The notes beneath the pieces were generated by a model, which was not told the origin of the DNA, searched no databases, and saw nothing but the letters and a program-made list of their open reading frames with translations. Shown piece after piece: positions 1 to 64,000 of a stretch of DNA of 64,000 bases. A program made the translations under genes and the position numbers. Origin of the DNA: Clostridiales bacterium (GTDB lineage Bacteria; Bacillota; Clostridia; Christensenellales; Pumilibacteraceae); assembly GCA_022508405.1 (NCBI GenBank), contig JAFLVI010000003.1:1-64000 (forward strand), read 5' to 3'. Within the stretch, counting starts at the first letter, position 1, and each line of letters starts with the position of its first letter.

Positions 1-429
1 ATAATCATCATCTGGGTGGGCGCGGGCGCGCAAGCGATAATAGTAATGACAATACTCATATGCATTATAGTTACGGTCATAAGCGTACTAAGCGCGTTCA
101 TGTCGGTGGACGAAGGAAAAATCCTTTTAATGCGATCGATGGGCGCGACTAAGCTTCAAATACTTCTAAAGCTAGTTCTGCCCGCAAACATCCCCGCGCT
201 TGTAAATATGCTCAAGATAAACGTAGGACTCGCGTGGGTGGGCACGATTATGGGCGAATACCTTGTGTCCACCGCGGGACTCGGTTACCTAATAATATAC
301 GGCAGTCAGGTATTTAAAATGGATTTAGTCATGGCAAGCACGGTAATACTGTGTTTACTTGCAACCGTGATGTACCTTGCCGTCGCCGGCGTTGAAAAAC
401 TGACCAAAAAGAAATATCGGATAGAGTAA
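1..429 (+). CDS. ABC transporter permease (nitrate/sulfonate/taurine-type, SsuC-like), 5' end cut by window edge
   Basis: Frame is open to position 1 (IIIIWVGAGAQ...); typical BPD permease C-terminal segment with EGKILLMRSMGATKLQILLKLVLPANIPALV. Confidence 0.8.
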   Translation: MIIIWVGAGAQAIIVMTILICIIVTVISVLSAFMSVDEGKILLMRSMGATKLQILLKLVLPANIPALVNMLKINVGLAWVGTIMGEYLVSTAGLGYLIIYGSQVFKMDLVMASTVILCLLATVMYLAVAGVEKLTKKKYRIE

Positions 430-450
430 AAAGTCTATTTTCCGACACAA

Positions 451-487
451 AAAATCCCTCTGCCTTTTTTGCGCAGGGGGATTTGTA
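451..487. terminator. Bidirectional rho-independent-like hairpin
   Basis: AATCCCTCTGC-cttttttgcg-CAGGGGGATT between convergent genes. Confidence 0.6.
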
Positions 488-489
488 TA

Positions 490-1407
490 TCACGTCAATA
501 CTACTCCAATGGAATTTGCCCATTTTCGTGATATATCGTTTATCTGATTTTTATATATATATCCAACCACTAAACCTAAAACCTCCCCTACAACAAGTAA
601 TATTATTCCGATATATTCAATATCGAACGGGGCGTCTAATACGATATTGTTAACAAAAACAACCGCAAGGTTATTTAATGCTAAGTAGCCACCGACAATC
701 TTTAATATCCAAGATAAATAATAAGCACAAATTTGTACGATTTGAATTGTCATTGCATTTTTATTTTTACTTAACAACATCGAAAAACAATGCAAGGTAG
801 CGAATCCACAGTACTGTTTGTCCATTTCACTTGAACCGCGGTCATATATCTCTTTTATAGCCGTAACGTCATTATATTGTTTTTTCCGCAACTTGTAAGA
901 ATAATACGGAAAAAAGAAATCGGTATTATAAAAAGTTTGCAAGACAAATACAATTACAAGCAAAATCAAAAGCGATTTTACAGTGCTTAAAACGCCCCGA
1001 TAATCCATTAGCTGCTGTATCTTTTCGGCTTGACCCAACTTATAAATAAGCCAAACCACGACAGCCAGAACAACAAAAAGAACAATTACGGCTAAAACCG
1101 AAATATAGGCTTTGCTTTTATAAATAATCCTATATAACAAACTGCTTACCGGCGCATCTTTTTTCCAATTATTGTATACGATATCAATATCCTCTGCCGA
1201 AGTGTCGTTCGGTTGCTCCGCAACATTTGATTTACTGTTTGCTACCTGATTTAAAAGAATGCATCCGCACTTTGAGCATATTGTATTTTCCCCTGCTTCT
1301 ACATTTCCGCAATCCGGACAAATACTTAATTCGCAACCGCAATGTACGCATTTTACGGCACTGTCGCTAATTTTATTTCCGCAATTCGGGCAGTCAATCA
1401 ACGCCAT
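490..1407 (-). CDS. Double zinc-ribbon membrane protein, unknown function
   Basis: Start moved to ATG at 1407 (MALIDCPNCG) with SD taaggag; CPNC..CVHC and CPDC..CSKC pairs followed by multiple hydrophobic helices. Confidence 0.7.
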   Translation of the reverse strand: MALIDCPNCGNKISDSAVKCVHCGCELSICPDCGNVEAGENTICSKCGCILLNQVANSKSNVAEQPNDTSAEDIDIVYNNWKKDAPVSSLLYRIIYKSKAYISVLAVIVLFVVLAVVVWLIYKLGQAEKIQQLMDYRGVLSTVKSLLILLVIVFVLQTFYNTDFFFPYYSYKLRKKQYNDVTAIKEIYDRGSSEMDKQYCGFATLHCFSMLLSKNKNAMTIQIVQICAYYLSWILKIVGGYLALNNLAVVFVNNIVLDAPFDIEYIGIILLVVGEVLGLVVGYIYKNQINDISRKWANSIGVVLT

Positions 1408-1435
1408 TGTTTTCTCCTTAGTTGTAATCAATGAT

Positions 1436-1464
1436 ATTATACTAGGTCTTTTGACCTATGTCAA
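1436..1464 (-). promoter_or_regulatory. Consensus sigmaA promoter of the zinc-ribbon gene
   Basis: Minus strand TTGACA-TAGGTCAAAAGACCTAG(17)-TATAAT. Confidence 0.8.
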
Positions 1465-1478
1465 GACTTTTGACCTAG
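1442..1478. promoter_or_regulatory. Candidate XRE-regulator operator (palindrome plus direct repeat)
   Basis: TAGGTC-TTTT-GACCTA palindrome inside the promoter spacer; CTTTTGACCTA repeated at 1448 and 1467 (19-bp period). Confidence 0.6.
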
Positions 1479-1498
1479 AAAATGGGTATAATTCTTGT

Positions 1499-1699
1499 AT
1501 GCCGTATCAAGAAATAATAAAACAGCTCATGTTAGACAATGAGCTGAGTCAACAAGGGTTGGCTGATATATTGGGGGTAAATCAGACTACGGTAAGCCAA
1601 TGGGTACTCGGCAAAAAGAAGCCCAGCTATGACTGTATTTTATTGATTTATGAAAAATTCGGTGTAACTCCCAACACACTGTTTGGCATACCCGAATGA
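1499..1699 (+). CDS. XRE-family HTH transcriptional regulator (66 aa)
   Basis: MPYQEIIKQLMLDNELSQQGLADILGVNQTTVSQWVLGKKKPSYDCILLIYEKFGVTPNTLFGIPE is a clear HTH_3; ATG at 1499 is the natural start, not the longer ORF start at 1259. Confidence 0.85.
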   Translation: MPYQEIIKQLMLDNELSQQGLADILGVNQTTVSQWVLGKKKPSYDCILLIYEKFGVTPNTLFGIPE

Positions 1700-2746
1700 T
1701 TACGCACGCTTCACTTTTGTTTTAATCTTACGTGTGTTTCTTTTTACTTTGCTTTTAACACGAGTTCTAATTAAGAACCAGCAGTTGAACGCTATATATA
1801 TAATGCCTATTGCGCCGGTTATCGGGTACAGCAGACCGACAACCGAAGTAAAGCCTAATGCGCCTACCGCAAGTCCGCCGATTAGCACTATGCCGGCGGA
1901 TATTGTTTTGCTGTTTATAAAGCCGTGAATGTAGTCGTACACCGATTTAAACGCCGAAAGCATGGTGGTAAATATGGACGCGGCTATCACCGGCAGGCTT
2001 ATAATATACATTATTCTTCCGCTTTTAAGCGCAATCAACAGCATGGGCATATCGGCATGCGCCGCCGCGCACGACTGCAATGCACCCATAATGCACATCA
2101 AAAGTCCGGCAATAACAAGCGCGGCTACCGCGGACGACAGCAAAATTTCGCGCGGGGAAAGCTTGTGCACGGTGGTAAGCACCCCGCCGCCCAGTATCAT
2201 ATTCATTGCAACGTAAAGAACTATACTGTATATGTCTATTCTCCCGCCCTGCGATTTTAGCGGAAAGTCTATCGCACGCAGCGTACAGGCACACAAAAAC
2301 GCTATCATTATGGGCACAAGCACGGCGTTTGCCTTGATTACGCCTTTCAGTCCCTTTACGGCTATTACGGCGCACAGCAATCCCAAAAGTATAGAAGCAA
2401 ACGGACGGATATTTATAAACTCGGCGGATAGGCTGTCGGTGGCGGCAAGCATTGCGCCCAGCACCGTAACCGAATTGAACAGCATAAATATGTCGGCAAG
2501 CGGTCTGACCTTGCCGAACACTTCGCCGTTGACCTCGCCCATATCGGTCTTTTGCACGCGCCGCCCCACAAACAGAAAAAGCACAGAACACGCAAACACC
2601 ATAGCGCCCGCAATCAGCGCGATAAACACGTTGGGCACCGCGCCGAAAAAGGTTACGACTTCCCTGCCTGACGCAAAACCCGCGCCGATTACCGTGCCCA
2701 CAATAAGCATGGAAACGGATATAGACCGCAAAAACGACTTTAACAT
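1700..2746 (-). CDS. YkvI-like multi-pass membrane transporter protein
   Basis: 348 aa, MLIVGTVIGAGFASGREVVTFFG N-terminal motif typical of the YkvI family. Confidence 0.7.
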   Translation of the reverse strand: MLKSFLRSISVSMLIVGTVIGAGFASGREVVTFFGAVPNVFIALIAGAMVFACSVLFLFVGRRVQKTDMGEVNGEVFGKVRPLADIFMLFNSVTVLGAMLAATDSLSAEFINIRPFASILLGLLCAVIAVKGLKGVIKANAVLVPIMIAFLCACTLRAIDFPLKSQGGRIDIYSIVLYVAMNMILGGGVLTTVHKLSPREILLSSAVAALVIAGLLMCIMGALQSCAAAHADMPMLLIALKSGRIMYIISLPVIAASIFTTMLSAFKSVYDYIHGFINSKTISAGIVLIGGLAVGALGFTSVVGLLYPITGAIGIIYIAFNCWFLIRTRVKSKVKRNTRKIKTKVKRA

Positions 2747-2764
2747 ACTTTATTGTATGCAAGA

Positions 2765-2800
2765 AAATTCGGAATTCAGAATTCGGAATTCGGAATTATG
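2765..2800 (+). repeat. Heptameric GAATTCR tandem repeat
   Basis: GAATTCG/GAATTCA style units in tandem (ttcggaattcagaattcggaattcggaattatgg). Confidence 0.75.
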
Positions 2801-2830
2801 GTCGCTAAAGCGGCATTAAAGATGCAAAAC

Positions 2831-2848
2831 GCGCGCCAACGGCGCGCA
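2831..2848. terminator. GC-rich hairpin between genes
   Basis: GCGCGCC-aac-GGCGCGC. Confidence 0.5.
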
Positions 2849-2883
2849 TAAAATCTTGTCCTTATTTTTAATTCTTAATTCGC

Positions 2884-3606
2884 TCAGTCTTCGCTGACCT
2901 CGGTTTCGCCCGCTTTGGGCTCTACTTTTGTAGCAGGCTTACGGCGGTTGATTACGTTGCCGTTTATGACCAGCTCGTACCAGTATCCGAGATGAGCGGC
3001 AGCTTTTTCGGACAACGCCATGCGGGATAAATATATCTGCAAATACTCCATAGTCGCGGACGTATTGTCCATTTGGATCACAAGCCGTATCGTCTTTTTG
3101 GCTTTGTCAATCGCCAAATAATTCTTTTTTATGGATAGATTTACCCTGTCGTGAATATCGCGGCGGTCGGCGGTTTCGCGGCGAACACGACTACGGTGCG
3201 CGTCCGACTTATCCGCAATGATAAGCGCGGCGGCAACGGCGTTTACCGGCATGCCGTTTTCCTCCTCGTGATTGCCGATTGCCGAAATTATTACGGCAAC
3301 TTCTTTTGGGTCCATGCCCATGCGTATGAGAATATCGTACGCGAGCACCGAGCCGGTAAGCCCGTGATGCGTCCTGTTTATTGCGTTGCCTATATCGTGT
3401 ATCCAGCCTGCTATAGCGCCGAGTTCCACCGTGCGCTCGTCGTACCCGAGCGTGCTCAAAATATTTGCCGTGGTCTTTGATACATACCCCACGTGCCTAA
3501 GCCCATGCTCGGTGTAGCCGAGTGCGTTCAGACAATCGTTGCTTGCGGCAATCAAGCTTTTAAATTCTGTATTTTCCTTAACGTCGTTCAGCGTTATCAA
3601 ATCCAT
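2884..3606 (-). CDS. HD-domain phosphohydrolase
   Basis: 240 aa with GWIHDIGNA and HD-like pattern; SD aaaggaga before ATG. Confidence 0.7.
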   Translation of the reverse strand: MDLITLNDVKENTEFKSLIAASNDCLNALGYTEHGLRHVGYVSKTTANILSTLGYDERTVELGAIAGWIHDIGNAINRTHHGLTGSVLAYDILIRMGMDPKEVAVIISAIGNHEEENGMPVNAVAAALIIADKSDAHRSRVRRETADRRDIHDRVNLSIKKNYLAIDKAKKTIRLVIQMDNTSATMEYLQIYLSRMALSEKAAAHLGYWYELVINGNVINRRKPATKVEPKAGETEVSED

Positions 3607-3646
3607 TCTCCTTTCAGCGCACAGTGCGCAAAAAAAACACTTATAT

Positions 3647-4471
3647 TTATTTTATGCCTTTAATCGCCTTATAAAGCGGATCTGCCGAAAAATCGCGGTA
3701 GTGCGCGTCCACCGTGCCGCCAAGCGTCTCTATGGCGTTGCGTATCTCTATAAACTCGGCGTAATCGCAGTCGTCCAGCAACTTGTATAGGTCGGCGCAA
3801 GCCCTTTCGTCTCCGTATCTCCCCATAAGCGCCGCCACGTACGCTACGTTGGGATCGGACGAAAGAAGCATGCGCAAAAGTGCAAGAATCCTGTCGTCGC
3901 CTGCCGCGCAAAAAGTGAGCGGTTCCACATACATTTCTATTTTGGCTATGTCGTCCGAATTTTGTGCGCGCTGTAATAAAATTTCCTTAACTTCGTCCGC
4001 GCGCTCGCACAACTTTTCTATGCACTCCTCTTTTACGCACGCGTCTATATCGCGCTCCACCATGTCGATATAAAACTCGCTTTCCGCGCCACCCATTTCG
4101 TTTATCAGACTAAGGGTGACAAGCAAAAGCTTTTCGTCCGAAGAAGCCAAAGCAAGCTGTATTAAATCGTCTTTCAGCTCCGGCTCGGCGGCAATCCTGT
4201 CAAACAACAGCGAGTTGGGGTTATTTTCGCCCACGCACGAGCCCTTTAGAATATCCATAAGGTCGGAAGTAGGAATTTTGTTAAAGAACTCGGACGGCGA
4301 AATGCCGCCTATAACCTGCTGCGGCGAAGTAGCCCACTCTTGATAAATCCTATCCAAGTCGCGCGCAAAGTCGTCGGGCGAATCGTATTCGTCCTCGTGC
4401 TCACCGTAATATTTGTCGGCATAGTTTTCAAAAAGCTTGTCAAAATCGATAAAGTACGGATTGTTTTGCAT
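3647..4471 (-). CDS. HEAT-repeat-like protein, unknown function
   Basis: 274 aa, helical repeat pattern, acidic N-terminus; SD cgaggtg. Confidence 0.5.
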   Translation of the reverse strand: MQNNPYFIDFDKLFENYADKYYGEHEDEYDSPDDFARDLDRIYQEWATSPQQVIGGISPSEFFNKIPTSDLMDILKGSCVGENNPNSLLFDRIAAEPELKDDLIQLALASSDEKLLLVTLSLINEMGGAESEFYIDMVERDIDACVKEECIEKLCERADEVKEILLQRAQNSDDIAKIEMYVEPLTFCAAGDDRILALLRMLLSSDPNVAYVAALMGRYGDERACADLYKLLDDCDYAEFIEIRNAIETLGGTVDAHYRDFSADPLYKAIKGIK

Positions 4472-4502
4472 AAATCACCTCGTTATGGTTTTTGTATGGA
4501 TT

Positions 4503-6515
4503 TTACGGCTTTGTCATTACTGTTATTATAGACGACATCAACTTGTACGCCGAATTTGCCTGCGTCTTTGTTTCGTATCCGAGCGCAAAATGCACGCGCT
4601 CGTCTATGTCCTTGTCGTTAATATTAAATTTTGCCTTTACGGTGCGCCATAAAAAGTATGCCACATCGCGCGGACTTAATGCCGCATTCTTTAAAGGTTG
4701 CCGTATTTTTTTATAATACTCCGCCAAAAAAGGCAGAGCCTTTTGACAGCACATTACGGCAAGCGCATACGCCATGTAATATCCTTCGTCGGCGCTCTCG
4801 CATATCTTAGGCAAGCTTTCGCTCGATATCGGGCAAAAAGCCCGTTCCGCCAAAAACTCCGTTTTGCCCTTGTGCGCGCATAAAAGCCGTCCCAAAATCA
4901 CCGCTTTTACCAAATCTTCTATGTACGGCGAAACAAGCGCGTTGCGCATTTGCGCTTCCAACCTGCCGTCCGACGCCAGTATATTAAGAGTTTCAAACAT
5001 CAGCCTGACGATATTGCGCGAGTGTCTGAATTCCAGCGTTAAAAACACTTCCAACCCGTACTTAAACGGCTCGCTCTCTATCAGCTCGTTGCTTTCCGTA
5101 AAAAGCTCGGAATGGACAATGGCTATAATGTTATCCACCAACATGCCAAGCACCTTTTGCGGCGTTTGGTCTTGCAGCGGCATGCTCTCCACACCCGCTT
5201 TTGCCAATAAGTAAAAATACTGTGCGTTAAAGTCGTCATACTGTATTTGGGAAAGAGTCTTAAGCTCTCTTGTAGCACCGGCCCTATCGCCGGCATTGTA
5301 CAGCATTTGCGCGTGTATAGAACGCAGGTCAAACGAATTAAACTCGTCTATATATTGCTCCGCAAGTCCCATCGCATCTTCCGGCGTGCAGTACTTAACC
5401 GCAAACATAAGTGCTCTGTATACGTGGTCGGAATCCACGTAATCCGCCACGTCTATATTTTTGAGCGTTTCGGGAATTTTATCGTACTTTTCGGTAATCT
5501 CAAAAAGCGAGCATTGCAGTGTGCCCGCAAGTGCGCCGTCGGGCAATACGCCGAACGCGCGATCCAAAGCCGCTTGCGCCTCGTCGTATCTGTTTAAATC
5601 CATCATTATGTTGGAGCGAACGCATTCCGCACAGTAATACAGCCTGCCTGTACTGCGGTCTACGCAGTCAAGCTCTATAAGCGCCTTGTCGTACTCGCCT
5701 TCCACGCACATGCTTTGAGCACGCCTAAGCGCCAGCTTTGCGGCAAGGTCGGCAGGTCCGTCGTCCGACGAAAAAATTTCCGCATCAAGCTCGTCCGTGC
5801 CTGCGCTTTCAATCGTCTCTTCACCGCGAACAAGCTGCAGCATAACGTCAAACATTTCTCCGGCGTTGATTTTTTCTTCGATCGGATCGTTTTTAAGTTG
5901 AATAATCTTGTCGGCGGTGCCATTGACCGGCGTTGTTTTTTTGTCGGTCAATCCTTTAAACCGAATCACTTTGGGCTTTTTAGGCATTTTTTGCGCGTCG
6001 GAAGATTGAAGCGGCGCTTGCTCATTATCGAATGCAAAAAAGACTTCATCGGCTATTTCGCCGTAATCGGCGGCGATAAACATGCCGTCAAAGTCTATAT
6101 ACAGGCTGTCATCGTTAAATATATCCAGTCCGAATTCGGACAGCTCGTCCACCAGCTCCTTTACGTTTTGCCCGCGCCGCTCTATAAAATCGCTGATTCC
6201 GGCAATGCTGTTGGGATCGTGCTTGAGTATGGCAACGGCAAGCAAATTTCTGTATGTGACGCGACTGTCCGGATGCGTTATAAGATGCATCATAAATTCG
6301 CGAAACGCAAGCGGCAACAAATCTCTGTCGTCGCTGTCCTGCGTCATCAAAAAATACAGTATCCCCATTGCCGAGTGAAAGTCGGGATTGTGCTTGGTTT
6401 CCGAAAACTTGATAAGCTTATCAATCGCGCCGTCGTAATTTCCGCTTTCCAAACAGTCGGCAAACTCGCGTTTATATAGCGCAACAGCGCCGTTTGTGTT
6501 GAATTTTTTAATCAA
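4503..6515 (-). CDS. TPR-repeat-like protein, unknown function
   Basis: 670 aa with TPR-like helices (YDKALIELDCVDRSTGRLYYCAE, YDEAQAALDRAFGVLP); apparent TTG start. Confidence 0.55.
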   Translation of the reverse strand: MIKKFNTNGAVALYKREFADCLESGNYDGAIDKLIKFSETKHNPDFHSAMGILYFLMTQDSDDRDLLPLAFREFMMHLITHPDSRVTYRNLLAVAILKHDPNSIAGISDFIERRGQNVKELVDELSEFGLDIFNDDSLYIDFDGMFIAADYGEIADEVFFAFDNEQAPLQSSDAQKMPKKPKVIRFKGLTDKKTTPVNGTADKIIQLKNDPIEEKINAGEMFDVMLQLVRGEETIESAGTDELDAEIFSSDDGPADLAAKLALRRAQSMCVEGEYDKALIELDCVDRSTGRLYYCAECVRSNIMMDLNRYDEAQAALDRAFGVLPDGALAGTLQCSLFEITEKYDKIPETLKNIDVADYVDSDHVYRALMFAVKYCTPEDAMGLAEQYIDEFNSFDLRSIHAQMLYNAGDRAGATRELKTLSQIQYDDFNAQYFYLLAKAGVESMPLQDQTPQKVLGMLVDNIIAIVHSELFTESNELIESEPFKYGLEVFLTLEFRHSRNIVRLMFETLNILASDGRLEAQMRNALVSPYIEDLVKAVILGRLLCAHKGKTEFLAERAFCPISSESLPKICESADEGYYMAYALAVMCCQKALPFLAEYYKKIRQPLKNAALSPRDVAYFLWRTVKAKFNINDKDIDERVHFALGYETKTQANSAYKLMSSIITVMTKP

Positions 6516-6520
6516 TTATA

Positions 6521-7708
6521 TCACGTCTCGTCCGCATTGTCCGCGTTCTGTTCGGCTTGCTCCGCATCGCTTGACGCTTGTTCGGCGGAGGCGTCGTCTT
6601 CGTCCTCGCGCATAATCTGCTCATGCTCGCGCTGCAGTCGCTCCAAATCTTCACGGCGGAACGTGGGCGCAAGCGGGGTTATGGACGCGCCCTCGTCAAT
6701 GGACTTTTTGCGTTTTTTGGGATTTTTGTATGTAGTCGGCTGCTTCTTTTTTGTTTTTTCCGTTTCGGTCAACACATCGCGCTCGCGCTTGCTGTATACT
6801 GCTGACGGCTTGTCCGTTACCTTGTCGTACAGGAATTTTTCGTAGCAGTAGTGGCAGAACAGCGAAATAACTTCCGTAGTGAACGAAAAGCCCAAAAGCA
6901 CGTATATTATTGCCAGCAACACCGTTATTCCGGGGATAAACATCAAATATACGGGTATAAGCGCTATGCCGATAAAAATAACCGACTGCAAAAACGCGCC
7001 GAAAACAAACAGTACGGAATTGCGAATGAGCACCATAGGGCGCATTTTAAACGCCGCATGCTGCGTCATAAAAAACGAAGTAAACAGAATCATGAACACA
7101 AGCAAAATTATGGACAACGTCATCATAATCGCTTTGTACGCCGTGGGCAGCTCGTAGGCGTCAAAGTACCCTGTGGAAAATACCACCAACAAAAGGGTCA
7201 AGCCGAATGTCACACCCATGGCGATTGCGCCCAGCCAGCATTTTTTTATGCCGCGGAAAAAGTCCTTAATCGTGCTTGTGGGCTCCTGCCAAATAAGCTT
7301 GCGTATTACGTACAGGTTGCCCGCAACGCCAAGCGCAAACACCGCAATGCACGGCACCAAAACAAGATACTCGGTAATGCTGTAATAAAAATCGGAAAGC
7401 GCGCCCAGCGTGGCGGCGTTTGTCACCACGGGATAGCCTATTCCTATGTTAGACGAATACGGGATAAAGCCCGCCGCAACAGACGAGTTTAAGTAAAACA
7501 ACAGCATCACCGCTATTGCCGGCAATGCAAAGAGCAGCGTCAACAAGTTTAACAGCACCGTTGTGCCGAAACGACCGAAAAATAAAAACTTGAACATTGC
7601 CCATTTGGACATATTGAGTTGTTCGGGTGTTAGGTCGGGTCTGTCCTCGTTGCCGAACATCATCTTATGGACAAAACCCTTCTTTTTCTTTTTTTCCGCT
7701 TTTGCCAT
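6521..7708 (-). CDS. DUF624/YesL-like membrane protein
   Basis: 395 aa, FFGRFGTTVLLNLLTLLFALPAIAV membrane start; charged C-terminal tail. Confidence 0.5.
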   Translation of the reverse strand: MAKAEKKKKKGFVHKMMFGNEDRPDLTPEQLNMSKWAMFKFLFFGRFGTTVLLNLLTLLFALPAIAVMLLFYLNSSVAAGFIPYSSNIGIGYPVVTNAATLGALSDFYYSITEYLVLVPCIAVFALGVAGNLYVIRKLIWQEPTSTIKDFFRGIKKCWLGAIAMGVTFGLTLLLVVFSTGYFDAYELPTAYKAIMMTLSIILLVFMILFTSFFMTQHAAFKMRPMVLIRNSVLFVFGAFLQSVIFIGIALIPVYLMFIPGITVLLAIIYVLLGFSFTTEVISLFCHYCYEKFLYDKVTDKPSAVYSKRERDVLTETEKTKKKQPTTYKNPKKRKKSIDEGASITPLAPTFRREDLERLQREHEQIMREDEDDASAEQASSDAEQAEQNADNADET

Positions 7709-7722
7709 ACGGTAACTCCTGT

Positions 7723-8820
7723 TTACGCCTTGTAAGATTTTATCAACTTAATAAAAAGCTCGGTGCCCGTCATAAGGGCGCTCTCTTCAAACGAAAAAGT
7801 TTTGCTGTGAAGGGGCGAAGTGTGCCCTTCCGCCTTGGTGCCCAGCCACACCATGCAACCCGTTGTTTTCTCCAAAAAGTTGGAAAAGTCCTCCGCCGTG
7901 TTGCGAGGCGGCATAACCACGCATTTATCGCCCATTACGCTCCGCACCCTATCCACCGCAAGCGCGTGATTCTTGAGCGGCGGATACACCGCGTCCGTAG
8001 TAACGGTATGCGAAGTGCCGTTTTGATCGTCGGCGCGAAGCGCCGCGCGCTCGAGATCTATCATAAAGCCTTCGCAGGAGCCAACGTCAAAAAACCTAAC
8101 GGTGTATTCCTGCCTGCAGCTATCGGAAATAATATTGCGCGCGTAGCCGCCCATCATTTTGCCTAAGTTTAAGAGCAGTCCGTGCTTTTTTGCCAAGTCG
8201 TACGCTTGAGACGCAACGTACACTCCCGACCTAACCGCGTCCGCGCAGAGCTCGGGGTCGGCACAATGTCCGGACTTTCCGGCATACTCTATATTAAACT
8301 CGCAGCAGCCGGCAAACATCGCGCCGTAACAGTACCCGATTTTGCCTTGCTCAAGCTCGGGACAAAGGTGCAGTGCGTACACTTCCGACACGTCATTAAG
8401 TACGCCGTTGTCTATCATTACGGTGCTGCCGCCGGCGACTTCCTCGTCAAACTGAAATATAAACCTGAGCGGCACGTCGCTTTTTGCCCCCACAATGCGC
8501 GCAACGTTTAGCAAGTTTGCCGTGTGTCCGTCATGCCCGCATGCGTGCATAGCTCCGTGCGCCGCATAGTCTCCCATTCCGGTTGCGGCTACGTCTTCTT
8601 CTATGGGCAGTGCGTCTATATCCGCACGGAACGCCAGTCTGTTGTTTCCACGTCCCACGTCGCAGTACACGCCGGTGCCTATCGTTTTGGGCTTGTACCC
8701 GAAACGCTTCAGTTCCTCCACGATAAACGCGGACGTGTTGTATTCCGCCCCCGAGAGTTCCGCCATTGCGTGCAGCTTGCGCCGCGTGGCCGTAAGATAA
8801 TCTAAAGACTGCTCGTCCAT
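7723..8820 (-). CDS. M20-family amidohydrolase/deacetylase
   Basis: 365 aa with RADIDALPIEED, HACGHDGHTA metal-site motifs. Confidence 0.8.
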   Translation of the reverse strand: MDEQSLDYLTATRRKLHAMAELSGAEYNTSAFIVEELKRFGYKPKTIGTGVYCDVGRGNNRLAFRADIDALPIEEDVAATGMGDYAAHGAMHACGHDGHTANLLNVARIVGAKSDVPLRFIFQFDEEVAGGSTVMIDNGVLNDVSEVYALHLCPELEQGKIGYCYGAMFAGCCEFNIEYAGKSGHCADPELCADAVRSGVYVASQAYDLAKKHGLLLNLGKMMGGYARNIISDSCRQEYTVRFFDVGSCEGFMIDLERAALRADDQNGTSHTVTTDAVYPPLKNHALAVDRVRSVMGDKCVVMPPRNTAEDFSNFLEKTTGCMVWLGTKAEGHTSPLHSKTFSFEESALMTGTELFIKLIKSYKA

Positions 8821-8826
8821 AAAAAT

Positions 8827-8855
8827 ATTATACTACATTTCCATTTTGTTTTCAA
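8827..8855 (-). promoter_or_regulatory. Promoter of the M20 gene
   Basis: Minus strand TTGAAA-17-TATAAT, -10 ends 6 nt before the ATG. Confidence 0.6.
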
Positions 8856-8970
8856 GTAATTCCTACTTCTTTTAGAAAAGAAGTGGACAAGAAAATTTTA
8901 TTTCGTCAGTTTATACACTGTTTATAGACCACTCTTTGCACTACATAAACTTATACTACACGGAATTCTC

Positions 8971-9000
8971 TTGACTTTTGCGCATGGATTTTGCTAAGAT
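8971..9000 (+). promoter_or_regulatory. Promoter of the asd-dapA-dapB operon
   Basis: TTGACT-18-TAAGAT upstream of SD and ATG 9017. Confidence 0.55.
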
Positions 9001-9016
9001 GAATGCGGAGGATAGA

Positions 9017-10009
9017 ATGAACAAAAACATTGCCGTGGTGGGCGCCACCGGACTTGTCGGGCGCACCATGCTGATGGTGCTTTCGGAGCGCAAATTCCCC
9101 ATAAATAACCTTACCCTTTTTGCATCCGCATCGAGCGCGGGCAAAAGCGTGGAGTTTATGGGCAAGAATTACGTTGTGCAAGAGCTAACCGAAAACAACG
9201 TAAAAAATTGCGACGCGGAAATCGCGTTGTTTTCCGCGGGCAGTGACGTGTCAAAGCGCTTTGCGCCCTTATTTGCACAAAACGGATGCGTTGTTATAGA
9301 CAACTCGTCCCAATGGCGAATGGATAAATCGGTGCCGCTTGTCGTGCCGGAAGTTAACCCGCAAGCGGCGTTTAAAAATAACGGAATAATTGCCAATCCC
9401 AACTGCTCGACAATCCAAGCGGTGGTGGCATTAAAGCCGCTTCACGACAAGTACAAAATCAAGCGCATAGTGTACAGTACATATCAGGCGGTGTCCGGCG
9501 CGGGAAAAATGGGGCTTCAGGATTTGGAGGACGGCGAAAAAGGCGTTCCGCCCAAAAAATTTCCGCACCCTATTGCGCACAACATACTTCCGCACATAGA
9601 CGTTTTTACCGACGACGGCTACACCAAGGAAGAGCTGAAAATGATAAACGAAACGCGCAAGATTTTGGGTGACGAAAGTTTACGCATAACGGCCACCACA
9701 GCGCGCGTACCCGTTCACTACGGACACAGCGAAAGCATAAATATAGAGTTTTACTCCCCCGTAACGCGCGAAGGCGCACTGGAAGCGTTGCGCGGAGCAA
9801 ATGGTGTAATCGTGTGCGACGATCCGCAAAACAACGTATACCCCATGCCGCTTGACGCGGCGGGGCGCGACCAAGTTTTTGTGGGGCGCGTGCGGCAGGA
9901 CATGTCGGTGGAAAACGGACTTAACATTTGGGTAGTAGCCGACAACATAAGAAAAGGCGCGGCAACAAACGCCGTCCAGATTGCGGAACTATTGGTTAAC
10001 GGGAAATGA
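9017..10009 (+). CDS. asd: Aspartate-semialdehyde dehydrogenase
   Basis: MNKNIAVVGATGLVGRTML and NPNCSTIQ active-site motif; SD gcggagg. Confidence 0.95.
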   Translation: MNKNIAVVGATGLVGRTMLMVLSERKFPINNLTLFASASSAGKSVEFMGKNYVVQELTENNVKNCDAEIALFSAGSDVSKRFAPLFAQNGCVVIDNSSQWRMDKSVPLVVPEVNPQAAFKNNGIIANPNCSTIQAVVALKPLHDKYKIKRIVYSTYQAVSGAGKMGLQDLEDGEKGVPPKKFPHPIAHNILPHIDVFTDDGYTKEELKMINETRKILGDESLRITATTARVPVHYGHSESINIEFYSPVTREGALEALRGANGVIVCDDPQNNVYPMPLDAAGRDQVFVGRVRQDMSVENGLNIWVVADNIRKGAATNAVQIAELLVNGK

Positions 10010-10041
10010 CCGTTTAGCATAAAAATAACAGAGGTGAAATC

Positions 10042-10926
10042 ATGACATTGTTTACCGGAGTGGGTGCGGCAATGGTTACGCCGTTCGGCGCGGACGGAAG
10101 TATCGATTATGCCGTACTGGACGAATACATAGAACATCTTATATCGGGCGGCGTTTCCGCGCTTGTCCCGTTTGGCACGACCGGCGAGCCTGCAACAATT
10201 TCCGCCGAAGAATATAAGCAAGGCATAAAGTTTGTAGTTGCGCACGCAAAAAAGCGCGTGCCGGTAATTGTCGGCGCAGGCAGCAACAGCACCGCTATCG
10301 CCTACGACCGCGCCGTTACGGCAAAGCAGTTGGGCGCGGACGGCGTGCTTGTGGTAACCCCCTACTACAACAAATGCACTCAGCGCGGCATTACAGAGCA
10401 TTACAAAGCGGTTGCCAAAGCCAATATACCGATAATAACGTACAACGTGCCGTCGCGTACCGGAGTAAATATCCTGCCCGCCACGGTAAAAGAACTGGCT
10501 AAAATAGACGGCGTAATCGGAATAAAGGAAGCGTGCGGAAACATAGATCAGTTTCAAGCCACCGCCAAGGTATGCGCGGAAACCGGATTTGACTTATACA
10601 GCGGCGACGACGGCATAACCGCAACCGCAATGCTAATGGGCGCAAAAGGCGTGATTTCGGTCGCCTGCAGTCCCGCGCCCAAAATGATGAGCAAGCTTTG
10701 TGAGCTGTGCGAGCAAGGCAAGTTTACGGAAGCTCAAGGGCTACAATTTAAGCTTGGCGATCTAATCTCCGCATTGTTCTGCGAAGTCAATCCCATTCCC
10801 GTAAAAAAGGCCATGCAACTACTTGGCATAAACGTAGGGGCCCCGCGCCTACCGCTTACCGAGCTCGAACCGCAACACACCGAATTACTTAAAACCGCCA
10901 TGCGCGAACTGGAGTTGATAAAATGA
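10042..10926 (+). CDS. dapA: 4-hydroxy-tetrahydrodipicolinate synthase
   Basis: MVTPFGADGSIDYAVL, GTTGEPATIS, YNVPSRTG, GIKEACGN. Confidence 0.96.
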   Translation: MTLFTGVGAAMVTPFGADGSIDYAVLDEYIEHLISGGVSALVPFGTTGEPATISAEEYKQGIKFVVAHAKKRVPVIVGAGSNSTAIAYDRAVTAKQLGADGVLVVTPYYNKCTQRGITEHYKAVAKANIPIITYNVPSRTGVNILPATVKELAKIDGVIGIKEACGNIDQFQATAKVCAETGFDLYSGDDGITATAMLMGAKGVISVACSPAPKMMSKLCELCEQGKFTEAQGLQFKLGDLISALFCEVNPIPVKKAMQLLGINVGAPRLPLTELEPQHTELLKTAMRELELIK

Positions 10927-11657
10927 AAAAAGCGTTTATCTTTGGCATTGACGGAAAAATGGGCAAAATGCTTTCTGCTTGCGCCGCGGACTTCGGCTAC
11001 ACCGTCGTGGGCGGTTTTGACAAAGCCCCGCGCGGCGGCGAAATCCCCGTATATAACGACACAAGCAAAATAGACGTTGAGTTTGACGTAATAATCGATT
11101 TTTCGCACCCCTATTCTCTTTCGTCCATAGTCGCACTGGCGGACAAAACGCTAAAACCGGTGGTTATTGCCACAACCGGCTACAACGACAGCGAAGCGCA
11201 TATGATAATGCTGCTTGCGCAAAAGGTTCCGGTATTCCGCTCGGGCAACATGAGTCTGGGTATTGCGGCGGCAAAGGCGGCGGCGGTTGCGGCGCAATCG
11301 GTACTGGGCGATATGTTCGATATAGAAATTGTGGAAAAACACCACAACCAAAAGCTGGACAATCCGTCGGGCACGGCGCTGTTGCTTGCGGACGCGCTCT
11401 CCCCACGCGAAAATCAGGTTGTAAACCGCAATGGCAAACGAAACAAAGGCGAAATCGGCATTACATCCGTTCGCGGCGGCGGCGTAGTCGGCGAACACGA
11501 AATCGGGTTTTACGGCGAAGACGAAATCGTTACTATCACTCACTCGGCGCGCAGTCGCAAGCTTTTTGCCGCAGGCGCGTATAAAGCGGCGGACTTCCTT
11601 CTTTCCGCCCCGCCCGCCCTGTACAATATGGACGACTTGGTAAAAACACTTCTATAA
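10923..11657 (+). CDS. dapB: 4-hydroxy-tetrahydrodipicolinate reductase
   Basis: IVEKHHNQKLDNPSGTALLLAD; ATGA overlap with dapA. Confidence 0.95.
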   Translation: MKKAFIFGIDGKMGKMLSACAADFGYTVVGGFDKAPRGGEIPVYNDTSKIDVEFDVIIDFSHPYSLSSIVALADKTLKPVVIATTGYNDSEAHMIMLLAQKVPVFRSGNMSLGIAAAKAAAVAAQSVLGDMFDIEIVEKHHNQKLDNPSGTALLLADALSPRENQVVNRNGKRNKGEIGITSVRGGGVVGEHEIGFYGEDEIVTITHSARSRKLFAAGAYKAADFLLSAPPALYNMDDLVKTLL

Positions 11658-11671
11658 AAATAAAAGCTTTT

Positions 11672-11706
11672 AAAAAATGTGCCGATACGCTCGGCACATT
11701 TTTTGC
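11672..11706 (+). terminator. Rho-independent terminator after dapB
   Basis: AAAAATGTGCCGA-tacgc-TCGGCACATTTTTT. Confidence 0.85.
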
Positions 11707-11728
11707 TGTGATATTTACTTCTTAAACG

Positions 11729-13462
11729 CTATTCGCAAAAAACGGCTATGCCGCCCGCGCAAAGCGTATGCCCGTCAAGCAAGCGGCTGTAAGCAATATG
11801 CTTATCGGCAGGTATTGTCACACTATCCGCCGAAGCATTTAAGTACACTTCCATACACTCGCCCTGCGCGTTTTTCCATACATAATTGACTATGCGGTTG
11901 TCGGACGCGCGCCACTCGATATTGCCGTCCTTAAACTTTAAAAACAGCTTTTTAAGCGCGATAATCTTTGTAAATTCGGCAATTATTTGATTGTACTTTC
12001 CGCTGTCTATGCCGTTCCAATCCATGCACCGCCTATTGTGCGACTGCGCAACTTCGCCGCTCAAGCCTGTTTCCGTGCCGTAGTAAACGCACGGACTGCC
12101 CTGCATAGTCATAAGTACGGTAAGCTCTTGGAGCAAACTGTCCACCGATTTGCACCTTGTAAAGGCGCGGTCTACGTCGTGATTGTCCAGCATGTTAAAC
12201 AGCACGCCGTTTATCTGCTTGTAGTAAAGGTTGTACGTCTCGTTAAGCGCGTACATCAAGTCACGCGACGTCTCGGTTGTGTCTACCATAAAGTCGTTTA
12301 CGCTTTCCAAAAACTGGTAGTTCATCACCGAATCGTACTCGTCGCCCAGTAGCCACGGAAGCGACCGCGTCCATATTTCGCCCAGCAAATACAAATCGGG
12401 CTTTATCGCCTTAAGTTCAAGTCGAAGCTTTTTTAAAAACGCGTGCGAAATCTCGTTGCCCACGTCGAATCTTATACCGTCCACGCCAAGCGCGACCCAG
12501 CCCTTGCAGATATTTATAAAGTAGTCCATTACTTCTTTGTTGTTGGTGTTCAGCTTGGGCATGTATGCGGCAAACGCAAACGAATAATACCTGCCGTCCT
12601 TAGTGCTGCTTACGCCTTTATCAAAGTCGGCGTCGTTTATAAAAAACCAGTCGAAATACTTTGATTGTTTTCCGTTTTGCATGACGTCCCGCCACGCAAA
12701 AAAATCTCTGCCGCAATGATTAAACACTGCGTCCAGCATGATTTTAAGTCCCTTTGCGTGCGCTTTGTCTATAAGTTCTTTAAGGTCGGCTTCGCCGCCC
12801 AACTCCGGATCGACCAGCGTGTAGTCGTGAGTGTTGTATCTGTGATTGGTGTCGGAGCGCATTATCGGCGTAAGGTACAATCCGCCTATGCCGAGATTTT
12901 TTATGTAATCGAGTTTTTCCGTAATGCCGCGTAGGTTCCCGCCGTAAAAGTCGTAAAACTTAGCGCCCTTTTCCTCGCCCCACGGCAAAATCTTGAGCGA
13001 ACTTTTTTGCTCGCCCGCACGACAAAACCTGTCCGGAAAAATCTGGTACCAAACAATATTCTCCGCCCACTTAGGCACAACGCAAACGTCGGCGGGATTG
13101 AGCCACGCATATTTAAAGTACTGAACGATTGTGCCCGCCTTGCCCTTTCCGTCCGAATGTAAGCCGTCCTCAAAAAGATACAGCTTTTCTTTGCCGCACA
13201 CAATTTCAAAATAGTACTGTAATCGCTTGTACTTGGGCACGACAGAAGTTTGCCATACAAGCGAATGCTTTAGCTCCGCCACGCACTGCATTTTGTACTC
13301 GCTTCCCTTCCACACGTCGCCGAACTCGCCTACGTATGGGTCGTTTGCAAAAAGGTTTACGGCGGTAACGTCCTTGCCTGTTTCCAGCTTTACTATCAAA
13401 GTGCTGTCGTCATAAGCGTAACAGCCTGTTAAAGCGTCGTGTCTGATTGCATGTATGTTCAT
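11729..13462 (-). CDS. GH13 alpha-glycosidase (neopullulanase/cyclomaltodextrinase-like)
   Basis: WYQIFPDRF, MLDAVFNHCG, GIRFDVGNEI, LLGEIW, LDNHDVDR. Confidence 0.92.
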   Translation of the reverse strand: MNIHAIRHDALTGCYAYDDSTLIVKLETGKDVTAVNLFANDPYVGEFGDVWKGSEYKMQCVAELKHSLVWQTSVVPKYKRLQYYFEIVCGKEKLYLFEDGLHSDGKGKAGTIVQYFKYAWLNPADVCVVPKWAENIVWYQIFPDRFCRAGEQKSSLKILPWGEEKGAKFYDFYGGNLRGITEKLDYIKNLGIGGLYLTPIMRSDTNHRYNTHDYTLVDPELGGEADLKELIDKAHAKGLKIMLDAVFNHCGRDFFAWRDVMQNGKQSKYFDWFFINDADFDKGVSSTKDGRYYSFAFAAYMPKLNTNNKEVMDYFINICKGWVALGVDGIRFDVGNEISHAFLKKLRLELKAIKPDLYLLGEIWTRSLPWLLGDEYDSVMNYQFLESVNDFMVDTTETSRDLMYALNETYNLYYKQINGVLFNMLDNHDVDRAFTRCKSVDSLLQELTVLMTMQGSPCVYYGTETGLSGEVAQSHNRRCMDWNGIDSGKYNQIIAEFTKIIALKKLFLKFKDGNIEWRASDNRIVNYVWKNAQGECMEVYLNASADSVTIPADKHIAYSRLLDGHTLCAGGIAVFCE

Positions 13463-13480
13463 TTATATCTCCGAAAAATT

Positions 13481-13508
13481 AAAACGCGCAGACAAGCTGC
13501 GCGTTTTT
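13481..13508 (-). terminator. Terminator between the GH95-like and GH13 genes
   Basis: AAAACGCGCAG-acaag-CTGCGCGTTTT. Confidence 0.7.
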
Positions 13509-13518
13509 AAAAAGTACG

Positions 13519-15948
13519 TTAGAATTTTATATCAAGCGAAACTACCTTGTTTGCAGTGAGCTTTAATCCGATTAAAAGTCCGCGCAAATCGTCAAACTTT
13601 TTCGCTTCCACCTTTTTGGGCGGCTTTGCCGTCTTGGGCAACTGTACGTCGATTACCGTGGTGTGCTTGGCTTTTAGCTTGACAATAAGTGAACCGCGCG
13701 CGATATCCCATTCCATGGACACCTCCACGCCCGCTCTCGTCTGGAAGCCGGAAAGCGTGCCCTTGCTCATACATGCAGGCACTGCGGGCAATAAGTGTAT
13801 AAGGTCGGGCGTAGACTGCACCAAAGCCTCTTGCAATGCGCCCGTCACCATTACGTTTACGTACGGAACGGGTTGCGCCCACAAACCGTGCTTGCCGCTG
13901 CCCATGCCGCGCCAGTCATCGGACGCAAACATAAGGTTGTTCATTGCCATGCCGCGCACAAGCGCATTTATCTGCTCGTACAGCAAATCGCCGTCCAAAA
14001 GCCGCGCAAACACTTGCGCGTACCCTGCCAAAACGTCCGCGCTCATGTTTTCCCTTGCCGTAACCATCTTCTTTTTGGCAGCCAAGGTATATCCCTTGTT
14101 GAGCTCTATGTTGTCGCGGTTGCGGTAGTCGGGGTACACAGGATAGTACATTGCCAGCGAAGGCGCTAAGGGATTGTCGGTGCAGCGCTCGTCAATATAT
14201 TCGCTGACCGTGCCGTCGCTGTTGTACTTGTACTGCGGCATCTTTTTAAGCATGTCTTCCCACTTGATAATTTCCGCCTTGTTCATTCCTGCGGACTTAC
14301 TACCTTCGATAAGATTGGTAAGAAGGCTCCTTGCGATTGCAAAGTCCACTGTGGCGTTTGCGGCAATCGCATGATTTTCCGCGGCGGACGCGGCAGGCGT
14401 CATTACACTCGCCTTTGCTTCCGTGTTGGTCAAATTGCCGGACGTGGAAAACGGCGAGTACGACGGAGTGGATTCGTAATGCTTTAGGTCGACAAGCTTA
14501 AAGAATTCTTCGTAGAATGTTGCCGCTTCTTTCATAAACGGAAGCGCGCGCGTCTTTAAAAACTTTTGATCGCCCTGATACAGCGCGTAGTCGTAGAACA
14601 GGTTGCCCAGCCACCCTGCAACGCCGGTAAAGTGTATCATGGCGTCATTTATATCCCCAGGGTATCCGGTGGACGGTGACAACGTGTACGGCACAAATAT
14701 GCCGCGGCATCCGTACAGACGGGACGCGTTAAGCTTGAGCTGCTGCATTACCGATTCGTACATATGAAATACGCTTTCGGCATAGTCGTTTAGATTGCCT
14801 GCCTGCGTCATATCGTACACCGCTTGAAGATTGCCCGCGGCGTTGATTTGCGCGCTTTCCGCCTTGTAATCGCCGCACCATAGCCCGTACGGCGCAAAAG
14901 GCCTGCCTTCGGGCTTGGAGCCTGTTATCATAAGGTATCTGCCGTACGCCCACAGCTTTTCAAGAAGAGCGGTATTTGTTTCCCCGCTTTGTACGGCATA
15001 ATTTATCGCTCCGTCCACAAATGCGTCGCGCGCCGCGGCGTCGGCGTTAAAGTCCACTTCCGCAGAGTAGAAAAGCTTTTGGTGCAAGGTCTGATGTTCC
15101 TTTAACAGCTTGTCGTACGGAAGTTTAATTTCCATTATGGAAGCCTTGCATTCCTTCCACGCCTTGTCGCGCTGAGCTTCTATAAACGGTTTGATTATTA
15201 CAAGAATTTTTTCCGCGCCGGTCACGACAATACTGTCGCCCACAATCTCCTGCTTGCCCGCAAAAAAGTTTATCTTTGCCACAGCGCCGAAGTCCGCGCC
15301 GGACGATGAGCGCGCCGAAAAATACAGCCAGTAGTTTTCGCATTTTACCGTTACGTTTTCGGGCATGGCGGATACCGCCACCTGCGTGCGCGCGTTAAAC
15401 TTGTCGTGCAAAGCAAACTTGAAAGACGCGTCTATGTTCTTTTGTCCCGCACGCGTAATTTCGTATACAATTATATCCTTGGCGCGCGAAACAAAGGTGT
15501 TGCGTTCGAACCTTGTTCCACCGTCCTTAAATGTTACGGACGCTTCGGCGCTTTCCAAGTCGAGCGATCTACTGTACTCCTTGGCGCCCTTTTCCACCTT
15601 CATGTCTATTATAAAATCACACAGCGGAAGCGGGTAAGAAAGTTGCGGTCTGTATCCCTTGCGGATGAGTTCGGTGGAAAGTATTTTTTCCGCACCGACA
15701 AAATCGCCTTCCGCAATCTTTTTGCGGACGGACGGAACTTTATCGGAAACATCTTGAAGGGCGGAGTCCTTGCCCTGCCACCACAAATCGCCGTGCGTGA
15801 TCATTAGCACGTCCGATGCGGCGCCGCCGTAAGCCACGGCGCCGATTACGCCGTTGCCGATAGGCAACCCCTCACGCCATTGACTTCCCCACCACGACGA
15901 CGGCTGCGAAAATTTTAATGTATTCTTAGGCTTGCGCGCAACTGCCAT
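13519..15948 (-). CDS. GH95-like glycoside hydrolase (alpha-L-fucosidase superfamily)
   Basis: LPIGNGVIGAVAYGG N-terminal domain, AYGRYLMITGSKPEGRPFAPYGLW, TPSYSPFS; start at ATG 15948 with SD ggagg. Confidence 0.75.
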   Translation of the reverse strand: MAVARKPKNTLKFSQPSSWWGSQWREGLPIGNGVIGAVAYGGAASDVLMITHGDLWWQGKDSALQDVSDKVPSVRKKIAEGDFVGAEKILSTELIRKGYRPQLSYPLPLCDFIIDMKVEKGAKEYSRSLDLESAEASVTFKDGGTRFERNTFVSRAKDIIVYEITRAGQKNIDASFKFALHDKFNARTQVAVSAMPENVTVKCENYWLYFSARSSSGADFGAVAKINFFAGKQEIVGDSIVVTGAEKILVIIKPFIEAQRDKAWKECKASIMEIKLPYDKLLKEHQTLHQKLFYSAEVDFNADAAARDAFVDGAINYAVQSGETNTALLEKLWAYGRYLMITGSKPEGRPFAPYGLWCGDYKAESAQINAAGNLQAVYDMTQAGNLNDYAESVFHMYESVMQQLKLNASRLYGCRGIFVPYTLSPSTGYPGDINDAMIHFTGVAGWLGNLFYDYALYQGDQKFLKTRALPFMKEAATFYEEFFKLVDLKHYESTPSYSPFSTSGNLTNTEAKASVMTPAASAAENHAIAANATVDFAIARSLLTNLIEGSKSAGMNKAEIIKWEDMLKKMPQYKYNSDGTVSEYIDERCTDNPLAPSLAMYYPVYPDYRNRDNIELNKGYTLAAKKKMVTARENMSADVLAGYAQVFARLLDGDLLYEQINALVRGMAMNNLMFASDDWRGMGSGKHGLWAQPVPYVNVMVTGALQEALVQSTPDLIHLLPAVPACMSKGTLSGFQTRAGVEVSMEWDIARGSLIVKLKAKHTTVIDVQLPKTAKPPKKVEAKKFDDLRGLLIGLKLTANKVVSLDIKF

Positions 15949-16261
15949 TTTCTTTTCCTCCGCTAGTCTCTTTCTCAAGAATTATAGCACATATTTTTCG
16001 TATTTGTCCAGTATTCGACAAACTTTTTATGCGCTAAATTGCAAAATAACACAAAAAAACGCCGTTTTTTAGCCAAAAATAGCCCGTGACGGCACAATTA
16101 CGCCGATACAATAAAAATCAAAGAGAAAAAATAACCGCATTTTTGGGCTGTAATATTATACGCGCAGACGCAAAAATCTTTCCGAAAATAAAGGACCGCG
16201 CGTGAATTTGCAGTCCTTTACGTTGTGCTATATTTGTTTTGATAACTCGTTTGGCGTGCGC

Positions 16262-19156
16262 TTAACTTGCGCTCAGCGTTTGCTTAATAACTATACCGGC
16301 GCGAAGCCCTTTCATGTCCGAATTGCCGCGAATCTTGTTCCATTCGTCCACATTATCCAACGCTGCGTCGCCCTCGTATACCGTACGGTACTCCTCGTAC
16401 TCTATCTTGCCTAACGAACCGCCCTCGACTTCCAGTGTGAACTTGGTGTCAAAGCCGTACGGCAGGCGCAAGACGATTTGGTCGCGGTTTTCGTACTCGT
16501 ACACATAGCCTTCGTAGTCACCGTCGGTCTTGGAATATTCCTTTACCGTTATGCGCGTGATGGAATTGGCGGACGGGATTGTTATGGTCACGTTTGATTT
16601 GGCGCCGTCAAAGGTGGTAATCGTATACTTGTTGCTATCCCTTTCCATCGACGGGGACTGCGCTATAATCTCGTCTATGTTGTAATTGACTTTTTTGCTG
16701 TATCTGTTCTTTTCGCTGTCCCATGTCAGGTCGTTTATTTGATAGCGAATAAACTTATACGCCATCAAGTCGCCTACGACTATTCTTTGTTCGGTGCCGT
16801 TAAGCTCGTACACAATGGAATCGTTGTATATGGCGTTGTCGTACGAATAATAGTTGGTCAAGGTCTTGTTAAAGTCAACACCGAATCCGCCCGAGAACAG
16901 TGCAATAACAATACCTAGCACGGCTACGACCGAAATGCCAAAGTAGTTTTTGTAATTGATTGGAATCTTTTCCTTTTCCACGCGTTTGACAGTTCTTTCG
17001 GTAAACTTACCCTTCTTTGCGCGGTCCTCCACTCTTTCTGTGACGGTGCGCTCCACTCTGATTGTGCGTTTGGGCAGTTTTTTGGCAAGTCTGTCCAGTA
17101 TAGGCTGGCTGCGGTCCAGATACGGAATACCAACGCCGAGCACCGCCGTAAACAGCATAAACAGTATGGGAAGCAATGCCAGCGGAAGTATGCCCGACAG
17201 CGCGGTAATAGTGGGCATTATAAGCGGCAAGCACAGCGCGGTGGGTATAACAAACAAGTACAGCCTGTCCATGCCGAACCCGAACATAGCCTTAAAGCGC
17301 TTGTGCAAGCAAACCGTTACGAGCAAGACGGCAAGGAGCAAAAGTCCCAACCACGACGTCAAATACGAGTATGCGGGGCAAGCAAAGCTCATGATAGCGC
17401 CCACAAGTCCAAACAGCACAGCCGTGCCGCGAACCGCGTCGGACGATGTGACTCTAAACAGCTTTTTATACAAAGTTGTAAAGCCGAACGACGACGCAAT
17501 CGTAATAAACATAGCCGCAATGATAATTCCGGCGTTGCTGTACTTAAGCTGAGTAATAGCCTGCAACGGCAATACGCCGAAGCCTGTAAGCATGAGCGTA
17601 ACAAGGAAGTACGCCGCCAACATTGCCGCAAGCGTACTTACGATAACCAGCAGCTGAACGCCAAGCGCGACAAACATGTTTTTTAGCGAGAAGGTCTTTT
17701 TGAGTATCATTGTCACAACGACGGCTGCCATGGTCGCCAAAATCAACGCGCCCACCACATACGAAGCCGTTGCGGTATATGCTATTGTTCCGCCGTCTAT
17801 ATACGAGAAGAACGCGGTGTTGTTGTCGCCCGACGCGCTGAACTTGTCCGTGCAGTTGCCGAATTGCTCTATATAATCTTTTACAAACCGCGCTTGCTGT
17901 TTTACTATAGCCTGCGAAACGTTGCCGGCCGTGTCAAGCGAAGACTGCGCCGCGTCAAGACCGCCAAGCACGGCAACCTGCACCGCGGGAATCTTGCCGA
18001 ACGCCTTGATTGCGTCCCTGTTTTTGAATTCGTCGGGCAGAGTGCTCGGAATGACGGATAGATTTAGTGCATTGTCGGACGCCTTTGCGTAAGCGTAGAT
18101 ATAGTCAAGTCCCGCACCGCTCGCGTCCGTAAGCGCAAGTGTGCCGCCGTTGCCGTATGCTTCTAGGTTTACGCCCGCTCTTGCGCGGCTTACTACCCCG
18201 TCAAACCCGTCGAAAAGATTGAAAAACGCATACGCGCCGTACGAGTAGTCCAAATCCTCGGTGAACACCACAACAATGTCGTTTTTAAATTTTTTGCCGG
18301 ACTTAACCGTTTCTATCAACGACTGCATTGCGTTTGCAACAAACGCGGCGCTCGCGGCGCTTGCGCTGTCCGTGCGGCTGTCGTAACGCACTGTTACGAT
18401 AATCGCACCGGCGGAAGCATTGCCGGACGGCACAACAGCAACAACATTGGACAGCTGTCTGCCGACCAAATGCTCGGTAAGTCCAAGCCGGTCTTGTAAG
18501 TTAGCGTCAAGTGTGGAAGTTTGTACCGTTACCGTAGGCAGTTTTTTATCGCCGTCTTTGGCAAAATCGGTAGTTGTTTTTTGAAGTTCCAGCTCATCCT
18601 TGGACAATTCGTCTCTGTCGGTCTTTGTTTCCTCGACGTTTGTAAATCCGCCGGCCTCGAGTGTGGAAAGTATATAATCACGCGCGCCGTCAACGCCGAA
18701 ATCATCATTCGCCGCCATAGCGGAACGCGTTACGCCAAGCTTTTTAATATGCGTGTTTACCTTGGAATAATAGCTGTCGCCGTACGCCGAGGGGCTGTAA
18801 CCGGTTACGCCGTCCAGCGCCGAAAAAATAAGCATAAGCAAAACAAAAACCGCAACCACCGGATAGTAAATCATCCTGAACAGCTTGGATTTTTGCTGAG
18901 CCGTCCTTTTGGAAGTAGACGGTCTTTTCGCCTTTTCGGGCGTTTTATTCTTTTGGGGTTGCTCCGCTACGGCAGAATCGGCGCTTTCCGCCTTTTCTTC
19001 CGCTTGCGGCTGATCGTCTGCGCCGTCCTTGTTTTCGGGCGTCTCGTCGGAATTTTGATCCGCGCCGACATCCTTGGCTGTCTCTTGCGAATTTTGAGCC
19101 GTTTCCTCGGTTGCCTGCGTTTGCTCTTGTTCCACTACATTTTCTTCGTTATCCAT
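16262..19156 (-). CDS. M28-peptidase-like multi-pass membrane protein, metal ligands apparently degenerate
   Basis: 964 aa: acidic N-terminus, one TM, M28-like core (VTVRYDSRTDSAS...VVFTEDLDYSYGAYAFF...NLEAYGNGG), then a polytopic C-terminal half. Confidence 0.65.
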   Translation of the reverse strand: MDNEENVVEQEQTQATEETAQNSQETAKDVGADQNSDETPENKDGADDQPQAEEKAESADSAVAEQPQKNKTPEKAKRPSTSKRTAQQKSKLFRMIYYPVVAVFVLLMLIFSALDGVTGYSPSAYGDSYYSKVNTHIKKLGVTRSAMAANDDFGVDGARDYILSTLEAGGFTNVEETKTDRDELSKDELELQKTTTDFAKDGDKKLPTVTVQTSTLDANLQDRLGLTEHLVGRQLSNVVAVVPSGNASAGAIIVTVRYDSRTDSASAASAAFVANAMQSLIETVKSGKKFKNDIVVVFTEDLDYSYGAYAFFNLFDGFDGVVSRARAGVNLEAYGNGGTLALTDASGAGLDYIYAYAKASDNALNLSVIPSTLPDEFKNRDAIKAFGKIPAVQVAVLGGLDAAQSSLDTAGNVSQAIVKQQARFVKDYIEQFGNCTDKFSASGDNNTAFFSYIDGGTIAYTATASYVVGALILATMAAVVVTMILKKTFSLKNMFVALGVQLLVIVSTLAAMLAAYFLVTLMLTGFGVLPLQAITQLKYSNAGIIIAAMFITIASSFGFTTLYKKLFRVTSSDAVRGTAVLFGLVGAIMSFACPAYSYLTSWLGLLLLAVLLVTVCLHKRFKAMFGFGMDRLYLFVIPTALCLPLIMPTITALSGILPLALLPILFMLFTAVLGVGIPYLDRSQPILDRLAKKLPKRTIRVERTVTERVEDRAKKGKFTERTVKRVEKEKIPINYKNYFGISVVAVLGIVIALFSGGFGVDFNKTLTNYYSYDNAIYNDSIVYELNGTEQRIVVGDLMAYKFIRYQINDLTWDSEKNRYSKKVNYNIDEIIAQSPSMERDSNKYTITTFDGAKSNVTITIPSANSITRITVKEYSKTDGDYEGYVYEYENRDQIVLRLPYGFDTKFTLEVEGGSLGKIEYEEYRTVYEGDAALDNVDEWNKIRGNSDMKGLRAGIVIKQTLSAS

Positions 19157-19250
19157 TGCTTCTCCGAATACAATTATAGTTATACCGATATTTTAACATA
19201 CTTAAAAGATTATTACAATTAAAATCACGCCGTTTTTAAAAATTTTTGTC

Positions 19251-19279
19251 TTGACACCTCCCCTTTTTTTCAATATAAT
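19251..19279 (+). promoter_or_regulatory. Consensus sigmaA promoter of the WYL regulator gene
   Basis: TTGACA-17-TATAAT. Confidence 0.8.
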
Positions 19280-19304
19280 TATTGTTAAACAAGGATATAT
19301 ACTG

Positions 19305-20231
19305 ATGTCTCAATCGACCGTTTTTTCCATACTGATGATATTGCTCGACAAGCGAAAAGTCTCGCGCGACTACCTTGCCGAAAGATTTTCGGTGAGCAAG
19401 CGCACAGTGTCACGGTATATAGGCGATCTTATCGACGCCGGCGTGCCAATAGTTTCCACTTCCGGACACCACGGCGGATACTCGCTTGCCGACGATTACA
19501 TTGTGGACAAATCGGTGCTTACCGAGGCGGAATCACTGCGAATAAAAGACGCTCTTAACAAAACCGCTTTTTCCTACGACGACAAGGTCAACTTGGCGCT
19601 TATAGAAAAGCTTAACGCCGTAGACCGCGTGCGCGAGCAAGACAACTACATAATCAAGCAATCCGACCTTTACATCGACTGCGACGACTGTCAAGCCGCG
19701 GACATAAAGCCAAAAATAAAAATCCTGTGCGAAGCGATTGAACAGACGCGCGCCACCGACATTAAATACACGGACGCGCGCGGCGCGGTTTCCTACCGCA
19801 CTATCGAGCCGTACACGCTGGTGTTCAAGGCGGGCGCGTGGTATGTTTACGCAATGTGCAAGCTGCGCGGCGACTTTAGGCTTTTTAAGCTGACAAGAAT
19901 AAGCGATTTGAGAAAGACAAGCAAGCGCTTTGTAAAATACGAAAGCAAGCTGGTAGAAAAACTGGAGCTGGAGTTTTACAACGAAATATATATCGATTTG
20001 GAATTCGAGTTCTTTCCCGCCGTCCTTGAAAGCGTGGTGGACTGGCTGGGAATGCAAGCGGTAACCGAGCGCGGCACAAAGCTTGTCGCACACGCCGAAG
20101 TGCCTATGAACGACGCGCTGATAAAACGGCTTTTATCGTACGGCTCGTCTATAAAAATACTTCAGCCGACCGACATCAAAGAGGCTCTGCGCGACGAAGC
20201 AAAGCGCATGACCGAGCTTTATAAAGACTAG
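19305..20231 (+). CDS. HTH/WYL-domain transcriptional regulator
   Basis: MSQSTVFSILMILLDKRKVSRDYLAERFSVSKRTVSRYIGDL and YRTIEPYTLVFKAGAWYVYAMC WYL motif. Confidence 0.88.
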   Translation: MSQSTVFSILMILLDKRKVSRDYLAERFSVSKRTVSRYIGDLIDAGVPIVSTSGHHGGYSLADDYIVDKSVLTEAESLRIKDALNKTAFSYDDKVNLALIEKLNAVDRVREQDNYIIKQSDLYIDCDDCQAADIKPKIKILCEAIEQTRATDIKYTDARGAVSYRTIEPYTLVFKAGAWYVYAMCKLRGDFRLFKLTRISDLRKTSKRFVKYESKLVEKLELEFYNEIYIDLEFEFFPAVLESVVDWLGMQAVTERGTKLVAHAEVPMNDALIKRLLSYGSSIKILQPTDIKEALRDEAKRMTELYKD

Positions 20232-20271
20232 CCTTTACATAAATTACGGCGTTTCGGTCAATACTACTTGT

Positions 20272-20517
20272 ATGGAAGAACACGATTACAAGGATACGTT
20301 GAACGAAATCATCTACGCCGAAGACAACGCGCAAAGCGCCAAGGAAGCCGCAAGGCGGCGCGACGCGGAAATAGCTTACGAAGCGCTTGCCGTATCGTCG
20401 TCCATGGGCGCATTAGGACAGGAAGACGAGCTTGTGGGACTTATGCAGCTTCAGCTGACGCAAGAAGTGTTGTATAAGACTCAGGCCGATTACAACGGCA
20501 ACAAAAAAGACGATTAA
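20272..20517 (+). CDS. Small conserved-looking hypothetical protein (81 aa)
   Basis: Open frame MEEHDYKDTLNEIIYAEDNAQ... followed by a terminator; no recognised domain. Confidence 0.5.
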   Translation: MEEHDYKDTLNEIIYAEDNAQSAKEAARRRDAEIAYEALAVSSSMGALGQEDELVGLMQLQLTQEVLYKTQADYNGNKKDD

Positions 20518-20542
20518 ACAGTCGGTAAAATGACATTAAAAC

Positions 20543-20567
20543 AAAAAAGAGCACAAGGCTCTTTTTT
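20543..20567. terminator. Bidirectional terminator hairpin
   Basis: AAAAAAGAGC-acaag-GCTCTTTTTT. Confidence 0.8.
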
Positions 20568-20590
20568 TGTTAACATAAAAATGAAAAGAA

Positions 20591-21139
20591 TTAAGACTCA
20601 GACACGGATGTATCGGATATTCCATCTTGTTTTTGTTTTACTTTTGTATAAATCAAATATCCGATGATAATTCCGTCGGCTATCAACAGCGGAATAAAGG
20701 TTGAAAGAATCGCAGATAGACAGCTTTGATAATGCACAAATGACGTATATTCCAGATCAAATTCCAAGATGTAGTCTACATTAGATTTAAGTATAATATT
20801 AAGTATTGACGGCAAACAAAAAGCAAATATCGTAAAAAATACAGATACAGCAGAAATCACAGCTAATAATATACGGACAATTTTAAAGAACTGCAACTGC
20901 TTACCCTTTACAAAGAACATAATTACGATTGCAATCAGAACAATACAACCTATTGCAAACACAAGCGACAAAACAGAAGTAACAACAAACAGTGTGCGCT
21001 CTTCATCCGCAATCCGCAAAGAAAAAATTTTGGTCGTTGACATTTGCAAAAATGTAATCAAGCCGAACAAGCCCACTATCGCAGAAATCAGGCAAAAACC
21101 TACGAGTGAACAGAGCACCGCTTTTTTCCAATCTTTCAT
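20591..21139 (-). CDS. Hypothetical membrane protein (182 aa)
   Basis: Four hydrophobic segments, SD aggag. Confidence 0.55.
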   Translation of the reverse strand: MKDWKKAVLCSLVGFCLISAIVGLFGLITFLQMSTTKIFSLRIADEERTLFVVTSVLSLVFAIGCIVLIAIVIMFFVKGKQLQFFKIVRILLAVISAVSVFFTIFAFCLPSILNIILKSNVDYILEFDLEYTSFVHYQSCLSAILSTFIPLLIADGIIIGYLIYTKVKQKQDGISDTSVSES

Positions 21140-21277
21140 AAGAATCTCCTTTGGTTAAATATATGCTTAATTATATATGATAAATCTCCCTACGTCAATA
21201 AGAATTTAATTATAAAATATAAACTTTTTTTACGCTCACGCCCACTCGGGTTCGACTCCGCTCACATTTATTACCGC

Positions 21278-21309
21278 AAACAAAAAATCCGCATAAAGCG
21301 GATTGTTTG
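21278..21309 (-). terminator. Terminator-like hairpin downstream of tRNA-Leu
   Basis: AATCCGC-ataaa-GCGGATT with flanking complementary A/T tracts. Confidence 0.6.
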
Positions 21310-21313
21310 TTTG

Positions 21314-21401
21314 TGGTGCCGGTGATCGGAGTCGAACCGATACGGGTTATTAGCCCACCGGATTTTGAGTCCGGCGCGTCTGCCAATTCCACCACACCGG
21401 C
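21314..21401 (-). tRNA. tRNA-Leu(CAA), CCA encoded
   Basis: Minus strand GCCGGTG...CCGGACTCAAAATCCGG...TATCGGTTCGACTCCGATCACCGGCACCA; acceptor stem pairs, long variable arm, anticodon CAA. Confidence 0.95.
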
Positions 21402-21412
21402 AAAACACAGTT

Positions 21413-21441
21413 ATTTTACAACACTCAGCTTTGTTTGTCAA
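21413..21441 (-). promoter_or_regulatory. Promoter of tRNA-Leu
   Basis: TTGACA-17-TAAAAT on the minus strand. Confidence 0.65.
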
Positions 21442-21537
21442 GCATTTTTGTGTAATATGCTTTACTGCATGATTTTCTTGTTGCGTTTTTACTGTAAAAG
21501 GTATATAATATATGCGATATTTTTTTTAGGACATACC

Positions 21538-22530
21538 ATGAACAAAAAGATTAAAGTAGGTATTGTAGGCGCAAACGGCTATGCCGGCGCGGAAGTGTTA
21601 AGGCTTATCGCACAGCATCCTTTGACAGAACTCAGCGTGGTGACAAGCCGCGCACAGTTGGGCAAAAAGGTGTCGTCCGCGTTTCCAGCACTGCCGTGCG
21701 ATTTGGATTTTTCCGACGCGTCCGACCCTTTACTTAAAAAATGCGACGTAGTGTTTACCGCACTGCCCCAAACGGCGGGCGCGAGTCTTATCGGCGAGCT
21801 AATCGACGCCGGCGTTCGCGTTATCGACCTGTCCGCAGACTATAGGTTTACCGATATTGCTACATACGAGCGAACCTACGGAGTGACCCACCCCCGCCCC
21901 GATCTTAACAAGCTTGCCGTATACGGCTTGTGCGAAGTAAACCGTCAAAAAATCAAGTCGGCACAGCTTGTTGCCAACCCCGGCTGCTATGTGACAAGCG
22001 TTCTTCTTCCCATGATTGCCGCATGCAAAGCGACAAAAATAAGCGGCATAATAGCGGACAGCAAAAGCGGCGTATCCGGCGCGGGCAGAAAGGCGGACGA
22101 AGCGTATTCGTACTGCACTCTTGACGAAAACTTTAAGGCGTACGGTGTGTTCACCCACCGCCACGCGCCCGAAATATCCGAAAAGCTGGGACAGAGTATT
22201 CTGTTTACGCCCCACCTACTCCCCATTAAACGCGGCATACTTTCCACCGTATACTTTGAAGCCGACGATCCCGCCGCCGCGCAAAACGCGCTTAAAACGG
22301 CTTACAAGGACGAGCCGTTTGTAAGCTACACCGATACGCTTCCCGAAATCGCGCATGTGGCGCACACAAACCGTTGCATGTTTTCCGCACGGTTTGACGG
22401 CAATCGCGGCATAGTTATATCGGTTATTGACAATCTGTTAAAGGGCGCGGCAGGTCAAGCGGTGCAAAACATGAACATTATGTTTGGATTTGACGAAACT
22501 TCGGGCTTGCCTATTTACGCACCTATTTAA
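21538..22530 (+). CDS. argC: N-acetyl-gamma-glutamyl-phosphate reductase
   Basis: MNKKIKVGIVGANGYAGAEVLRL, VANPGCYVTS. Confidence 0.95.
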   Translation: MNKKIKVGIVGANGYAGAEVLRLIAQHPLTELSVVTSRAQLGKKVSSAFPALPCDLDFSDASDPLLKKCDVVFTALPQTAGASLIGELIDAGVRVIDLSADYRFTDIATYERTYGVTHPRPDLNKLAVYGLCEVNRQKIKSAQLVANPGCYVTSVLLPMIAACKATKISGIIADSKSGVSGAGRKADEAYSYCTLDENFKAYGVFTHRHAPEISEKLGQSILFTPHLLPIKRGILSTVYFEADDPAAAQNALKTAYKDEPFVSYTDTLPEIAHVAHTNRCMFSARFDGNRGIVISVIDNLLKGAAGQAVQNMNIMFGFDETSGLPIYAPI

Positions 22531-22574
22531 TCGTAAATTCATATATATATTCGGTTAACAAAAAGAGGAACGAC

Positions 22575-23441
22575 ATGAAAGACTTTATTAAATCGACTAT
22601 AGAACGCGCAAACATAATCTGCGAAGCGCTTCCGTACATACGCAAGTACAGCGGTAAAACGCTGGTTATAAAGTACGGCGGCAACGCGATGAACGACGAT
22701 GCGATTACCACCACCATACTTCAGGACATTGCTGCGTTAAAGATTGTGGGCGTAAACCCCATACTTGTGCACGGCGGCGGGCCCGAAATAAACAAAATGC
22801 TGTCCCGTATCGGCGTACAGCCGCAGTTTAAAAACGGTCTGCGCGTGACCGACGAACAAACGATGGAAGTCGCGCAAATGATACTGTGCGGCAAAATAAA
22901 CAAAAACATCGTCGGCGAGCTTAACGGCATGGGCGTAAAGGCAATAGGCTTGTGCGGAAAGGATTCCCAGCTAATCAAGGCGGAGACTCTCGACCCCGAT
23001 TTGGGCTACGTGGGCAAGATAACCGAAATCAACGCAAAACTGCTGGAAATACTGGCAAAGGATGAGTTTATTCCCGTAATCGCGTCCATTGCCACCGATG
23101 ACAAAGGCATCAGCTACAACGTGAACGCCGACACCGCCGCGGCGGCAATCGGCGCGGCAATGCACGCGGAGAAACTCTTGTTCCTTACAGACATAGACGG
23201 CATTATGACCGATAAAGACGATCCCAAAACGCTAATCAACCGAATTTCCGTTTCCGGTCTGAAAAAGATGATTGCGGACGGCTCGATATCCGGCGGCATG
23301 GTGCCCAAGGCACAAAGCTGTATCGACGCGATTGAGCGCGGCATAAACAGCGTATTTGTTCTTAACGGAACGCTCCCCCATTCCATACTGTTGGAGTTGT
23401 TTACAGACAGCGGCGTGGGCACTATGATAGAAAAGGATTAA
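22575..23441 (+). CDS. argB: Acetylglutamate kinase
   Basis: VIKYGGNAM, LVHGGGPEINKML, LTDIDGIM. Confidence 0.96.
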   Translation: MKDFIKSTIERANIICEALPYIRKYSGKTLVIKYGGNAMNDDAITTTILQDIAALKIVGVNPILVHGGGPEINKMLSRIGVQPQFKNGLRVTDEQTMEVAQMILCGKINKNIVGELNGMGVKAIGLCGKDSQLIKAETLDPDLGYVGKITEINAKLLEILAKDEFIPVIASIATDDKGISYNVNADTAAAAIGAAMHAEKLLFLTDIDGIMTDKDDPKTLINRISVSGLKKMIADGSISGGMVPKAQSCIDAIERGINSVFVLNGTLPHSILLELFTDSGVGTMIEKD

Positions 23442-23481
23442 AAAAAGGACTCATATAATTTGCACGGAGGTCGCGGCAAAT

Positions 23482-24672
23482 ATGAACTTCAGTAAAATCA
23501 AGGAAGCCGAAGCGGCGCACTACATGCCCGTCTTTTCCAGAGACAGCTTGGCGATAGAACGCGGCGAAGGCAACTGCCTTTACGACATAAACGGAAACAA
23601 GTACGTGGACTTTGTTGCCGGCATAGCCACCAACATACTCGGCTACAACCACCCCGAATACACCGAAGCGGTGGTAGCTCAGGTAAAAAAGCTGATGCAC
23701 GTATCCAACCACTACTACACGGAAGTTCAGTCGCGGTACATAACGCGCCTTTGCGAAGCGTCGGGGTTTCCCCGCGTGTTTTTGTGCAACTCCGGCGCAG
23801 AAGCCAATGAGTGCGCCATAAAGCTTGCGCGCAGGTACTTTAAAAACCACGGCGGGGACAAAGTGATTCTTTCCGCCGCGGGCGCTTTCCACGGCAGAAC
23901 ACTTGCAACACTAACCGTCACGGGCAACGCCGCACAGCATGACAGGTATTCCCCGCTGCCGCAAGGCTTTGACAGCTTTATCTACAACGACTTTGACGAC
24001 TTTAAGCGCAAGCTGACCGACGACGTCGGCGCGGTCATACTGGAAACAATTCAGGGCGAATGCGGCGTGCGCCCCTTTTCCAACGACTTTTTGGTAAACG
24101 CTTACGCGCTGTGCAAGTCCAAGGGCGTGCTGTTTATTGTGGACGAAGTGCAGACCGGCATGGGCAGAACGGGCACGTTGTTCTCGTTTGAGCATTTCGG
24201 CATACAACCCGATATTATAACCATGGCAAAAGGCATAGCGGGCGGCATCCCCATGGGCGCGTGCCTTGCTACCGAAGAGGTTGGCACGGCGTTTTCGCTG
24301 GGCGACCACGGCTCAACTTTCGGCGGAAACGCGCTTGCGTGCGCTGCGGCGGATAAAGTGCTGGAAATTTTGCAAAACGGGCTTCTCGCCCGCTCGCAGG
24401 AAGTCGGCGAGTATCTGGGCAACCGTCTTGCGCATTTTTCCAAATACAACTTTATCTCCGACATTCGCGGTATGGGGCTTATGCGCGGCATACAGCTGTC
24501 AGACAAGATTCCCGCCGCGGCGTTTGAGGGCAAACTGCGCGAAAAAGGCTATCTTGTAAACGTGGCGGGAAACAACACACTGCGCATTATTCCCCCGCTT
24601 ACGATAACCGAACAGGAAATAGACGGGCTTGTCGATGCGCTGGACGAAATCTGCGCAAGCACAAACGCGTAA
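23482..24672 (+). CDS. argD: Acetylornithine aminotransferase
   Basis: Class III aminotransferase: FLCNSGAEANECAIKLAR, VDEVQTGMGRTG. Confidence 0.95.
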   Translation: MNFSKIKEAEAAHYMPVFSRDSLAIERGEGNCLYDINGNKYVDFVAGIATNILGYNHPEYTEAVVAQVKKLMHVSNHYYTEVQSRYITRLCEASGFPRVFLCNSGAEANECAIKLARRYFKNHGGDKVILSAAGAFHGRTLATLTVTGNAAQHDRYSPLPQGFDSFIYNDFDDFKRKLTDDVGAVILETIQGECGVRPFSNDFLVNAYALCKSKGVLFIVDEVQTGMGRTGTLFSFEHFGIQPDIITMAKGIAGGIPMGACLATEEVGTAFSLGDHGSTFGGNALACAAADKVLEILQNGLLARSQEVGEYLGNRLAHFSKYNFISDIRGMGLMRGIQLSDKIPAAAFEGKLREKGYLVNVAGNNTLRIIPPLTITEQEIDGLVDALDEICASTNA

Positions 24673-24702
24673 TTAAGCCTTTTCTGTTAAACAACCGAAT
24701 GC

Positions 24703-24734
24703 AAAAGCACAAAAAAAGGTTTTTGTGCTTTTTT
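24703..24734 (+). terminator. Terminator after argD
   Basis: AAAAGCACAAAAA-aagg-TTTTTGTGCTTTTTT. Confidence 0.85.
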
Positions 24735-24825
24735 ACTTGCTTTAATTTATCAATAATGATAAAATATTATGTGTTACAGCAAATATCGACCGCGTTATTA
24801 TTCGGTCGCACAGTCAGGAGAAACA

Positions 24826-25773
24826 ATGGACGTATCGTCATACAAGCCCAAGGGCAGAATAGAACACAAACATCTACTTAACCTACTCGATTATTCGGCT
24901 GCCGATATTTACGAGATTTTGCATTTGGCAGGATCGCTTAAAACATCATTCCACAAGGGCAAAAAGCACGAGCTTCTCAAGGGCAAAACCCTTGCGATGA
25001 TATTCAGCAAATCATCCACCCGCACGCGCGTATCGTTTGAAATGGGCATGCACCAACTGGGCGGACACTCGCTGTTTTTGTCCAGCAACGACATTCAACT
25101 GGGCAGAGGCGAAACCATACACGACACCGCCAAAGTTCTTTCGCGCTACGGCATAGACGGTATTATGATTCGCACCTTCAAACAGTCGGACGTGGAAGAC
25201 CTTGCACGTTACGGCACGTTTTCGGTTATAAACGGCCTTACGGACGACTTTCACCCCTGCCAAGCTCTTGCCGATATTTTTACCGCTTACGAAAAGTACG
25301 GGCATCTTAACGGCATAAAACTTGCGTACTTCGGCGACGGCAACAACATGGCGCACTCGCTTATGCTGGCTGGCGCAAAGACCGGTATGGAAGTGTGCAT
25401 TTGCTCGCCGGAAGGCTTCTCGCCCAATCCCGATATAACCGCGGCGGCGCAAAAATTCGGCAAAGTTACTGTCACCGACAATGTGGAAGAAGCCGCAACA
25501 AACGCTGACGTACTGTATACCGACGTCTTCTTTTCCATGGGTCAGGCCAAAGACCCCAAAAAAGAAAAAGTGCTTATGCCCTATCAGGTCAATGCCGATG
25601 TAATGGCAATGGCAAAAAAGGACGCCGTGTTTATGCACTGTCTGCCCGCACACCGCGGCGAAGAAGTTACGGAAGACGTAATAGACTCCGAGCGCTCGGT
25701 AATCTTTCAGGAAGCGGAAAATCGCCTGCATGTGCAAAAGGCAATCATGTGCTTGCTGATGGGCAAAAGATAA
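24826..25773 (+). CDS. argF: Ornithine carbamoyltransferase
   Basis: SKSSTRTRVSFE, HCLPAHRGEEV; SD aggag before ATG 24826. Confidence 0.95.
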   Translation: MDVSSYKPKGRIEHKHLLNLLDYSAADIYEILHLAGSLKTSFHKGKKHELLKGKTLAMIFSKSSTRTRVSFEMGMHQLGGHSLFLSSNDIQLGRGETIHDTAKVLSRYGIDGIMIRTFKQSDVEDLARYGTFSVINGLTDDFHPCQALADIFTAYEKYGHLNGIKLAYFGDGNNMAHSLMLAGAKTGMEVCICSPEGFSPNPDITAAAQKFGKVTVTDNVEEAATNADVLYTDVFFSMGQAKDPKKEKVLMPYQVNADVMAMAKKDAVFMHCLPAHRGEEVTEDVIDSERSVIFQEAENRLHVQKAIMCLLMGKR

Positions 25774-25787
25774 AAATTAAAGGATAA

Positions 25788-26309
25788 ATGGTTGATATAA
25801 TGTATTTGGCAATACGCCGCGCAACCGATAACGACACGGATAAGGTTCTTAAGGTAACAAAGGAATCGTTTTCGCTGTACCAAGAGGAATTGCACGTAAA
25901 CTACGAGGTAAAGGCGCTTAAAGAAACCATAGAAACCACCCTAAATGACATACGCGAAAACGCGGTGTTTGTAGTGGAGCGGTTTGGCGAACTTGTGGGC
26001 GCAATTCGCATAAAAAAGCTGTCCGATGATCTTTGGTACATATATCGTTTTGGCGTCAGTCCCAAAATAAGCAACAGTGGCTTAGGGTCTGCGCTGTTGG
26101 ACGCGGCAATAAATTACGCGCGCGAAAACGGCGCAAAAGCGATTGCTCTGCATACCAACGCCAAATATTACCGCCTTGCAAGATACTATTACGGCAAGCA
26201 GTTTTTCGTCCATTCCACAACATTCGACCGCGGATATGTGCGCGCGCTTTTTGTGCTGGAGCTTGTTGCGGACGCAGGCATAGACCTATCCCCCGCTTTT
26301 TTACAATAA
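25788..26309 (+). CDS. GNAT-family N-acetyltransferase
   Basis: IRRATDNDTDKVLKV... GVSPKISNSGLGSALLDAAINYARENGAKAIALHTNA acetyl-CoA-binding pattern; 14 nt after argF. Confidence 0.8.
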   Translation: MVDIMYLAIRRATDNDTDKVLKVTKESFSLYQEELHVNYEVKALKETIETTLNDIRENAVFVVERFGELVGAIRIKKLSDDLWYIYRFGVSPKISNSGLGSALLDAAINYARENGAKAIALHTNAKYYRLARYYYGKQFFVHSTTFDRGYVRALFVLELVADAGIDLSPAFLQ

Positions 26310-26329
26310 ATAATAGTAAATAAAAAGCT

Positions 26330-26354
26330 AGCGCGCTACCACCGGTAGCGCGCT
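26330..26354. terminator. Strong hairpin between convergent genes
   Basis: AGCGCGCTACC-acc-GGTAGCGCGCT. Confidence 0.75.
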
Positions 26355-26372
26355 TTAATTTTACCTATTATT

Positions 26373-26392
26373 TATTCTTAATTCTTAATTAG
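26373..26392 (-). repeat. Heptameric GAATTAA repeat at a stop codon
   Basis: Minus strand TTAAGAATTAAGAAT. Confidence 0.6.
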
Positions 26393-26970
26393 TCTAAAAG
26401 ACTGTCAAGGCTCATCGAATATGCGGGGATAAACACGTCAAGGAAGTATTTTACCGATTTTTCGGGGACTTCGTTAAGGTTGTTAAGCGTGGCCTCGTAC
26501 GCCTTTTCAAACTCCTTGTTGCCCACCGCAAGCTCTTCCACGCATTTTATAAGCGCGCTCATTTTGTCCGCACGCTTTACGTAAACGTATTCCGGCTCTT
26601 TTTTGTCAGCCTTGACGTACGGCGAGAATGCGGCTTTCAGCTCTTCCGGCAGTGTGTCCACCAGCTTTTGCTCGGCGCGGCGCTCTATATTCTTGTACGC
26701 GCGGTTTATGTCCGCATCGTAATACTTGACGGGCGTGGGAAGATCGCCTGTTACAACTTCCGCCGCTTCGTGGTACAGCGCGATTACAGCCGCTCTTTCT
26801 GCGTCCAGCTTGCCGCCGTATAATGTGTTTTCTATCACGCACAGCGCGTGCGCTATCATGGCCACTTGCATTGTGTGCTGTGCCACGTCCTCCACCGATG
26901 TGTTGCGCATAAGCGCCCACCTATCGATGAGCTTCATCCTATCCAAAAACGCAAAAAATTTACTCGGCAT
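26389..26970 (-). CDS. HD-domain 5'-deoxynucleotidase (YfbR-like)
   Basis: VAQHTMQVAMIAHAL...ALYHEAAEVVTGDLPTPVKYY; start MPSKFF overlaps the tkt stop. Confidence 0.85.
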   Translation of the reverse strand: MPSKFFAFLDRMKLIDRWALMRNTSVEDVAQHTMQVAMIAHALCVIENTLYGGKLDAERAAVIALYHEAAEVVTGDLPTPVKYYDADINRAYKNIERRAEQKLVDTLPEELKAAFSPYVKADKKEPEYVYVKRADKMSALIKCVEELAVGNKEFEKAYEATLNNLNEVPEKSVKYFLDVFIPAYSMSLDSLLD

Positions 26971-28975
26971 CAGTTCTATTCCCGAACAGAGCTTCCGCCT
27001 TACTGCAGGTGCGGATTGTCTTTTTGGCAAGCTTGACCACATTATCGGCAGTAAAGCCGCAAATCTCAAACATGATATTGGCAGGCGCGCTCATGCCGAA
27101 TGAATCTATACAGCAGTATTCTCCGTCCAAACCGACATACTTGTACCAGCATGTGCTTCTGCCCGCCTCAACGGCAACGCGTGCGCGCACATTGGACGGC
27201 AAAACCGATTCCTTGTACTTAGCCGTCTGAATGTCAAACAGCTCCATACACGGCATACTCACTACGCGCGCGTCTATGTTTTCTTTTAACAGTTCCGCTT
27301 TGGCGTTCATTGCAAGCGAAAGTTCGGAGCCGCTTGCGATAAGAATGACGTCCGGCGTTTCCTTATTGCTGTCTTCGGCGATATAGCCGCCAAACAGCGC
27401 GTCGGGCGTAGTGCATTCAAGCTGCGGCAGGTTTTGACGGGACGTAACAATCACCGTGGGGCTTTTTCCCGTCCAAGCGGATTCGTACGCCGCCGCCGTT
27501 TCGGTTGCGTCTGCGGGACGGAAAACCTTTATATTGGGGATTGAGCGCAACATGGTAAGCTGTTCTATAGGCTGATGCGTGGGGCCGTCCTCGCCTACGC
27601 CTATGCTGTCGTGCGAAAGAATGTAAACGACGGGGATATTCATGAGCGCGCTCATGCGGATAGCCGCTTTCATATAATCGGAAAACACGGTAAACGTCGC
27701 GCAAAACGGCAAAAGTCCGCCGTGCAGATACATGCCGTTGCATATTGCGCCCATCGCATGCTCGCGTATGCCGAAGTGAATATTGCGCCCGTTTTCCGTT
27801 GCCGATACGTCGCCGCCGTCCTTGATTACAACCATATTGGACGTGGCAAGGTCGGCGGAACCGCCTACTATATACGGGTTATACTCCGCAACGGTATTGA
27901 GTATGCGCTGGCTGGACGCGCGCGTCGCTTCCGGCTTTTCGGGCTTTTCATAAATGCTGTCCAGCGCGTCGAAATCTATGTTGCCCTTGCGCCATAATTG
28001 GAATTCCTCGTATTCTTCGGGGTACTTGGTCTTGTACGCCTTGACGATTTTATTCCAGTCGGCTTGCGCTTTGGCAAACTCTGGCGCCATTTCGGCTATA
28101 TGGTTTGTAACCTGCTGCGGCACTTCAAACGCCGCCGTCTTGTAAGCAAGCTTGGCGCGCAGCTCCTTTACATTGTCCGCGCCGAGCGGAGCGCCGTGAC
28201 ACTTGCTTGTGCCTGCAAGCGGAGATCCGTACCCTATTGTTGTATTTACAATAATAAGCGACGGCTTTTCTTTTTCGTCTTTGGCAAGCGTGATTGCCGC
28301 GGAAATGGCTTCCACATCTTCGCCGTCGTTTACGCGCAGTACCTGCCAGCCGAGCGCCTCGTGGCGTTTCCCCACGTCCTCGGTGAAGGCAAGATCTGTG
28401 CTTCCTTCAATGGTTATGCGGTTGCTATCGTACAGCACAATAAGCTTGCCCAGCTTTTGCGTGCCGGCAAAAGACGCCGCTTCGTTTTCTATGCCTTCCA
28501 TCATGCACCCGTCGCCGCACAGCGCGTAGGTGTAGTGGTTTATAAGCTCGCAGTCGGGTTTGTTAAACTTGCTTGCAAGGATGCGTTCCGCTAAGGCAAA
28601 GCCCACGGCATTCGCTATGCCCTGTCCGAGCGGGCCTGTGGATACTTCCACGCCGGCGGTAACACCGTATTCGGGATGACCGGGGGTCTTGGACGTGTGC
28701 TGGCGGAAGCGCATAAGATCTTCCTTGGTGAGTCCGTATCCAAACACATGTAAAAGCGAATACAACAGCGCCGATCCGTGCCCCGCGGAAAGGACAAACC
28801 TGTCGCGGTCGAAAAAGTTGGGATCTTTGGGATTGTGCTTAAGCTGTTTTGCAAACAACGCATAACCCATGGGCGCCGCGCCTAAGCATATGCCGGGGTG
28901 TCCGCTCTTTGCCTTTTCTATAGCTTCGACGGAAAGCATACGCAGTGTGGAAATTGTAAGTTGTTCGTTTGTCAT
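26960..28975 (-). CDS. tkt: Transketolase
   Basis: GHPGICLGAAPMGYALF, GDGCMMEGIENEAASFAG, THQPIEQLTMLRSIPN. Confidence 0.96.
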   Translation of the reverse strand: MTNEQLTISTLRMLSVEAIEKAKSGHPGICLGAAPMGYALFAKQLKHNPKDPNFFDRDRFVLSAGHGSALLYSLLHVFGYGLTKEDLMRFRQHTSKTPGHPEYGVTAGVEVSTGPLGQGIANAVGFALAERILASKFNKPDCELINHYTYALCGDGCMMEGIENEAASFAGTQKLGKLIVLYDSNRITIEGSTDLAFTEDVGKRHEALGWQVLRVNDGEDVEAISAAITLAKDEKEKPSLIIVNTTIGYGSPLAGTSKCHGAPLGADNVKELRAKLAYKTAAFEVPQQVTNHIAEMAPEFAKAQADWNKIVKAYKTKYPEEYEEFQLWRKGNIDFDALDSIYEKPEKPEATRASSQRILNTVAEYNPYIVGGSADLATSNMVVIKDGGDVSATENGRNIHFGIREHAMGAICNGMYLHGGLLPFCATFTVFSDYMKAAIRMSALMNIPVVYILSHDSIGVGEDGPTHQPIEQLTMLRSIPNIKVFRPADATETAAAYESAWTGKSPTVIVTSRQNLPQLECTTPDALFGGYIAEDSNKETPDVILIASGSELSLAMNAKAELLKENIDARVVSMPCMELFDIQTAKYKESVLPSNVRARVAVEAGRSTCWYKYVGLDGEYCCIDSFGMSAPANIMFEICGFTADNVVKLAKKTIRTCSKAEALFGNRTDAE

Positions 28976-29000
28976 ATATTTCTCCTTTTACAAGTGTCTG

Positions 29001-30752
29001 TTATTCTTCCGTATCGCCCGCACCGGTCGAATCAAAGTCGAAGTCATCGGAGGGCTCGTACATATCGTATGTTTCGGCGGGCTGTTCGTCAGTCTGCGCG
29101 TCGGCGTCATAGTCAAATTCGTCGGGCGTCTCATATGTCTCGTCTGATTCAGCGGGCATGTCGTACGCCGACGAGTCGGCTTCGACGTCACCGTCCTGCA
29201 TTTCGTATTGTTCATACGCTTCGTTAGGCGCGTCCGTGTTGTTGACGGTTGCTTCCGACTCCAGTATATAATCGTACAGCGGAGTGCAATCCAAACCGGT
29301 AAAGCCGTTTAAAAACGAGTACAAAAGCCGCGCTATGCTCAATGCGCCGCCGCGTTTATTTGATTCTATATAAATAGGAAGCACGGGATCGTGTACGCTG
29401 GTGCGCACAATAAAGTATCCGTCCGCATGCGACACATATGCGCGCACGCCCTCGTAGTTGTCATCGGAAAGTGCAAGCATGCGCTCGGACATGGCGGAAA
29501 GGCGCACAATGATTTTTTCGGCTACTTCGCGCCAGTTGTCGCAGGTAAAATTCAGTCTGATATCGCTTTCCGTCATGGGAACTTCCAAATCTTCTATCAA
29601 ATCGTTAAGCGTAAGCCCTTGACTTTGAAGATCGGAAAGCGCAATCAAAATTTTGGCTATAAAGAATGCGCCGTCATCCAAAAAGTAATGCTCGGCAAAC
29701 GCCGCGTGTCCGCTGCTTTCTATGGCGAGCGGTGCGTCTACCCCTTCGTCACACAGCCGCTTTGCTTCGTCTATAACATTGCGGTAACCGCGCTTAAACC
29801 GCTTTTGGACACCGCCGCGGCTTTCTATAAACTTGCGAAGCCCTTCGGTGGTGACGGAGTCGGTTACGATAGTGGCGCCTTGATGTTCGGGCAAAATCAT
29901 TGCCGCCGCAAGAGCAATAAGCTTGCAACGGTTTACTTCCGTGCCGTCCGCCGTTACTATGGCGCAACGGTCTGCGTCCGCGTCGAATATTATGCCCAAA
30001 TCGGCATTTGTGGAAATTACGCGGCTTTTAAGCGAGTCCATCGCCTCTGCGTTTTCGGGATTGGGCGCATGTGCGGGAAAGTTTCCGTTCGGCTCCAAAA
30101 ACTGCGACGGAGATACATCGCCGCCCAACGGTTCGATTACGCGTTTTGCAAAGAATCCGCCCGCGCCGTGTCCTGCGTCTACCGCGATTTTAAGTCCTTT
30201 TAACGGAAGGAACATCCCCGTTCCCTTCCTTATTGTTTCGGTAAGCGAATCGCAGTACAGCCGCAAAAAGTCGCGGCGGATAATTGTGGAAGTGGTTGAG
30301 CGCGGCAGTTTTTCACCGTTTTCTGCAAGCCCGATTATCTCGTCCAGCTGTTCGGAATTAACACCGCCTTCGGGCGTGAAAAACTTGAGTCCGTTGATGT
30401 CGCTCGGATGGTGGCTGGCGGTAATCATTATTGCACCGTCCACCGACATGGACGGGAACTGCGTTGTCATGTACGCCGCCGGTGTGGAAAACAACCCGCA
30501 TTCGTAAATTTCCAGACCGGCATACTTGAGTTCCGACACAATGGCGCGTTCAAACATTTCGCCCGTAAGCCTGCTGTCGCGCGCAACGGAAATCTTGCAT
30601 CTGGGCTTTTCGGTGCGCCTAGCAATCCACAGCGCAAAAGCGTTGGCAAAATCCCGAACAGCCTGTTCGGTAAGAGGCGCGCTTTTACCTTCGGACTCGA
30701 TCGCTCTGCCGCGAATGTCCGTTCCGCTCTTTAATATGCCGTAATTATTCAT
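29001..30752 (-). CDS. Phosphomannomutase/phosphoglucomutase-family protein with acidic C-terminal tail
   Basis: MITASHHPSDINGLKFF, DADADRCAIV, ESSGHAAF; SD ggaggg. Confidence 0.88.
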   Translation of the reverse strand: MNNYGILKSGTDIRGRAIESEGKSAPLTEQAVRDFANAFALWIARRTEKPRCKISVARDSRLTGEMFERAIVSELKYAGLEIYECGLFSTPAAYMTTQFPSMSVDGAIMITASHHPSDINGLKFFTPEGGVNSEQLDEIIGLAENGEKLPRSTTSTIIRRDFLRLYCDSLTETIRKGTGMFLPLKGLKIAVDAGHGAGGFFAKRVIEPLGGDVSPSQFLEPNGNFPAHAPNPENAEAMDSLKSRVISTNADLGIIFDADADRCAIVTADGTEVNRCKLIALAAAMILPEHQGATIVTDSVTTEGLRKFIESRGGVQKRFKRGYRNVIDEAKRLCDEGVDAPLAIESSGHAAFAEHYFLDDGAFFIAKILIALSDLQSQGLTLNDLIEDLEVPMTESDIRLNFTCDNWREVAEKIIVRLSAMSERMLALSDDNYEGVRAYVSHADGYFIVRTSVHDPVLPIYIESNKRGGALSIARLLYSFLNGFTGLDCTPLYDYILESEATVNNTDAPNEAYEQYEMQDGDVEADSSAYDMPAESDETYETPDEFDYDADAQTDEQPAETYDMYEPSDDFDFDSTGAGDTEE

Positions 30753-30860
30753 ACGCCCTCCGTAATGCGGGATATGTTTCTCCCGTATATTATATATCTT
30801 TTAGTCGTTTTTGACAAATGCTTTTAACATAAATTCGCCAAATTTCCCAAAATATCGCGA

Positions 30861-32012
30861 CTATAAAATATTAAAAATCTCATCATACCCTTTTACGGCG
30901 TAGTCCGCTTCGCTTACCGCACCGCCGCTCGGGTCAAACAGGCATGTATCAAGCCCGCTGTTTATGCCGCCGCGAATGTCCGAATTTACGCCGTCGCCAA
31001 ACACGAGTACTCTCGATTTATCGGTTACATCAAGCGCTTTTAACACATAGTCGAAAAACCGCGCGTCCGGCTTGTTGTACCCTATCTCGTCCGAAATAAA
31101 CACACCGTCCGTGTGACTTATGACTGCCTTTAACCGCTCGCGTGCGATAAAAGCAAACCCGTTGGTAATTATGTATACCTTTATTCCCCGCGCGCGCACG
31201 TCGTCCAAAAACTCGATCGCGCCGTCAATCACAAACCGCGTCCTTTTCATTTCCGCCATGAACGCGGCGCTCATGGCCGAAGCGTCAAAATTCTCGTTTA
31301 ACCGCTCTTTTAACATTGCAAAGCGCAGTTTATCCAACTCGTCGCGCAACAACCCTTCGTTTTCCAGCTTGCGCCACACAAAAACCGTTATGTCCGAAAA
31401 CTCGGCGATTATTTTTTGATCGGGGGCTTTTACGCCCACCTGCCGCGCCGCGTTAACTACAGAAGTGCACATGGCTTTTTTAAAGTCCAGCACAGTATCG
31501 TCCGCATCGCAAAGCAAAATATCGTACCTGTTGTTGCGCGGACGTGCCAAAGCTTTTGATAGCTTTTGCACGCAGTCGCCGCCGGACGTATCTATAGTGT
31601 AATCGGCATAGCGGCGGTATAGTTTTTCGCGCTCGTTAATTGTTTTTTCCAAATAGTTCTTAAACGGTCTGTCCGAAGATTCAATTCGTTTTTTCAGAAT
31701 ATCTATCGGCGCAGTCAAATACACAATATCGCAGTTGCGGCGCAAAGCTGACATGTTGCGCTTACTAAGCACCGCGCCGCCGCCGCACGATATTATTGTA
31801 GCGTTTGAAGAAGCCGCGTCGATTACAATTTCGCTCTCCGCCTGTCTGAATGCTTTTTCGCCGTGCTCGTCTATAAAGCGCGAAATATCGCCGTACCGAG
31901 CGGTAAACTCGCCGTCGGTATCGATAACCTGCCCACCGAAGCTTTGCGCATACCGCAATGCCAGTGTGGACTTTCCGCTGCCCATAGGACCGATAAAGGC
32001 TATCTTTCGCAC
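30861..32012 (-). CDS. aroK: Shikimate kinase fused to a HAD (YjjG-like) phosphatase
   Basis: Residues 1-~160: GPMGSGKSTLA, DTDGEF, CGGGAV, DRPF; residues ~162-383: DADDTVLDF, IITNG, KPDARFF, GDGVNSDIRGG; GTG start inside the aroQ 3' end. Confidence 0.9.
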   Translation of the reverse strand: MRKIAFIGPMGSGKSTLALRYAQSFGGQVIDTDGEFTARYGDISRFIDEHGEKAFRQAESEIVIDAASSNATIISCGGGAVLSKRNMSALRRNCDIVYLTAPIDILKKRIESSDRPFKNYLEKTINEREKLYRRYADYTIDTSGGDCVQKLSKALARPRNNRYDILLCDADDTVLDFKKAMCTSVVNAARQVGVKAPDQKIIAEFSDITVFVWRKLENEGLLRDELDKLRFAMLKERLNENFDASAMSAAFMAEMKRTRFVIDGAIEFLDDVRARGIKVYIITNGFAFIARERLKAVISHTDGVFISDEIGYNKPDARFFDYVLKALDVTDKSRVLVFGDGVNSDIRGGINSGLDTCLFDPSGGAVSEADYAVKGYDEIFNIL

Positions 32013-32419
32013 AGCAAAAACTCCAATGCCAGCATATAGCTGTCACCGCCGAAGCCGGCTATACAGCCCGCAGTGTGCTTTGCCAAAACGCTTTTTTGCC
32101 TAAACTCTTCCCGCGCCAAAATGTTGGACAAATGCACTTCCACTGTTTTTGCCTTTACGCAGGACAGTGCGTCTGCAATCGCGTACGAATAATGTGTGTA
32201 CGCCCCCGCATTTATAATAAGCCCGTCAAAGCCGCCTTTTTGCAAACGGTTGACTATTTCGCCTTCTATATTGGACTGAAAAAACTCTATCTCCGCGCCC
32301 TTGCTGTCGGCAAGGGCTTTAAGTCGCGCGTTGATATCGTCCAAACTTTCCGTGCCGTAAATATCTTCCCGACTGCCAGTTATGTTGATATTTACGCCGT
32401 TTAACACCAAAATCTTCAT
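32000..32419 (-). CDS. aroQ: 3-dehydroquinate dehydratase type II
   Basis: MKILVLNGVNINITGSRE, INAGAYTHYSYAIADAL, VEVHLSNI. Confidence 0.95.
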   Translation of the reverse strand: MKILVLNGVNINITGSREDIYGTESLDDINARLKALADSKGAEIEFFQSNIEGEIVNRLQKGGFDGLIINAGAYTHYSYAIADALSCVKAKTVEVHLSNILAREEFRQKSVLAKHTAGCIAGFGGDSYMLALEFLLCER

Positions 32420-33208
32420 TTAGTCACCTCCTATTTCGCCGCGCTCGCGCAAAAGCTTTGCCGTACTTTCATATACCTTTTCTACATCAAAGTCGTCCCG
32501 CAACAATATTTTGTCGCCTTCTATCGCTTGATAGACCAGCATGTCAGTGCCGTCCGCGACAGTCGCGCCGTTATTGCGGGTGCGCCGCAAAAACGGAGTG
32601 AGCGAGTCCGAATACACAACGTCAAACGCATAATCGAACATCGGCGGAACACAAAATTCTTTTAGCGCGTCTTCGCCGTTAATGCCGAGCGGCGTGCAGT
32701 TTACTATCATTTGTGCCGACTGGTTTGTGTACAGCTCGGCATTATTGTACTTTGCCGCAAGCCGCGCACCGTTTACCACCGACCGCCCCAGCACGTACGC
32801 CTTTTTTCCGGCTCCGTCAAGCGCATTTACTACCGCGTGCGCCGCGCCGCCTGTACCCAAAACCAACACGGCGTTTACTTTGTTTTTCCAGTCCGCAAAG
32901 TTTCTGTTCAGCGCGCGCATAAATCCCGCGCCGTCCGTACTGTGTGCCGATCTATCCGCACACCGCACCACGTTGACCGAAAAATCCGCGTCCGGAATAA
33001 ACCGACTTATCTCCGACTTGTACGGCTTGGTCACAAAAAAACCGTCGTAATCGCGCAAAAGGCGGTTTACCGCTTCGGTCAGTCTGTCGTACGGCGTATC
33101 TGTTACGTCAAACTCTATACCCAGTCCCAGTACTTGCGAAATCGCCCTGTGCACGGCGGGCGACTTTGTGTAAGATATGTCTCTGCCGAGAAGCGCTATT
33201 TTATACAC
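32420..33208 (-). CDS. aroE: Shikimate dehydrogenase
   Basis: SYTKSPAVHRAI, VTKPYK, LGTGGAAHAVVNAL, NCTPLGING. Confidence 0.93.
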   Translation of the reverse strand: MYKIALLGRDISYTKSPAVHRAISQVLGLGIEFDVTDTPYDRLTEAVNRLLRDYDGFFVTKPYKSEISRFIPDADFSVNVVRCADRSAHSTDGAGFMRALNRNFADWKNKVNAVLVLGTGGAAHAVVNALDGAGKKAYVLGRSVVNGARLAAKYNNAELYTNQSAQMIVNCTPLGINGEDALKEFCVPPMFDYAFDVVYSDSLTPFLRRTRNNGATVADGTDMLVYQAIEGDKILLRDDFDVEKVYESTAKLLRERGEIGGD

Positions 33209-34448
33209 CTAACACCTCCTCGAAAAACGACGGATAGCTTACGGAAACGCATTCGGCGTTTTGCACTACAGCTCCTGCTCCCGCCGCTCCCGCCACCGCC
33301 GCCGCCATAGCAATGCGGTGGTCGCCTTGCGGATTGACCGTCCCTTTTTTTAGCGGCTTGCCGCCGTAGATAATCATGCCGGAGTCCGTTTCTTCTATTT
33401 GCGCGCCTAGACTCTTAAGCGCGGCAACCGTACAGCTTATTCTGTCGCTTTCTTTGTGCCGCAGTTCTCCCGCACCTTCTATAACGCTGACGCCGTCTAT
33501 ATGGCACGCCAAAGCGCACAGCGCCGGAATTTCGTCTATAACGAGCGGAACTTCGTTTTCGCCTATTATAATAGGTCTTAATTTCCCGCCGCTTACCGAT
33601 ATATCGCCGTACGGCTCGGCGCAGTCCGTGCGATTATCCACGCTGACGCGACCGCCGATTTTGCGAACAATATCCAAAAAACCGGTGCGCGTAGGGTTGA
33701 GTCCAACGTTTTTTACAGTGCAACTGCCCCCTACCGCAAGCGCGAGCGCAATAGGATATGCCGCCGCTGAAATATCGCCGCAGACGGTTATGTCGTTACC
33801 GAATATTATGCCGCCGGCACACTTTACCGTATTGCCGTCAAGCGCAACATCGCCGTTCATATCATTAAGCATAATCTCGGTATGGTTGCGCGTTTTGATT
33901 TTTTCTGTGACGGTGACGGCGGACGAACAATTCAGCCCCGCAAGCAACAGCGCGCTTTTTACCTGCGCGGACGATATGGGCATAAAATACTCCATACCGC
34001 GGAGCGGCGACCCGATAATGCGCACGGGCAAGTGCCCATCCGTATCGGCAATACGCGCACCCATAATCCTGAGCGGGTCTATAACGCGCTTCATCGGCCT
34101 AGTGCGAAGCGAGCTGTCCCCGTCTATCTCAAACACCCCGTTCAGTCCGGAAAGCAAGCCCATAAGAAGCCGTGCAGTCGTTGCGGAATTTCCGCAGTCA
34201 AGCGCACACGAGCGAAACGGCGCGCCGGTAATAAACGCGGTGTTACCTTGTATATCGATTTTTGCGCCCAAATGCTTCATGCAATCAACGGCGGAAAGCA
34301 CGTCGTCGCACAGCGAAATGTTGCGGACGGTAGAATTACCGACCGCGTAAGAACAAAGCACCACGGCGCGCACCGATATACTCTTGTCCGGCGGCACGAT
34401 AAGTGTTTTGTCGTAACTGTTCAGTTGCGGAACAGTCTTTTCGCTCAT
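33201..34448 (-). CDS. aroA: 3-phosphoshikimate 1-carboxyvinyltransferase
   Basis: PPDKSISVRAVVL, DCGNSATTARLLMGLL, RHKESDRI, GDHRIAMAAAVAG. Confidence 0.95.
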   Translation of the reverse strand: MSEKTVPQLNSYDKTLIVPPDKSISVRAVVLCSYAVGNSTVRNISLCDDVLSAVDCMKHLGAKIDIQGNTAFITGAPFRSCALDCGNSATTARLLMGLLSGLNGVFEIDGDSSLRTRPMKRVIDPLRIMGARIADTDGHLPVRIIGSPLRGMEYFMPISSAQVKSALLLAGLNCSSAVTVTEKIKTRNHTEIMLNDMNGDVALDGNTVKCAGGIIFGNDITVCGDISAAAYPIALALAVGGSCTVKNVGLNPTRTGFLDIVRKIGGRVSVDNRTDCAEPYGDISVSGGKLRPIIIGENEVPLVIDEIPALCALACHIDGVSVIEGAGELRHKESDRISCTVAALKSLGAQIEETDSGMIIYGGKPLKKGTVNPQGDHRIAMAAAVAGAAGAGAVVQNAECVSVSYPSFFEEVLGV

Positions 34449-35446
34449 GCTTTTTTAAGTTCCTTTATGGCAAGGTCGTAGCGCTCTGTAAAATCCTGTT
34501 GGAACAAGCGCACTTCTATGATTTCTCCCGCCGATACGGGAAGCATTACGGTTATTGTTTGCCCGTCGTTCTTTTTGTCGCGCGCGGCGCGCTTGATTAC
34601 CGAACCGGACGAGGTGCGCGGCGGCGATACAAAACGCTTGCAAATGGATATCACTTGATTGTAAAAACTTTCGTCCATCAAGTCCTTGCACATCGTGCAT
34701 TCGGTCATTATACCTTTAAGCACGTACTCGCCGTGCGTGGACTTGTAGCCGTCTATCGCCTCCAGCGCGTGCCCTACCGTATGCCCGACATTGAGAAGTT
34801 TGCGCAATCTCTTGTCCTTAGGGTCGGCTTGCACAACCGCCTTTTTGATTTCTATACACTTTTCAATGAGTGTGTACAACGCGTCGCGGTCGTATTGGAT
34901 AATGCTCTCCAGATTTTCTGTGAGCATGGTGTAAGACTTTTCGGTAAGCAAGCACGTTTTAATAAGTTCGCCGTACCCGCAAAGCCAGTCTTCTTCGTAC
35001 AGCGTTTCCAAAAAGTCGTACGATATTATAACGCGTTCGGGAGCGTGAAACGCCCCTACAAGGTTTTTTGCGCCGTTAAAGTTGATTGACGTCTTGCCGC
35101 CTATCGACGAATCCACCATTGCAAGCAACGTTGTGGGAATGACAATCCAGTCTATTCCGCGCATATACAGCGAAGCCGCAAGCCCCACAATATCGCCGAC
35201 CACGCCGCCGCCCAGCGCCGCGATTTTATCCGTGCGCTTCAGTCCGCGCGAATCCATTTCCGCAAGCACGGAAAACAGCGTTTGCTGATTTTTGCTGTCC
35301 TCGCCCGCAGGAATGACAAATGCGTTTATAGCAAGCTCGGGATACAGCTTAGCCACGTTTTCATCCGTAACGATCATTGCACACAGCGACAACGCATTCT
35401 TAATGTCGCTGCTCAACTGCTTTCCGTACAAAATATTAGTCGTCAT
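34445..35446 (-). CDS. aroB: 3-dehydroquinate synthase
   Basis: GGGVVGDIVGLAASLYMRGI, LLAMVDSSIGGKTSINF, NVGHTVGHALE. Confidence 0.96.
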   Translation of the reverse strand: MTTNILYGKQLSSDIKNALSLCAMIVTDENVAKLYPELAINAFVIPAGEDSKNQQTLFSVLAEMDSRGLKRTDKIAALGGGVVGDIVGLAASLYMRGIDWIVIPTTLLAMVDSSIGGKTSINFNGAKNLVGAFHAPERVIISYDFLETLYEEDWLCGYGELIKTCLLTEKSYTMLTENLESIIQYDRDALYTLIEKCIEIKKAVVQADPKDKRLRKLLNVGHTVGHALEAIDGYKSTHGEYVLKGIMTECTMCKDLMDESFYNQVISICKRFVSPPRTSSGSVIKRAARDKKNDGQTITVMLPVSAGEIIEVRLFQQDFTERYDLAIKELKKA

Positions 35447-36585
35447 ACCGCACTCTCCTTTTGTTCATATCTTCTCTTTACTTCTTCCACGGTGTCGCCG
35501 CCCAGCATGTCCGAAAGCGCCGAAGCCAAAGCCAAAGCGACCGCCGCTTCGCACACCACTCCGCCCGCCGGCACCGCGCACACGTCGGCGCGCTCGGACG
35601 CCGCTTTTGCCTGCTTATGCGTGGATATATCTACGGTGTTAAGCCCGTTTTTAAGCGTGGGAATGGGCTTAAAATACGCCCTTATAATAATATCTTGCCC
35701 GTTGCTCATGCCGCCTTCTATGCCACCGGCGCGGTTGGTTCGGCGTTCGGCTTTGCCAGAGTTGCTTAAATAAATCTCGTCGTGAACAGCCGATCCGTAA
35801 AGCGAAGCGCCGTCTATTCCGTCACCTATTTCCACAGCTTTGACGGACGGAACACTGCCTACCGCGCTCATGATAATGCCGTCTAAGCGCTTATTTAAGG
35901 CTGTGTAGCTGCCCACGCCCGACTTTACCCCTTTTACCACTATTTCGCTTGCGCCGCCCAGCGTGTCGCCCGACAGTGCGGCTATGCGGATTTCGCCCAC
36001 CATTTTTTCGCTTGCGGCGGCGTCCAAGCATCGAACCTTGTCCGCGTCCGCACGAGTGTTGACGTCAGTATAATCGGTGCAAGCCTTTGCCTTTACTATT
36101 CCGATTGCAACGGTGTGACTGGCCACCGTTATGCCCAACTCGGCAAGATATTGCTTAGCTATAGCTCCAAGTGCGACAAGCATAGCCGTGTTGCGCGCGG
36201 AAGCGCGTTCGGCCACGTTTCTGGCGTCCGAAAATCTGTACTTGACCGCGCCCGACAAATCGGCGTGACCAGGTCGCACGGCGGTAAGCTTTCTGTCCGT
36301 TCCCGTCGCGTCCGCGCCGATTGTGTTTTGCCAGCTTTGATAATCGTTATTTTTAATCAGCAGAGCAATCGGACTGCCCGTACTTTTATGCGCACGAACG
36401 CCCGCAACGATTTCCGCGCAGTCGTCTTCTATCTGCATGCGCGCGCTTCTGCCCAGCCCGAGCATACGGCGCTTCAGCTCGGAATTTATGAATTCCCCGT
36501 CTACCGTAAGCCCTGCGGGCACGTTGCTTATTATTCCTACCAACATTTTGCCGTGCGATTCCCCGGCCGTAACAATTTCTATCAT
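35443..36585 (-). CDS. aroC: Chorismate synthase
   Basis: TAGESHGKMLVGI, RPGHADLSGAVKY, GGIEGGMSNGQDI. Confidence 0.96.
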   Translation of the reverse strand: MIEIVTAGESHGKMLVGIISNVPAGLTVDGEFINSELKRRMLGLGRSARMQIEDDCAEIVAGVRAHKSTGSPIALLIKNNDYQSWQNTIGADATGTDRKLTAVRPGHADLSGAVKYRFSDARNVAERASARNTAMLVALGAIAKQYLAELGITVASHTVAIGIVKAKACTDYTDVNTRADADKVRCLDAAASEKMVGEIRIAALSGDTLGGASEIVVKGVKSGVGSYTALNKRLDGIIMSAVGSVPSVKAVEIGDGIDGASLYGSAVHDEIYLSNSGKAERRTNRAGGIEGGMSNGQDIIIRAYFKPIPTLKNGLNTVDISTHKQAKAASERADVCAVPAGGVVCEAAVALALASALSDMLGGDTVEEVKRRYEQKESAV

Positions 36586-36684
36586 AAAAAACTCTTTATA
36601 AAATTTGATGTGTTTAGTTTATACAGAACGTATGTGAAAACGCAGAGAGCCGCGTCCGCATTATTATGAACATGCGCGATTAAA

Positions 36685-36842
36685 GTGTGGTGACGGGCGA
36701 CGGCGCAATCAGATTGCGTAGGCGATTTTTGTGATGCGAAGGCGGCGACACAAAGTCGTAGCAGCGCTACGTCGAAGTGACGCCAACGCACGCAGCGCGG
36801 AAATCGACAGCAAGATATTGCGTAAGTCGCGCGGAGCCACAC
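36685..36842. repeat. MITE-like/structured intergenic element
   Basis: GTGTGG...CCACAC ends; internal hairpins CGCAATC-a-GATTGCG and CGTAGC-agc-GCTACG. Confidence 0.4.
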
Positions 36843-36845
36843 ATA

Positions 36846-38759
36846 CTACCAGCTGCCGCCACCGCCGCCGCCGAAACCTCCACCCCCGCCACCGCCGTGA
36901 CCGCCGCCGGAGAATGAACCGATGCTCGCCTTGGGCGGAACGTACGAAAGCGACTTGCCTACCGAGTCGGACATGCGGGACAAAACATAAATATCAAATA
37001 ATGAAATATCCCTGCCGCTGTAGTATGTAGGCGGCTCGATAGTGAGATCGGCAAACTTGTTCTGCCATATATCGGACACGCCCAAAACATTCGCATACGG
37101 CAATATATTATAGTAATACTGCGGGTCGTCTTTTAACAGAGTTTCCAACTCGTCCTTTTGCGCGTCACGCAAAAAGTTGCGAAATCCGATTACATCGTTT
37201 AACTGTTCGGTATAGCCGTCCTTGCGCCGAGTCAGGAATGGCGCAAGCGCGGAGGTTGCACCAATACATACGGCAAAAATGACTTTTTCAGTCCACCCCA
37301 TTGCATCGGTGGGCACAATAAACATGACCGCAACCGTCAAAAGAATAGCCACAATAAAGAACAGCACCAAAAACACCTTGCTCCTTACTTCGCCCAGCTT
37401 GAAATACGTCGTAACAAGCATACTGCCGAGCGCGGACGCAAGCGCAACCGGAATGACTGTGATAACGCCGAGCAAATTGAAAAATCCGCCCGCTATGCGA
37501 AGCGTACAAAGCACCGAGCCCAGCACGGCAAAAAGCGCCGCCGCCACCGCCATGAATATCGATAAAGCCGTATACCCCTTTTTGTAGAACTTGCCGCTAA
37601 ACTCATCGTTTACAGCTTCTTTTACGTTTGTTATGTGCGTGGCAAAATCGCCGGACAACTCTTTTACGCCTATTCGCTTATTTTCGTGTTCCTTTGGACT
37701 TTTACTGTTTTTAAACAGCGAGTTAAACATGTTGCGCTCGTATTCCGTAACCGGATCGATATCTTTAAGCTTAACCAAGTATGTATCGTCGTCTTGCTCG
37801 TCGATTGCAATATAGCCTTCGCTTGCCCAGTAGAAAATAAGCGAAGTTACGTCGCTTGACGAACATGTGCCGTCTATGATTTTTCCAAGCTGAACGGGAA
37901 GCATACGCCGCTTGATACCGGTTTTTCCGTCCGTCATAGGCGGATAAAAGCTTACCACAGGCGTCAGCGGCTTGTCCTTGCCCAAAAACACCATCATAAG
38001 CACCGCCGCCGCGACAAGCATAACGCCTATAACAATCGTTATGACGCCTTCAAAACCGCTGTCCGTAAGCGTGCCGACGGGCATTTTTGCTTTTACGCGC
38101 ACGCCTGTAAACGGGTTTAAATTGCCCGTTTCCAGCACTACGGTCTTCCCTTCGTTTGTAAGAGAAGCAGCAACATTCTTTTCTCCCACCCAAACGGAAA
38201 CAGCGTTATTCTGCACCGCCGTCGGGAAAGTGACGGAAACCGTGGCGCTTTTTATAGCGCACGCCCATCCGCTTCCTAAGGCGTTTATATCCAGAATATC
38301 CTTACCGTCGGGATGCTCGGGCGTAATATAATCGTACTTGAGCGTGCAAGCGAGCCGCTCCCCTTCGTCAAAATAATAATCGGGGTCGCCCACCTTGATG
38401 CGCACAATCTTATTGCCCGCCTCGTGCATAATCTCGTATTGTACGCGGAAGCCGCGATTGTCTGTTGCAATCACTTTAAGATTGCGCACACGCTCGCCCG
38501 AATTGACCGGAATATCCACGCAAATTCCGTGACGCGGCTCGACAAACTCGACCGAAATTTCCTGCTTGATTTTGCACGAGCGATCCTTGCTCCAGTCGAC
38601 GTCCACGCGCATTTTGTTAATGACCATAGCGTCATCTATGGTCTGTACGTAATCTCCGTCGTAAAATACCGAAACAAAAATGAATATTCCTATAAAAAAC
38701 AGTACCGCCGTAGCGAAAAGTATTCCGAAAACGACGGTTGATCTTTTTTGAGAATTCAT
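36846..38759 (-). CDS. DUF2207-type membrane protein with Gly-rich C-terminus
   Basis: Extracellular beta-rich N-terminal domain, TMs, GGGHGGGGGGGFGGGGGGSW end; adjacent to lemA. Confidence 0.8.
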   Translation of the reverse strand: MNSQKRSTVVFGILFATAVLFFIGIFIFVSVFYDGDYVQTIDDAMVINKMRVDVDWSKDRSCKIKQEISVEFVEPRHGICVDIPVNSGERVRNLKVIATDNRGFRVQYEIMHEAGNKIVRIKVGDPDYYFDEGERLACTLKYDYITPEHPDGKDILDINALGSGWACAIKSATVSVTFPTAVQNNAVSVWVGEKNVAASLTNEGKTVVLETGNLNPFTGVRVKAKMPVGTLTDSGFEGVITIVIGVMLVAAAVLMMVFLGKDKPLTPVVSFYPPMTDGKTGIKRRMLPVQLGKIIDGTCSSSDVTSLIFYWASEGYIAIDEQDDDTYLVKLKDIDPVTEYERNMFNSLFKNSKSPKEHENKRIGVKELSGDFATHITNVKEAVNDEFSGKFYKKGYTALSIFMAVAAALFAVLGSVLCTLRIAGGFFNLLGVITVIPVALASALGSMLVTTYFKLGEVRSKVFLVLFFIVAILLTVAVMFIVPTDAMGWTEKVIFAVCIGATSALAPFLTRRKDGYTEQLNDVIGFRNFLRDAQKDELETLLKDDPQYYYNILPYANVLGVSDIWQNKFADLTIEPPTYYSGRDISLFDIYVLSRMSDSVGKSLSYVPPKASIGSFSGGGHGGGGGGGFGGGGGGSW

Positions 38760-38762
38760 AGT

Positions 38763-39374
38763 TTAATCAAAGCTTACCTTGGGCGCCACGCGTTCCGCCG
38801 CATCGTCAATCTCAAATGACGGTTTGCGTTCCAGCTTCATTCTGCCTGCGACAATGCTTGACGGGAATTTTTCCACCTTGTTGTTGAACATTTTGATCTT
38901 TGCGTTGTAATATTTGCGCGACCTTGCAATCTCTTCTTCAATCTGTTCCAGCTGGCGCGAAAGATTGTTGAACTGGCTGTCCGCCTTGAGCTGCGGATAC
39001 TGCTCTTGCACAAACGTTAAAAGCGTGCGCAGTGACGAGGAAAGCTCGCGTTCGGCGGAAATTCTGTCTATATCGCTCGAAGCAGCACTGCCACGCGCCG
39101 CCATTGCCGCGTTGCGCGCCTCGGTTACACGGGTGAAAGTTTCCGACTCGTGCTTTGCGTATCCCTTGCATGTGGATACAAGATTGGGAATAAGATCGTA
39201 CCGCTTTTTCATATGCACGTCCATAGCCGAAAATGCTTCTTCCACGTCGTTTTTTAGCGAGATAAGCGAGTTGTGCGTGGTGATATACCATATGATACAT
39301 ACAATTACTATAAATCCGACAACGCCGCCGATTATACCGCCTATAGCGCCGCTTGATAAAGACAAAAATTGCAT
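38763..39374 (-). CDS. lemA: LemA family protein
   Basis: NSLISLKNDVEEAFSAMDVHMKKRYDLIPNLVSTCKGYAKHE; SD aaggag. Confidence 0.92.
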   Translation of the reverse strand: MQFLSLSSGAIGGIIGGVVGFIVIVCIIWYITTHNSLISLKNDVEEAFSAMDVHMKKRYDLIPNLVSTCKGYAKHESETFTRVTEARNAAMAARGSAASSDIDRISAERELSSSLRTLLTFVQEQYPQLKADSQFNNLSRQLEQIEEEIARSRKYYNAKIKMFNNKVEKFPSSIVAGRMKLERKPSFEIDDAAERVAPKVSFD

Positions 39375-39500
39375 TGATTTTTTCTCCTTGACACCTTCCT
39401 TTTCCTTTGATTATTGTATCATACGCCATGCAATAAAGCAAGTGTTTTTAATAATTTAGGGCAACGTAAAAAGTCGAGGCAGTACCCCGACTTTAGTCTT

Positions 39501-40190
39501 TTAGCTGTTTGTATCGTCGTTGAATGCGGAACAAACCGCACTGTATATAGTATAAGCAATTTTTTGCTGATAGCTTGCGGTAATCAGCTTGCTCTCGTCC
39601 TGTGCGTTGGACAAAAACCCGCACTCGCACAGTATGGACGGATACTCACTGCAATTAAGTATGTAGTAGTCGCCTACCGCCGCCTGACGCGGACGGTCGT
39701 TTAGCACGTCGTTAAAGTAGTTTTGCACTATCCTTGCAAACCGCTCGCCCACCGAAGACGAATAAAACGTTTGCGCGCCCTTCACCGACGAAACCGGATA
39801 CGAATTGCAATGTACGCTTATGACAAGATCTGGCGAATTTTTGGTTAGTATATCCTTTCTTGCGCGCATATCTTCGCGCTTGTTATACTTTCCACCGCTT
39901 ACCGCCGAAGAATTGCTGCGCGTGAGTATTACGTTGTAACCGTCGTTTTGCAAGTACTTTGCCAAATACTTTGCAATGGACAGATTTACATCGCTCTCCT
40001 TTGTGCCGGTGGTGATACCGGTAACTCCGCCGTCCGCACCGCCGTGACCTGCGTCTATGACTATGGTAATGCCGTTGCTCGTCTTGGCGGAAGCTATGAC
40101 TGTTGCCGCCGTCGTAACCGCCGCAATCAACGCCAGCACTACGGAAAGCACCGCGACAATCGTTTTCTTTTTTATCGTAATAAACGCCAT
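39501..40190 (-). CDS. N-acetylmuramoyl-L-alanine amidase (Amidase_3, CwlD-like)
   Basis: IVIDAGHGGADGG, SVHCNSYP, ILCECGFLSNAQDE; signal anchor; start at ATG 40190 with SD ggaggg. Confidence 0.9.
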   Translation of the reverse strand: MAFITIKKKTIVAVLSVVLALIAAVTTAATVIASAKTSNGITIVIDAGHGGADGGVTGITTGTKESDVNLSIAKYLAKYLQNDGYNVILTRSNSSAVSGGKYNKREDMRARKDILTKNSPDLVISVHCNSYPVSSVKGAQTFYSSSVGERFARIVQNYFNDVLNDRPRQAAVGDYYILNCSEYPSILCECGFLSNAQDESKLITASYQQKIAYTIYSAVCSAFNDDTNS

Positions 40191-40215
40191 GCGTTTGCGC
40201 TCCCTCCCAAAGCAA

Positions 40216-40308
40216 AGTGGATAACTGCTCGTGTTATGCACGGTTATCTACATTATTCTACATATTTACACACATACAATGTGCATAACTATGTTCATAA
40301 GTGCATAA
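40216..40308. promoter_or_regulatory. Cluster of DnaA-box-like 9-mers
   Basis: TTATCCACT, TTATGCACG, TTATCTACA, TTATGCACA, TTATGAACA, TTATGCACT (both strands) within 93 bp. Confidence 0.5.
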
Positions 40309-40327
40309 CTTGATTGTTTTTTTGCGC

Positions 40328-41791
40328 TTAGTGCGTGGAATACAACTGAACGTTGCCGTTTAGCCAAGCGTCGAACAGCGGCTTAAGCTGGCGCTTGGAC
40401 GATTTTTCCATAGCACCCATAAGGTCCTGCGGCTCGGCAATACCGAATTTGTTGGACGAGTAGTACTTTTTAAGTCCTGCCAAAAACTTTTGCGTGCCCA
40501 CGGTGTTGCGAACGTCGTCCAGCATGAGCGCGCCTTTTACGTAAATCATATACGTATATTCGGTTTCGCCTGAATACTCGTTTAACGCGCGCGTCATTGT
40601 TGTGTCGCCCAGCCCGTTGTTTTTGTACGTTTCACAGTATAACATGTATGCGCCCAGCGCGTCCGCCCTTTTTGCGTCAAACGTGTATTTGTAACCGTCC
40701 GCGTACTCATAGAACATCATGGTGGAATATTCAGCCATGGCCTCGTCCAGCCACGAATATTTAACCTCGTCGTTGCCCACTACTCCGTACCACCACTGGT
40801 GCGCCGTTTCGTGTACAATTATATCCAGCTTGCTGTCGCCGCTGTACGCGTCCGAAATCATGGAAAGCGCGGGATATTCCATGCCGCCCTGCAAAAATCC
40901 GGTTTGCACAACGGTATACTCCTTGTACGGATACGCGCCGAACTTTTCGCCGAATATGCGCACCGCGTCTATTGCCGCATTAAGCGCTTTTTCGGGATCG
41001 GAGTCCGAATAGTAATAATAATTGACTATAGTCGATCCGCTACGTCCGCTCATTTTTTGGTACTCGCCCAACACCGCCGCAAAGTCCCTTACCGAATGCG
41101 CGTTTATCTTATAAGTGACTGCGTTTTCCGATTGGGTCTTTCCCGTGATTTCGCCGGTAGCCGCGCATTCGTAATTTTGAGGAACGGTCAGCTTGACCGA
41201 ATAGTTCGCGCACTCGCTGAAAAACGGATCGCCTACGGAATAGTACGGGTCGGCCACAAACGCGCCGTCGCGGTACATGCACGCTATCGGATAGAAATTG
41301 GCAAGGTTGACCGACTTGTCGGTATAGCCAAACCTGTGTTTGACTTCCGGAAGTTTGACAGAATAGTTTATGCTTATTCGCGTTTTTTCGGTTGGATCCA
41401 AAGTTCCGCCCAGCGCAACCACCAAAATGTTTTCGTCATCGCCCGAAACGGTTATGTCCTTGGCTTTGCCGTTTACGGTAACGCTGTCTATCTTCATCAC
41501 ACTGTAGCTTCTGCCGTTAGGGAATGCTTCCGTTATGCGACTGTCGGGGACGGGACAGTAATTTGCTCCTTCGCGGTAGGCATTGGGATATAAATGAAAC
41601 CATAATTCTTTAAGCGGCACGTCGTTGTTGTTTACATAGTCGCACGTGACGGACGCGGTAAGAATGTTATCCGCGGAAAGCGTCGCGTCTATTGTGTACT
41701 TTGTAAGCTCTGTCTTCTTTTCGGTAGAACAAGCACAAAGCGGCAACGCAAGCGCCGCCACGGCAAACACCGCAATCAGTTTTTTTCGCAT
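40328..41791 (-). CDS. M1-family (gluzincin) metallopeptidase, putative lipoprotein
   Basis: HETAHQWWYGVVGNDEVKYSWLDEAMAEY zinc motif; N-terminal signal with LPLCAC; SD aaggag. Confidence 0.9.
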   Translation of the reverse strand: MRKKLIAVFAVAALALPLCACSTEKKTELTKYTIDATLSADNILTASVTCDYVNNNDVPLKELWFHLYPNAYREGANYCPVPDSRITEAFPNGRSYSVMKIDSVTVNGKAKDITVSGDDENILVVALGGTLDPTEKTRISINYSVKLPEVKHRFGYTDKSVNLANFYPIACMYRDGAFVADPYYSVGDPFFSECANYSVKLTVPQNYECAATGEITGKTQSENAVTYKINAHSVRDFAAVLGEYQKMSGRSGSTIVNYYYYSDSDPEKALNAAIDAVRIFGEKFGAYPYKEYTVVQTGFLQGGMEYPALSMISDAYSGDSKLDIIVHETAHQWWYGVVGNDEVKYSWLDEAMAEYSTMMFYEYADGYKYTFDAKRADALGAYMLYCETYKNNGLGDTTMTRALNEYSGETEYTYMIYVKGALMLDDVRNTVGTQKFLAGLKKYYSSNKFGIAEPQDLMGAMEKSSKRQLKPLFDAWLNGNVQLYSTH

Positions 41792-41905
41792 ATCAATCTC
41801 CTTTTTGCAACCGCCGTTGCGGCTACTCGATTATCAATATGTCGAAAAAACCTATGTTATGCTTTTTTAAAACAATTATTTACGTACGGTATAACGCATA
41901 AATAT

Positions 41906-41936
41906 AAAGCCGCAAGCTATTCTTAGCTGCGGCTTT
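41906..41936 (-). terminator. Hairpin downstream of ddl
   Basis: AAAGCCGCaAGCTA-ttct-TAGCTGCGGCTTT. Confidence 0.7.
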
Positions 41937-41940
41937 GATT

Positions 41941-43014
41941 TTACTTGGCTATAATAGGAGTTGTGGGCGTATATGTGCGTTTTAGTGCGTCAAACCGCTG
42001 TTTGCGGCGAACGGCAATCTCTATAAGCTTTTCTATCAACAGAGAAAACGGCATGCCCGTAAACAACGGTGCGGCAAGCGACCCGGGGATTGTGTTTATT
42101 TCGTTTACGTAAATATCGTCGCCCTTTACCATAAAGTCTATTCGCGCAACGCCGCTACACCCCACCGCGCGGAACGTGCGCTCGGCTAAGCCCTGAATCA
42201 ACTCGTTCTTTTCCGCGCCTATGTCCGCCGGAATCTTGTGGCGCAGCGACTTGACGTCGCCCGCGTACTTATCGGCAAACGTCAAAAACGTCTTCCACCC
42301 GACCGGCTGTTCGGTTTCCGATACAATAACATCTTCTTCGTAGCTGTCGCCAAGCACCGCACAGTTGACTTCGGTAAAGTCCGATATTGCTTTTTCTATA
42401 ATTACAAGATCGTCCCACTCAAACGCAACTGTAAGCGCCTTTTGCAATGCCGCTTTATTCTCCGCCACCGATATGCCTATTGAACTGCCCAAATTGCACG
42501 GCTTGACGATTACCGGAAACCCAAGCTCCGATACTTCTTTTATAATCTCTTCCGCGTCGGCGGTGTACTTTGCGTGAGTGGCGGTAACGTACGGCAAGAT
42601 GTTTAGCCCAGTGCTTTTAAAAATCTCTTTCGAGCGGATTTTGTTCATGCCTATCGCGGACGCGCATACACCGCTACCGGTATACGGTATGCCGCACATT
42701 TCCAGTAACCCCTGTAGCGAGCCGTCTTCGCCCAAAATTCCGTGCATGCATAGCAGCGCCACATCCACCTTGTACAGCTTTTTGTTCTTGTGGTACAAAT
42801 AGCAGTCCGCAGGGCGAAGATGCACACGCTTTCCGTCAAACCTGTTGTTGCGCACTGCGGACACGCTGTCAAAGCATTCCGCCGCCCACCAAACACCTTC
42901 ACTGTCTATGTACACGCCCACACACTTCTTTTTGCATGCGGACATGGCCTGAAGCCCCGTAATTATGCTAATATCGTGCTCACACGACCTTCCACCGAAA
43001 AATACAGCAATCAT
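41941..43014 (-). CDS. ddl: D-alanine--D-alanine ligase
   Basis: FGGRSCEHDISIITG, HGILGEDGSLQGLLE, KPCNLGSSIGI, EINTIPGSL. Confidence 0.95.
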   Translation of the reverse strand: MIAVFFGGRSCEHDISIITGLQAMSACKKKCVGVYIDSEGVWWAAECFDSVSAVRNNRFDGKRVHLRPADCYLYHKNKKLYKVDVALLCMHGILGEDGSLQGLLEMCGIPYTGSGVCASAIGMNKIRSKEIFKSTGLNILPYVTATHAKYTADAEEIIKEVSELGFPVIVKPCNLGSSIGISVAENKAALQKALTVAFEWDDLVIIEKAISDFTEVNCAVLGDSYEEDVIVSETEQPVGWKTFLTFADKYAGDVKSLRHKIPADIGAEKNELIQGLAERTFRAVGCSGVARIDFMVKGDDIYVNEINTIPGSLAAPLFTGMPFSLLIEKLIEIAVRRKQRFDALKRTYTPTTPIIAK

Positions 43015-43089
43015 ACTTGTTGTATATGATTACCGTAATTTTTTTGTGATAAATTTTAATATATTCTTTTGTGATATAGAATAGAACGG

Positions 43090-43866
43090 TTAAATGAAAT
43101 AAAATGAAAAAGTCAATATCGCAATAATGCCAAGATACAGCGAAAACCACTTGTAATTGGCTTTGGCAATCAGCTTAAGCATGACGCGCACCGCTATATA
43201 TCCGGACGCAAACGCAGTCGCCGCGCCGATTACCATACTAAACCAATCCACACTGCCGAGTGTACCCGCTTGCGCTACGTCTATAATGCTTAGCAGTAAC
43301 GACCCGCCTATTACCGGAAGACTCATCAAAAACGAAAATGTAGCTATCTTTTTGCTGTCCGTGCCGGCAACCGTGCCGCCGAAAATGGTGGAGCCCGACC
43401 GCGACACCCCGGGGAAAACGCCTATGCCCTGCATTAAGCCCATTGCAACCGTGCCGCCCCAAGACAGCTCCTTCGGCTTTGCGTTGTGCTTTGCCACAAT
43501 CTCGCTGACAAGCATAATCACCGCGGTAAACGCAAAGAAGAAGCAAAGATACTTTGCCGTGGAGAAATATTCTTCTATAACATCCTTGCAAGTAAACCCG
43601 ACGACTACCGCAGGGATTGTTGCAACAACAAGCATCACAAGGTTTTTGTACGGTTTTTTAAACAATTCCAGTATCGGTTTGTACAGTACAATCACAACCG
43701 CCACAAGCGTACCCACATGCGCCATAACGTCAAACAGCAAAAAAGAGCTGCCGTCGTTAAGCCCCATCAGCTCTCTTGTGAGTATCAAGTGTCCGCTGGA
43801 TGACACCGGCAAAAACTCGGTAAGTCCCTGCACAAGTCCCAGCACCATGGCTTGCCACCAAACCAT
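43090..43866 (-). CDS. uppP: Undecaprenyl-diphosphatase
   Basis: GLVQGLTEFLPVSSSGHLIL, GVFPGVSRSGSTI. Confidence 0.96.
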   Translation of the reverse strand: MVWWQAMVLGLVQGLTEFLPVSSSGHLILTRELMGLNDGSSFLLFDVMAHVGTLVAVVIVLYKPILELFKKPYKNLVMLVVATIPAVVVGFTCKDVIEEYFSTAKYLCFFFAFTAVIMLVSEIVAKHNAKPKELSWGGTVAMGLMQGIGVFPGVSRSGSTIFGGTVAGTDSKKIATFSFLMSLPVIGGSLLLSIIDVAQAGTLGSVDWFSMVIGAATAFASGYIAVRVMLKLIAKANYKWFSLYLGIIAILTFSFYFI

Positions 43867-43963
43867 TAAAAACCTCCGAAAGAAACCGTCACAATATAAT
43901 ATTTAGCTACTCAATAAAATTATTACTCGGTTAAAACAATATCGCTATATAAAAATGATCGCT

Positions 43964-45988
43964 TTACGCCGCGTCGCTTGCGGTGTCCACCATCTTAGCT
44001 TCCGCGCTTGCGGCGCGCAACGACGATTCGCGCTCCTTGATTGCCTGTTCCCTAGCTACGCGCGGAACTATACCGAATACCTTGCTTTCGGTGCCGGCTT
44101 CGTCTTCACGCTCCGCTATCTTTTTGAGCTCGGCAAGGTCTTTATCGAACTTTACCCTGTCGATGGTTTCGAGCTTGGTGACAAATATGCCCTCGTGCAT
44201 GGTCTTGTCCACCTGCTCTCGATCGTAGCGCAGTTCCTCAAACAGCTTTTCCCCCGGGCGCAGACCGGAAATGACTATCTGAATATCCTTGTTGGGCACA
44301 AAGCCGTTTAGCCGGATAAGGTTGCACGCCAAATCGTAAATGTAAACGGGCTCGCCCATGTCGAGCACAAACACTTCGCCCGAGCTTGCCAAAGCGCCCG
44401 TCTGCAATACAAGGCGCACCGCTTCCGGTATTGTCATAAAGTAACGCTTGATATTGCGGTCGGTAACCGTGACCGGCCCGCCTTCTTGAATTTGCTTTAA
44501 AAACGTGGGAATGACCGATCCGGACGAACCCAAAACATTGCCGAACCGCACCGCCGCCATTTGCATATCGCCGTCCTCGGCGCGAGTTTGCACCAGCATT
44601 TCGGCAAGCCGTTTGCTCGCGCCCATGACGTTGGCGGGATTGACCGCTTTGTCCGTAGAGATCAAAACAAACCGCTTTACGCCCGCCTTTTGGCATTGCT
44701 CAATCAAATTCTTAGTGCCGAATACGTTGTTTTTTATCGCTTCGGTCGGCGCGATTTCCATCATAGGCACGTGCTTGTATGCCGCGGCGTGGAAAACCGT
44801 TTCGGGCTTGTATTTGTTAAGCACTTCCGCAAGCTTGCCCGCTTCGCGCACTGTGCCCATGACCAAGGAATACCTAGTTGTGTCAAACTTCTTTTGGAAT
44901 TCCTGATCGATATTGAACATTCCGTTTTCGTTCTGATCGAAAATAACCAGATGCTTACAACCGAAAGTAAGAGCCTGCCGACAAAGCTCCGATCCGATAG
45001 AGCCGGCACCACCCGTTACCATTACAACCTTGTCCTTGACGGACATATCAACAAGTTCGGTTTTTACCTTAAACTCATCCCTGCCGAGCAAGGATTCGAT
45101 TTTTATATCGTGGAGCGTAAGCGCCGAATTGGCAGTCGCGTTTGCATCGCTTATAGGCGGCAACATCTTTATGGGTATGTTGTATTTGGAAATTGTTTCG
45201 TATATATGCTTGAGCTGCGATTTGGTTATGTCCGTAATTGCTATTACAAACATATCGGGTGCATAATCATCTATGATTTTTTTAACGTCGTCCAGCCCGC
45301 CGGCAACAAGATTGCCGCCGATTGACTTGCCGTGCTTGTCCACGTCGTCGTCCATAAACGCGACGGGCAAATATCCTTCGTCCGTATTTGAGGTAAAGCG
45401 TGTGTTGAGCGCCGATCCGACATTGCCCGCGCCGTAAATAACGGTGCGCATGGGCTTTTTGTCTACCGGAAAGTTTCCGCGCTGAACGTGCCTGAAATAA
45501 CCTATGAGCATGTTGGAAAATCTGGGGATTGCGGTAAACATCATCGCCAAAAACACGTACAGCAAAATCTGCGTGCCGTACAACATTACGTTAAACGCCG
45601 CAAACAGCACCGCCTTCATGATTAAAAGCACGCAATACGACACGACGTATGACGCGGCAAACTTGATAAATTCTATTCGTCCCGCAAACTTCCACACCAC
45701 GTTGTAACAGTTGAAAAGCGCGAGCATACACACCGGTATGCCCGTCATAATTATCATAATGGGTATTTCAAAGTTTTTGTAATTGAGCGGAGCGGATACC
45801 GGTATCTGATTGAACATCGCCTTGCGCGCAAGCCAAAACGCCCCAAGACAAACCCCTATATCGAATATAAACGTCAAAATGACCCCGCGGTATCGCGGAG
45901 AAAATAACGCCTTTACGTTTACATTAGCACGCCTTTTGGGTTCTTTATTGTCCGATTGCGCATCGGTGTTTATCTGTTGTTCCGACAT
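43964..45988 (-). CDS. Polysaccharide biosynthesis NDP-sugar epimerase/dehydratase (CapD/FlaA1-like)
   Basis: Four TMs, then VMVTGGAGSIGSELCRQ, HAAAYKHVPMME, ISTDKAVNPANVMGASKR. Confidence 0.93.
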   Translation of the reverse strand: MSEQQINTDAQSDNKEPKRRANVNVKALFSPRYRGVILTFIFDIGVCLGAFWLARKAMFNQIPVSAPLNYKNFEIPIMIIMTGIPVCMLALFNCYNVVWKFAGRIEFIKFAASYVVSYCVLLIMKAVLFAAFNVMLYGTQILLYVFLAMMFTAIPRFSNMLIGYFRHVQRGNFPVDKKPMRTVIYGAGNVGSALNTRFTSNTDEGYLPVAFMDDDVDKHGKSIGGNLVAGGLDDVKKIIDDYAPDMFVIAITDITKSQLKHIYETISKYNIPIKMLPPISDANATANSALTLHDIKIESLLGRDEFKVKTELVDMSVKDKVVMVTGGAGSIGSELCRQALTFGCKHLVIFDQNENGMFNIDQEFQKKFDTTRYSLVMGTVREAGKLAEVLNKYKPETVFHAAAYKHVPMMEIAPTEAIKNNVFGTKNLIEQCQKAGVKRFVLISTDKAVNPANVMGASKRLAEMLVQTRAEDGDMQMAAVRFGNVLGSSGSVIPTFLKQIQEGGPVTVTDRNIKRYFMTIPEAVRLVLQTGALASSGEVFVLDMGEPVYIYDLACNLIRLNGFVPNKDIQIVISGLRPGEKLFEELRYDREQVDKTMHEGIFVTKLETIDRVKFDKDLAELKKIAEREDEAGTESKVFGIVPRVAREQAIKERESSLRAASAEAKMVDTASDAA

Positions 45989-46091
45989 TACCCTCGATTA
46001 TGCCCTTATATCACTTCGTATAATACCATATTACCTTTTTTTTGTCAATACTATACGGGCAATCGCCATTACAAAATCTGTTACTTTAATA

Positions 46092-46118
46092 AAAAAGCCG
46101 CTTTTGTAGCGGCGGCTT
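46092..46118 (-). terminator. Terminator after glmM
   Basis: Minus strand AAGCCGC...GCGGCTTTTTT. Confidence 0.75.
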
Positions 46119-46120
46119 GA

Positions 46121-47401
46121 TTATTTTCTGGTATTTATATACTTTTTGAACACCGTAAGCACTTCGTCTATTTTGCGCGGGTCCTCGCACTCGCACATTA
46201 CGCGCACTTTTGGCTCTGTGCCGGACATTCTTACAATAAGTCTGCCTATTCCGGACAGCCTTGTCGTGTAGTCTTCAATCAAATCTATCATGCCTTTTTC
46301 GTACATTATGGACTGATCTGCGTACTCTGCAATCGCCTTTTGCGGGAACAAATTAAGTTCTATAAATTCGCCCAGCTTACCTTTTTTGCACAGCGCTTTT
46401 GTTAGGAACATGCTGGACATTATGCCGTCGCCTGTGGTCGCTTGCGGATATACTATATAGTGCCCGCTCTGCTCGCCGCCAAGATTGTACCCCTTTTTGA
46501 ACATCAAGTCGCAAATGTACTTGTCGCCCACGGGGGTGCGCACAAGCCGCCGCCCGTCCTTTTCCAGTCTGCGCTCAAGCGCGGTGTTGGAAAGAATCGT
46601 TCCCACAACCACGTTGTCCTTAAGCGTCATTTCCCTGCCGATGTTGTACAGCACGCTGTCGCCGTCCATGATCTTTCCGTCAAACACAAACGACAATCTG
46701 TCCGCGTCGCCGTCGTACGAAAAGCCCAGCTTGTAGTCCGTGCCCACCATGGAATGAAGCACGTAATCGGGATGAAGCGCGCCGCAACCGCAGTTTATCT
46801 TTTCGCCGCGCAGCTTGCAGTTTTCTATCTCCACCGTGGCACCCAAACGCTCAAACGCCTGTTTGGCAACGGTGGACGCCGCGCCGTAGCCGCAGTCCAG
46901 CCACACCTTTGCGCCCGTCATATCGTAATCGACCGTTTCCACAAGGTAGTCTATATACTGCTTTTGCGCGTCCGGAATATCGCAGACCGACCCGACCGCG
47001 CGCGCCTCGCTGGGATTATCGATATAGTATTCTATACTGCCTTCCTGCTCTTCGCTCAGCTTGACCCCGTTGCCGTCGAATATCTTTATGCCGTTGTATT
47101 CGGGAGGATTGTGCGACGCGGATATAACAATGCCGCAAAGCGCCTTGTACTTGATAGCCATGCGCGCTATAGCCGGCGTGGGCAGCACGCCTACCGTCAA
47201 AACGTCGGCGCCGCCGCGCTTTAGCCCGTCTATCAGCGCCGACTGGATTTCCGGACCGGACACTCTTGTATCTCGCCCGACAACTACCGAGCCCTTACCG
47301 AAGTACGCAACAACGGCAAGCCCGACCATGTATGCGAGTTTTGCATCCAAATTATCGCCGTACTTGCCTCTTATTCCGTCAGTTCCGAAGTATTTACCCA
47401 T
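46121..47401 (-). CDS. glmM: Phosphoglucosamine mutase
   Basis: MGKYFGTDGIRGKYG, GIVISASHNPPEYNGIK, YDGDADRLSFV; start at 47401 with SD ggag. Confidence 0.95.
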   Translation of the reverse strand: MGKYFGTDGIRGKYGDNLDAKLAYMVGLAVVAYFGKGSVVVGRDTRVSGPEIQSALIDGLKRGGADVLTVGVLPTPAIARMAIKYKALCGIVISASHNPPEYNGIKIFDGNGVKLSEEQEGSIEYYIDNPSEARAVGSVCDIPDAQKQYIDYLVETVDYDMTGAKVWLDCGYGAASTVAKQAFERLGATVEIENCKLRGEKINCGCGALHPDYVLHSMVGTDYKLGFSYDGDADRLSFVFDGKIMDGDSVLYNIGREMTLKDNVVVGTILSNTALERRLEKDGRRLVRTPVGDKYICDLMFKKGYNLGGEQSGHYIVYPQATTGDGIMSSMFLTKALCKKGKLGEFIELNLFPQKAIAEYADQSIMYEKGMIDLIEDYTTRLSGIGRLIVRMSGTEPKVRVMCECEDPRKIDEVLTVFKKYINTRK

Positions 47402-47445
47402 TGCTCCTCCGTGCTTAGCGAAAAAACGCACAAACTACCGAATAA

Positions 47446-47474
47446 ATTATAGTATATTCCGGTATCCTTGTCAA
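47446..47474 (-). promoter_or_regulatory. Consensus sigmaA promoter of glmM
   Basis: TTGACA-17-TATAAT. Confidence 0.8.
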
Positions 47475-47531
47475 TATATATGCGGATTATTTATAATTTG
47501 CTCGACAAAAAGCAAAACATTTTATTATCTG

Positions 47532-47561
47532 TTGACATATCGACAAAATATGGCTTATAAT
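47532..47561 (+). promoter_or_regulatory. Promoter of the COG2426-glmS unit
   Basis: TTGACA-18-TATAAT, -10 ends 8 nt before ATG 47570. Confidence 0.75.
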
Positions 47562-47569
47562 ATAACGGT

Positions 47570-48268
47570 ATGAGCGAGATAGTACAGAGCATAGCCGAAA
47601 CGATGAATAACGCACTGGGCGCACCGCTCACGGTGCTGTTGCTATCTATCATACCGATAGCCGAAGCGCGTTTTGCCATACCGTTTGGAATAAGCATGGG
47701 GCTGTCGCCTATGGAAGCGTTCGGCTGGGCGTTTTTGGGCTCGTCGCTTATGGCGCCCATACTGCTGATTGTATTTATTCCGCTTATAAACGCGCTGTCC
47801 AAAACCAAGTTTTTTGCCAAAATCGGAAAGTTTTTGTACGACAAGTTTGAAAAAAAGTCGCAATCCCTTGCCGACACCGTGCAAGAGCCACAGCCGGAGA
47901 CAGACAAAAAACCGATTTTGACCAAAACCGAGCTTAAAAAAGTGGGCGGCACCGCGCTGTTTGTTGCCGTTCCCCTGCCGCTTACAGGCGTTTGGACGGG
48001 CAGTGCGGTGGCTTCCATACTTAAAATAGGGTTTGTAAAATCGCTTATAGGCGTAATCGTCGGAAACGCCGTGGCGTGCGGGATAATAACGCTTATATCG
48101 TTTTTGTTCAAGGATTACGTCACCTACATCACGCTGGCATTTTTTATAATTGCGGTAACCGTAGTGGTGGTATTAGTCATAAAATTTATATTGTACAAAC
48201 CCAAAACCGTTGCCGATGACGCGGGCAACACAACTACGGACGACAGCGGAAGCGAAAACAAAGACTGA
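47570..48268 (+). CDS. COG2426-type small multidrug-export-like membrane protein
   Basis: LLSIIPIAEARFAIPFGISMGLSPMEAFGWAFLGSSLMAP, VPLPLTGVWTGSAVAS. Confidence 0.8.
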   Translation: MSEIVQSIAETMNNALGAPLTVLLLSIIPIAEARFAIPFGISMGLSPMEAFGWAFLGSSLMAPILLIVFIPLINALSKTKFFAKIGKFLYDKFEKKSQSLADTVQEPQPETDKKPILTKTELKKVGGTALFVAVPLPLTGVWTGSAVASILKIGFVKSLIGVIVGNAVACGIITLISFLFKDYVTYITLAFFIIAVTVVVVLVIKFILYKPKTVADDAGNTTTDDSGSENKD

Positions 48269-48282
48269 TTAAGGAGATTGCC

Positions 48283-50106
48283 ATGTGCGGAATTATAGGA
48301 TATGTGGGCGGAAAAAAAGCCGCACCCATCCTGCTTAAAGGATTACAGCGTTTGGAATACCGCGGCTATGATTCCAGCGGCATTGCCGTTTTGAACGGCT
48401 CTATTCGCGTAACCAAAACATGTGGCAAGGTTGCCACGCTGTGCGAAAAAGTAAGCGAAAATAATATGCCCGACGGCGTTATCGGCATAGGTCACACAAG
48501 GTGGGCCACGCACGGCGCGCCCAGCGATATAAATTCCCATCCGCATCTATCGGCGGACGGACGGTTTTGCATTGTACACAACGGCATAATAGAAAACTTT
48601 GCCGAACTGAAAGCCGATCTTACGGCTCACGGCATTCCGTTTAAAAGCGAAACGGACAGCGAGGTCATAGCACAGCTCGTTCAATATTTATACGACGGCG
48701 ATATGATTTCCACTCTGCGCAATGTTATGGAAAGGCTTAGCGGTTCGTACGCAGTGGGCGTATTGTGTGCGGACTCCCCCTCCACGCTGTACGCAATACG
48801 CAAGGACAATCCGCTTGTGGTGGGGCTCGGACAAAACGAAAACTTTATTGCCTCCGACTTTGCCGCCGCGCTTGAGCACACTCACAACTTTGTACAGCTA
48901 AACGACTACGAGATTGCACAGCTGACAGCGCGCGCAGTCACCTTTTTTGACCGCAACGGCAAATCGGTGGAAAAGACGCCATACCGCGTCGACTGGGACA
49001 TTTCCCTTGCGGAAAAAGGCGGATACCCGCACTTTATGTTAAAGGAAATCTACGAGCAACCCAAAGCGATAAAGGACACCGTAAGTGCACGCATAAAGGG
49101 CGACAATATAGTATTGGACAGAATTGAGTTTTCGGCAAGCAACGTAAACAGCATAAACCGCATAAACATTATCGGCTGCGGCTCGGCGTACCATGCGGGC
49201 ATAGTCGGCAAACACTTTATAGAAAAGTACTGCCGCATTAGCGTAAACTGCGAGCTTGCCAGCGAATACATCTACAGCAATCCGATTACCGATAACCGCA
49301 CGCTCACCGTTGTTATAAGCCAAAGCGGCGAAACGGCGGACTCGCTTGCCGCTCTTCGGCTTGCAAAAAAACTCGGGTCGCACACCATTGCGATTGTAAA
49401 CGTGCTTCACAGCGCAATCGCGCGCGAGGCGGACGACGTGCTGTACACCTACGCGGGACCGGAAATTGCCGTTGCCACCACAAAAGGTTACACCACTCAG
49501 GTGGCGGCGCTCTATCTAATCGGGCTTAAAATAGCCAAAGTAAAGCATATAATCTCCGACGCGCGGTATTCCGAACTGTTAAACGAAATTGCTCGCCTGC
49601 CCGAAAAAGTAAGCGAAATACTAAAAGACACCGACAAAATCAAACAGTATGCCCAAAGCTATGCCGATCACAAATGCGTGTTTTTTATAGGCAGAGGCAC
49701 CGATTACGCCGCGTCGCTCGAGGGCGCGCTAAAGCTTAAAGAAATATCGTATATTCACGCCGAAGCGTACGCCGCGGGCGAGCTTAAACACGGCACGATA
49801 TCGCTTATAGAAAACGGCACGGTAACATTAGCGCTGGTCACGCAGGAAGATCTGTACGCAAAAATGCTTTCCAATATAAAAGCCGTGCAATCGCGCGGCG
49901 GGTCGGTACTTGCAATATCGTCGCAAAAAAACATGCAAATCGGCAAGGAATCGGACGGACTGCTTGCAATCCCCGATTGCGACGACGACGTTACGCCGGT
50001 GCTTACGGCGGTGGTATTACAGCTTTTTGCATACTACATTGCGGCAAAGCGTGAATGCGATATAGATAAGCCGCGTAACCTAGCAAAATCCGTCACCGTC
50101 GAATAA
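48283..50106 (+). CDS. glmS: Glutamine--fructose-6-phosphate aminotransferase
   Basis: MCGIIGYVGGKKAAPILLKGLQRLEYRGYDSSG; SIS domains; ends KSVTVE. Confidence 0.98.
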   Translation: MCGIIGYVGGKKAAPILLKGLQRLEYRGYDSSGIAVLNGSIRVTKTCGKVATLCEKVSENNMPDGVIGIGHTRWATHGAPSDINSHPHLSADGRFCIVHNGIIENFAELKADLTAHGIPFKSETDSEVIAQLVQYLYDGDMISTLRNVMERLSGSYAVGVLCADSPSTLYAIRKDNPLVVGLGQNENFIASDFAAALEHTHNFVQLNDYEIAQLTARAVTFFDRNGKSVEKTPYRVDWDISLAEKGGYPHFMLKEIYEQPKAIKDTVSARIKGDNIVLDRIEFSASNVNSINRINIIGCGSAYHAGIVGKHFIEKYCRISVNCELASEYIYSNPITDNRTLTVVISQSGETADSLAALRLAKKLGSHTIAIVNVLHSAIAREADDVLYTYAGPEIAVATTKGYTTQVAALYLIGLKIAKVKHIISDARYSELLNEIARLPEKVSEILKDTDKIKQYAQSYADHKCVFFIGRGTDYAASLEGALKLKEISYIHAEAYAAGELKHGTISLIENGTVTLALVTQEDLYAKMLSNIKAVQSRGGSVLAISSQKNMQIGKESDGLLAIPDCDDDVTPVLTAVVLQLFAYYIAAKRECDIDKPRNLAKSVTVE

Positions 50107-50113
50107 ATAGTTT

Positions 50114-50147
50114 AAAAAAAAGTTGCCGCCACAACGGCAACTTTTTT
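50114..50147. terminator. Bidirectional terminator between glmS and murI
   Basis: AAAAAAAAGTTGCCG-ccacaa-CGGCAACTTTTTT. Confidence 0.85.
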
Positions 50148-50892
50148 AATTCTGCATTCTGCTTTCTGCATTCTGCATTTTCTTGTATGTAGACAAAAAT
50201 CTTATTGTGGGCTTTGTTTCGCCCTTTTGCGCCGCAAGTCCGGATATTTCCAAACAGTATTTAAGCCGCCGTGCCGCGCCTTCCGCGCCGTCGTAGATTT
50301 TTATGTTGCCGCCGTAAATATCCCTTATTATATCGGCAATATAACTGTAATGCGAACAACCAAGTATCACCGCTTCCGCGTCGCTGTAGTCACGGAATAT
50401 GCCGCTTAGGTACTGATTTAATCGCGGTATGTCGTCTTTGCTGCTCTCTATCATCATAGCGAGTTCGGGTGCGGCAATAGGCACAATCCTTTTGTCATTC
50501 TCCAACAGCATGCGAAACCTTTCGGACGAAAATGTTGCGCTTGTTACCAATGCAACCGCATAGCCGCGCCGCCCAAGCTCCTTTATGCACGGCCTTACCG
50601 CCGGTTCCAGCCCTACCACCACGCGCGTGGAATAAAGCGAGCGTATTTGTTCCGCCGCCGTGACTGTAGCCGTGTTGCACGCGATTACAATCGCCTTGCA
50701 GTTGAGCGAAAACAGCGTATCCGCGCAAGCATAAGCGGCGCGGGCAATCTCTTCCTTTGGTTTATTGCCGTACGGCATGTTCGCCTTGTCGGCAAGGTAT
50801 ATAAAGCTTTCTTCCGGCAACAGCTTGGCACAGTGTTTTAATACGTTAAGTCCGCCTACGCCGCTGTCAAACACTCCTATAGGTCTAACCAT
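50146..50892 (-). CDS. murI: Glutamate racemase
   Basis: IGVFDSGVGGLNVLKH, IVIACNTATVTA, GCSHYSYI; last residues KKMQNAESRMQN come from an intergenic repeat. Confidence 0.95.
   Translation of the reverse strand: MVRPIGVFDSGVGGLNVLKHCAKLLPEESFIYLADKANMPYGNKPKEEIARAAYACADTLFSLNCKAIVIACNTATVTAAEQIRSLYSTRVVVGLEPAVRPCIKELGRRGYAVALVTSATFSSERFRMLLENDKRIVPIAAPELAMMIESSKDDIPRLNQYLSGIFRDYSDAEAVILGCSHYSYIADIIRDIYGGNIKIYDGAEGAARRLKYCLEISGLAAQKGETKPTIRFLSTYKKMQNAESRMQN
50148..50181 (-). repeat. Heptameric GAATGCA repeat within the murI 3' end
   Basis: Minus strand ATGCAGAATGCAGAAAGCAGAATGCAGAATT. Confidence 0.75.
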
Positions 50893-50934
50893 AGCGTATC
50901 TTGTATATGCGCGGATAGTATTAAAGGTTACTGT

Positions 50935-51720
50935 TTAGCCGCGCGCACGCACATCGGAAAACGCGTTATTTATTGCGCCCGCTATAATCTTGGCGCAGTC
51001 TTCCACCAGTATATCCACGTCCTTTGGCGTGACAATCATGTCGCCGTGCGGCATATCGCCGCAATCGCAATAGTCGCGCACTATCGTGGACGAATATACT
51101 ACAAGCGGCACTCCCACCGACACCGTTTTTATCCCCAGCGATTTTTCGTCCAGCCTACGCCTATGGTTTTCCACTCCGCTCCCCGGGGTGATGCCGCTGT
51201 CCGTAACCTGAAACGCCGTGGCTATCCTGCTTGCCGCCGCGGCGGTAAGCGCGTCCACCACGACTATAACGTCCGGCTTTACCCTGTCCGCAACTGCGGC
51301 TATAATATCAAAGCTTTCTATTCCGGTCATGCCGAGCACGTTGGGTGTGAGCGCGCAAAGATATTTATTATCCGAGCCCAAGTGACGGTTGACTGCAAGC
51401 CGTTTAAACACTCTGTCGCCAAGCGCGTCCGCGGTTAGGTCGGGATTGCCGAGCCCCACCGCCATAACCTTGTTACAGCCGTTGCAGTAGCTCTTTATAC
51501 ATGTGGTAAGCGCGTCGGTGACGCGTGTGTATTCGGAGTCTTCCCCTTTTACTACGGCAGTTGTTTCCAGCGTTGCGTATTTTCCGCACGGCTTGCCGAG
51601 CTGACGTGACATCTGTTCGTCCACTTGCACCTCGTAATACTTGATAAGACCGTCGTCCCTGTTGTGCTTATGCTTGCAAAACTCCACCGCCATATCGGTG
51701 AAAACAGTATTTTTATTCAT
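50935..51720 (-). CDS. gpr: GPR spore germination protease (A25)
   Basis: MNKNTVFTDMAVE, VGLGNPDLTADALGDRV, IVVVDALTAAAASRI, GSGVENHRRRL; divergent to rpsT as is common in Clostridia. Confidence 0.92.
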   Translation of the reverse strand: MNKNTVFTDMAVEFCKHKHNRDDGLIKYYEVQVDEQMSRQLGKPCGKYATLETTAVVKGEDSEYTRVTDALTTCIKSYCNGCNKVMAVGLGNPDLTADALGDRVFKRLAVNRHLGSDNKYLCALTPNVLGMTGIESFDIIAAVADRVKPDVIVVVDALTAAAASRIATAFQVTDSGITPGSGVENHRRRLDEKSLGIKTVSVGVPLVVYSSTIVRDYCDCGDMPHGDMIVTPKDVDILVEDCAKIIAGAINNAFSDVRARG

Positions 51721-51772
51721 AAAAATATTGTTTGTAAAAGAAAAAAATTTAATCGCAAACATAAACAAACAG

Positions 51773-51801
51773 TTGCAAAAGTTTATTTTATGTGTTATAA
51801 T
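51773..51801 (+). promoter_or_regulatory. Candidate rpsT promoter P1
   Basis: TTGCAA-17-TATAAT. Confidence 0.5.
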
Positions 51802-51877
51802 AAACACCGACTGCAGCTATGGAAAGAAATTTCGATATTTTCAGCGATAGATAAATCGAAAAATCAATCTGTGATTG

Positions 51878-51886
51878 TGGTATAAT
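51878..51886 (+). promoter_or_regulatory. Candidate rpsT promoter P2 (extended -10)
   Basis: TGGTATAAT, no good -35. Confidence 0.4.
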
Positions 51887-51927
51887 CTTATGGCAAACAT
51901 AAAAAAGGCGATAAAAGGAGTAAAATC

Positions 51928-52446
51928 GTGCCCAACATTAAATCCGCGAAAAAACGCGTACTTATTACAAAAAAGAAAAACGCTCGCAACCGTTCCGACC
52001 GTTCGAAAGTAAACAATGCCATAAAGGCTTTTAACAAAGCTATCGATTCGGCAAACATCGAGGAAGCCGAGCGTTTGCTTCCCATTACCATGTCTATAAT
52101 CGATAAGGGCGTTACCGCAGGCATTATGCACAAAAACGCCGCCGCCAACAAGAAGTCGGCAATCAGCAAGCGCCTTAGCGATATCAAGAGCGGCAAGGTT
52201 ACCGTCACCGTCAAAAAGGACAACAAGACCATAGCCGCCGAAAAAGCGCGTGCCGCAAAGGAAGCGCGCGAGGCCGCACGCGCCGAGTTCCGCGCCAAAC
52301 AGCAAGTTAAGGAAGCGGACAAGGCCGAACAGAAAAAGAAAAAGGCCACCAAGGAAAAGGTAGAAGAAGCACCCAAAAAGGAAAAGGCGCCCAAAAAAGC
52401 CAAAAAAGAAAAGGTAGAAGAAGCGCCCAAAGCCGAAGAAGAATAA
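51928..52446 (+). CDS. rpsT: 30S ribosomal protein S20 with long Lys/Ala/Glu-rich C-terminal extension
   Basis: GTG start, MPNIKSAKKRVLITKKKNARNRSDRS...GIMHKNAAANKKSAISKRL; SD aaaggag. Confidence 0.93.
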   Translation: MPNIKSAKKRVLITKKKNARNRSDRSKVNNAIKAFNKAIDSANIEEAERLLPITMSIIDKGVTAGIMHKNAAANKKSAISKRLSDIKSGKVTVTVKKDNKTIAAEKARAAKEAREAARAEFRAKQQVKEADKAEQKKKKATKEKVEEAPKKEKAPKKAKKEKVEEAPKAEEE

Positions 52447-52457
52447 TCAACAAAATT

Positions 52458-52483
52458 AAAACCGCTCATCGAGCGGTTTTTTT
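52458..52483. terminator. Terminator after rpsT
   Basis: AAAACCGCTC-atc-GAGCGGTTTTTTT. Confidence 0.85.
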
Positions 52484-52503
52484 AATTCTTAATTCTGCAT
52501 TCC
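52483..52503 (-). repeat. Heptameric GAATGCA/GAATTAA repeat
   Basis: Minus strand GAATGCAGAATTAAGAATTAA directly after a stop codon. Confidence 0.65.
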
Positions 52504-53094
52504 CTACTCTTCGTCCATAAGTACGCCGAGTTCGCGCATTATGTCCTTTAAGTCATCTTTGGGGTGAAGCGCTTCCGCAAAGGAAAACCCCGCAGGCGAT
52601 CTGTCCGTGTACTCGTCCGTTGCGGCAACTTGCTCCGCTGTATCGTCTTCTTCCGCCAGAGATTTTTTTAGCCGCTCGCGCTCCGATTGGTACTGACTGT
52701 CTATATCGCCGGCGCGAGACAGCACATCGGATATTTTGCGGTTTACCCTACTGGCTTCGATTAAATCATCGTCAAGCGGATATGCCGCTATTATGTCGTT
52801 GTAATAGCTGAGCCATTTTTCGTGAAAGCTTTTCAGCTGGGCAATCTCTTGATTGTACCTTATAAGCGACACGCGCTCGATATCGTCCGCTTTTTTAAGC
52901 GCGGCGGTAATGGCTTTGTAAACAAGCTCCTTCTGGCTTTCGTAACTCGCGATTTTGCGCTCGGCCTCGGCAAGGCTCTTTTTAAGCTCGTCAATGCGCT
53001 CACGCTGCTTTAGCAGTGTGCTTTCGCATTCGCGGCGCACCGCGTTTACATAATTATCGAAATCGGCTTTTGTGTACTTTTTTTTGCCGTCCAT
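52504..53094 (-). CDS. Coiled-coil (DivIVA-like?) hypothetical protein
   Basis: YTKADFDNYVNAVRRECESTLLKQRERIDELKKSLAEAERKIASYESQKELVYKAITAALKKADDI coiled-coil. Confidence 0.5.
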   Translation of the reverse strand: MDGKKKYTKADFDNYVNAVRRECESTLLKQRERIDELKKSLAEAERKIASYESQKELVYKAITAALKKADDIERVSLIRYNQEIAQLKSFHEKWLSYYNDIIAAYPLDDDLIEASRVNRKISDVLSRAGDIDSQYQSERERLKKSLAEEDDTAEQVAATDEYTDRSPAGFSFAEALHPKDDLKDIMRELGVLMDEE

Positions 53095-53129
53095 TTTACT
53101 CTCTCAAAAAAATTTTGTAGGCTTTTGTT

Positions 53130-54554
53130 TTACCGTTTGCTCTTGTGCTCTTGCAATATCTTGTGCTTCAACGCGTACAGTCCGTCCGAAATGTTCACCT
53201 TGTAAATCTGCGGATTGTCTATGCGCTTATACTCGTCCCAAAATTTGCTCTTTTCTGTTACGGCAAACTCCACTATTTGTTTGAGCGTGGGCTTATCGTA
53301 AACGCACTTTCCTCCATCGAATACCTTGTGGTGCATGGGACGAATTTCATAGTCGGAAAGCGTGGTGGTTTTCCACCGCTCGGTTTCGTGCGTAAGAATG
53401 AGCGGTTTTTGTATGTGTTCGTCTTTTAACGCGATAAGATCGGCAACCGCCATGCCCGTAGCTTTATCATAAATCCTATACAACGTTTTAAACCCGGGGT
53501 TTGTCACCTTAACAAGCGAATCGGAAATCTTCATGCGCGGCTCGAGCGTGCCGTTACGCTCAATAGCGGACAGCTTGTACACTCCACCCAGCGACGGGGT
53601 GTCTTCGCTTGTAATAAGCTTTGTTCCCACACCGTACATATCTATTTTTGCGCCCTGAGCGTTGAGCGATTGCAAAAGGTACTCGTCTATATCGCCGGAC
53701 GCCATTACCACGGCGTCCGTAAAGCCGGCGTCGTCCAGCATTTTACGCGCGACCTTGCTTAGATACGCCAAGTCGCCGCTGTCCAGCCTTATGCCAATCG
53801 GCTTGTGCCCTTGCGCTTTAAGCTCGTTAAACACCGTAATGGCGTTTTTTATGCCTTGAATGGTGTCGTACGTATCCACAAGCAAAAGACACGTATCGGG
53901 ATAAACCTTGGCAAACGCGCGGAATGCTTCAAGCTCGCTGTCAAAGCTCATTACCCAGCTGTGCGCGTGCGTGCCTTTTACCGGAATGTCAAACATCTGA
54001 CCGGTCAGCACGTTGCTTGTCCCGTTACACCCGCCTATTATGGCGGCGCGAGCGCCGTATATGCCCGCGTCAGGACCCTGCGCACGGCGCAGTCCAAACT
54101 CCACCACGCTCTTTCCGTTTGCCGCCGACACAATGCGCGCCGACTTTGTGGCAATAAGCGTCTGGTGACTTATGATATTTAAAAGCGCCGTTTCCACAAA
54201 CTGCGCTTCTATAAGCGGCGCTTTTATTATTATTATCGGCTCCTGCGGGTAAACTATGTCCCCTTCGCACACCGAATACATTTCGCCGGTAAACCGAAAG
54301 TCTTTTAGGTAGTCCAAAAACTCGTTGTGAAACACGCCCAGCGAACGCAGATAGTCTATATCTTCGCTTGAAAAATGCAAGTCCTTTATGTAGTCGATTG
54401 CCTGATCGAGTCCGGCAAACACCGCATAATTGATTGCGTCCTTTTGTCTGAAAAACAAATCGAACACCGCCGTTTCGCGTGCCTTGCCCTGTAAAAAATA
54501 ACCGTCCATCATTGTAAGCTGATAGAGGTCTGTCATCATCGTAAGATTACGCAT
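53130..54554 (-). CDS. pncB: Nicotinate phosphoribosyltransferase
   Basis: LTMMTDLYQLTMMDGYF, FGLRRAQGPD, KGTHAHSWVMSF, IRLDSGDLAYLS. Confidence 0.95.
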   Translation of the reverse strand: MRNLTMMTDLYQLTMMDGYFLQGKARETAVFDLFFRQKDAINYAVFAGLDQAIDYIKDLHFSSEDIDYLRSLGVFHNEFLDYLKDFRFTGEMYSVCEGDIVYPQEPIIIIKAPLIEAQFVETALLNIISHQTLIATKSARIVSAANGKSVVEFGLRRAQGPDAGIYGARAAIIGGCNGTSNVLTGQMFDIPVKGTHAHSWVMSFDSELEAFRAFAKVYPDTCLLLVDTYDTIQGIKNAITVFNELKAQGHKPIGIRLDSGDLAYLSKVARKMLDDAGFTDAVVMASGDIDEYLLQSLNAQGAKIDMYGVGTKLITSEDTPSLGGVYKLSAIERNGTLEPRMKISDSLVKVTNPGFKTLYRIYDKATGMAVADLIALKDEHIQKPLILTHETERWKTTTLSDYEIRPMHHKVFDGGKCVYDKPTLKQIVEFAVTEKSKFWDEYKRIDNPQIYKVNISDGLYALKHKILQEHKSKR

Positions 54555-55101
54555 TGTCTACGTTGTCCTTTTTGAAGTAGGTTTCCAGCGCGATGGCGAT
54601 TACCGTAAGTCCGCCGAACGCCGCAAGCAGTCCCGCCACAAGTCCGTATCGGCATGCGCCGAATGACCCAAGCATCAATATCCCGCCGATTACGCCGAAA
54701 AACACCATGGCCTTTATCTGGGACAGCTTGTTTTCCGCAAACCAAACGGAAAACACGCAGCCGATCGCCGGCGACGCCACATAAATGGGATAAAGTTCGG
54801 CGTACCCCGCCGCAGTGGTAACTGCAAAAAGCGATACCGCTCCGCAGGACAGCACAACGCCCGCAAACCACATGGAAAGCGAATTTTTGGCGATTACGGC
54901 GCTCAAAAGCACCGCCGCGCCAAACCCCAACAGTACGGTGGGTGCGGCAATATCTCGAACGGCAGCCTTAATTACGCCTGCGCCCGCCAGCACCAAGATA
55001 ATGCCGGTGGCAACAAGCAGACAGCCCATAACGATATTGCACGCGCACTTCTGCTTTTTGGAAAGCGGAAGAACGGCGTCAGTCGTCCCACTTGTCTTCA
55101 T
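54547..55101 (-). CDS. Hypothetical membrane protein (184 aa)
   Basis: Multiple TMs; overlaps the lgt 3' end and pncB 5' end, so likely co-transcribed. Confidence 0.55.
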   Translation of the reverse strand: MKTSGTTDAVLPLSKKQKCACNIVMGCLLVATGIILVLAGAGVIKAAVRDIAAPTVLLGFGAAVLLSAVIAKNSLSMWFAGVVLSCGAVSLFAVTTAAGYAELYPIYVASPAIGCVFSVWFAENKLSQIKAMVFFGVIGGILMLGSFGACRYGLVAGLLAAFGGLTVIAIALETYFKKDNVDNA

Positions 55102-56176
55102 ACGCTTCCTCCGCGTCTATACTATCCTCTTTGGTTTTTTCTCGCCGTGCGGCCTTTTGCGGCGGTCGGTCTAAGGTATCGTCACCCGCGACTTCTTCGC
55201 TTTTGACCTTGATGGCAACGCCGCTTTCGTCCACAATAACTTCTTCGGTCGGTTTCGGCTTTTTTCTGTCCTTAAAGAATACTATGTCCGGCATGGGATG
55301 CGCCAGTTTGGTTTTTTCGTAGTCTAAGTAGTCGTCGTTGAGCTTTTTCTTGTCCACAAAAATGAACAGCTTTTTGCCCGAGCGCGTAGCGCGTACTATG
55401 TGCACGACAATTATCGCCACGCCGGCTATAATAAACAGCACGCTTACAAGCACGCTGGCGCGCATACTGCCTATCTTAAGCACGTCGTTTACGCGAATGG
55501 ATTCTATCCATGCCCTGCCTATACCGTAATATATGCAGTAAATCGCAAATACGAACCCGTCAAAGCTTTTGTGCCTGCCGAGATACAAATACAACAGTAT
55601 AAAGAACCCGACAAAGTTCCACAGCGATTCGTAAAACCATATGGAAGTGCGCCACTCGCCGTTTACCTTCATGCTGATCGGCGACCACTGGAATGCGGGG
55701 TTGTTAACCACTTCGCCGTAAGCTTCTCCATTGGTAAAGTTGCCCCAGCGCGCTATTATCTGTCCGAGCATGATAAACGTAAATCCCACGTCCGCTATTT
55801 GCCAGAACGATACGCGTTTGTTTTCGGGCAGCTTTTTTCTGTTTTTCCAAAAATGGAAAATTACCGCGCCGATAATCGCGCCTATAAGCCCGCCGTATAT
55901 GGCAAGTCCCGCAAGCCCTGTAAACTCGCCGCTCTCAAACCCGCAAAACTGCGCAAAAGTCCACGACCTTCCGCCTATTACGTCAAACACCACGTGATAC
56001 ACGCGCGCGCCGATTATGGCAAGCGGCAAGCAAATTATAATCATGTCGATAATGACATCACCTTCCAAACCGTGATGCTTTGCGGCCATGTACGCGCCCA
56101 CAACGCCGAGCATGATGCCCGTAGCCATAATAAGACCGTACCAATTAAACGAACTTAAAAACGCAAAAGAATTCAT
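55079..56176 (-). CDS. lgt: Prolipoprotein diacylglyceryl transferase
   Basis: FNWYGLIMATGIMLGV, GLAIYGGLIGAIIG, RWGNFTNGEAYG; charged C-terminal extension. Confidence 0.94.
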   Translation of the reverse strand: MNSFAFLSSFNWYGLIMATGIMLGVVGAYMAAKHHGLEGDVIIDMIIICLPLAIIGARVYHVVFDVIGGRSWTFAQFCGFESGEFTGLAGLAIYGGLIGAIIGAVIFHFWKNRKKLPENKRVSFWQIADVGFTFIMLGQIIARWGNFTNGEAYGEVVNNPAFQWSPISMKVNGEWRTSIWFYESLWNFVGFFILLYLYLGRHKSFDGFVFAIYCIYYGIGRAWIESIRVNDVLKIGSMRASVLVSVLFIIAGVAIIVVHIVRATRSGKKLFIFVDKKKLNDDYLDYEKTKLAHPMPDIVFFKDRKKPKPTEEVIVDESGVAIKVKSEEVAGDDTLDRPPQKAARREKTKEDSIDAEEAYEDKWDD

Positions 56177-56182
56177 AAATCG

Positions 56183-56211
56183 ATTATATCCCTTATGCGC
56201 CGTTTTGTCAA
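56183..56211 (-). promoter_or_regulatory. Consensus sigmaA promoter of lgt
   Basis: TTGACA-17-TATAAT with only 6 nt to the ATG. Confidence 0.8.
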
Positions 56212-56220
56212 GCGTAATTT

Positions 56221-56448
56221 AATGAAGAATGTAGAATGCAGAATGCAGATTTATTGTTTGTTTAGCTTAACATTGATTTATAAGCTTTACTGTCACACAG
56301 TCTGTAACTGTGTGAATAAGGTAGAATTTCTTAGCAAGCTAAAGATGACAGAAAATTTTTTCATTCTGAGACAACGCCCAAGATTCTCAAATTTCATAGC
56401 GGCTCTGCCGCCCTATTTCTTCATTCTTCATTCTTAATTCTTAATTGG
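56221..56448. repeat. Composite intergenic element bounded by inverted heptamer arrays
   Basis: GAATGTAGAATGCAGAATGCAG at left; TTCATTCTTCATTCTTAATTCTTAATT at right; internal TCACACAGT-ctgta-ACTGTGTGA hairpin. Confidence 0.45.
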
Positions 56449-57693
56449 TTACGGCGCTACCGCTATAATCTGCGGTACGGCTTTGTACGCATTTTCCCGC
56501 ACCTTTACGCGCTTTATCGGTTTTCCGTCCTTATACAGATTGACGTACGTTTCGCTTATTATTCCGTCCTTGCCCTGCGAAACAAGCAGTCTGCTGCCGC
56601 TTGCCGCGCCGCGGTCGAAATACTTATACTCGTAGTCCACTTGTTCTTTTTCTTCGTATTTTTCCGTATTTACCACCACGCTTTCGGGCTCTATTGTGTA
56701 TTCCGGTTTTTCACCGAAAATCCTGACGGTGCCCTTTCGCCCCGCTACGCACGTGCTTATATACACCGAGTGCGTGGTAGTGTTGGTTATTAGCAAATCA
56801 CTGATCGAGCTAATCATGGCGTCCAGTCCCGCAGGACAGTAAGACGGACAAATGGAGTGCGCGTTGGCAATGCAGTTCAGTCCCGCGGTAAGCGCGGCGT
56901 TATACACCGCGGTAGACGCCTGACACACTCCGCCGCCGTACCCATCCGTATACTTGCCGTCGACTATTATTTTGGCTTTTTTGTATCCGTTTGCCTCCGT
57001 TCGCTCGCCCACTATACTGTTAAAAGACAGCGTTTCGCCCGCAGGAATAACTATACCGTCTATTTTGCTAAGCGCCAGCTTTATGTTGTGCGCGCGTTCT
57101 TCGGTAGAACCGGAAAAGTCGGTGGTGTACGTGCTTCGCGGCAACAGCTCCGCCCTTAGCATGTCGGCAGTGATTATGGGCTGTATATCGGACGTGTACG
57201 CCTTTACTTCGCCGCCGCCCGAAAACTTAAAAGCGCAGTATATGCTTGCGTACAGTTTTTCCTCGTTTAATCGTCTGCCTGCCTTTTCCGGCAATACTGT
57301 AAACACTCCGTTACGGTACTCCGTTTTTGCATTAACCGGAGCAACAAAAACGCCGTCCGCTATGCCGTCCAACTGCCTGACAAGCACGGGAAAGCATTGC
57401 TTTACGGCTGTTTTATAGTCCGCGCCGCGTGCAATACATTCGTCCATGTACTCTATTTTTTGAGCCAAAGGCGCGTTTATTCTGCGCGCTTCAATCTGTT
57501 CTATGACGGTAAAATCGGATGGGATTACCGGCTTGTCCGTGTATACGTATGCGTCTTTTCCGCACTGCACTGTAAGAGTGGGATACGATTCTGTATTTTC
57601 ACTTTTGCCGTCAGGCACTTTGGCCGCGCCCGCCGCAAAAAACAAGCACACCGATATTGCTATTATGTATATTGATTTGCCGAGCTTTTTCAT
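56449..57693 (-). CDS. VanW family protein
   Basis: LSFNSIVGERTEANGYKKAKIIVDGKYTDGYGGGVCQASTAVYNAAL. Confidence 0.9.
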   Translation of the reverse strand: MKKLGKSIYIIAISVCLFFAAGAAKVPDGKSENTESYPTLTVQCGKDAYVYTDKPVIPSDFTVIEQIEARRINAPLAQKIEYMDECIARGADYKTAVKQCFPVLVRQLDGIADGVFVAPVNAKTEYRNGVFTVLPEKAGRRLNEEKLYASIYCAFKFSGGGEVKAYTSDIQPIITADMLRAELLPRSTYTTDFSGSTEERAHNIKLALSKIDGIVIPAGETLSFNSIVGERTEANGYKKAKIIVDGKYTDGYGGGVCQASTAVYNAALTAGLNCIANAHSICPSYCPAGLDAMISSISDLLITNTTTHSVYISTCVAGRKGTVRIFGEKPEYTIEPESVVVNTEKYEEKEQVDYEYKYFDRGAASGSRLLVSQGKDGIISETYVNLYKDGKPIKRVKVRENAYKAVPQIIAVAP

Positions 57694-57739
57694 ACATGGA
57701 TAGTATGTCGAAAACTATCGAAAGTATGCAATCCTTGCG

Positions 57740-59098
57740 TTATTTCTTTTTGACTTCCGCAGGGGTTTTGGGCAAGCGGCAAGCCATTTTTTTCAGAAAT
57801 TCCACATTGTTGTTTTTGGGATTGATTATGCATTCCTTCCACAACACGTCAAGCGCTGCGGAAATAGCTTCGCTCTCAAAGCCCATGTCCGCCAAATCCT
57901 TGCCGGATATCCTTAACGATTTTTTAAGTATGGGCGCGCCGTCCTCCAACAGCCTGTCGCGCACCGACTCCAATCTGTGCGGCAAATCCGCTTCTTCCTT
58001 GGTGACCATTCCGGTCGCTATTTTATCCGCGCGTATAAGCGCCGTCAGTTTATCTATAATGTCGTAATTTTGTGCTACAAACACGCGCACCTTGGATTCC
58101 CGCGCGTCGCCGCGCATATCGTACATATGCAAGCTGCACAGCCTTACCACCTGCTCTATAACGTCGTTGGGATAGCGCAGTCTGTTTAGTATAATGCGCG
58201 CGGCAATGCCCGAGCTTTTTTCGTGACCGTGAAAATTGCCGAATTGTTTAAAGCAATACGCCTTGCCCACGTCATGCAACAGCGCCGCAAGCCTTACGTT
58301 ATGTATGGGCGGCGCGGCAAGCACGGTGCGAAAGGTGTGCTCCAAAACATCGTATTTGTGATACTTTTCGGGCTGCGCAAGTCCGTCGCATTCGACAAGC
58401 TCGGGTATAAGGTTTTTCCACAAGTCTAATTGCTTTAACAGTCTTAAGCCACGGTACTGCGCGTTGTTTACGTCATTTACGAGATCTGCGTGTAAAATCT
58501 TGTCCAGCTCCATGCGCTTGCGCTCGGCGGTTATGTCGGCAAGATTGCCGCTGCTCGCCTTAGCCGAGCGGGCGGTTTCGCCTTCTATTTTAAAGTCAAG
58601 TTCCGCCGCCAGCCTGACAAGCCGCAACAACCTAAGTCCGTCCGACTCGAACACACGCTTGTTGCAACCGCGCAGCACCTTCATTTCCACGTCGCGCACG
58701 CCGCCAAGCGGGTCTACTATTTCGTCGCGCTTTACGTTGTAATATATTGCGTTACAGCAAAAATCCCGCCGCGCCGCATCGGCGTACATATCGGTGGTAA
58801 AGTTGACCGAAACGGGCGTATGTCCGCCGCCTTCGCCGTACACTTCCACGCGGAAAGGCGTATATTCGTACTTTACGCCGTCGTAAATGATTTGCGCGGT
58901 GCCCATGCGGTGATTGACCATTGTCATATTGGTACGCGGCGGCAAGCTTAAAGCAAGCGCCGGCATTGGGCCGGCAATGTCTATGTCCGTACATTTGTAT
59001 CCGCACAGACTGTTGCGCACAAAACCACCCACAACGTACACGTTGTCACCCAGTCCGCTTATGAATTTGGCGGACTTTTCGTCGAGATTGATCTTCAT
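57740..59098 (-). CDS. cca: CCA tRNA nucleotidyltransferase/poly(A) polymerase family with HD domain
   Basis: VYVVGGFVRNSLCGYKCTDIDIAG, RRDFCCNAIYYN, LAALLHDVGKAYCF. Confidence 0.9.
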   Translation of the reverse strand: MKINLDEKSAKFISGLGDNVYVVGGFVRNSLCGYKCTDIDIAGPMPALALSLPPRTNMTMVNHRMGTAQIIYDGVKYEYTPFRVEVYGEGGGHTPVSVNFTTDMYADAARRDFCCNAIYYNVKRDEIVDPLGGVRDVEMKVLRGCNKRVFESDGLRLLRLVRLAAELDFKIEGETARSAKASSGNLADITAERKRMELDKILHADLVNDVNNAQYRGLRLLKQLDLWKNLIPELVECDGLAQPEKYHKYDVLEHTFRTVLAAPPIHNVRLAALLHDVGKAYCFKQFGNFHGHEKSSGIAARIILNRLRYPNDVIEQVVRLCSLHMYDMRGDARESKVRVFVAQNYDIIDKLTALIRADKIATGMVTKEEADLPHRLESVRDRLLEDGAPILKKSLRISGKDLADMGFESEAISAALDVLWKECIINPKNNNVEFLKKMACRLPKTPAEVKKK

Positions 59099-59181
59099 TG
59101 CTATATATCCGTATTGTTGATAACTGAATTTTACCACATAAAAAAAATAAAATCAAGTTTTTGCAATACTTTGTAGCCGTA

Positions 59182-59210
59182 TTGACAACAAATATTATGT
59201 GGTATATAAT
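59182..59210 (+). promoter_or_regulatory. Consensus sigmaA promoter of the esterase gene
   Basis: TTGACA-17-TATAAT. Confidence 0.8.
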
Positions 59211-59245
59211 GATTAAAATAATAGCAATAAATGGGGAGAGTTTTT

Positions 59246-60013
59246 ATGAAACGCAAGTATGAGATAGCTGTTTTGTCAAGGGGCGGCTTTGCCCGCACGG
59301 TGCGCATTTACGCGCCCAAAAAAGCCGACCGCGCCATAATAATGCACGACGGGCAAAACCTGTTTGAAGACGAAAATGCCACATACAAAAAAAGCTGGCG
59401 GGTGCTTGACGCGCTTAAAGCCGAAAACATAAAAAACACCGCTATTATCGGCATAGACAGCCAAGGCACGCGCGAATACGATTATTTGCCCTTCCCTTGC
59501 GAATTAAAGGACTTGGGAAAATACCACATCAGGCTTGTGGGCGGCAGAGCTGACGAGTATATGGCATATATTACGGAAATTATAATTCCCTATCTTGACA
59601 AGCGGTTTAACTACAAGTTTTACGGCATGCTGGGATCTTCCGCCGGCGGACTTGCAACACTGTACTTTGCGGCAAAGGCGCACTCTCGGTTTAAGGCGTA
59701 CGGCATATTTTCCGCACCGCTGTTTGTAAGCCCCAATGCGTTTAAAAAATTCTTTGACGAAAGCACGTTCGATAAGAACGCGTATTACAAAGTTTACACC
59801 GGCGGAGACGAACACACCGGCGACGTCGAAAAAGAGTACGCAAAAATAGAAGCGCAAATGTTTGTTACGGACAGCTACACCATTACCGACGCGCTTCGCG
59901 GTAAAGACGTTAAAGACCTAGATCTTACAGTCACAAACACCGGCGTTCATGACGAACTTTCGTGGCGCGCGCCCGAGCGAGAATTCTTTAAGAAATTTTC
60001 GGAATTGGCTTAG
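59246..60013 (+). CDS. Esterase-like alpha/beta hydrolase
   Basis: IIMHDGQNLFEDENATYKKSWRV, MLGSSAGGLATLYFA; SD ggggag. Confidence 0.85.
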   Translation: MKRKYEIAVLSRGGFARTVRIYAPKKADRAIIMHDGQNLFEDENATYKKSWRVLDALKAENIKNTAIIGIDSQGTREYDYLPFPCELKDLGKYHIRLVGGRADEYMAYITEIIIPYLDKRFNYKFYGMLGSSAGGLATLYFAAKAHSRFKAYGIFSAPLFVSPNAFKKFFDESTFDKNAYYKVYTGGDEHTGDVEKEYAKIEAQMFVTDSYTITDALRGKDVKDLDLTVTNTGVHDELSWRAPEREFFKKFSELA

Positions 60014-62568
60014 GTTTTCATCAATACCAGCACCGTTTGATCCAGCGTAAACACCCGTACGGTCGCATTTTTGTGAACGGAGTTTATTGCCGCAATAATA
60101 GTAGACGCTATAGTCGTGTTGTTTGTTGAAAAGCCGTCCTCGGCGCAAATTTCTATTGCCTGATATTTAACATCGTATACGCCGCCGTTTGTGCCGCCTA
60201 TTACGGTAATACTGCTGCGCTTGGTATACGCATTGGCAAAAGCGGAAGCAATTTCGCGTATTCTGTTCTGCTCGTTTTCGTTTTTGGATATATAGGCGTT
60301 AATTTTAACGCCGTTTATCGTCATGTCCGCATACACGTTTATCGGCGTCTTTGCAGTTTGCGGCGAATACCTTACTGTTGTATTGGCATACCTATACGGC
60401 TCGTAATGCGTATCGTATACCTGCGCGTCCGTAAGGAACAAATAGCTGTGCAATCCCAACTCGTAATCACGCGCCGCGCCGTCTAATGCAACCTTTGCCG
60501 TGGAATCGCCCCATGTGCAGTCCACAACGTACCATGCCCCACGCACAAACACCTTGTTCCATGCATGGCCGCCCAGCGTTGACTTGCCTGCCCTGCCGAC
60601 AACGCGAACGCACGGAATGCCCTCTATATTGCACATAAGCGAATACGTCTTGCTCATTCCGTCGCACACTGCATACGGCTTATACATGACGCCGCCTATA
60701 GATGTTGCGCCGTCGCCCAGCACGCCTTCCGGATAGTAAGCCGAGTATCTTTCGCCGCTACCGACCGGAATCTCGGTTGCCGGAGTGTCGTATGTAACCT
60801 GCCACATAATCCAGTCGTATATTGCGTGCGCCTTTTGCACGTCCGTCATGTCGTCCGTGCATATGCTGCGCAAAATTTTTCTCGCCTGCTCGTAAAGAGT
60901 GTACGCCGACGACCCCGCTTTGGGCACCGGCCGCATTCCGTTTTGCACTGCCAAATACAGCTCGTCGGAATAGGTCACTTCCGCCGTGCGCGATATTTTG
61001 TCTATGGCAAACATGTAATTTTCGGGACGGTTTTTAGACGCGTCAAAGTTGATATGCGGAAGTATGGCGTGCAGCTGCGTGGCGTGCCCGCCGTCATCCG
61101 ATTGCCTTGTGGGGCTGTTTACCGTGTCAATGTTAAACGACGTGCGCATAACCCCGCCGCCTAAATCACGCGCAGTAATGCCCGAATATGTGCCGCTTGT
61201 TGCGGCAATGGGAAACGCGCTGTTCCACAAATCGATTGCGCTGCCCGTCCTATTGTAACCGATATAGCAGTCGTACGACACCGTCACATTGGCTGTTTTT
61301 TGTCTGAAGTAGACGTAGTATTCGGTTATCCTAACGTACTCTTCGTCCGATGTGACGTAAAGATCGCCGCACGGAAGAATTGTTTGTATATACTTTTTCG
61401 CACCCGCCGGCAGCTGAGTAAACGTTACGTAGTCCGAATACTCGCTTTCGGTAATAACGTCCCCGTCGCCCAACGACTTTATGCGGAACTTGTACATGCG
61501 CCTACTGTCGCCGCTGGCGCAGATATCTATAAGCTCTCCCATATCAAATGCGGCACCGTCAAAAAGCTGTGCGTAACGTGTATCGGTCTGAGAATATTCC
61601 GTCACGCCGCTTGCAGATGTGATTTCCACCTTTACCTTGCCTACAGCTTCGTACCCCAAGTACACGTGCGGATACATATTGTCGTACTCCACATTGCCGA
61701 CTGTGGGAACAACCGAACCGCGGAAGCAAAATTCTTCCGTGTACTCCGTTTGCCCGTTTACCTTGACGGAAAGCGTATGCCGTCCCGCCGTGGGCTTGTA
61801 TGTATACGTGTTGCTATCGCCCTCGTACAGCAATTTGCCGTCCACCAAATACTGGAAATAATTGTCCATGCCGCCGCTTGTGGCAACCGTAATAACTATA
61901 TCGGCAAACGGTTCTATCTGTTCGAGCGAACCGGAAACTTCCACCTGCGCCTCCACAGCGTTGTACACGCGCACGGTAATGCCGTCGGAAGTCATTGCGC
62001 CGCACTTTGCGGTTATTATATACACCCCTACGTCTGTCGGCCAAAATACAAAGCTGTCGCTTTTGCTCAGTTGCCTTTCCAACTCGCCGTTTACGTACCA
62101 GTAGACGGCGTCGCTTTTGGCAGGTTCGCCCGTTGCCGTCACCGTAAACGTGACTGCACCGGTCTTTCCGTATGTCTGCACAGTATCCCCACCGGCGGCA
62201 ATGGTGACCGAATCATTTACCTTTTCGGACACAACAACCTTTAGTTTGGCGCTTTTGGAACTTGTTTTTGCGGTTATGTTTGCAGCGCCAACAGCCCTTG
62301 CGGTAATCTTACTTCCGTTAACGGTAACGACCGAACTGTCTGACGAACTCAAACTGTACGAGCTTGTGTTTGTTTTTAAAATGTCGGAAATATCATACAC
62401 ATCGCCTACGTACAGCGAAAGATTCTGCTGGGTAAATTCCAGCGTATCAGGCTTGAACAGGTCTTTTACAAAAGAACAGCCTGCCGATAACACTGCAATT
62501 ACGACAATAAGCGTAACGGCAACCGCCGACCTGATATTCCCGAAATATCTGTTTGTGTTTTTGTGCAT
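60010..62568 (-). CDS. Secreted Big_2/transglutaminase-like protein
   Basis: SSDSSVVTVNGSKITARAVGAANITAK (Big_2-like); YAVCDGMSKTYSLMCNIEGIPC..GGHAWNKV..YVVDCTWGDS (TG Cys-His-Asp). Confidence 0.85.
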   Translation of the reverse strand: MHKNTNRYFGNIRSAVAVTLIVVIAVLSAGCSFVKDLFKPDTLEFTQQNLSLYVGDVYDISDILKTNTSSYSLSSSDSSVVTVNGSKITARAVGAANITAKTSSKSAKLKVVVSEKVNDSVTIAAGGDTVQTYGKTGAVTFTVTATGEPAKSDAVYWYVNGELERQLSKSDSFVFWPTDVGVYIITAKCGAMTSDGITVRVYNAVEAQVEVSGSLEQIEPFADIVITVATSGGMDNYFQYLVDGKLLYEGDSNTYTYKPTAGRHTLSVKVNGQTEYTEEFCFRGSVVPTVGNVEYDNMYPHVYLGYEAVGKVKVEITSASGVTEYSQTDTRYAQLFDGAAFDMGELIDICASGDSRRMYKFRIKSLGDGDVITESEYSDYVTFTQLPAGAKKYIQTILPCGDLYVTSDEEYVRITEYYVYFRQKTANVTVSYDCYIGYNRTGSAIDLWNSAFPIAATSGTYSGITARDLGGGVMRTSFNIDTVNSPTRQSDDGGHATQLHAILPHINFDASKNRPENYMFAIDKISRTAEVTYSDELYLAVQNGMRPVPKAGSSAYTLYEQARKILRSICTDDMTDVQKAHAIYDWIMWQVTYDTPATEIPVGSGERYSAYYPEGVLGDGATSIGGVMYKPYAVCDGMSKTYSLMCNIEGIPCVRVVGRAGKSTLGGHAWNKVFVRGAWYVVDCTWGDSTAKVALDGAARDYELGLHSYLFLTDAQVYDTHYEPYRYANTTVRYSPQTAKTPINVYADMTINGVKINAYISKNENEQNRIREIASAFANAYTKRSSITVIGGTNGGVYDVKYQAIEICAEDGFSTNNTTIASTIIAAINSVHKNATVRVFTLDQTVLVLMKT

Positions 62569-62583
62569 AGCTCTCTCCCCCGT

Positions 62584-64000
62584 CTATTCACTCAATGGTA
62601 TGGGCGACACTGCGATTGCGCAGATAATTCCGCCGGCAATAACGGTGCGCCTGCCGGCAAACGTTGCGTGAAGCACGTCGCTTGCATATTCGTCTATAGC
62701 CTTATTTATATATCCCGCAACCGTTGATATTTCGCTTTCCGTCAAACTCGGGTCGCATTTTATTTCCACACCGTATGTGTTGTTGTAAATAATAACATAA
62801 CTGCCGACATACGGTATGCGAGTGTTGCCGCGCACCGTACCGTTTAACGCGAAGTAAACAATGTTTTTTACCGCCTGATATGCAATCTCCGACTTGTCTA
62901 TGTAGTTATCGAAATACAAATTGTCGTAGCTTTGCTTTTGCATATACTGCGAGTTTGTTTTGTCAAACGCTTCATATCCGTCGTTGACATCGCAGCCCAA
63001 CCCCGCAAACTCTCGATCGCTTATTAGAAGCCCGCGATGCGACGTATATTCTATTGCTGTAGTCAGTCCGGCGTTGGACTGCATTGTTATCTTTATTTTG
63101 CCGCCGTATACGTCGGTGACAAACCATACTCCGTCCAGCTTGACCTTATTGTAATACCCGTAATCGGTGTTGCGCAAAATCTTACACTCAATGCCTTCTA
63201 CGGCGCAAAGCAATGCAAACGCCTTACTTAAGCCTTCGCTTGTCACGGCATATCCGGAGCCTGCCGACCTTACGGCGGCAAACACTCCCTCGGCAAATCT
63301 GCTTACCGAAGTCATGCCCGCGCTTTCCTTATTTACTGTAACGGACTGCAACCAATCGTAAACGGCATGCACCTTTTGCCGCGCGGTATAGTCCGCCCCA
63401 ATAATATTGAGAAGCACGGACTTTGCCGCACGGTACACTACGTAGGCATTGTCGCCCGACCGCGTAATCGGTTTATATCCGTCTAATACAGCAATAACAA
63501 GCTGTTCGCTTCCGCTGACGGCAACACTGCGCTCAAGTCTATCCGACGGAAAAATATAGTCCTTTGATCTGCGGTTGTCATCATTGTATTCTATATGCGG
63601 CAGTATGGCATATGCCGTATTAACAGTAGAGCTGTCGTTCTTGTCCGGTGCGTTGACGTATGGCTGAAAGACAAGCCTAATAACATTTCCGTCTGCCGCC
63701 GCAGAAACACTAAGCCCCAGCATTTCCGCCTGCTCGAGCATTGCTTGCTTTAGTAAAAGCACGTCCCCCGCCGCATAGCACGTCCCTTCGGTGGCGCCCA
63801 CAGCGTACAAATCGCTTACATACCGCTTGGCGTCTGCCGTATCGGATATAAACGAATTGCCCAAAAACACCTTGTCGTCCAGATACTGTTGCACATCGGC
63901 GCTTAGCTGTAAAAAATCAAACTCATACCGCTCGCCGTCCGTGCCTATCATTATTATATAGCGCATCGGATTTTGCGCGCACACGTCTATGTACTCGGTT
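62584..64000 (-). CDS. Transglutaminase-like paralogue lacking Cys and His (5' end beyond window)
   Basis: Frame stays open to 64000; AYAILPHIEYNDDNRRSKDYIFPSDRLERSVAV parallels LHAILPHINFDASKNRPENYMFAIDKISRTAEV in the neighbour. Confidence 0.75.
   Translation of the reverse strand, partial: TEYIDVCAQNPMRYIIMIGTDGERYEFDFLQLSADVQQYLDDKVFLGNSFISDTADAKRYVSDLYAVGATEGTCYAAGDVLLLKQAMLEQAEMLGLSVSAAADGNVIRLVFQPYVNAPDKNDSSTVNTAYAILPHIEYNDDNRRSKDYIFPSDRLERSVAVSGSEQLVIAVLDGYKPITRSGDNAYVVYRAAKSVLLNIIGADYTARQKVHAVYDWLQSVTVNKESAGMTSVSRFAEGVFAAVRSAGSGYAVTSEGLSKAFALLCAVEGIECKILRNTDYGYYNKVKLDGVWFVTDVYGGKIKITMQSNAGLTTAIEYTSHRGLLISDREFAGLGCDVNDGYEAFDKTNSQYMQKQSYDNLYFDNYIDKSEIAYQAVKNIVYFALNGTVRGNTRIPYVGSYVIIYNNTYGVEIKCDPSLTESEISTVAGYINKAIDEYASDVLHATFAGRRTVIAGGIICAIAVSPIPLSE

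Follow-up and report, generated by a model that had tools for sequence, protein, structure and literature searches.

A single-copy triad of DnaA boxes beside a CwlD-like amidase gene, a candidate DnaA operator in uncultured Clostridia

Introduction

Why should a dense cluster of DnaA boxes lie away from any dnaA gene, between a peptidase gene and the gene for a cell-wall amidase? The question is raised by a 93-bp segment (40216-40308) of a 64,000-nucleotide stretch of clostridial DNA, analysed here as a whole and referred to as the window, which is part of contig C23 in a genome of 1.5 Mb, 87 contigs and 82% completeness. Loci with DnaA boxes outside oriC are well studied in few model organisms. 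A sequence-only reading of the window had offered two answers, a titration or reactivation locus for DnaA resembling datA or DARS, or part of an origin. Here, we weigh these together with a third, namely that the element may be an oriC-type DnaA assembly site serving as the operator of the CwlD-like amidase, which we consider the best explanation at a probability of roughly 0.45. Literature searches for DnaA together with regulation of an amidase or a cell-wall hydrolase found no direct report, and none of DnaA controlling a peptidoglycan amidase. A single, strictly spaced and widely conserved module of this kind would be a compact target for the coupling of replication initiation to cell-wall cutting.

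A dense cluster with a narrower conserved core

The six 9-mers originally listed for the segment, each with zero or one mismatch, were all found at the coordinates and on the strands claimed for them, as was a weak seventh (ATTTACACA at 40264), for which a closer match, TTACACACA, begins at 40266. The segment is also AT-rich and non-coding as described, and lies between two minus-strand genes encoding an M1 peptidase and the amidase (Table 1). It holds 7 DnaA boxes with at most one mismatch per 93 bp, while the runner-up among the 93-bp stretches of the 64-kb window holds 2; no comparable density of near-consensus boxes is found elsewhere in the window. Set against the rest of the window, the cluster has the dense boxes outside oriC that are typical of DnaA-box clusters (DBC). 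Chance assembly in an AT-rich spacer is scarcely credible as an explanation, for seven sites were reached by none of 5,000 first-order Markov copies of the spacer and none of 5,000 shuffles (0/10,000 in all), and conservation of the element extends over 19 same-genus genomes and several further families.

Mere abundance of the consensus was considered as an explanation and rejected: the exact consensus TTATNCACA alone is without enrichment in the window (3 found against 2.2 expected), and the 28 occurrences of TTATCCACA in the whole genome (6 for the reversed control) are scattered. An Rfam search gave no match at the cluster locus, and no sigma-70-like or consensus promoter was found in the intergenic region 40191-40327.

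Table 1. Features of the element and its neighbours in the window
Feature	Coordinates	Strand	Remarks
CwlD-like N-acetylmuramoyl-L-alanine amidase	39501..40190	-	PF01520, E 7e-45; constant neighbour of the element
Intergenic region with element	40191..40327	.	137 bp, 38% GC
Weak box TTATCCACT	40216..40224	-	retention in relatives not general
Weak box TTATGCACG	40234..40242	+	retention in relatives not general
Weak box TTATCTACA	40244..40252	+	9-mer match
Weak box TTACACACA	40266..40274	+	opposite orientation to triad; comparable weak boxes, also reversed, in 6 to 9 of 19 relatives
DnaA-box triad TTATGCACTTATGAACATAGTTATGCACA	40280..40308	-	29 bp; aligned in 19 same-genus loci; single copy per genome
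Box 3 TTATGCACA	40280..40288	-	exact consensus; 3-bp gap (TAG) to box 2, forming a 'double DnaA box'
Box 2 TTATGAACA	40292..40300	-	TTATGCACA in most relatives
Box 1 TTATGCACT	40300..40308	-	1-bp overlap with box 2
M1-family peptidase	40328..41791	-	PF01433, E 1e-19; neighbour on the opposite side, differs in other families

While the cluster is genuine, the functional unit is narrower than had been claimed, as relatives conserve only the three boxes at 40280-40308. Read on the minus strand from 40308 to 40280, this triad has the layout TTATNCACT-TATNCACA-N-AG-TTATNCACA, with boxes starting at +0, +8 and +20. The anticipated conservation of spacing was borne out, with the same three starts in one orientation in 18/18 other same-genus loci, which had been collected through the adjacent amidase gene and independently of the triad. 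Across the 19 aligned same-genus loci, the information content is 1.81 bits per column within the 29-bp triad and 0.25 upstream of it; the two 40-bp stretches that follow have 0.49 and 0.23, respectively. Retention among relatives is loose for the other four sites (40216, 40234, 40244 and 40266).

The triad is also single. A search of 61 genomes with the triad pattern (up to 3 mismatches) found exactly one copy in 19 of the 20 same-genus genomes; G008, the sole genome without it, is very fragmented and lacks a match to the amidase as well. Searches with the reversed pattern as control, in 61, 396 and 391 genomes, returned 0 matches each time.

Distribution across genomes

How far the element extends beyond the genus was addressed by an exact-pattern scan of 84,980 genomes that used the triad pattern only, independently of the neighbouring gene. 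It returned 47 copies, 37 of them 27-302 bp upstream of an amidase start, and L102, with the amidase about 244 bp away, is a 38th amidase-linked copy. The arrangement expected of an operator, a double DnaA box upstream of a gene, is thus amidase-linked in 38 of the 47 exact matches. As for the others, the sequence of L114 is cut at the element; L095 and L116 carry the triad at a classical oriC, in the dnaA-dnaN interval with a skew switch; L108 (beside parB) and L119 (beside leuS) are two exact copies of one genome; L129 lies upstream of nadD; and L085, L087 and L115 are the remaining copies outside the amidase-linked set. An order-wide search of 396 genomes found the triad in 64, chiefly from families f1 (genera g1 and g5), f9, f17, f19, f20 and f30, and in all 28 newly fetched loci it lies beside the amidase. 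A class-wide search added one further genome, where the triad is upstream of dnaA in the parA-dnaA interval (L278); outside the order, the same triad is found at oriC beside dnaA. Many families of the order have the amidase without the triad, a point against an operator role, and the amidase tree, with its patchy support and arbitrary root, cannot order the gains, losses and flips of the triad.

The single copy, the unvarying spacing and the conservation in several families together strongly support a true extra-oriC DnaA-box locus. Because its spacing and sequence have been kept across many genera while the flanks diverge, selection acts on the triad now, and it would represent an evolutionarily guarded candidate landing site for DnaA in several families of uncultured gut Clostridia.

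Relation to the replication origin

An active replication origin, or part of one, would suit the AT-rich sequence, the dense boxes and the presence of the same triad in real origins elsewhere. At this locus it is nevertheless highly improbable. GC skew is uniformly negative along the whole window, positive along all 387 kb in G017 (same genus, element at 156.6 kb) and uniform along the 100 kb that surround the element in G063, with no switch at the element in any of the three. The neighbours in the window are the M1 peptidase and amidase genes rather than dnaA, dnaN, parB or parS; parS is found at G000:C20, and the skew switch of same-genus genomes lies near parB/parS on other contigs (G001:C1, G002:C23, G005:C13 and G000:C20). 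Uniform skew here, with the switch and parS elsewhere, refutes the proposal of an origin at this locus, whereas the other part of the sequence-only reading, that of an extra-oriC DnaA-box locus, stands on single copy, spacing and conservation.

In several genomes, and in most of those examined, the element lies well away from the replication origin. On the 1.1-Mb contig of G061, sampled skew shows a terminus-type change, plus to minus, at about 210-260 kb and an origin-type change, minus to plus, at about 840 kb near dnaA, which places the element, at 546 kb, in mid-arm and about 290 kb from the candidate origin. For G062, skew turns from minus to plus at about 485 kb, at the position of parA-parB and of a 1.9-kb spacer containing parS sites, and the element is at 148 kb. 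Its position relative to the origin is not fixed, as in G044 a skew switch with a box cluster lies about 10 kb away from it. In G024, one triad copy falls within an extensive box array by parB, where the skew switches; in G054 the element, with recF alongside, is close to a local change in skew that may or may not mark the origin.

These settings bear on the idea that the triad descends from an ancestral oriC core, as a relic or copy that stayed next to the amidase gene when the dnaA-dnaN-recF region was rearranged, and that it now has little or changed function. The matching triads at oriC in L095, L116 and L278, the array of G024 and the adjoining recF in L058, L089 and L097 all point this way. 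We still regard it as unlikely, given that spacing and sequence are kept across genera while flanks diverge, yet relic status and function are not exclusive of each other.

The amidase as constant neighbour

If the element is not an origin, what distinguishes its surroundings is the amidase gene. Its product is called CwlD-like here with a score of 174.9 bits against TIGR02883, which is under the cut-off of 221.55. The open reading frame listed for it, beginning with GTG at 40241, is over-extended, and the start was placed at the ATG at 40190 since relatives align from there. On the opposite side, the gene varies between the M1 peptidase, recF (the three loci named above), mrnC-like, ferritin-like and BioY-like genes, and others (names except M1 read from the sequences). 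Both geometry and distance vary as well: the triad has the same orientation as the amidase in the window's genus and the reversed one in every other amidase-linked case, and the distance from triad to amidase start ranges over 27-302 bp in the exact-match loci. A coding role for the triad, as an N-terminal extension of the amidase (the frame is open in some relatives), was rejected, since triad-to-start distances fall in all three frames and orientations are opposite between families.

The constancy of the amidase, the changing gene on the other side and the unfixed distance to the origin favour the operator reading. As E. coli DnaA favours double boxes with gaps of 2-3 bp (PMC11317965), DnaA is predicted to bind boxes 2 and 3, with their 3-bp gap, plus the overlapping box 1. 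Bound DnaA would then control transcription of the downstream CwlD-like amidase, probably via repression or a roadblock, and peptidoglycan cutting would thereby be coupled to DnaA, through either its level or its nucleotide state. We infer the binding of DnaA, the resulting change in amidase expression and the sign of this effect. The arrangement suggests that DnaA may control cell-wall remodelling too, or may itself be regulated at the element.

According to another explanation, the element would be a DnaA-control locus like datA, DARS or the clusters of B. subtilis, at which titration or a change of nucleotide state times initiation, with the amidase a mere neighbour. The flipped orientation, the variable distance to the amidase and the lack of a recognisable promoter keep this titration or DARS-like reading alive, as do the single copy, the three-box core, the position far from the origin in G061 and G062, and a second conserved block about 14 bp beyond the triad in family f20, placed as the helper-protein sites are in DARS2. 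We hold it to be less likely than the operator: strong boxes number only three, and the amidase is a constant neighbour, whereas the distance to the candidate origin changes from family to family (about 10 kb in G044). Gene regulation would accordingly fit somewhat better than a datA/DARS-like role.

DnaA and the fifth position of the boxes

The window genome encodes a full DnaA (P0003; TIGR00362, 473 bits) with the motif GGKEHTT. The helix-turn-helix motif reads [RK]EHTT in this protein and in 9/9 readable same-genus DnaA proteins (G019, without a readable motif, was left out) and DHTT or DHST in ten from other genera or families. The changed residue aligns with Asp433 of E. coli DnaA (1j1v; residue number counted by hand), and its equivalent is Glu throughout the genus. 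Asp433 is listed as base-contacting in E. coli and as conserved in Firmicutes (PMC7561715). In the DNA, position 5 of boxes 2 and 3 is G in 19/19 same-genus copies (TTATG), and in the other copies (n=45) it is C in 41 for box 2 and 43 for box 3 (TTATC). Position 5 of the DnaA box has been reported to be unimportant for binding in E. coli (PMC5043019). Being confined to one clade, Glu433 and G5 count as one event, and the apparent match between protein and boxes is a lead, not proof. A genus with D433E would offer a natural experiment on how DnaA recognises its boxes.

The same shift bears on whether the sites belong to DnaA at all. An operator for a different DNA-binding protein whose site resembles a DnaA box would account for the AG spacer and for the invariant 8/12-bp spacing, both of which would suit another cooperative regulator. 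This is improbable, because all three 9-mers fit the DnaA consensus, the same triad occurs at oriC elsewhere, and the box sequence shifts in the very genus whose DnaA has an altered base-contacting residue. Returning to the operator, its fullest version can be put forward tentatively: several families of uncultured Clostridia may have DnaA directly time the amidase through a single-copy, oriC-type three-box module outside the origin, and the module of one genus may have changed together with a base-contacting residue of DnaA (Asp433 to Glu, TTATC to TTATG).

Comparison with known systems

The closest single site is the DnaA site of E. coli nrdA, TTATCCACAaagTTATGCACT, which is nearly boxes 2-3 of the triad, with two boxes and a 3-bp gap upstream of a gene (PMC11317965). 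The element here differs in its third box with 1-bp overlap and in its gene, a cell-wall amidase, and is known from sequence. The extra-oriC clusters of B. subtilis, likewise a member of the Bacillota, also include several upstream of genes such as sda (PMC4447404, PMC5295017); these have 4 to 11 boxes each at six loci outside the origin, unlike the one locus with a fixed three-box core found here. E. coli DARS1 and DARS2 share with the triad a core of three DnaA boxes (at fixed spacing in the triad), the 3-bp double box and an intergenic location away from oriC (PMC4585315, PMC4245941). DARS loci, however, depend on flanking or IHF/Fis regions and work on ADP-DnaA by stimulating the release of its ADP, and reports of Fis are limited to relatives of E. 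coli (PMC4245941). Moreover, DARS loci hold a conserved position with respect to oriC from one E. coli strain to another, while the distance of the element from the candidate origin changes between the families compared here (about 10 kb in G044 and about 290 kb in G061, in draft genomes). E. coli datA is likewise a non-coding DnaA-box cluster away from oriC (PMC5295017), with five high-affinity boxes in about 1 kb and an IHF site, and together with IHF promotes the hydrolysis of DnaA-ATP; three strong and four weak boxes in 93 bp are found here. Finally, bacterial oriC has the same triad beside dnaA in L095, L116 and L278 and near parB in G024, and the window element differs from it in not being at a skew switch and in having no long box array.

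Further observations on candidate origins, dnaA and family f20

AT-rich spacers at G005:C13:98734-99020 and G001:C1:57037-57325 each hold 5 weak DnaA boxes and lie 4.8-5.1 kb from parS, which makes them candidates for the oriC of the genus. Long AT-rich spacers are also seen by parA-parB, at or near the skew switch, in G062 (C1:485573-487455) and G061 (C1:851184-852516). These have several parS sites and almost no DnaA boxes, which would make the true origin of these two genomes unusual in box content. The dnaA gene of L002 (G000:C56, 7873-10822) lies apart from dnaN (C41); its neighbours are a DUF1934 gene on one side and rsmI/tilS-type genes on the other, the spacer upstream of it is free of DnaA boxes, and type I restriction-modification M and S-like genes are nearby (2089-5984). 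The second conserved block, TGTGGACAACCTGTTTCACA-N5-TATGAAACGGACAAGC, is confined to family f20 (L088, L106 and others) and consists of a fourth DnaA-like box and an inverted repeat, GTTTCA-N9-TGAAAC, that resembles split parS half-sites; it could belong to the promoter of the ferritin-like gene.
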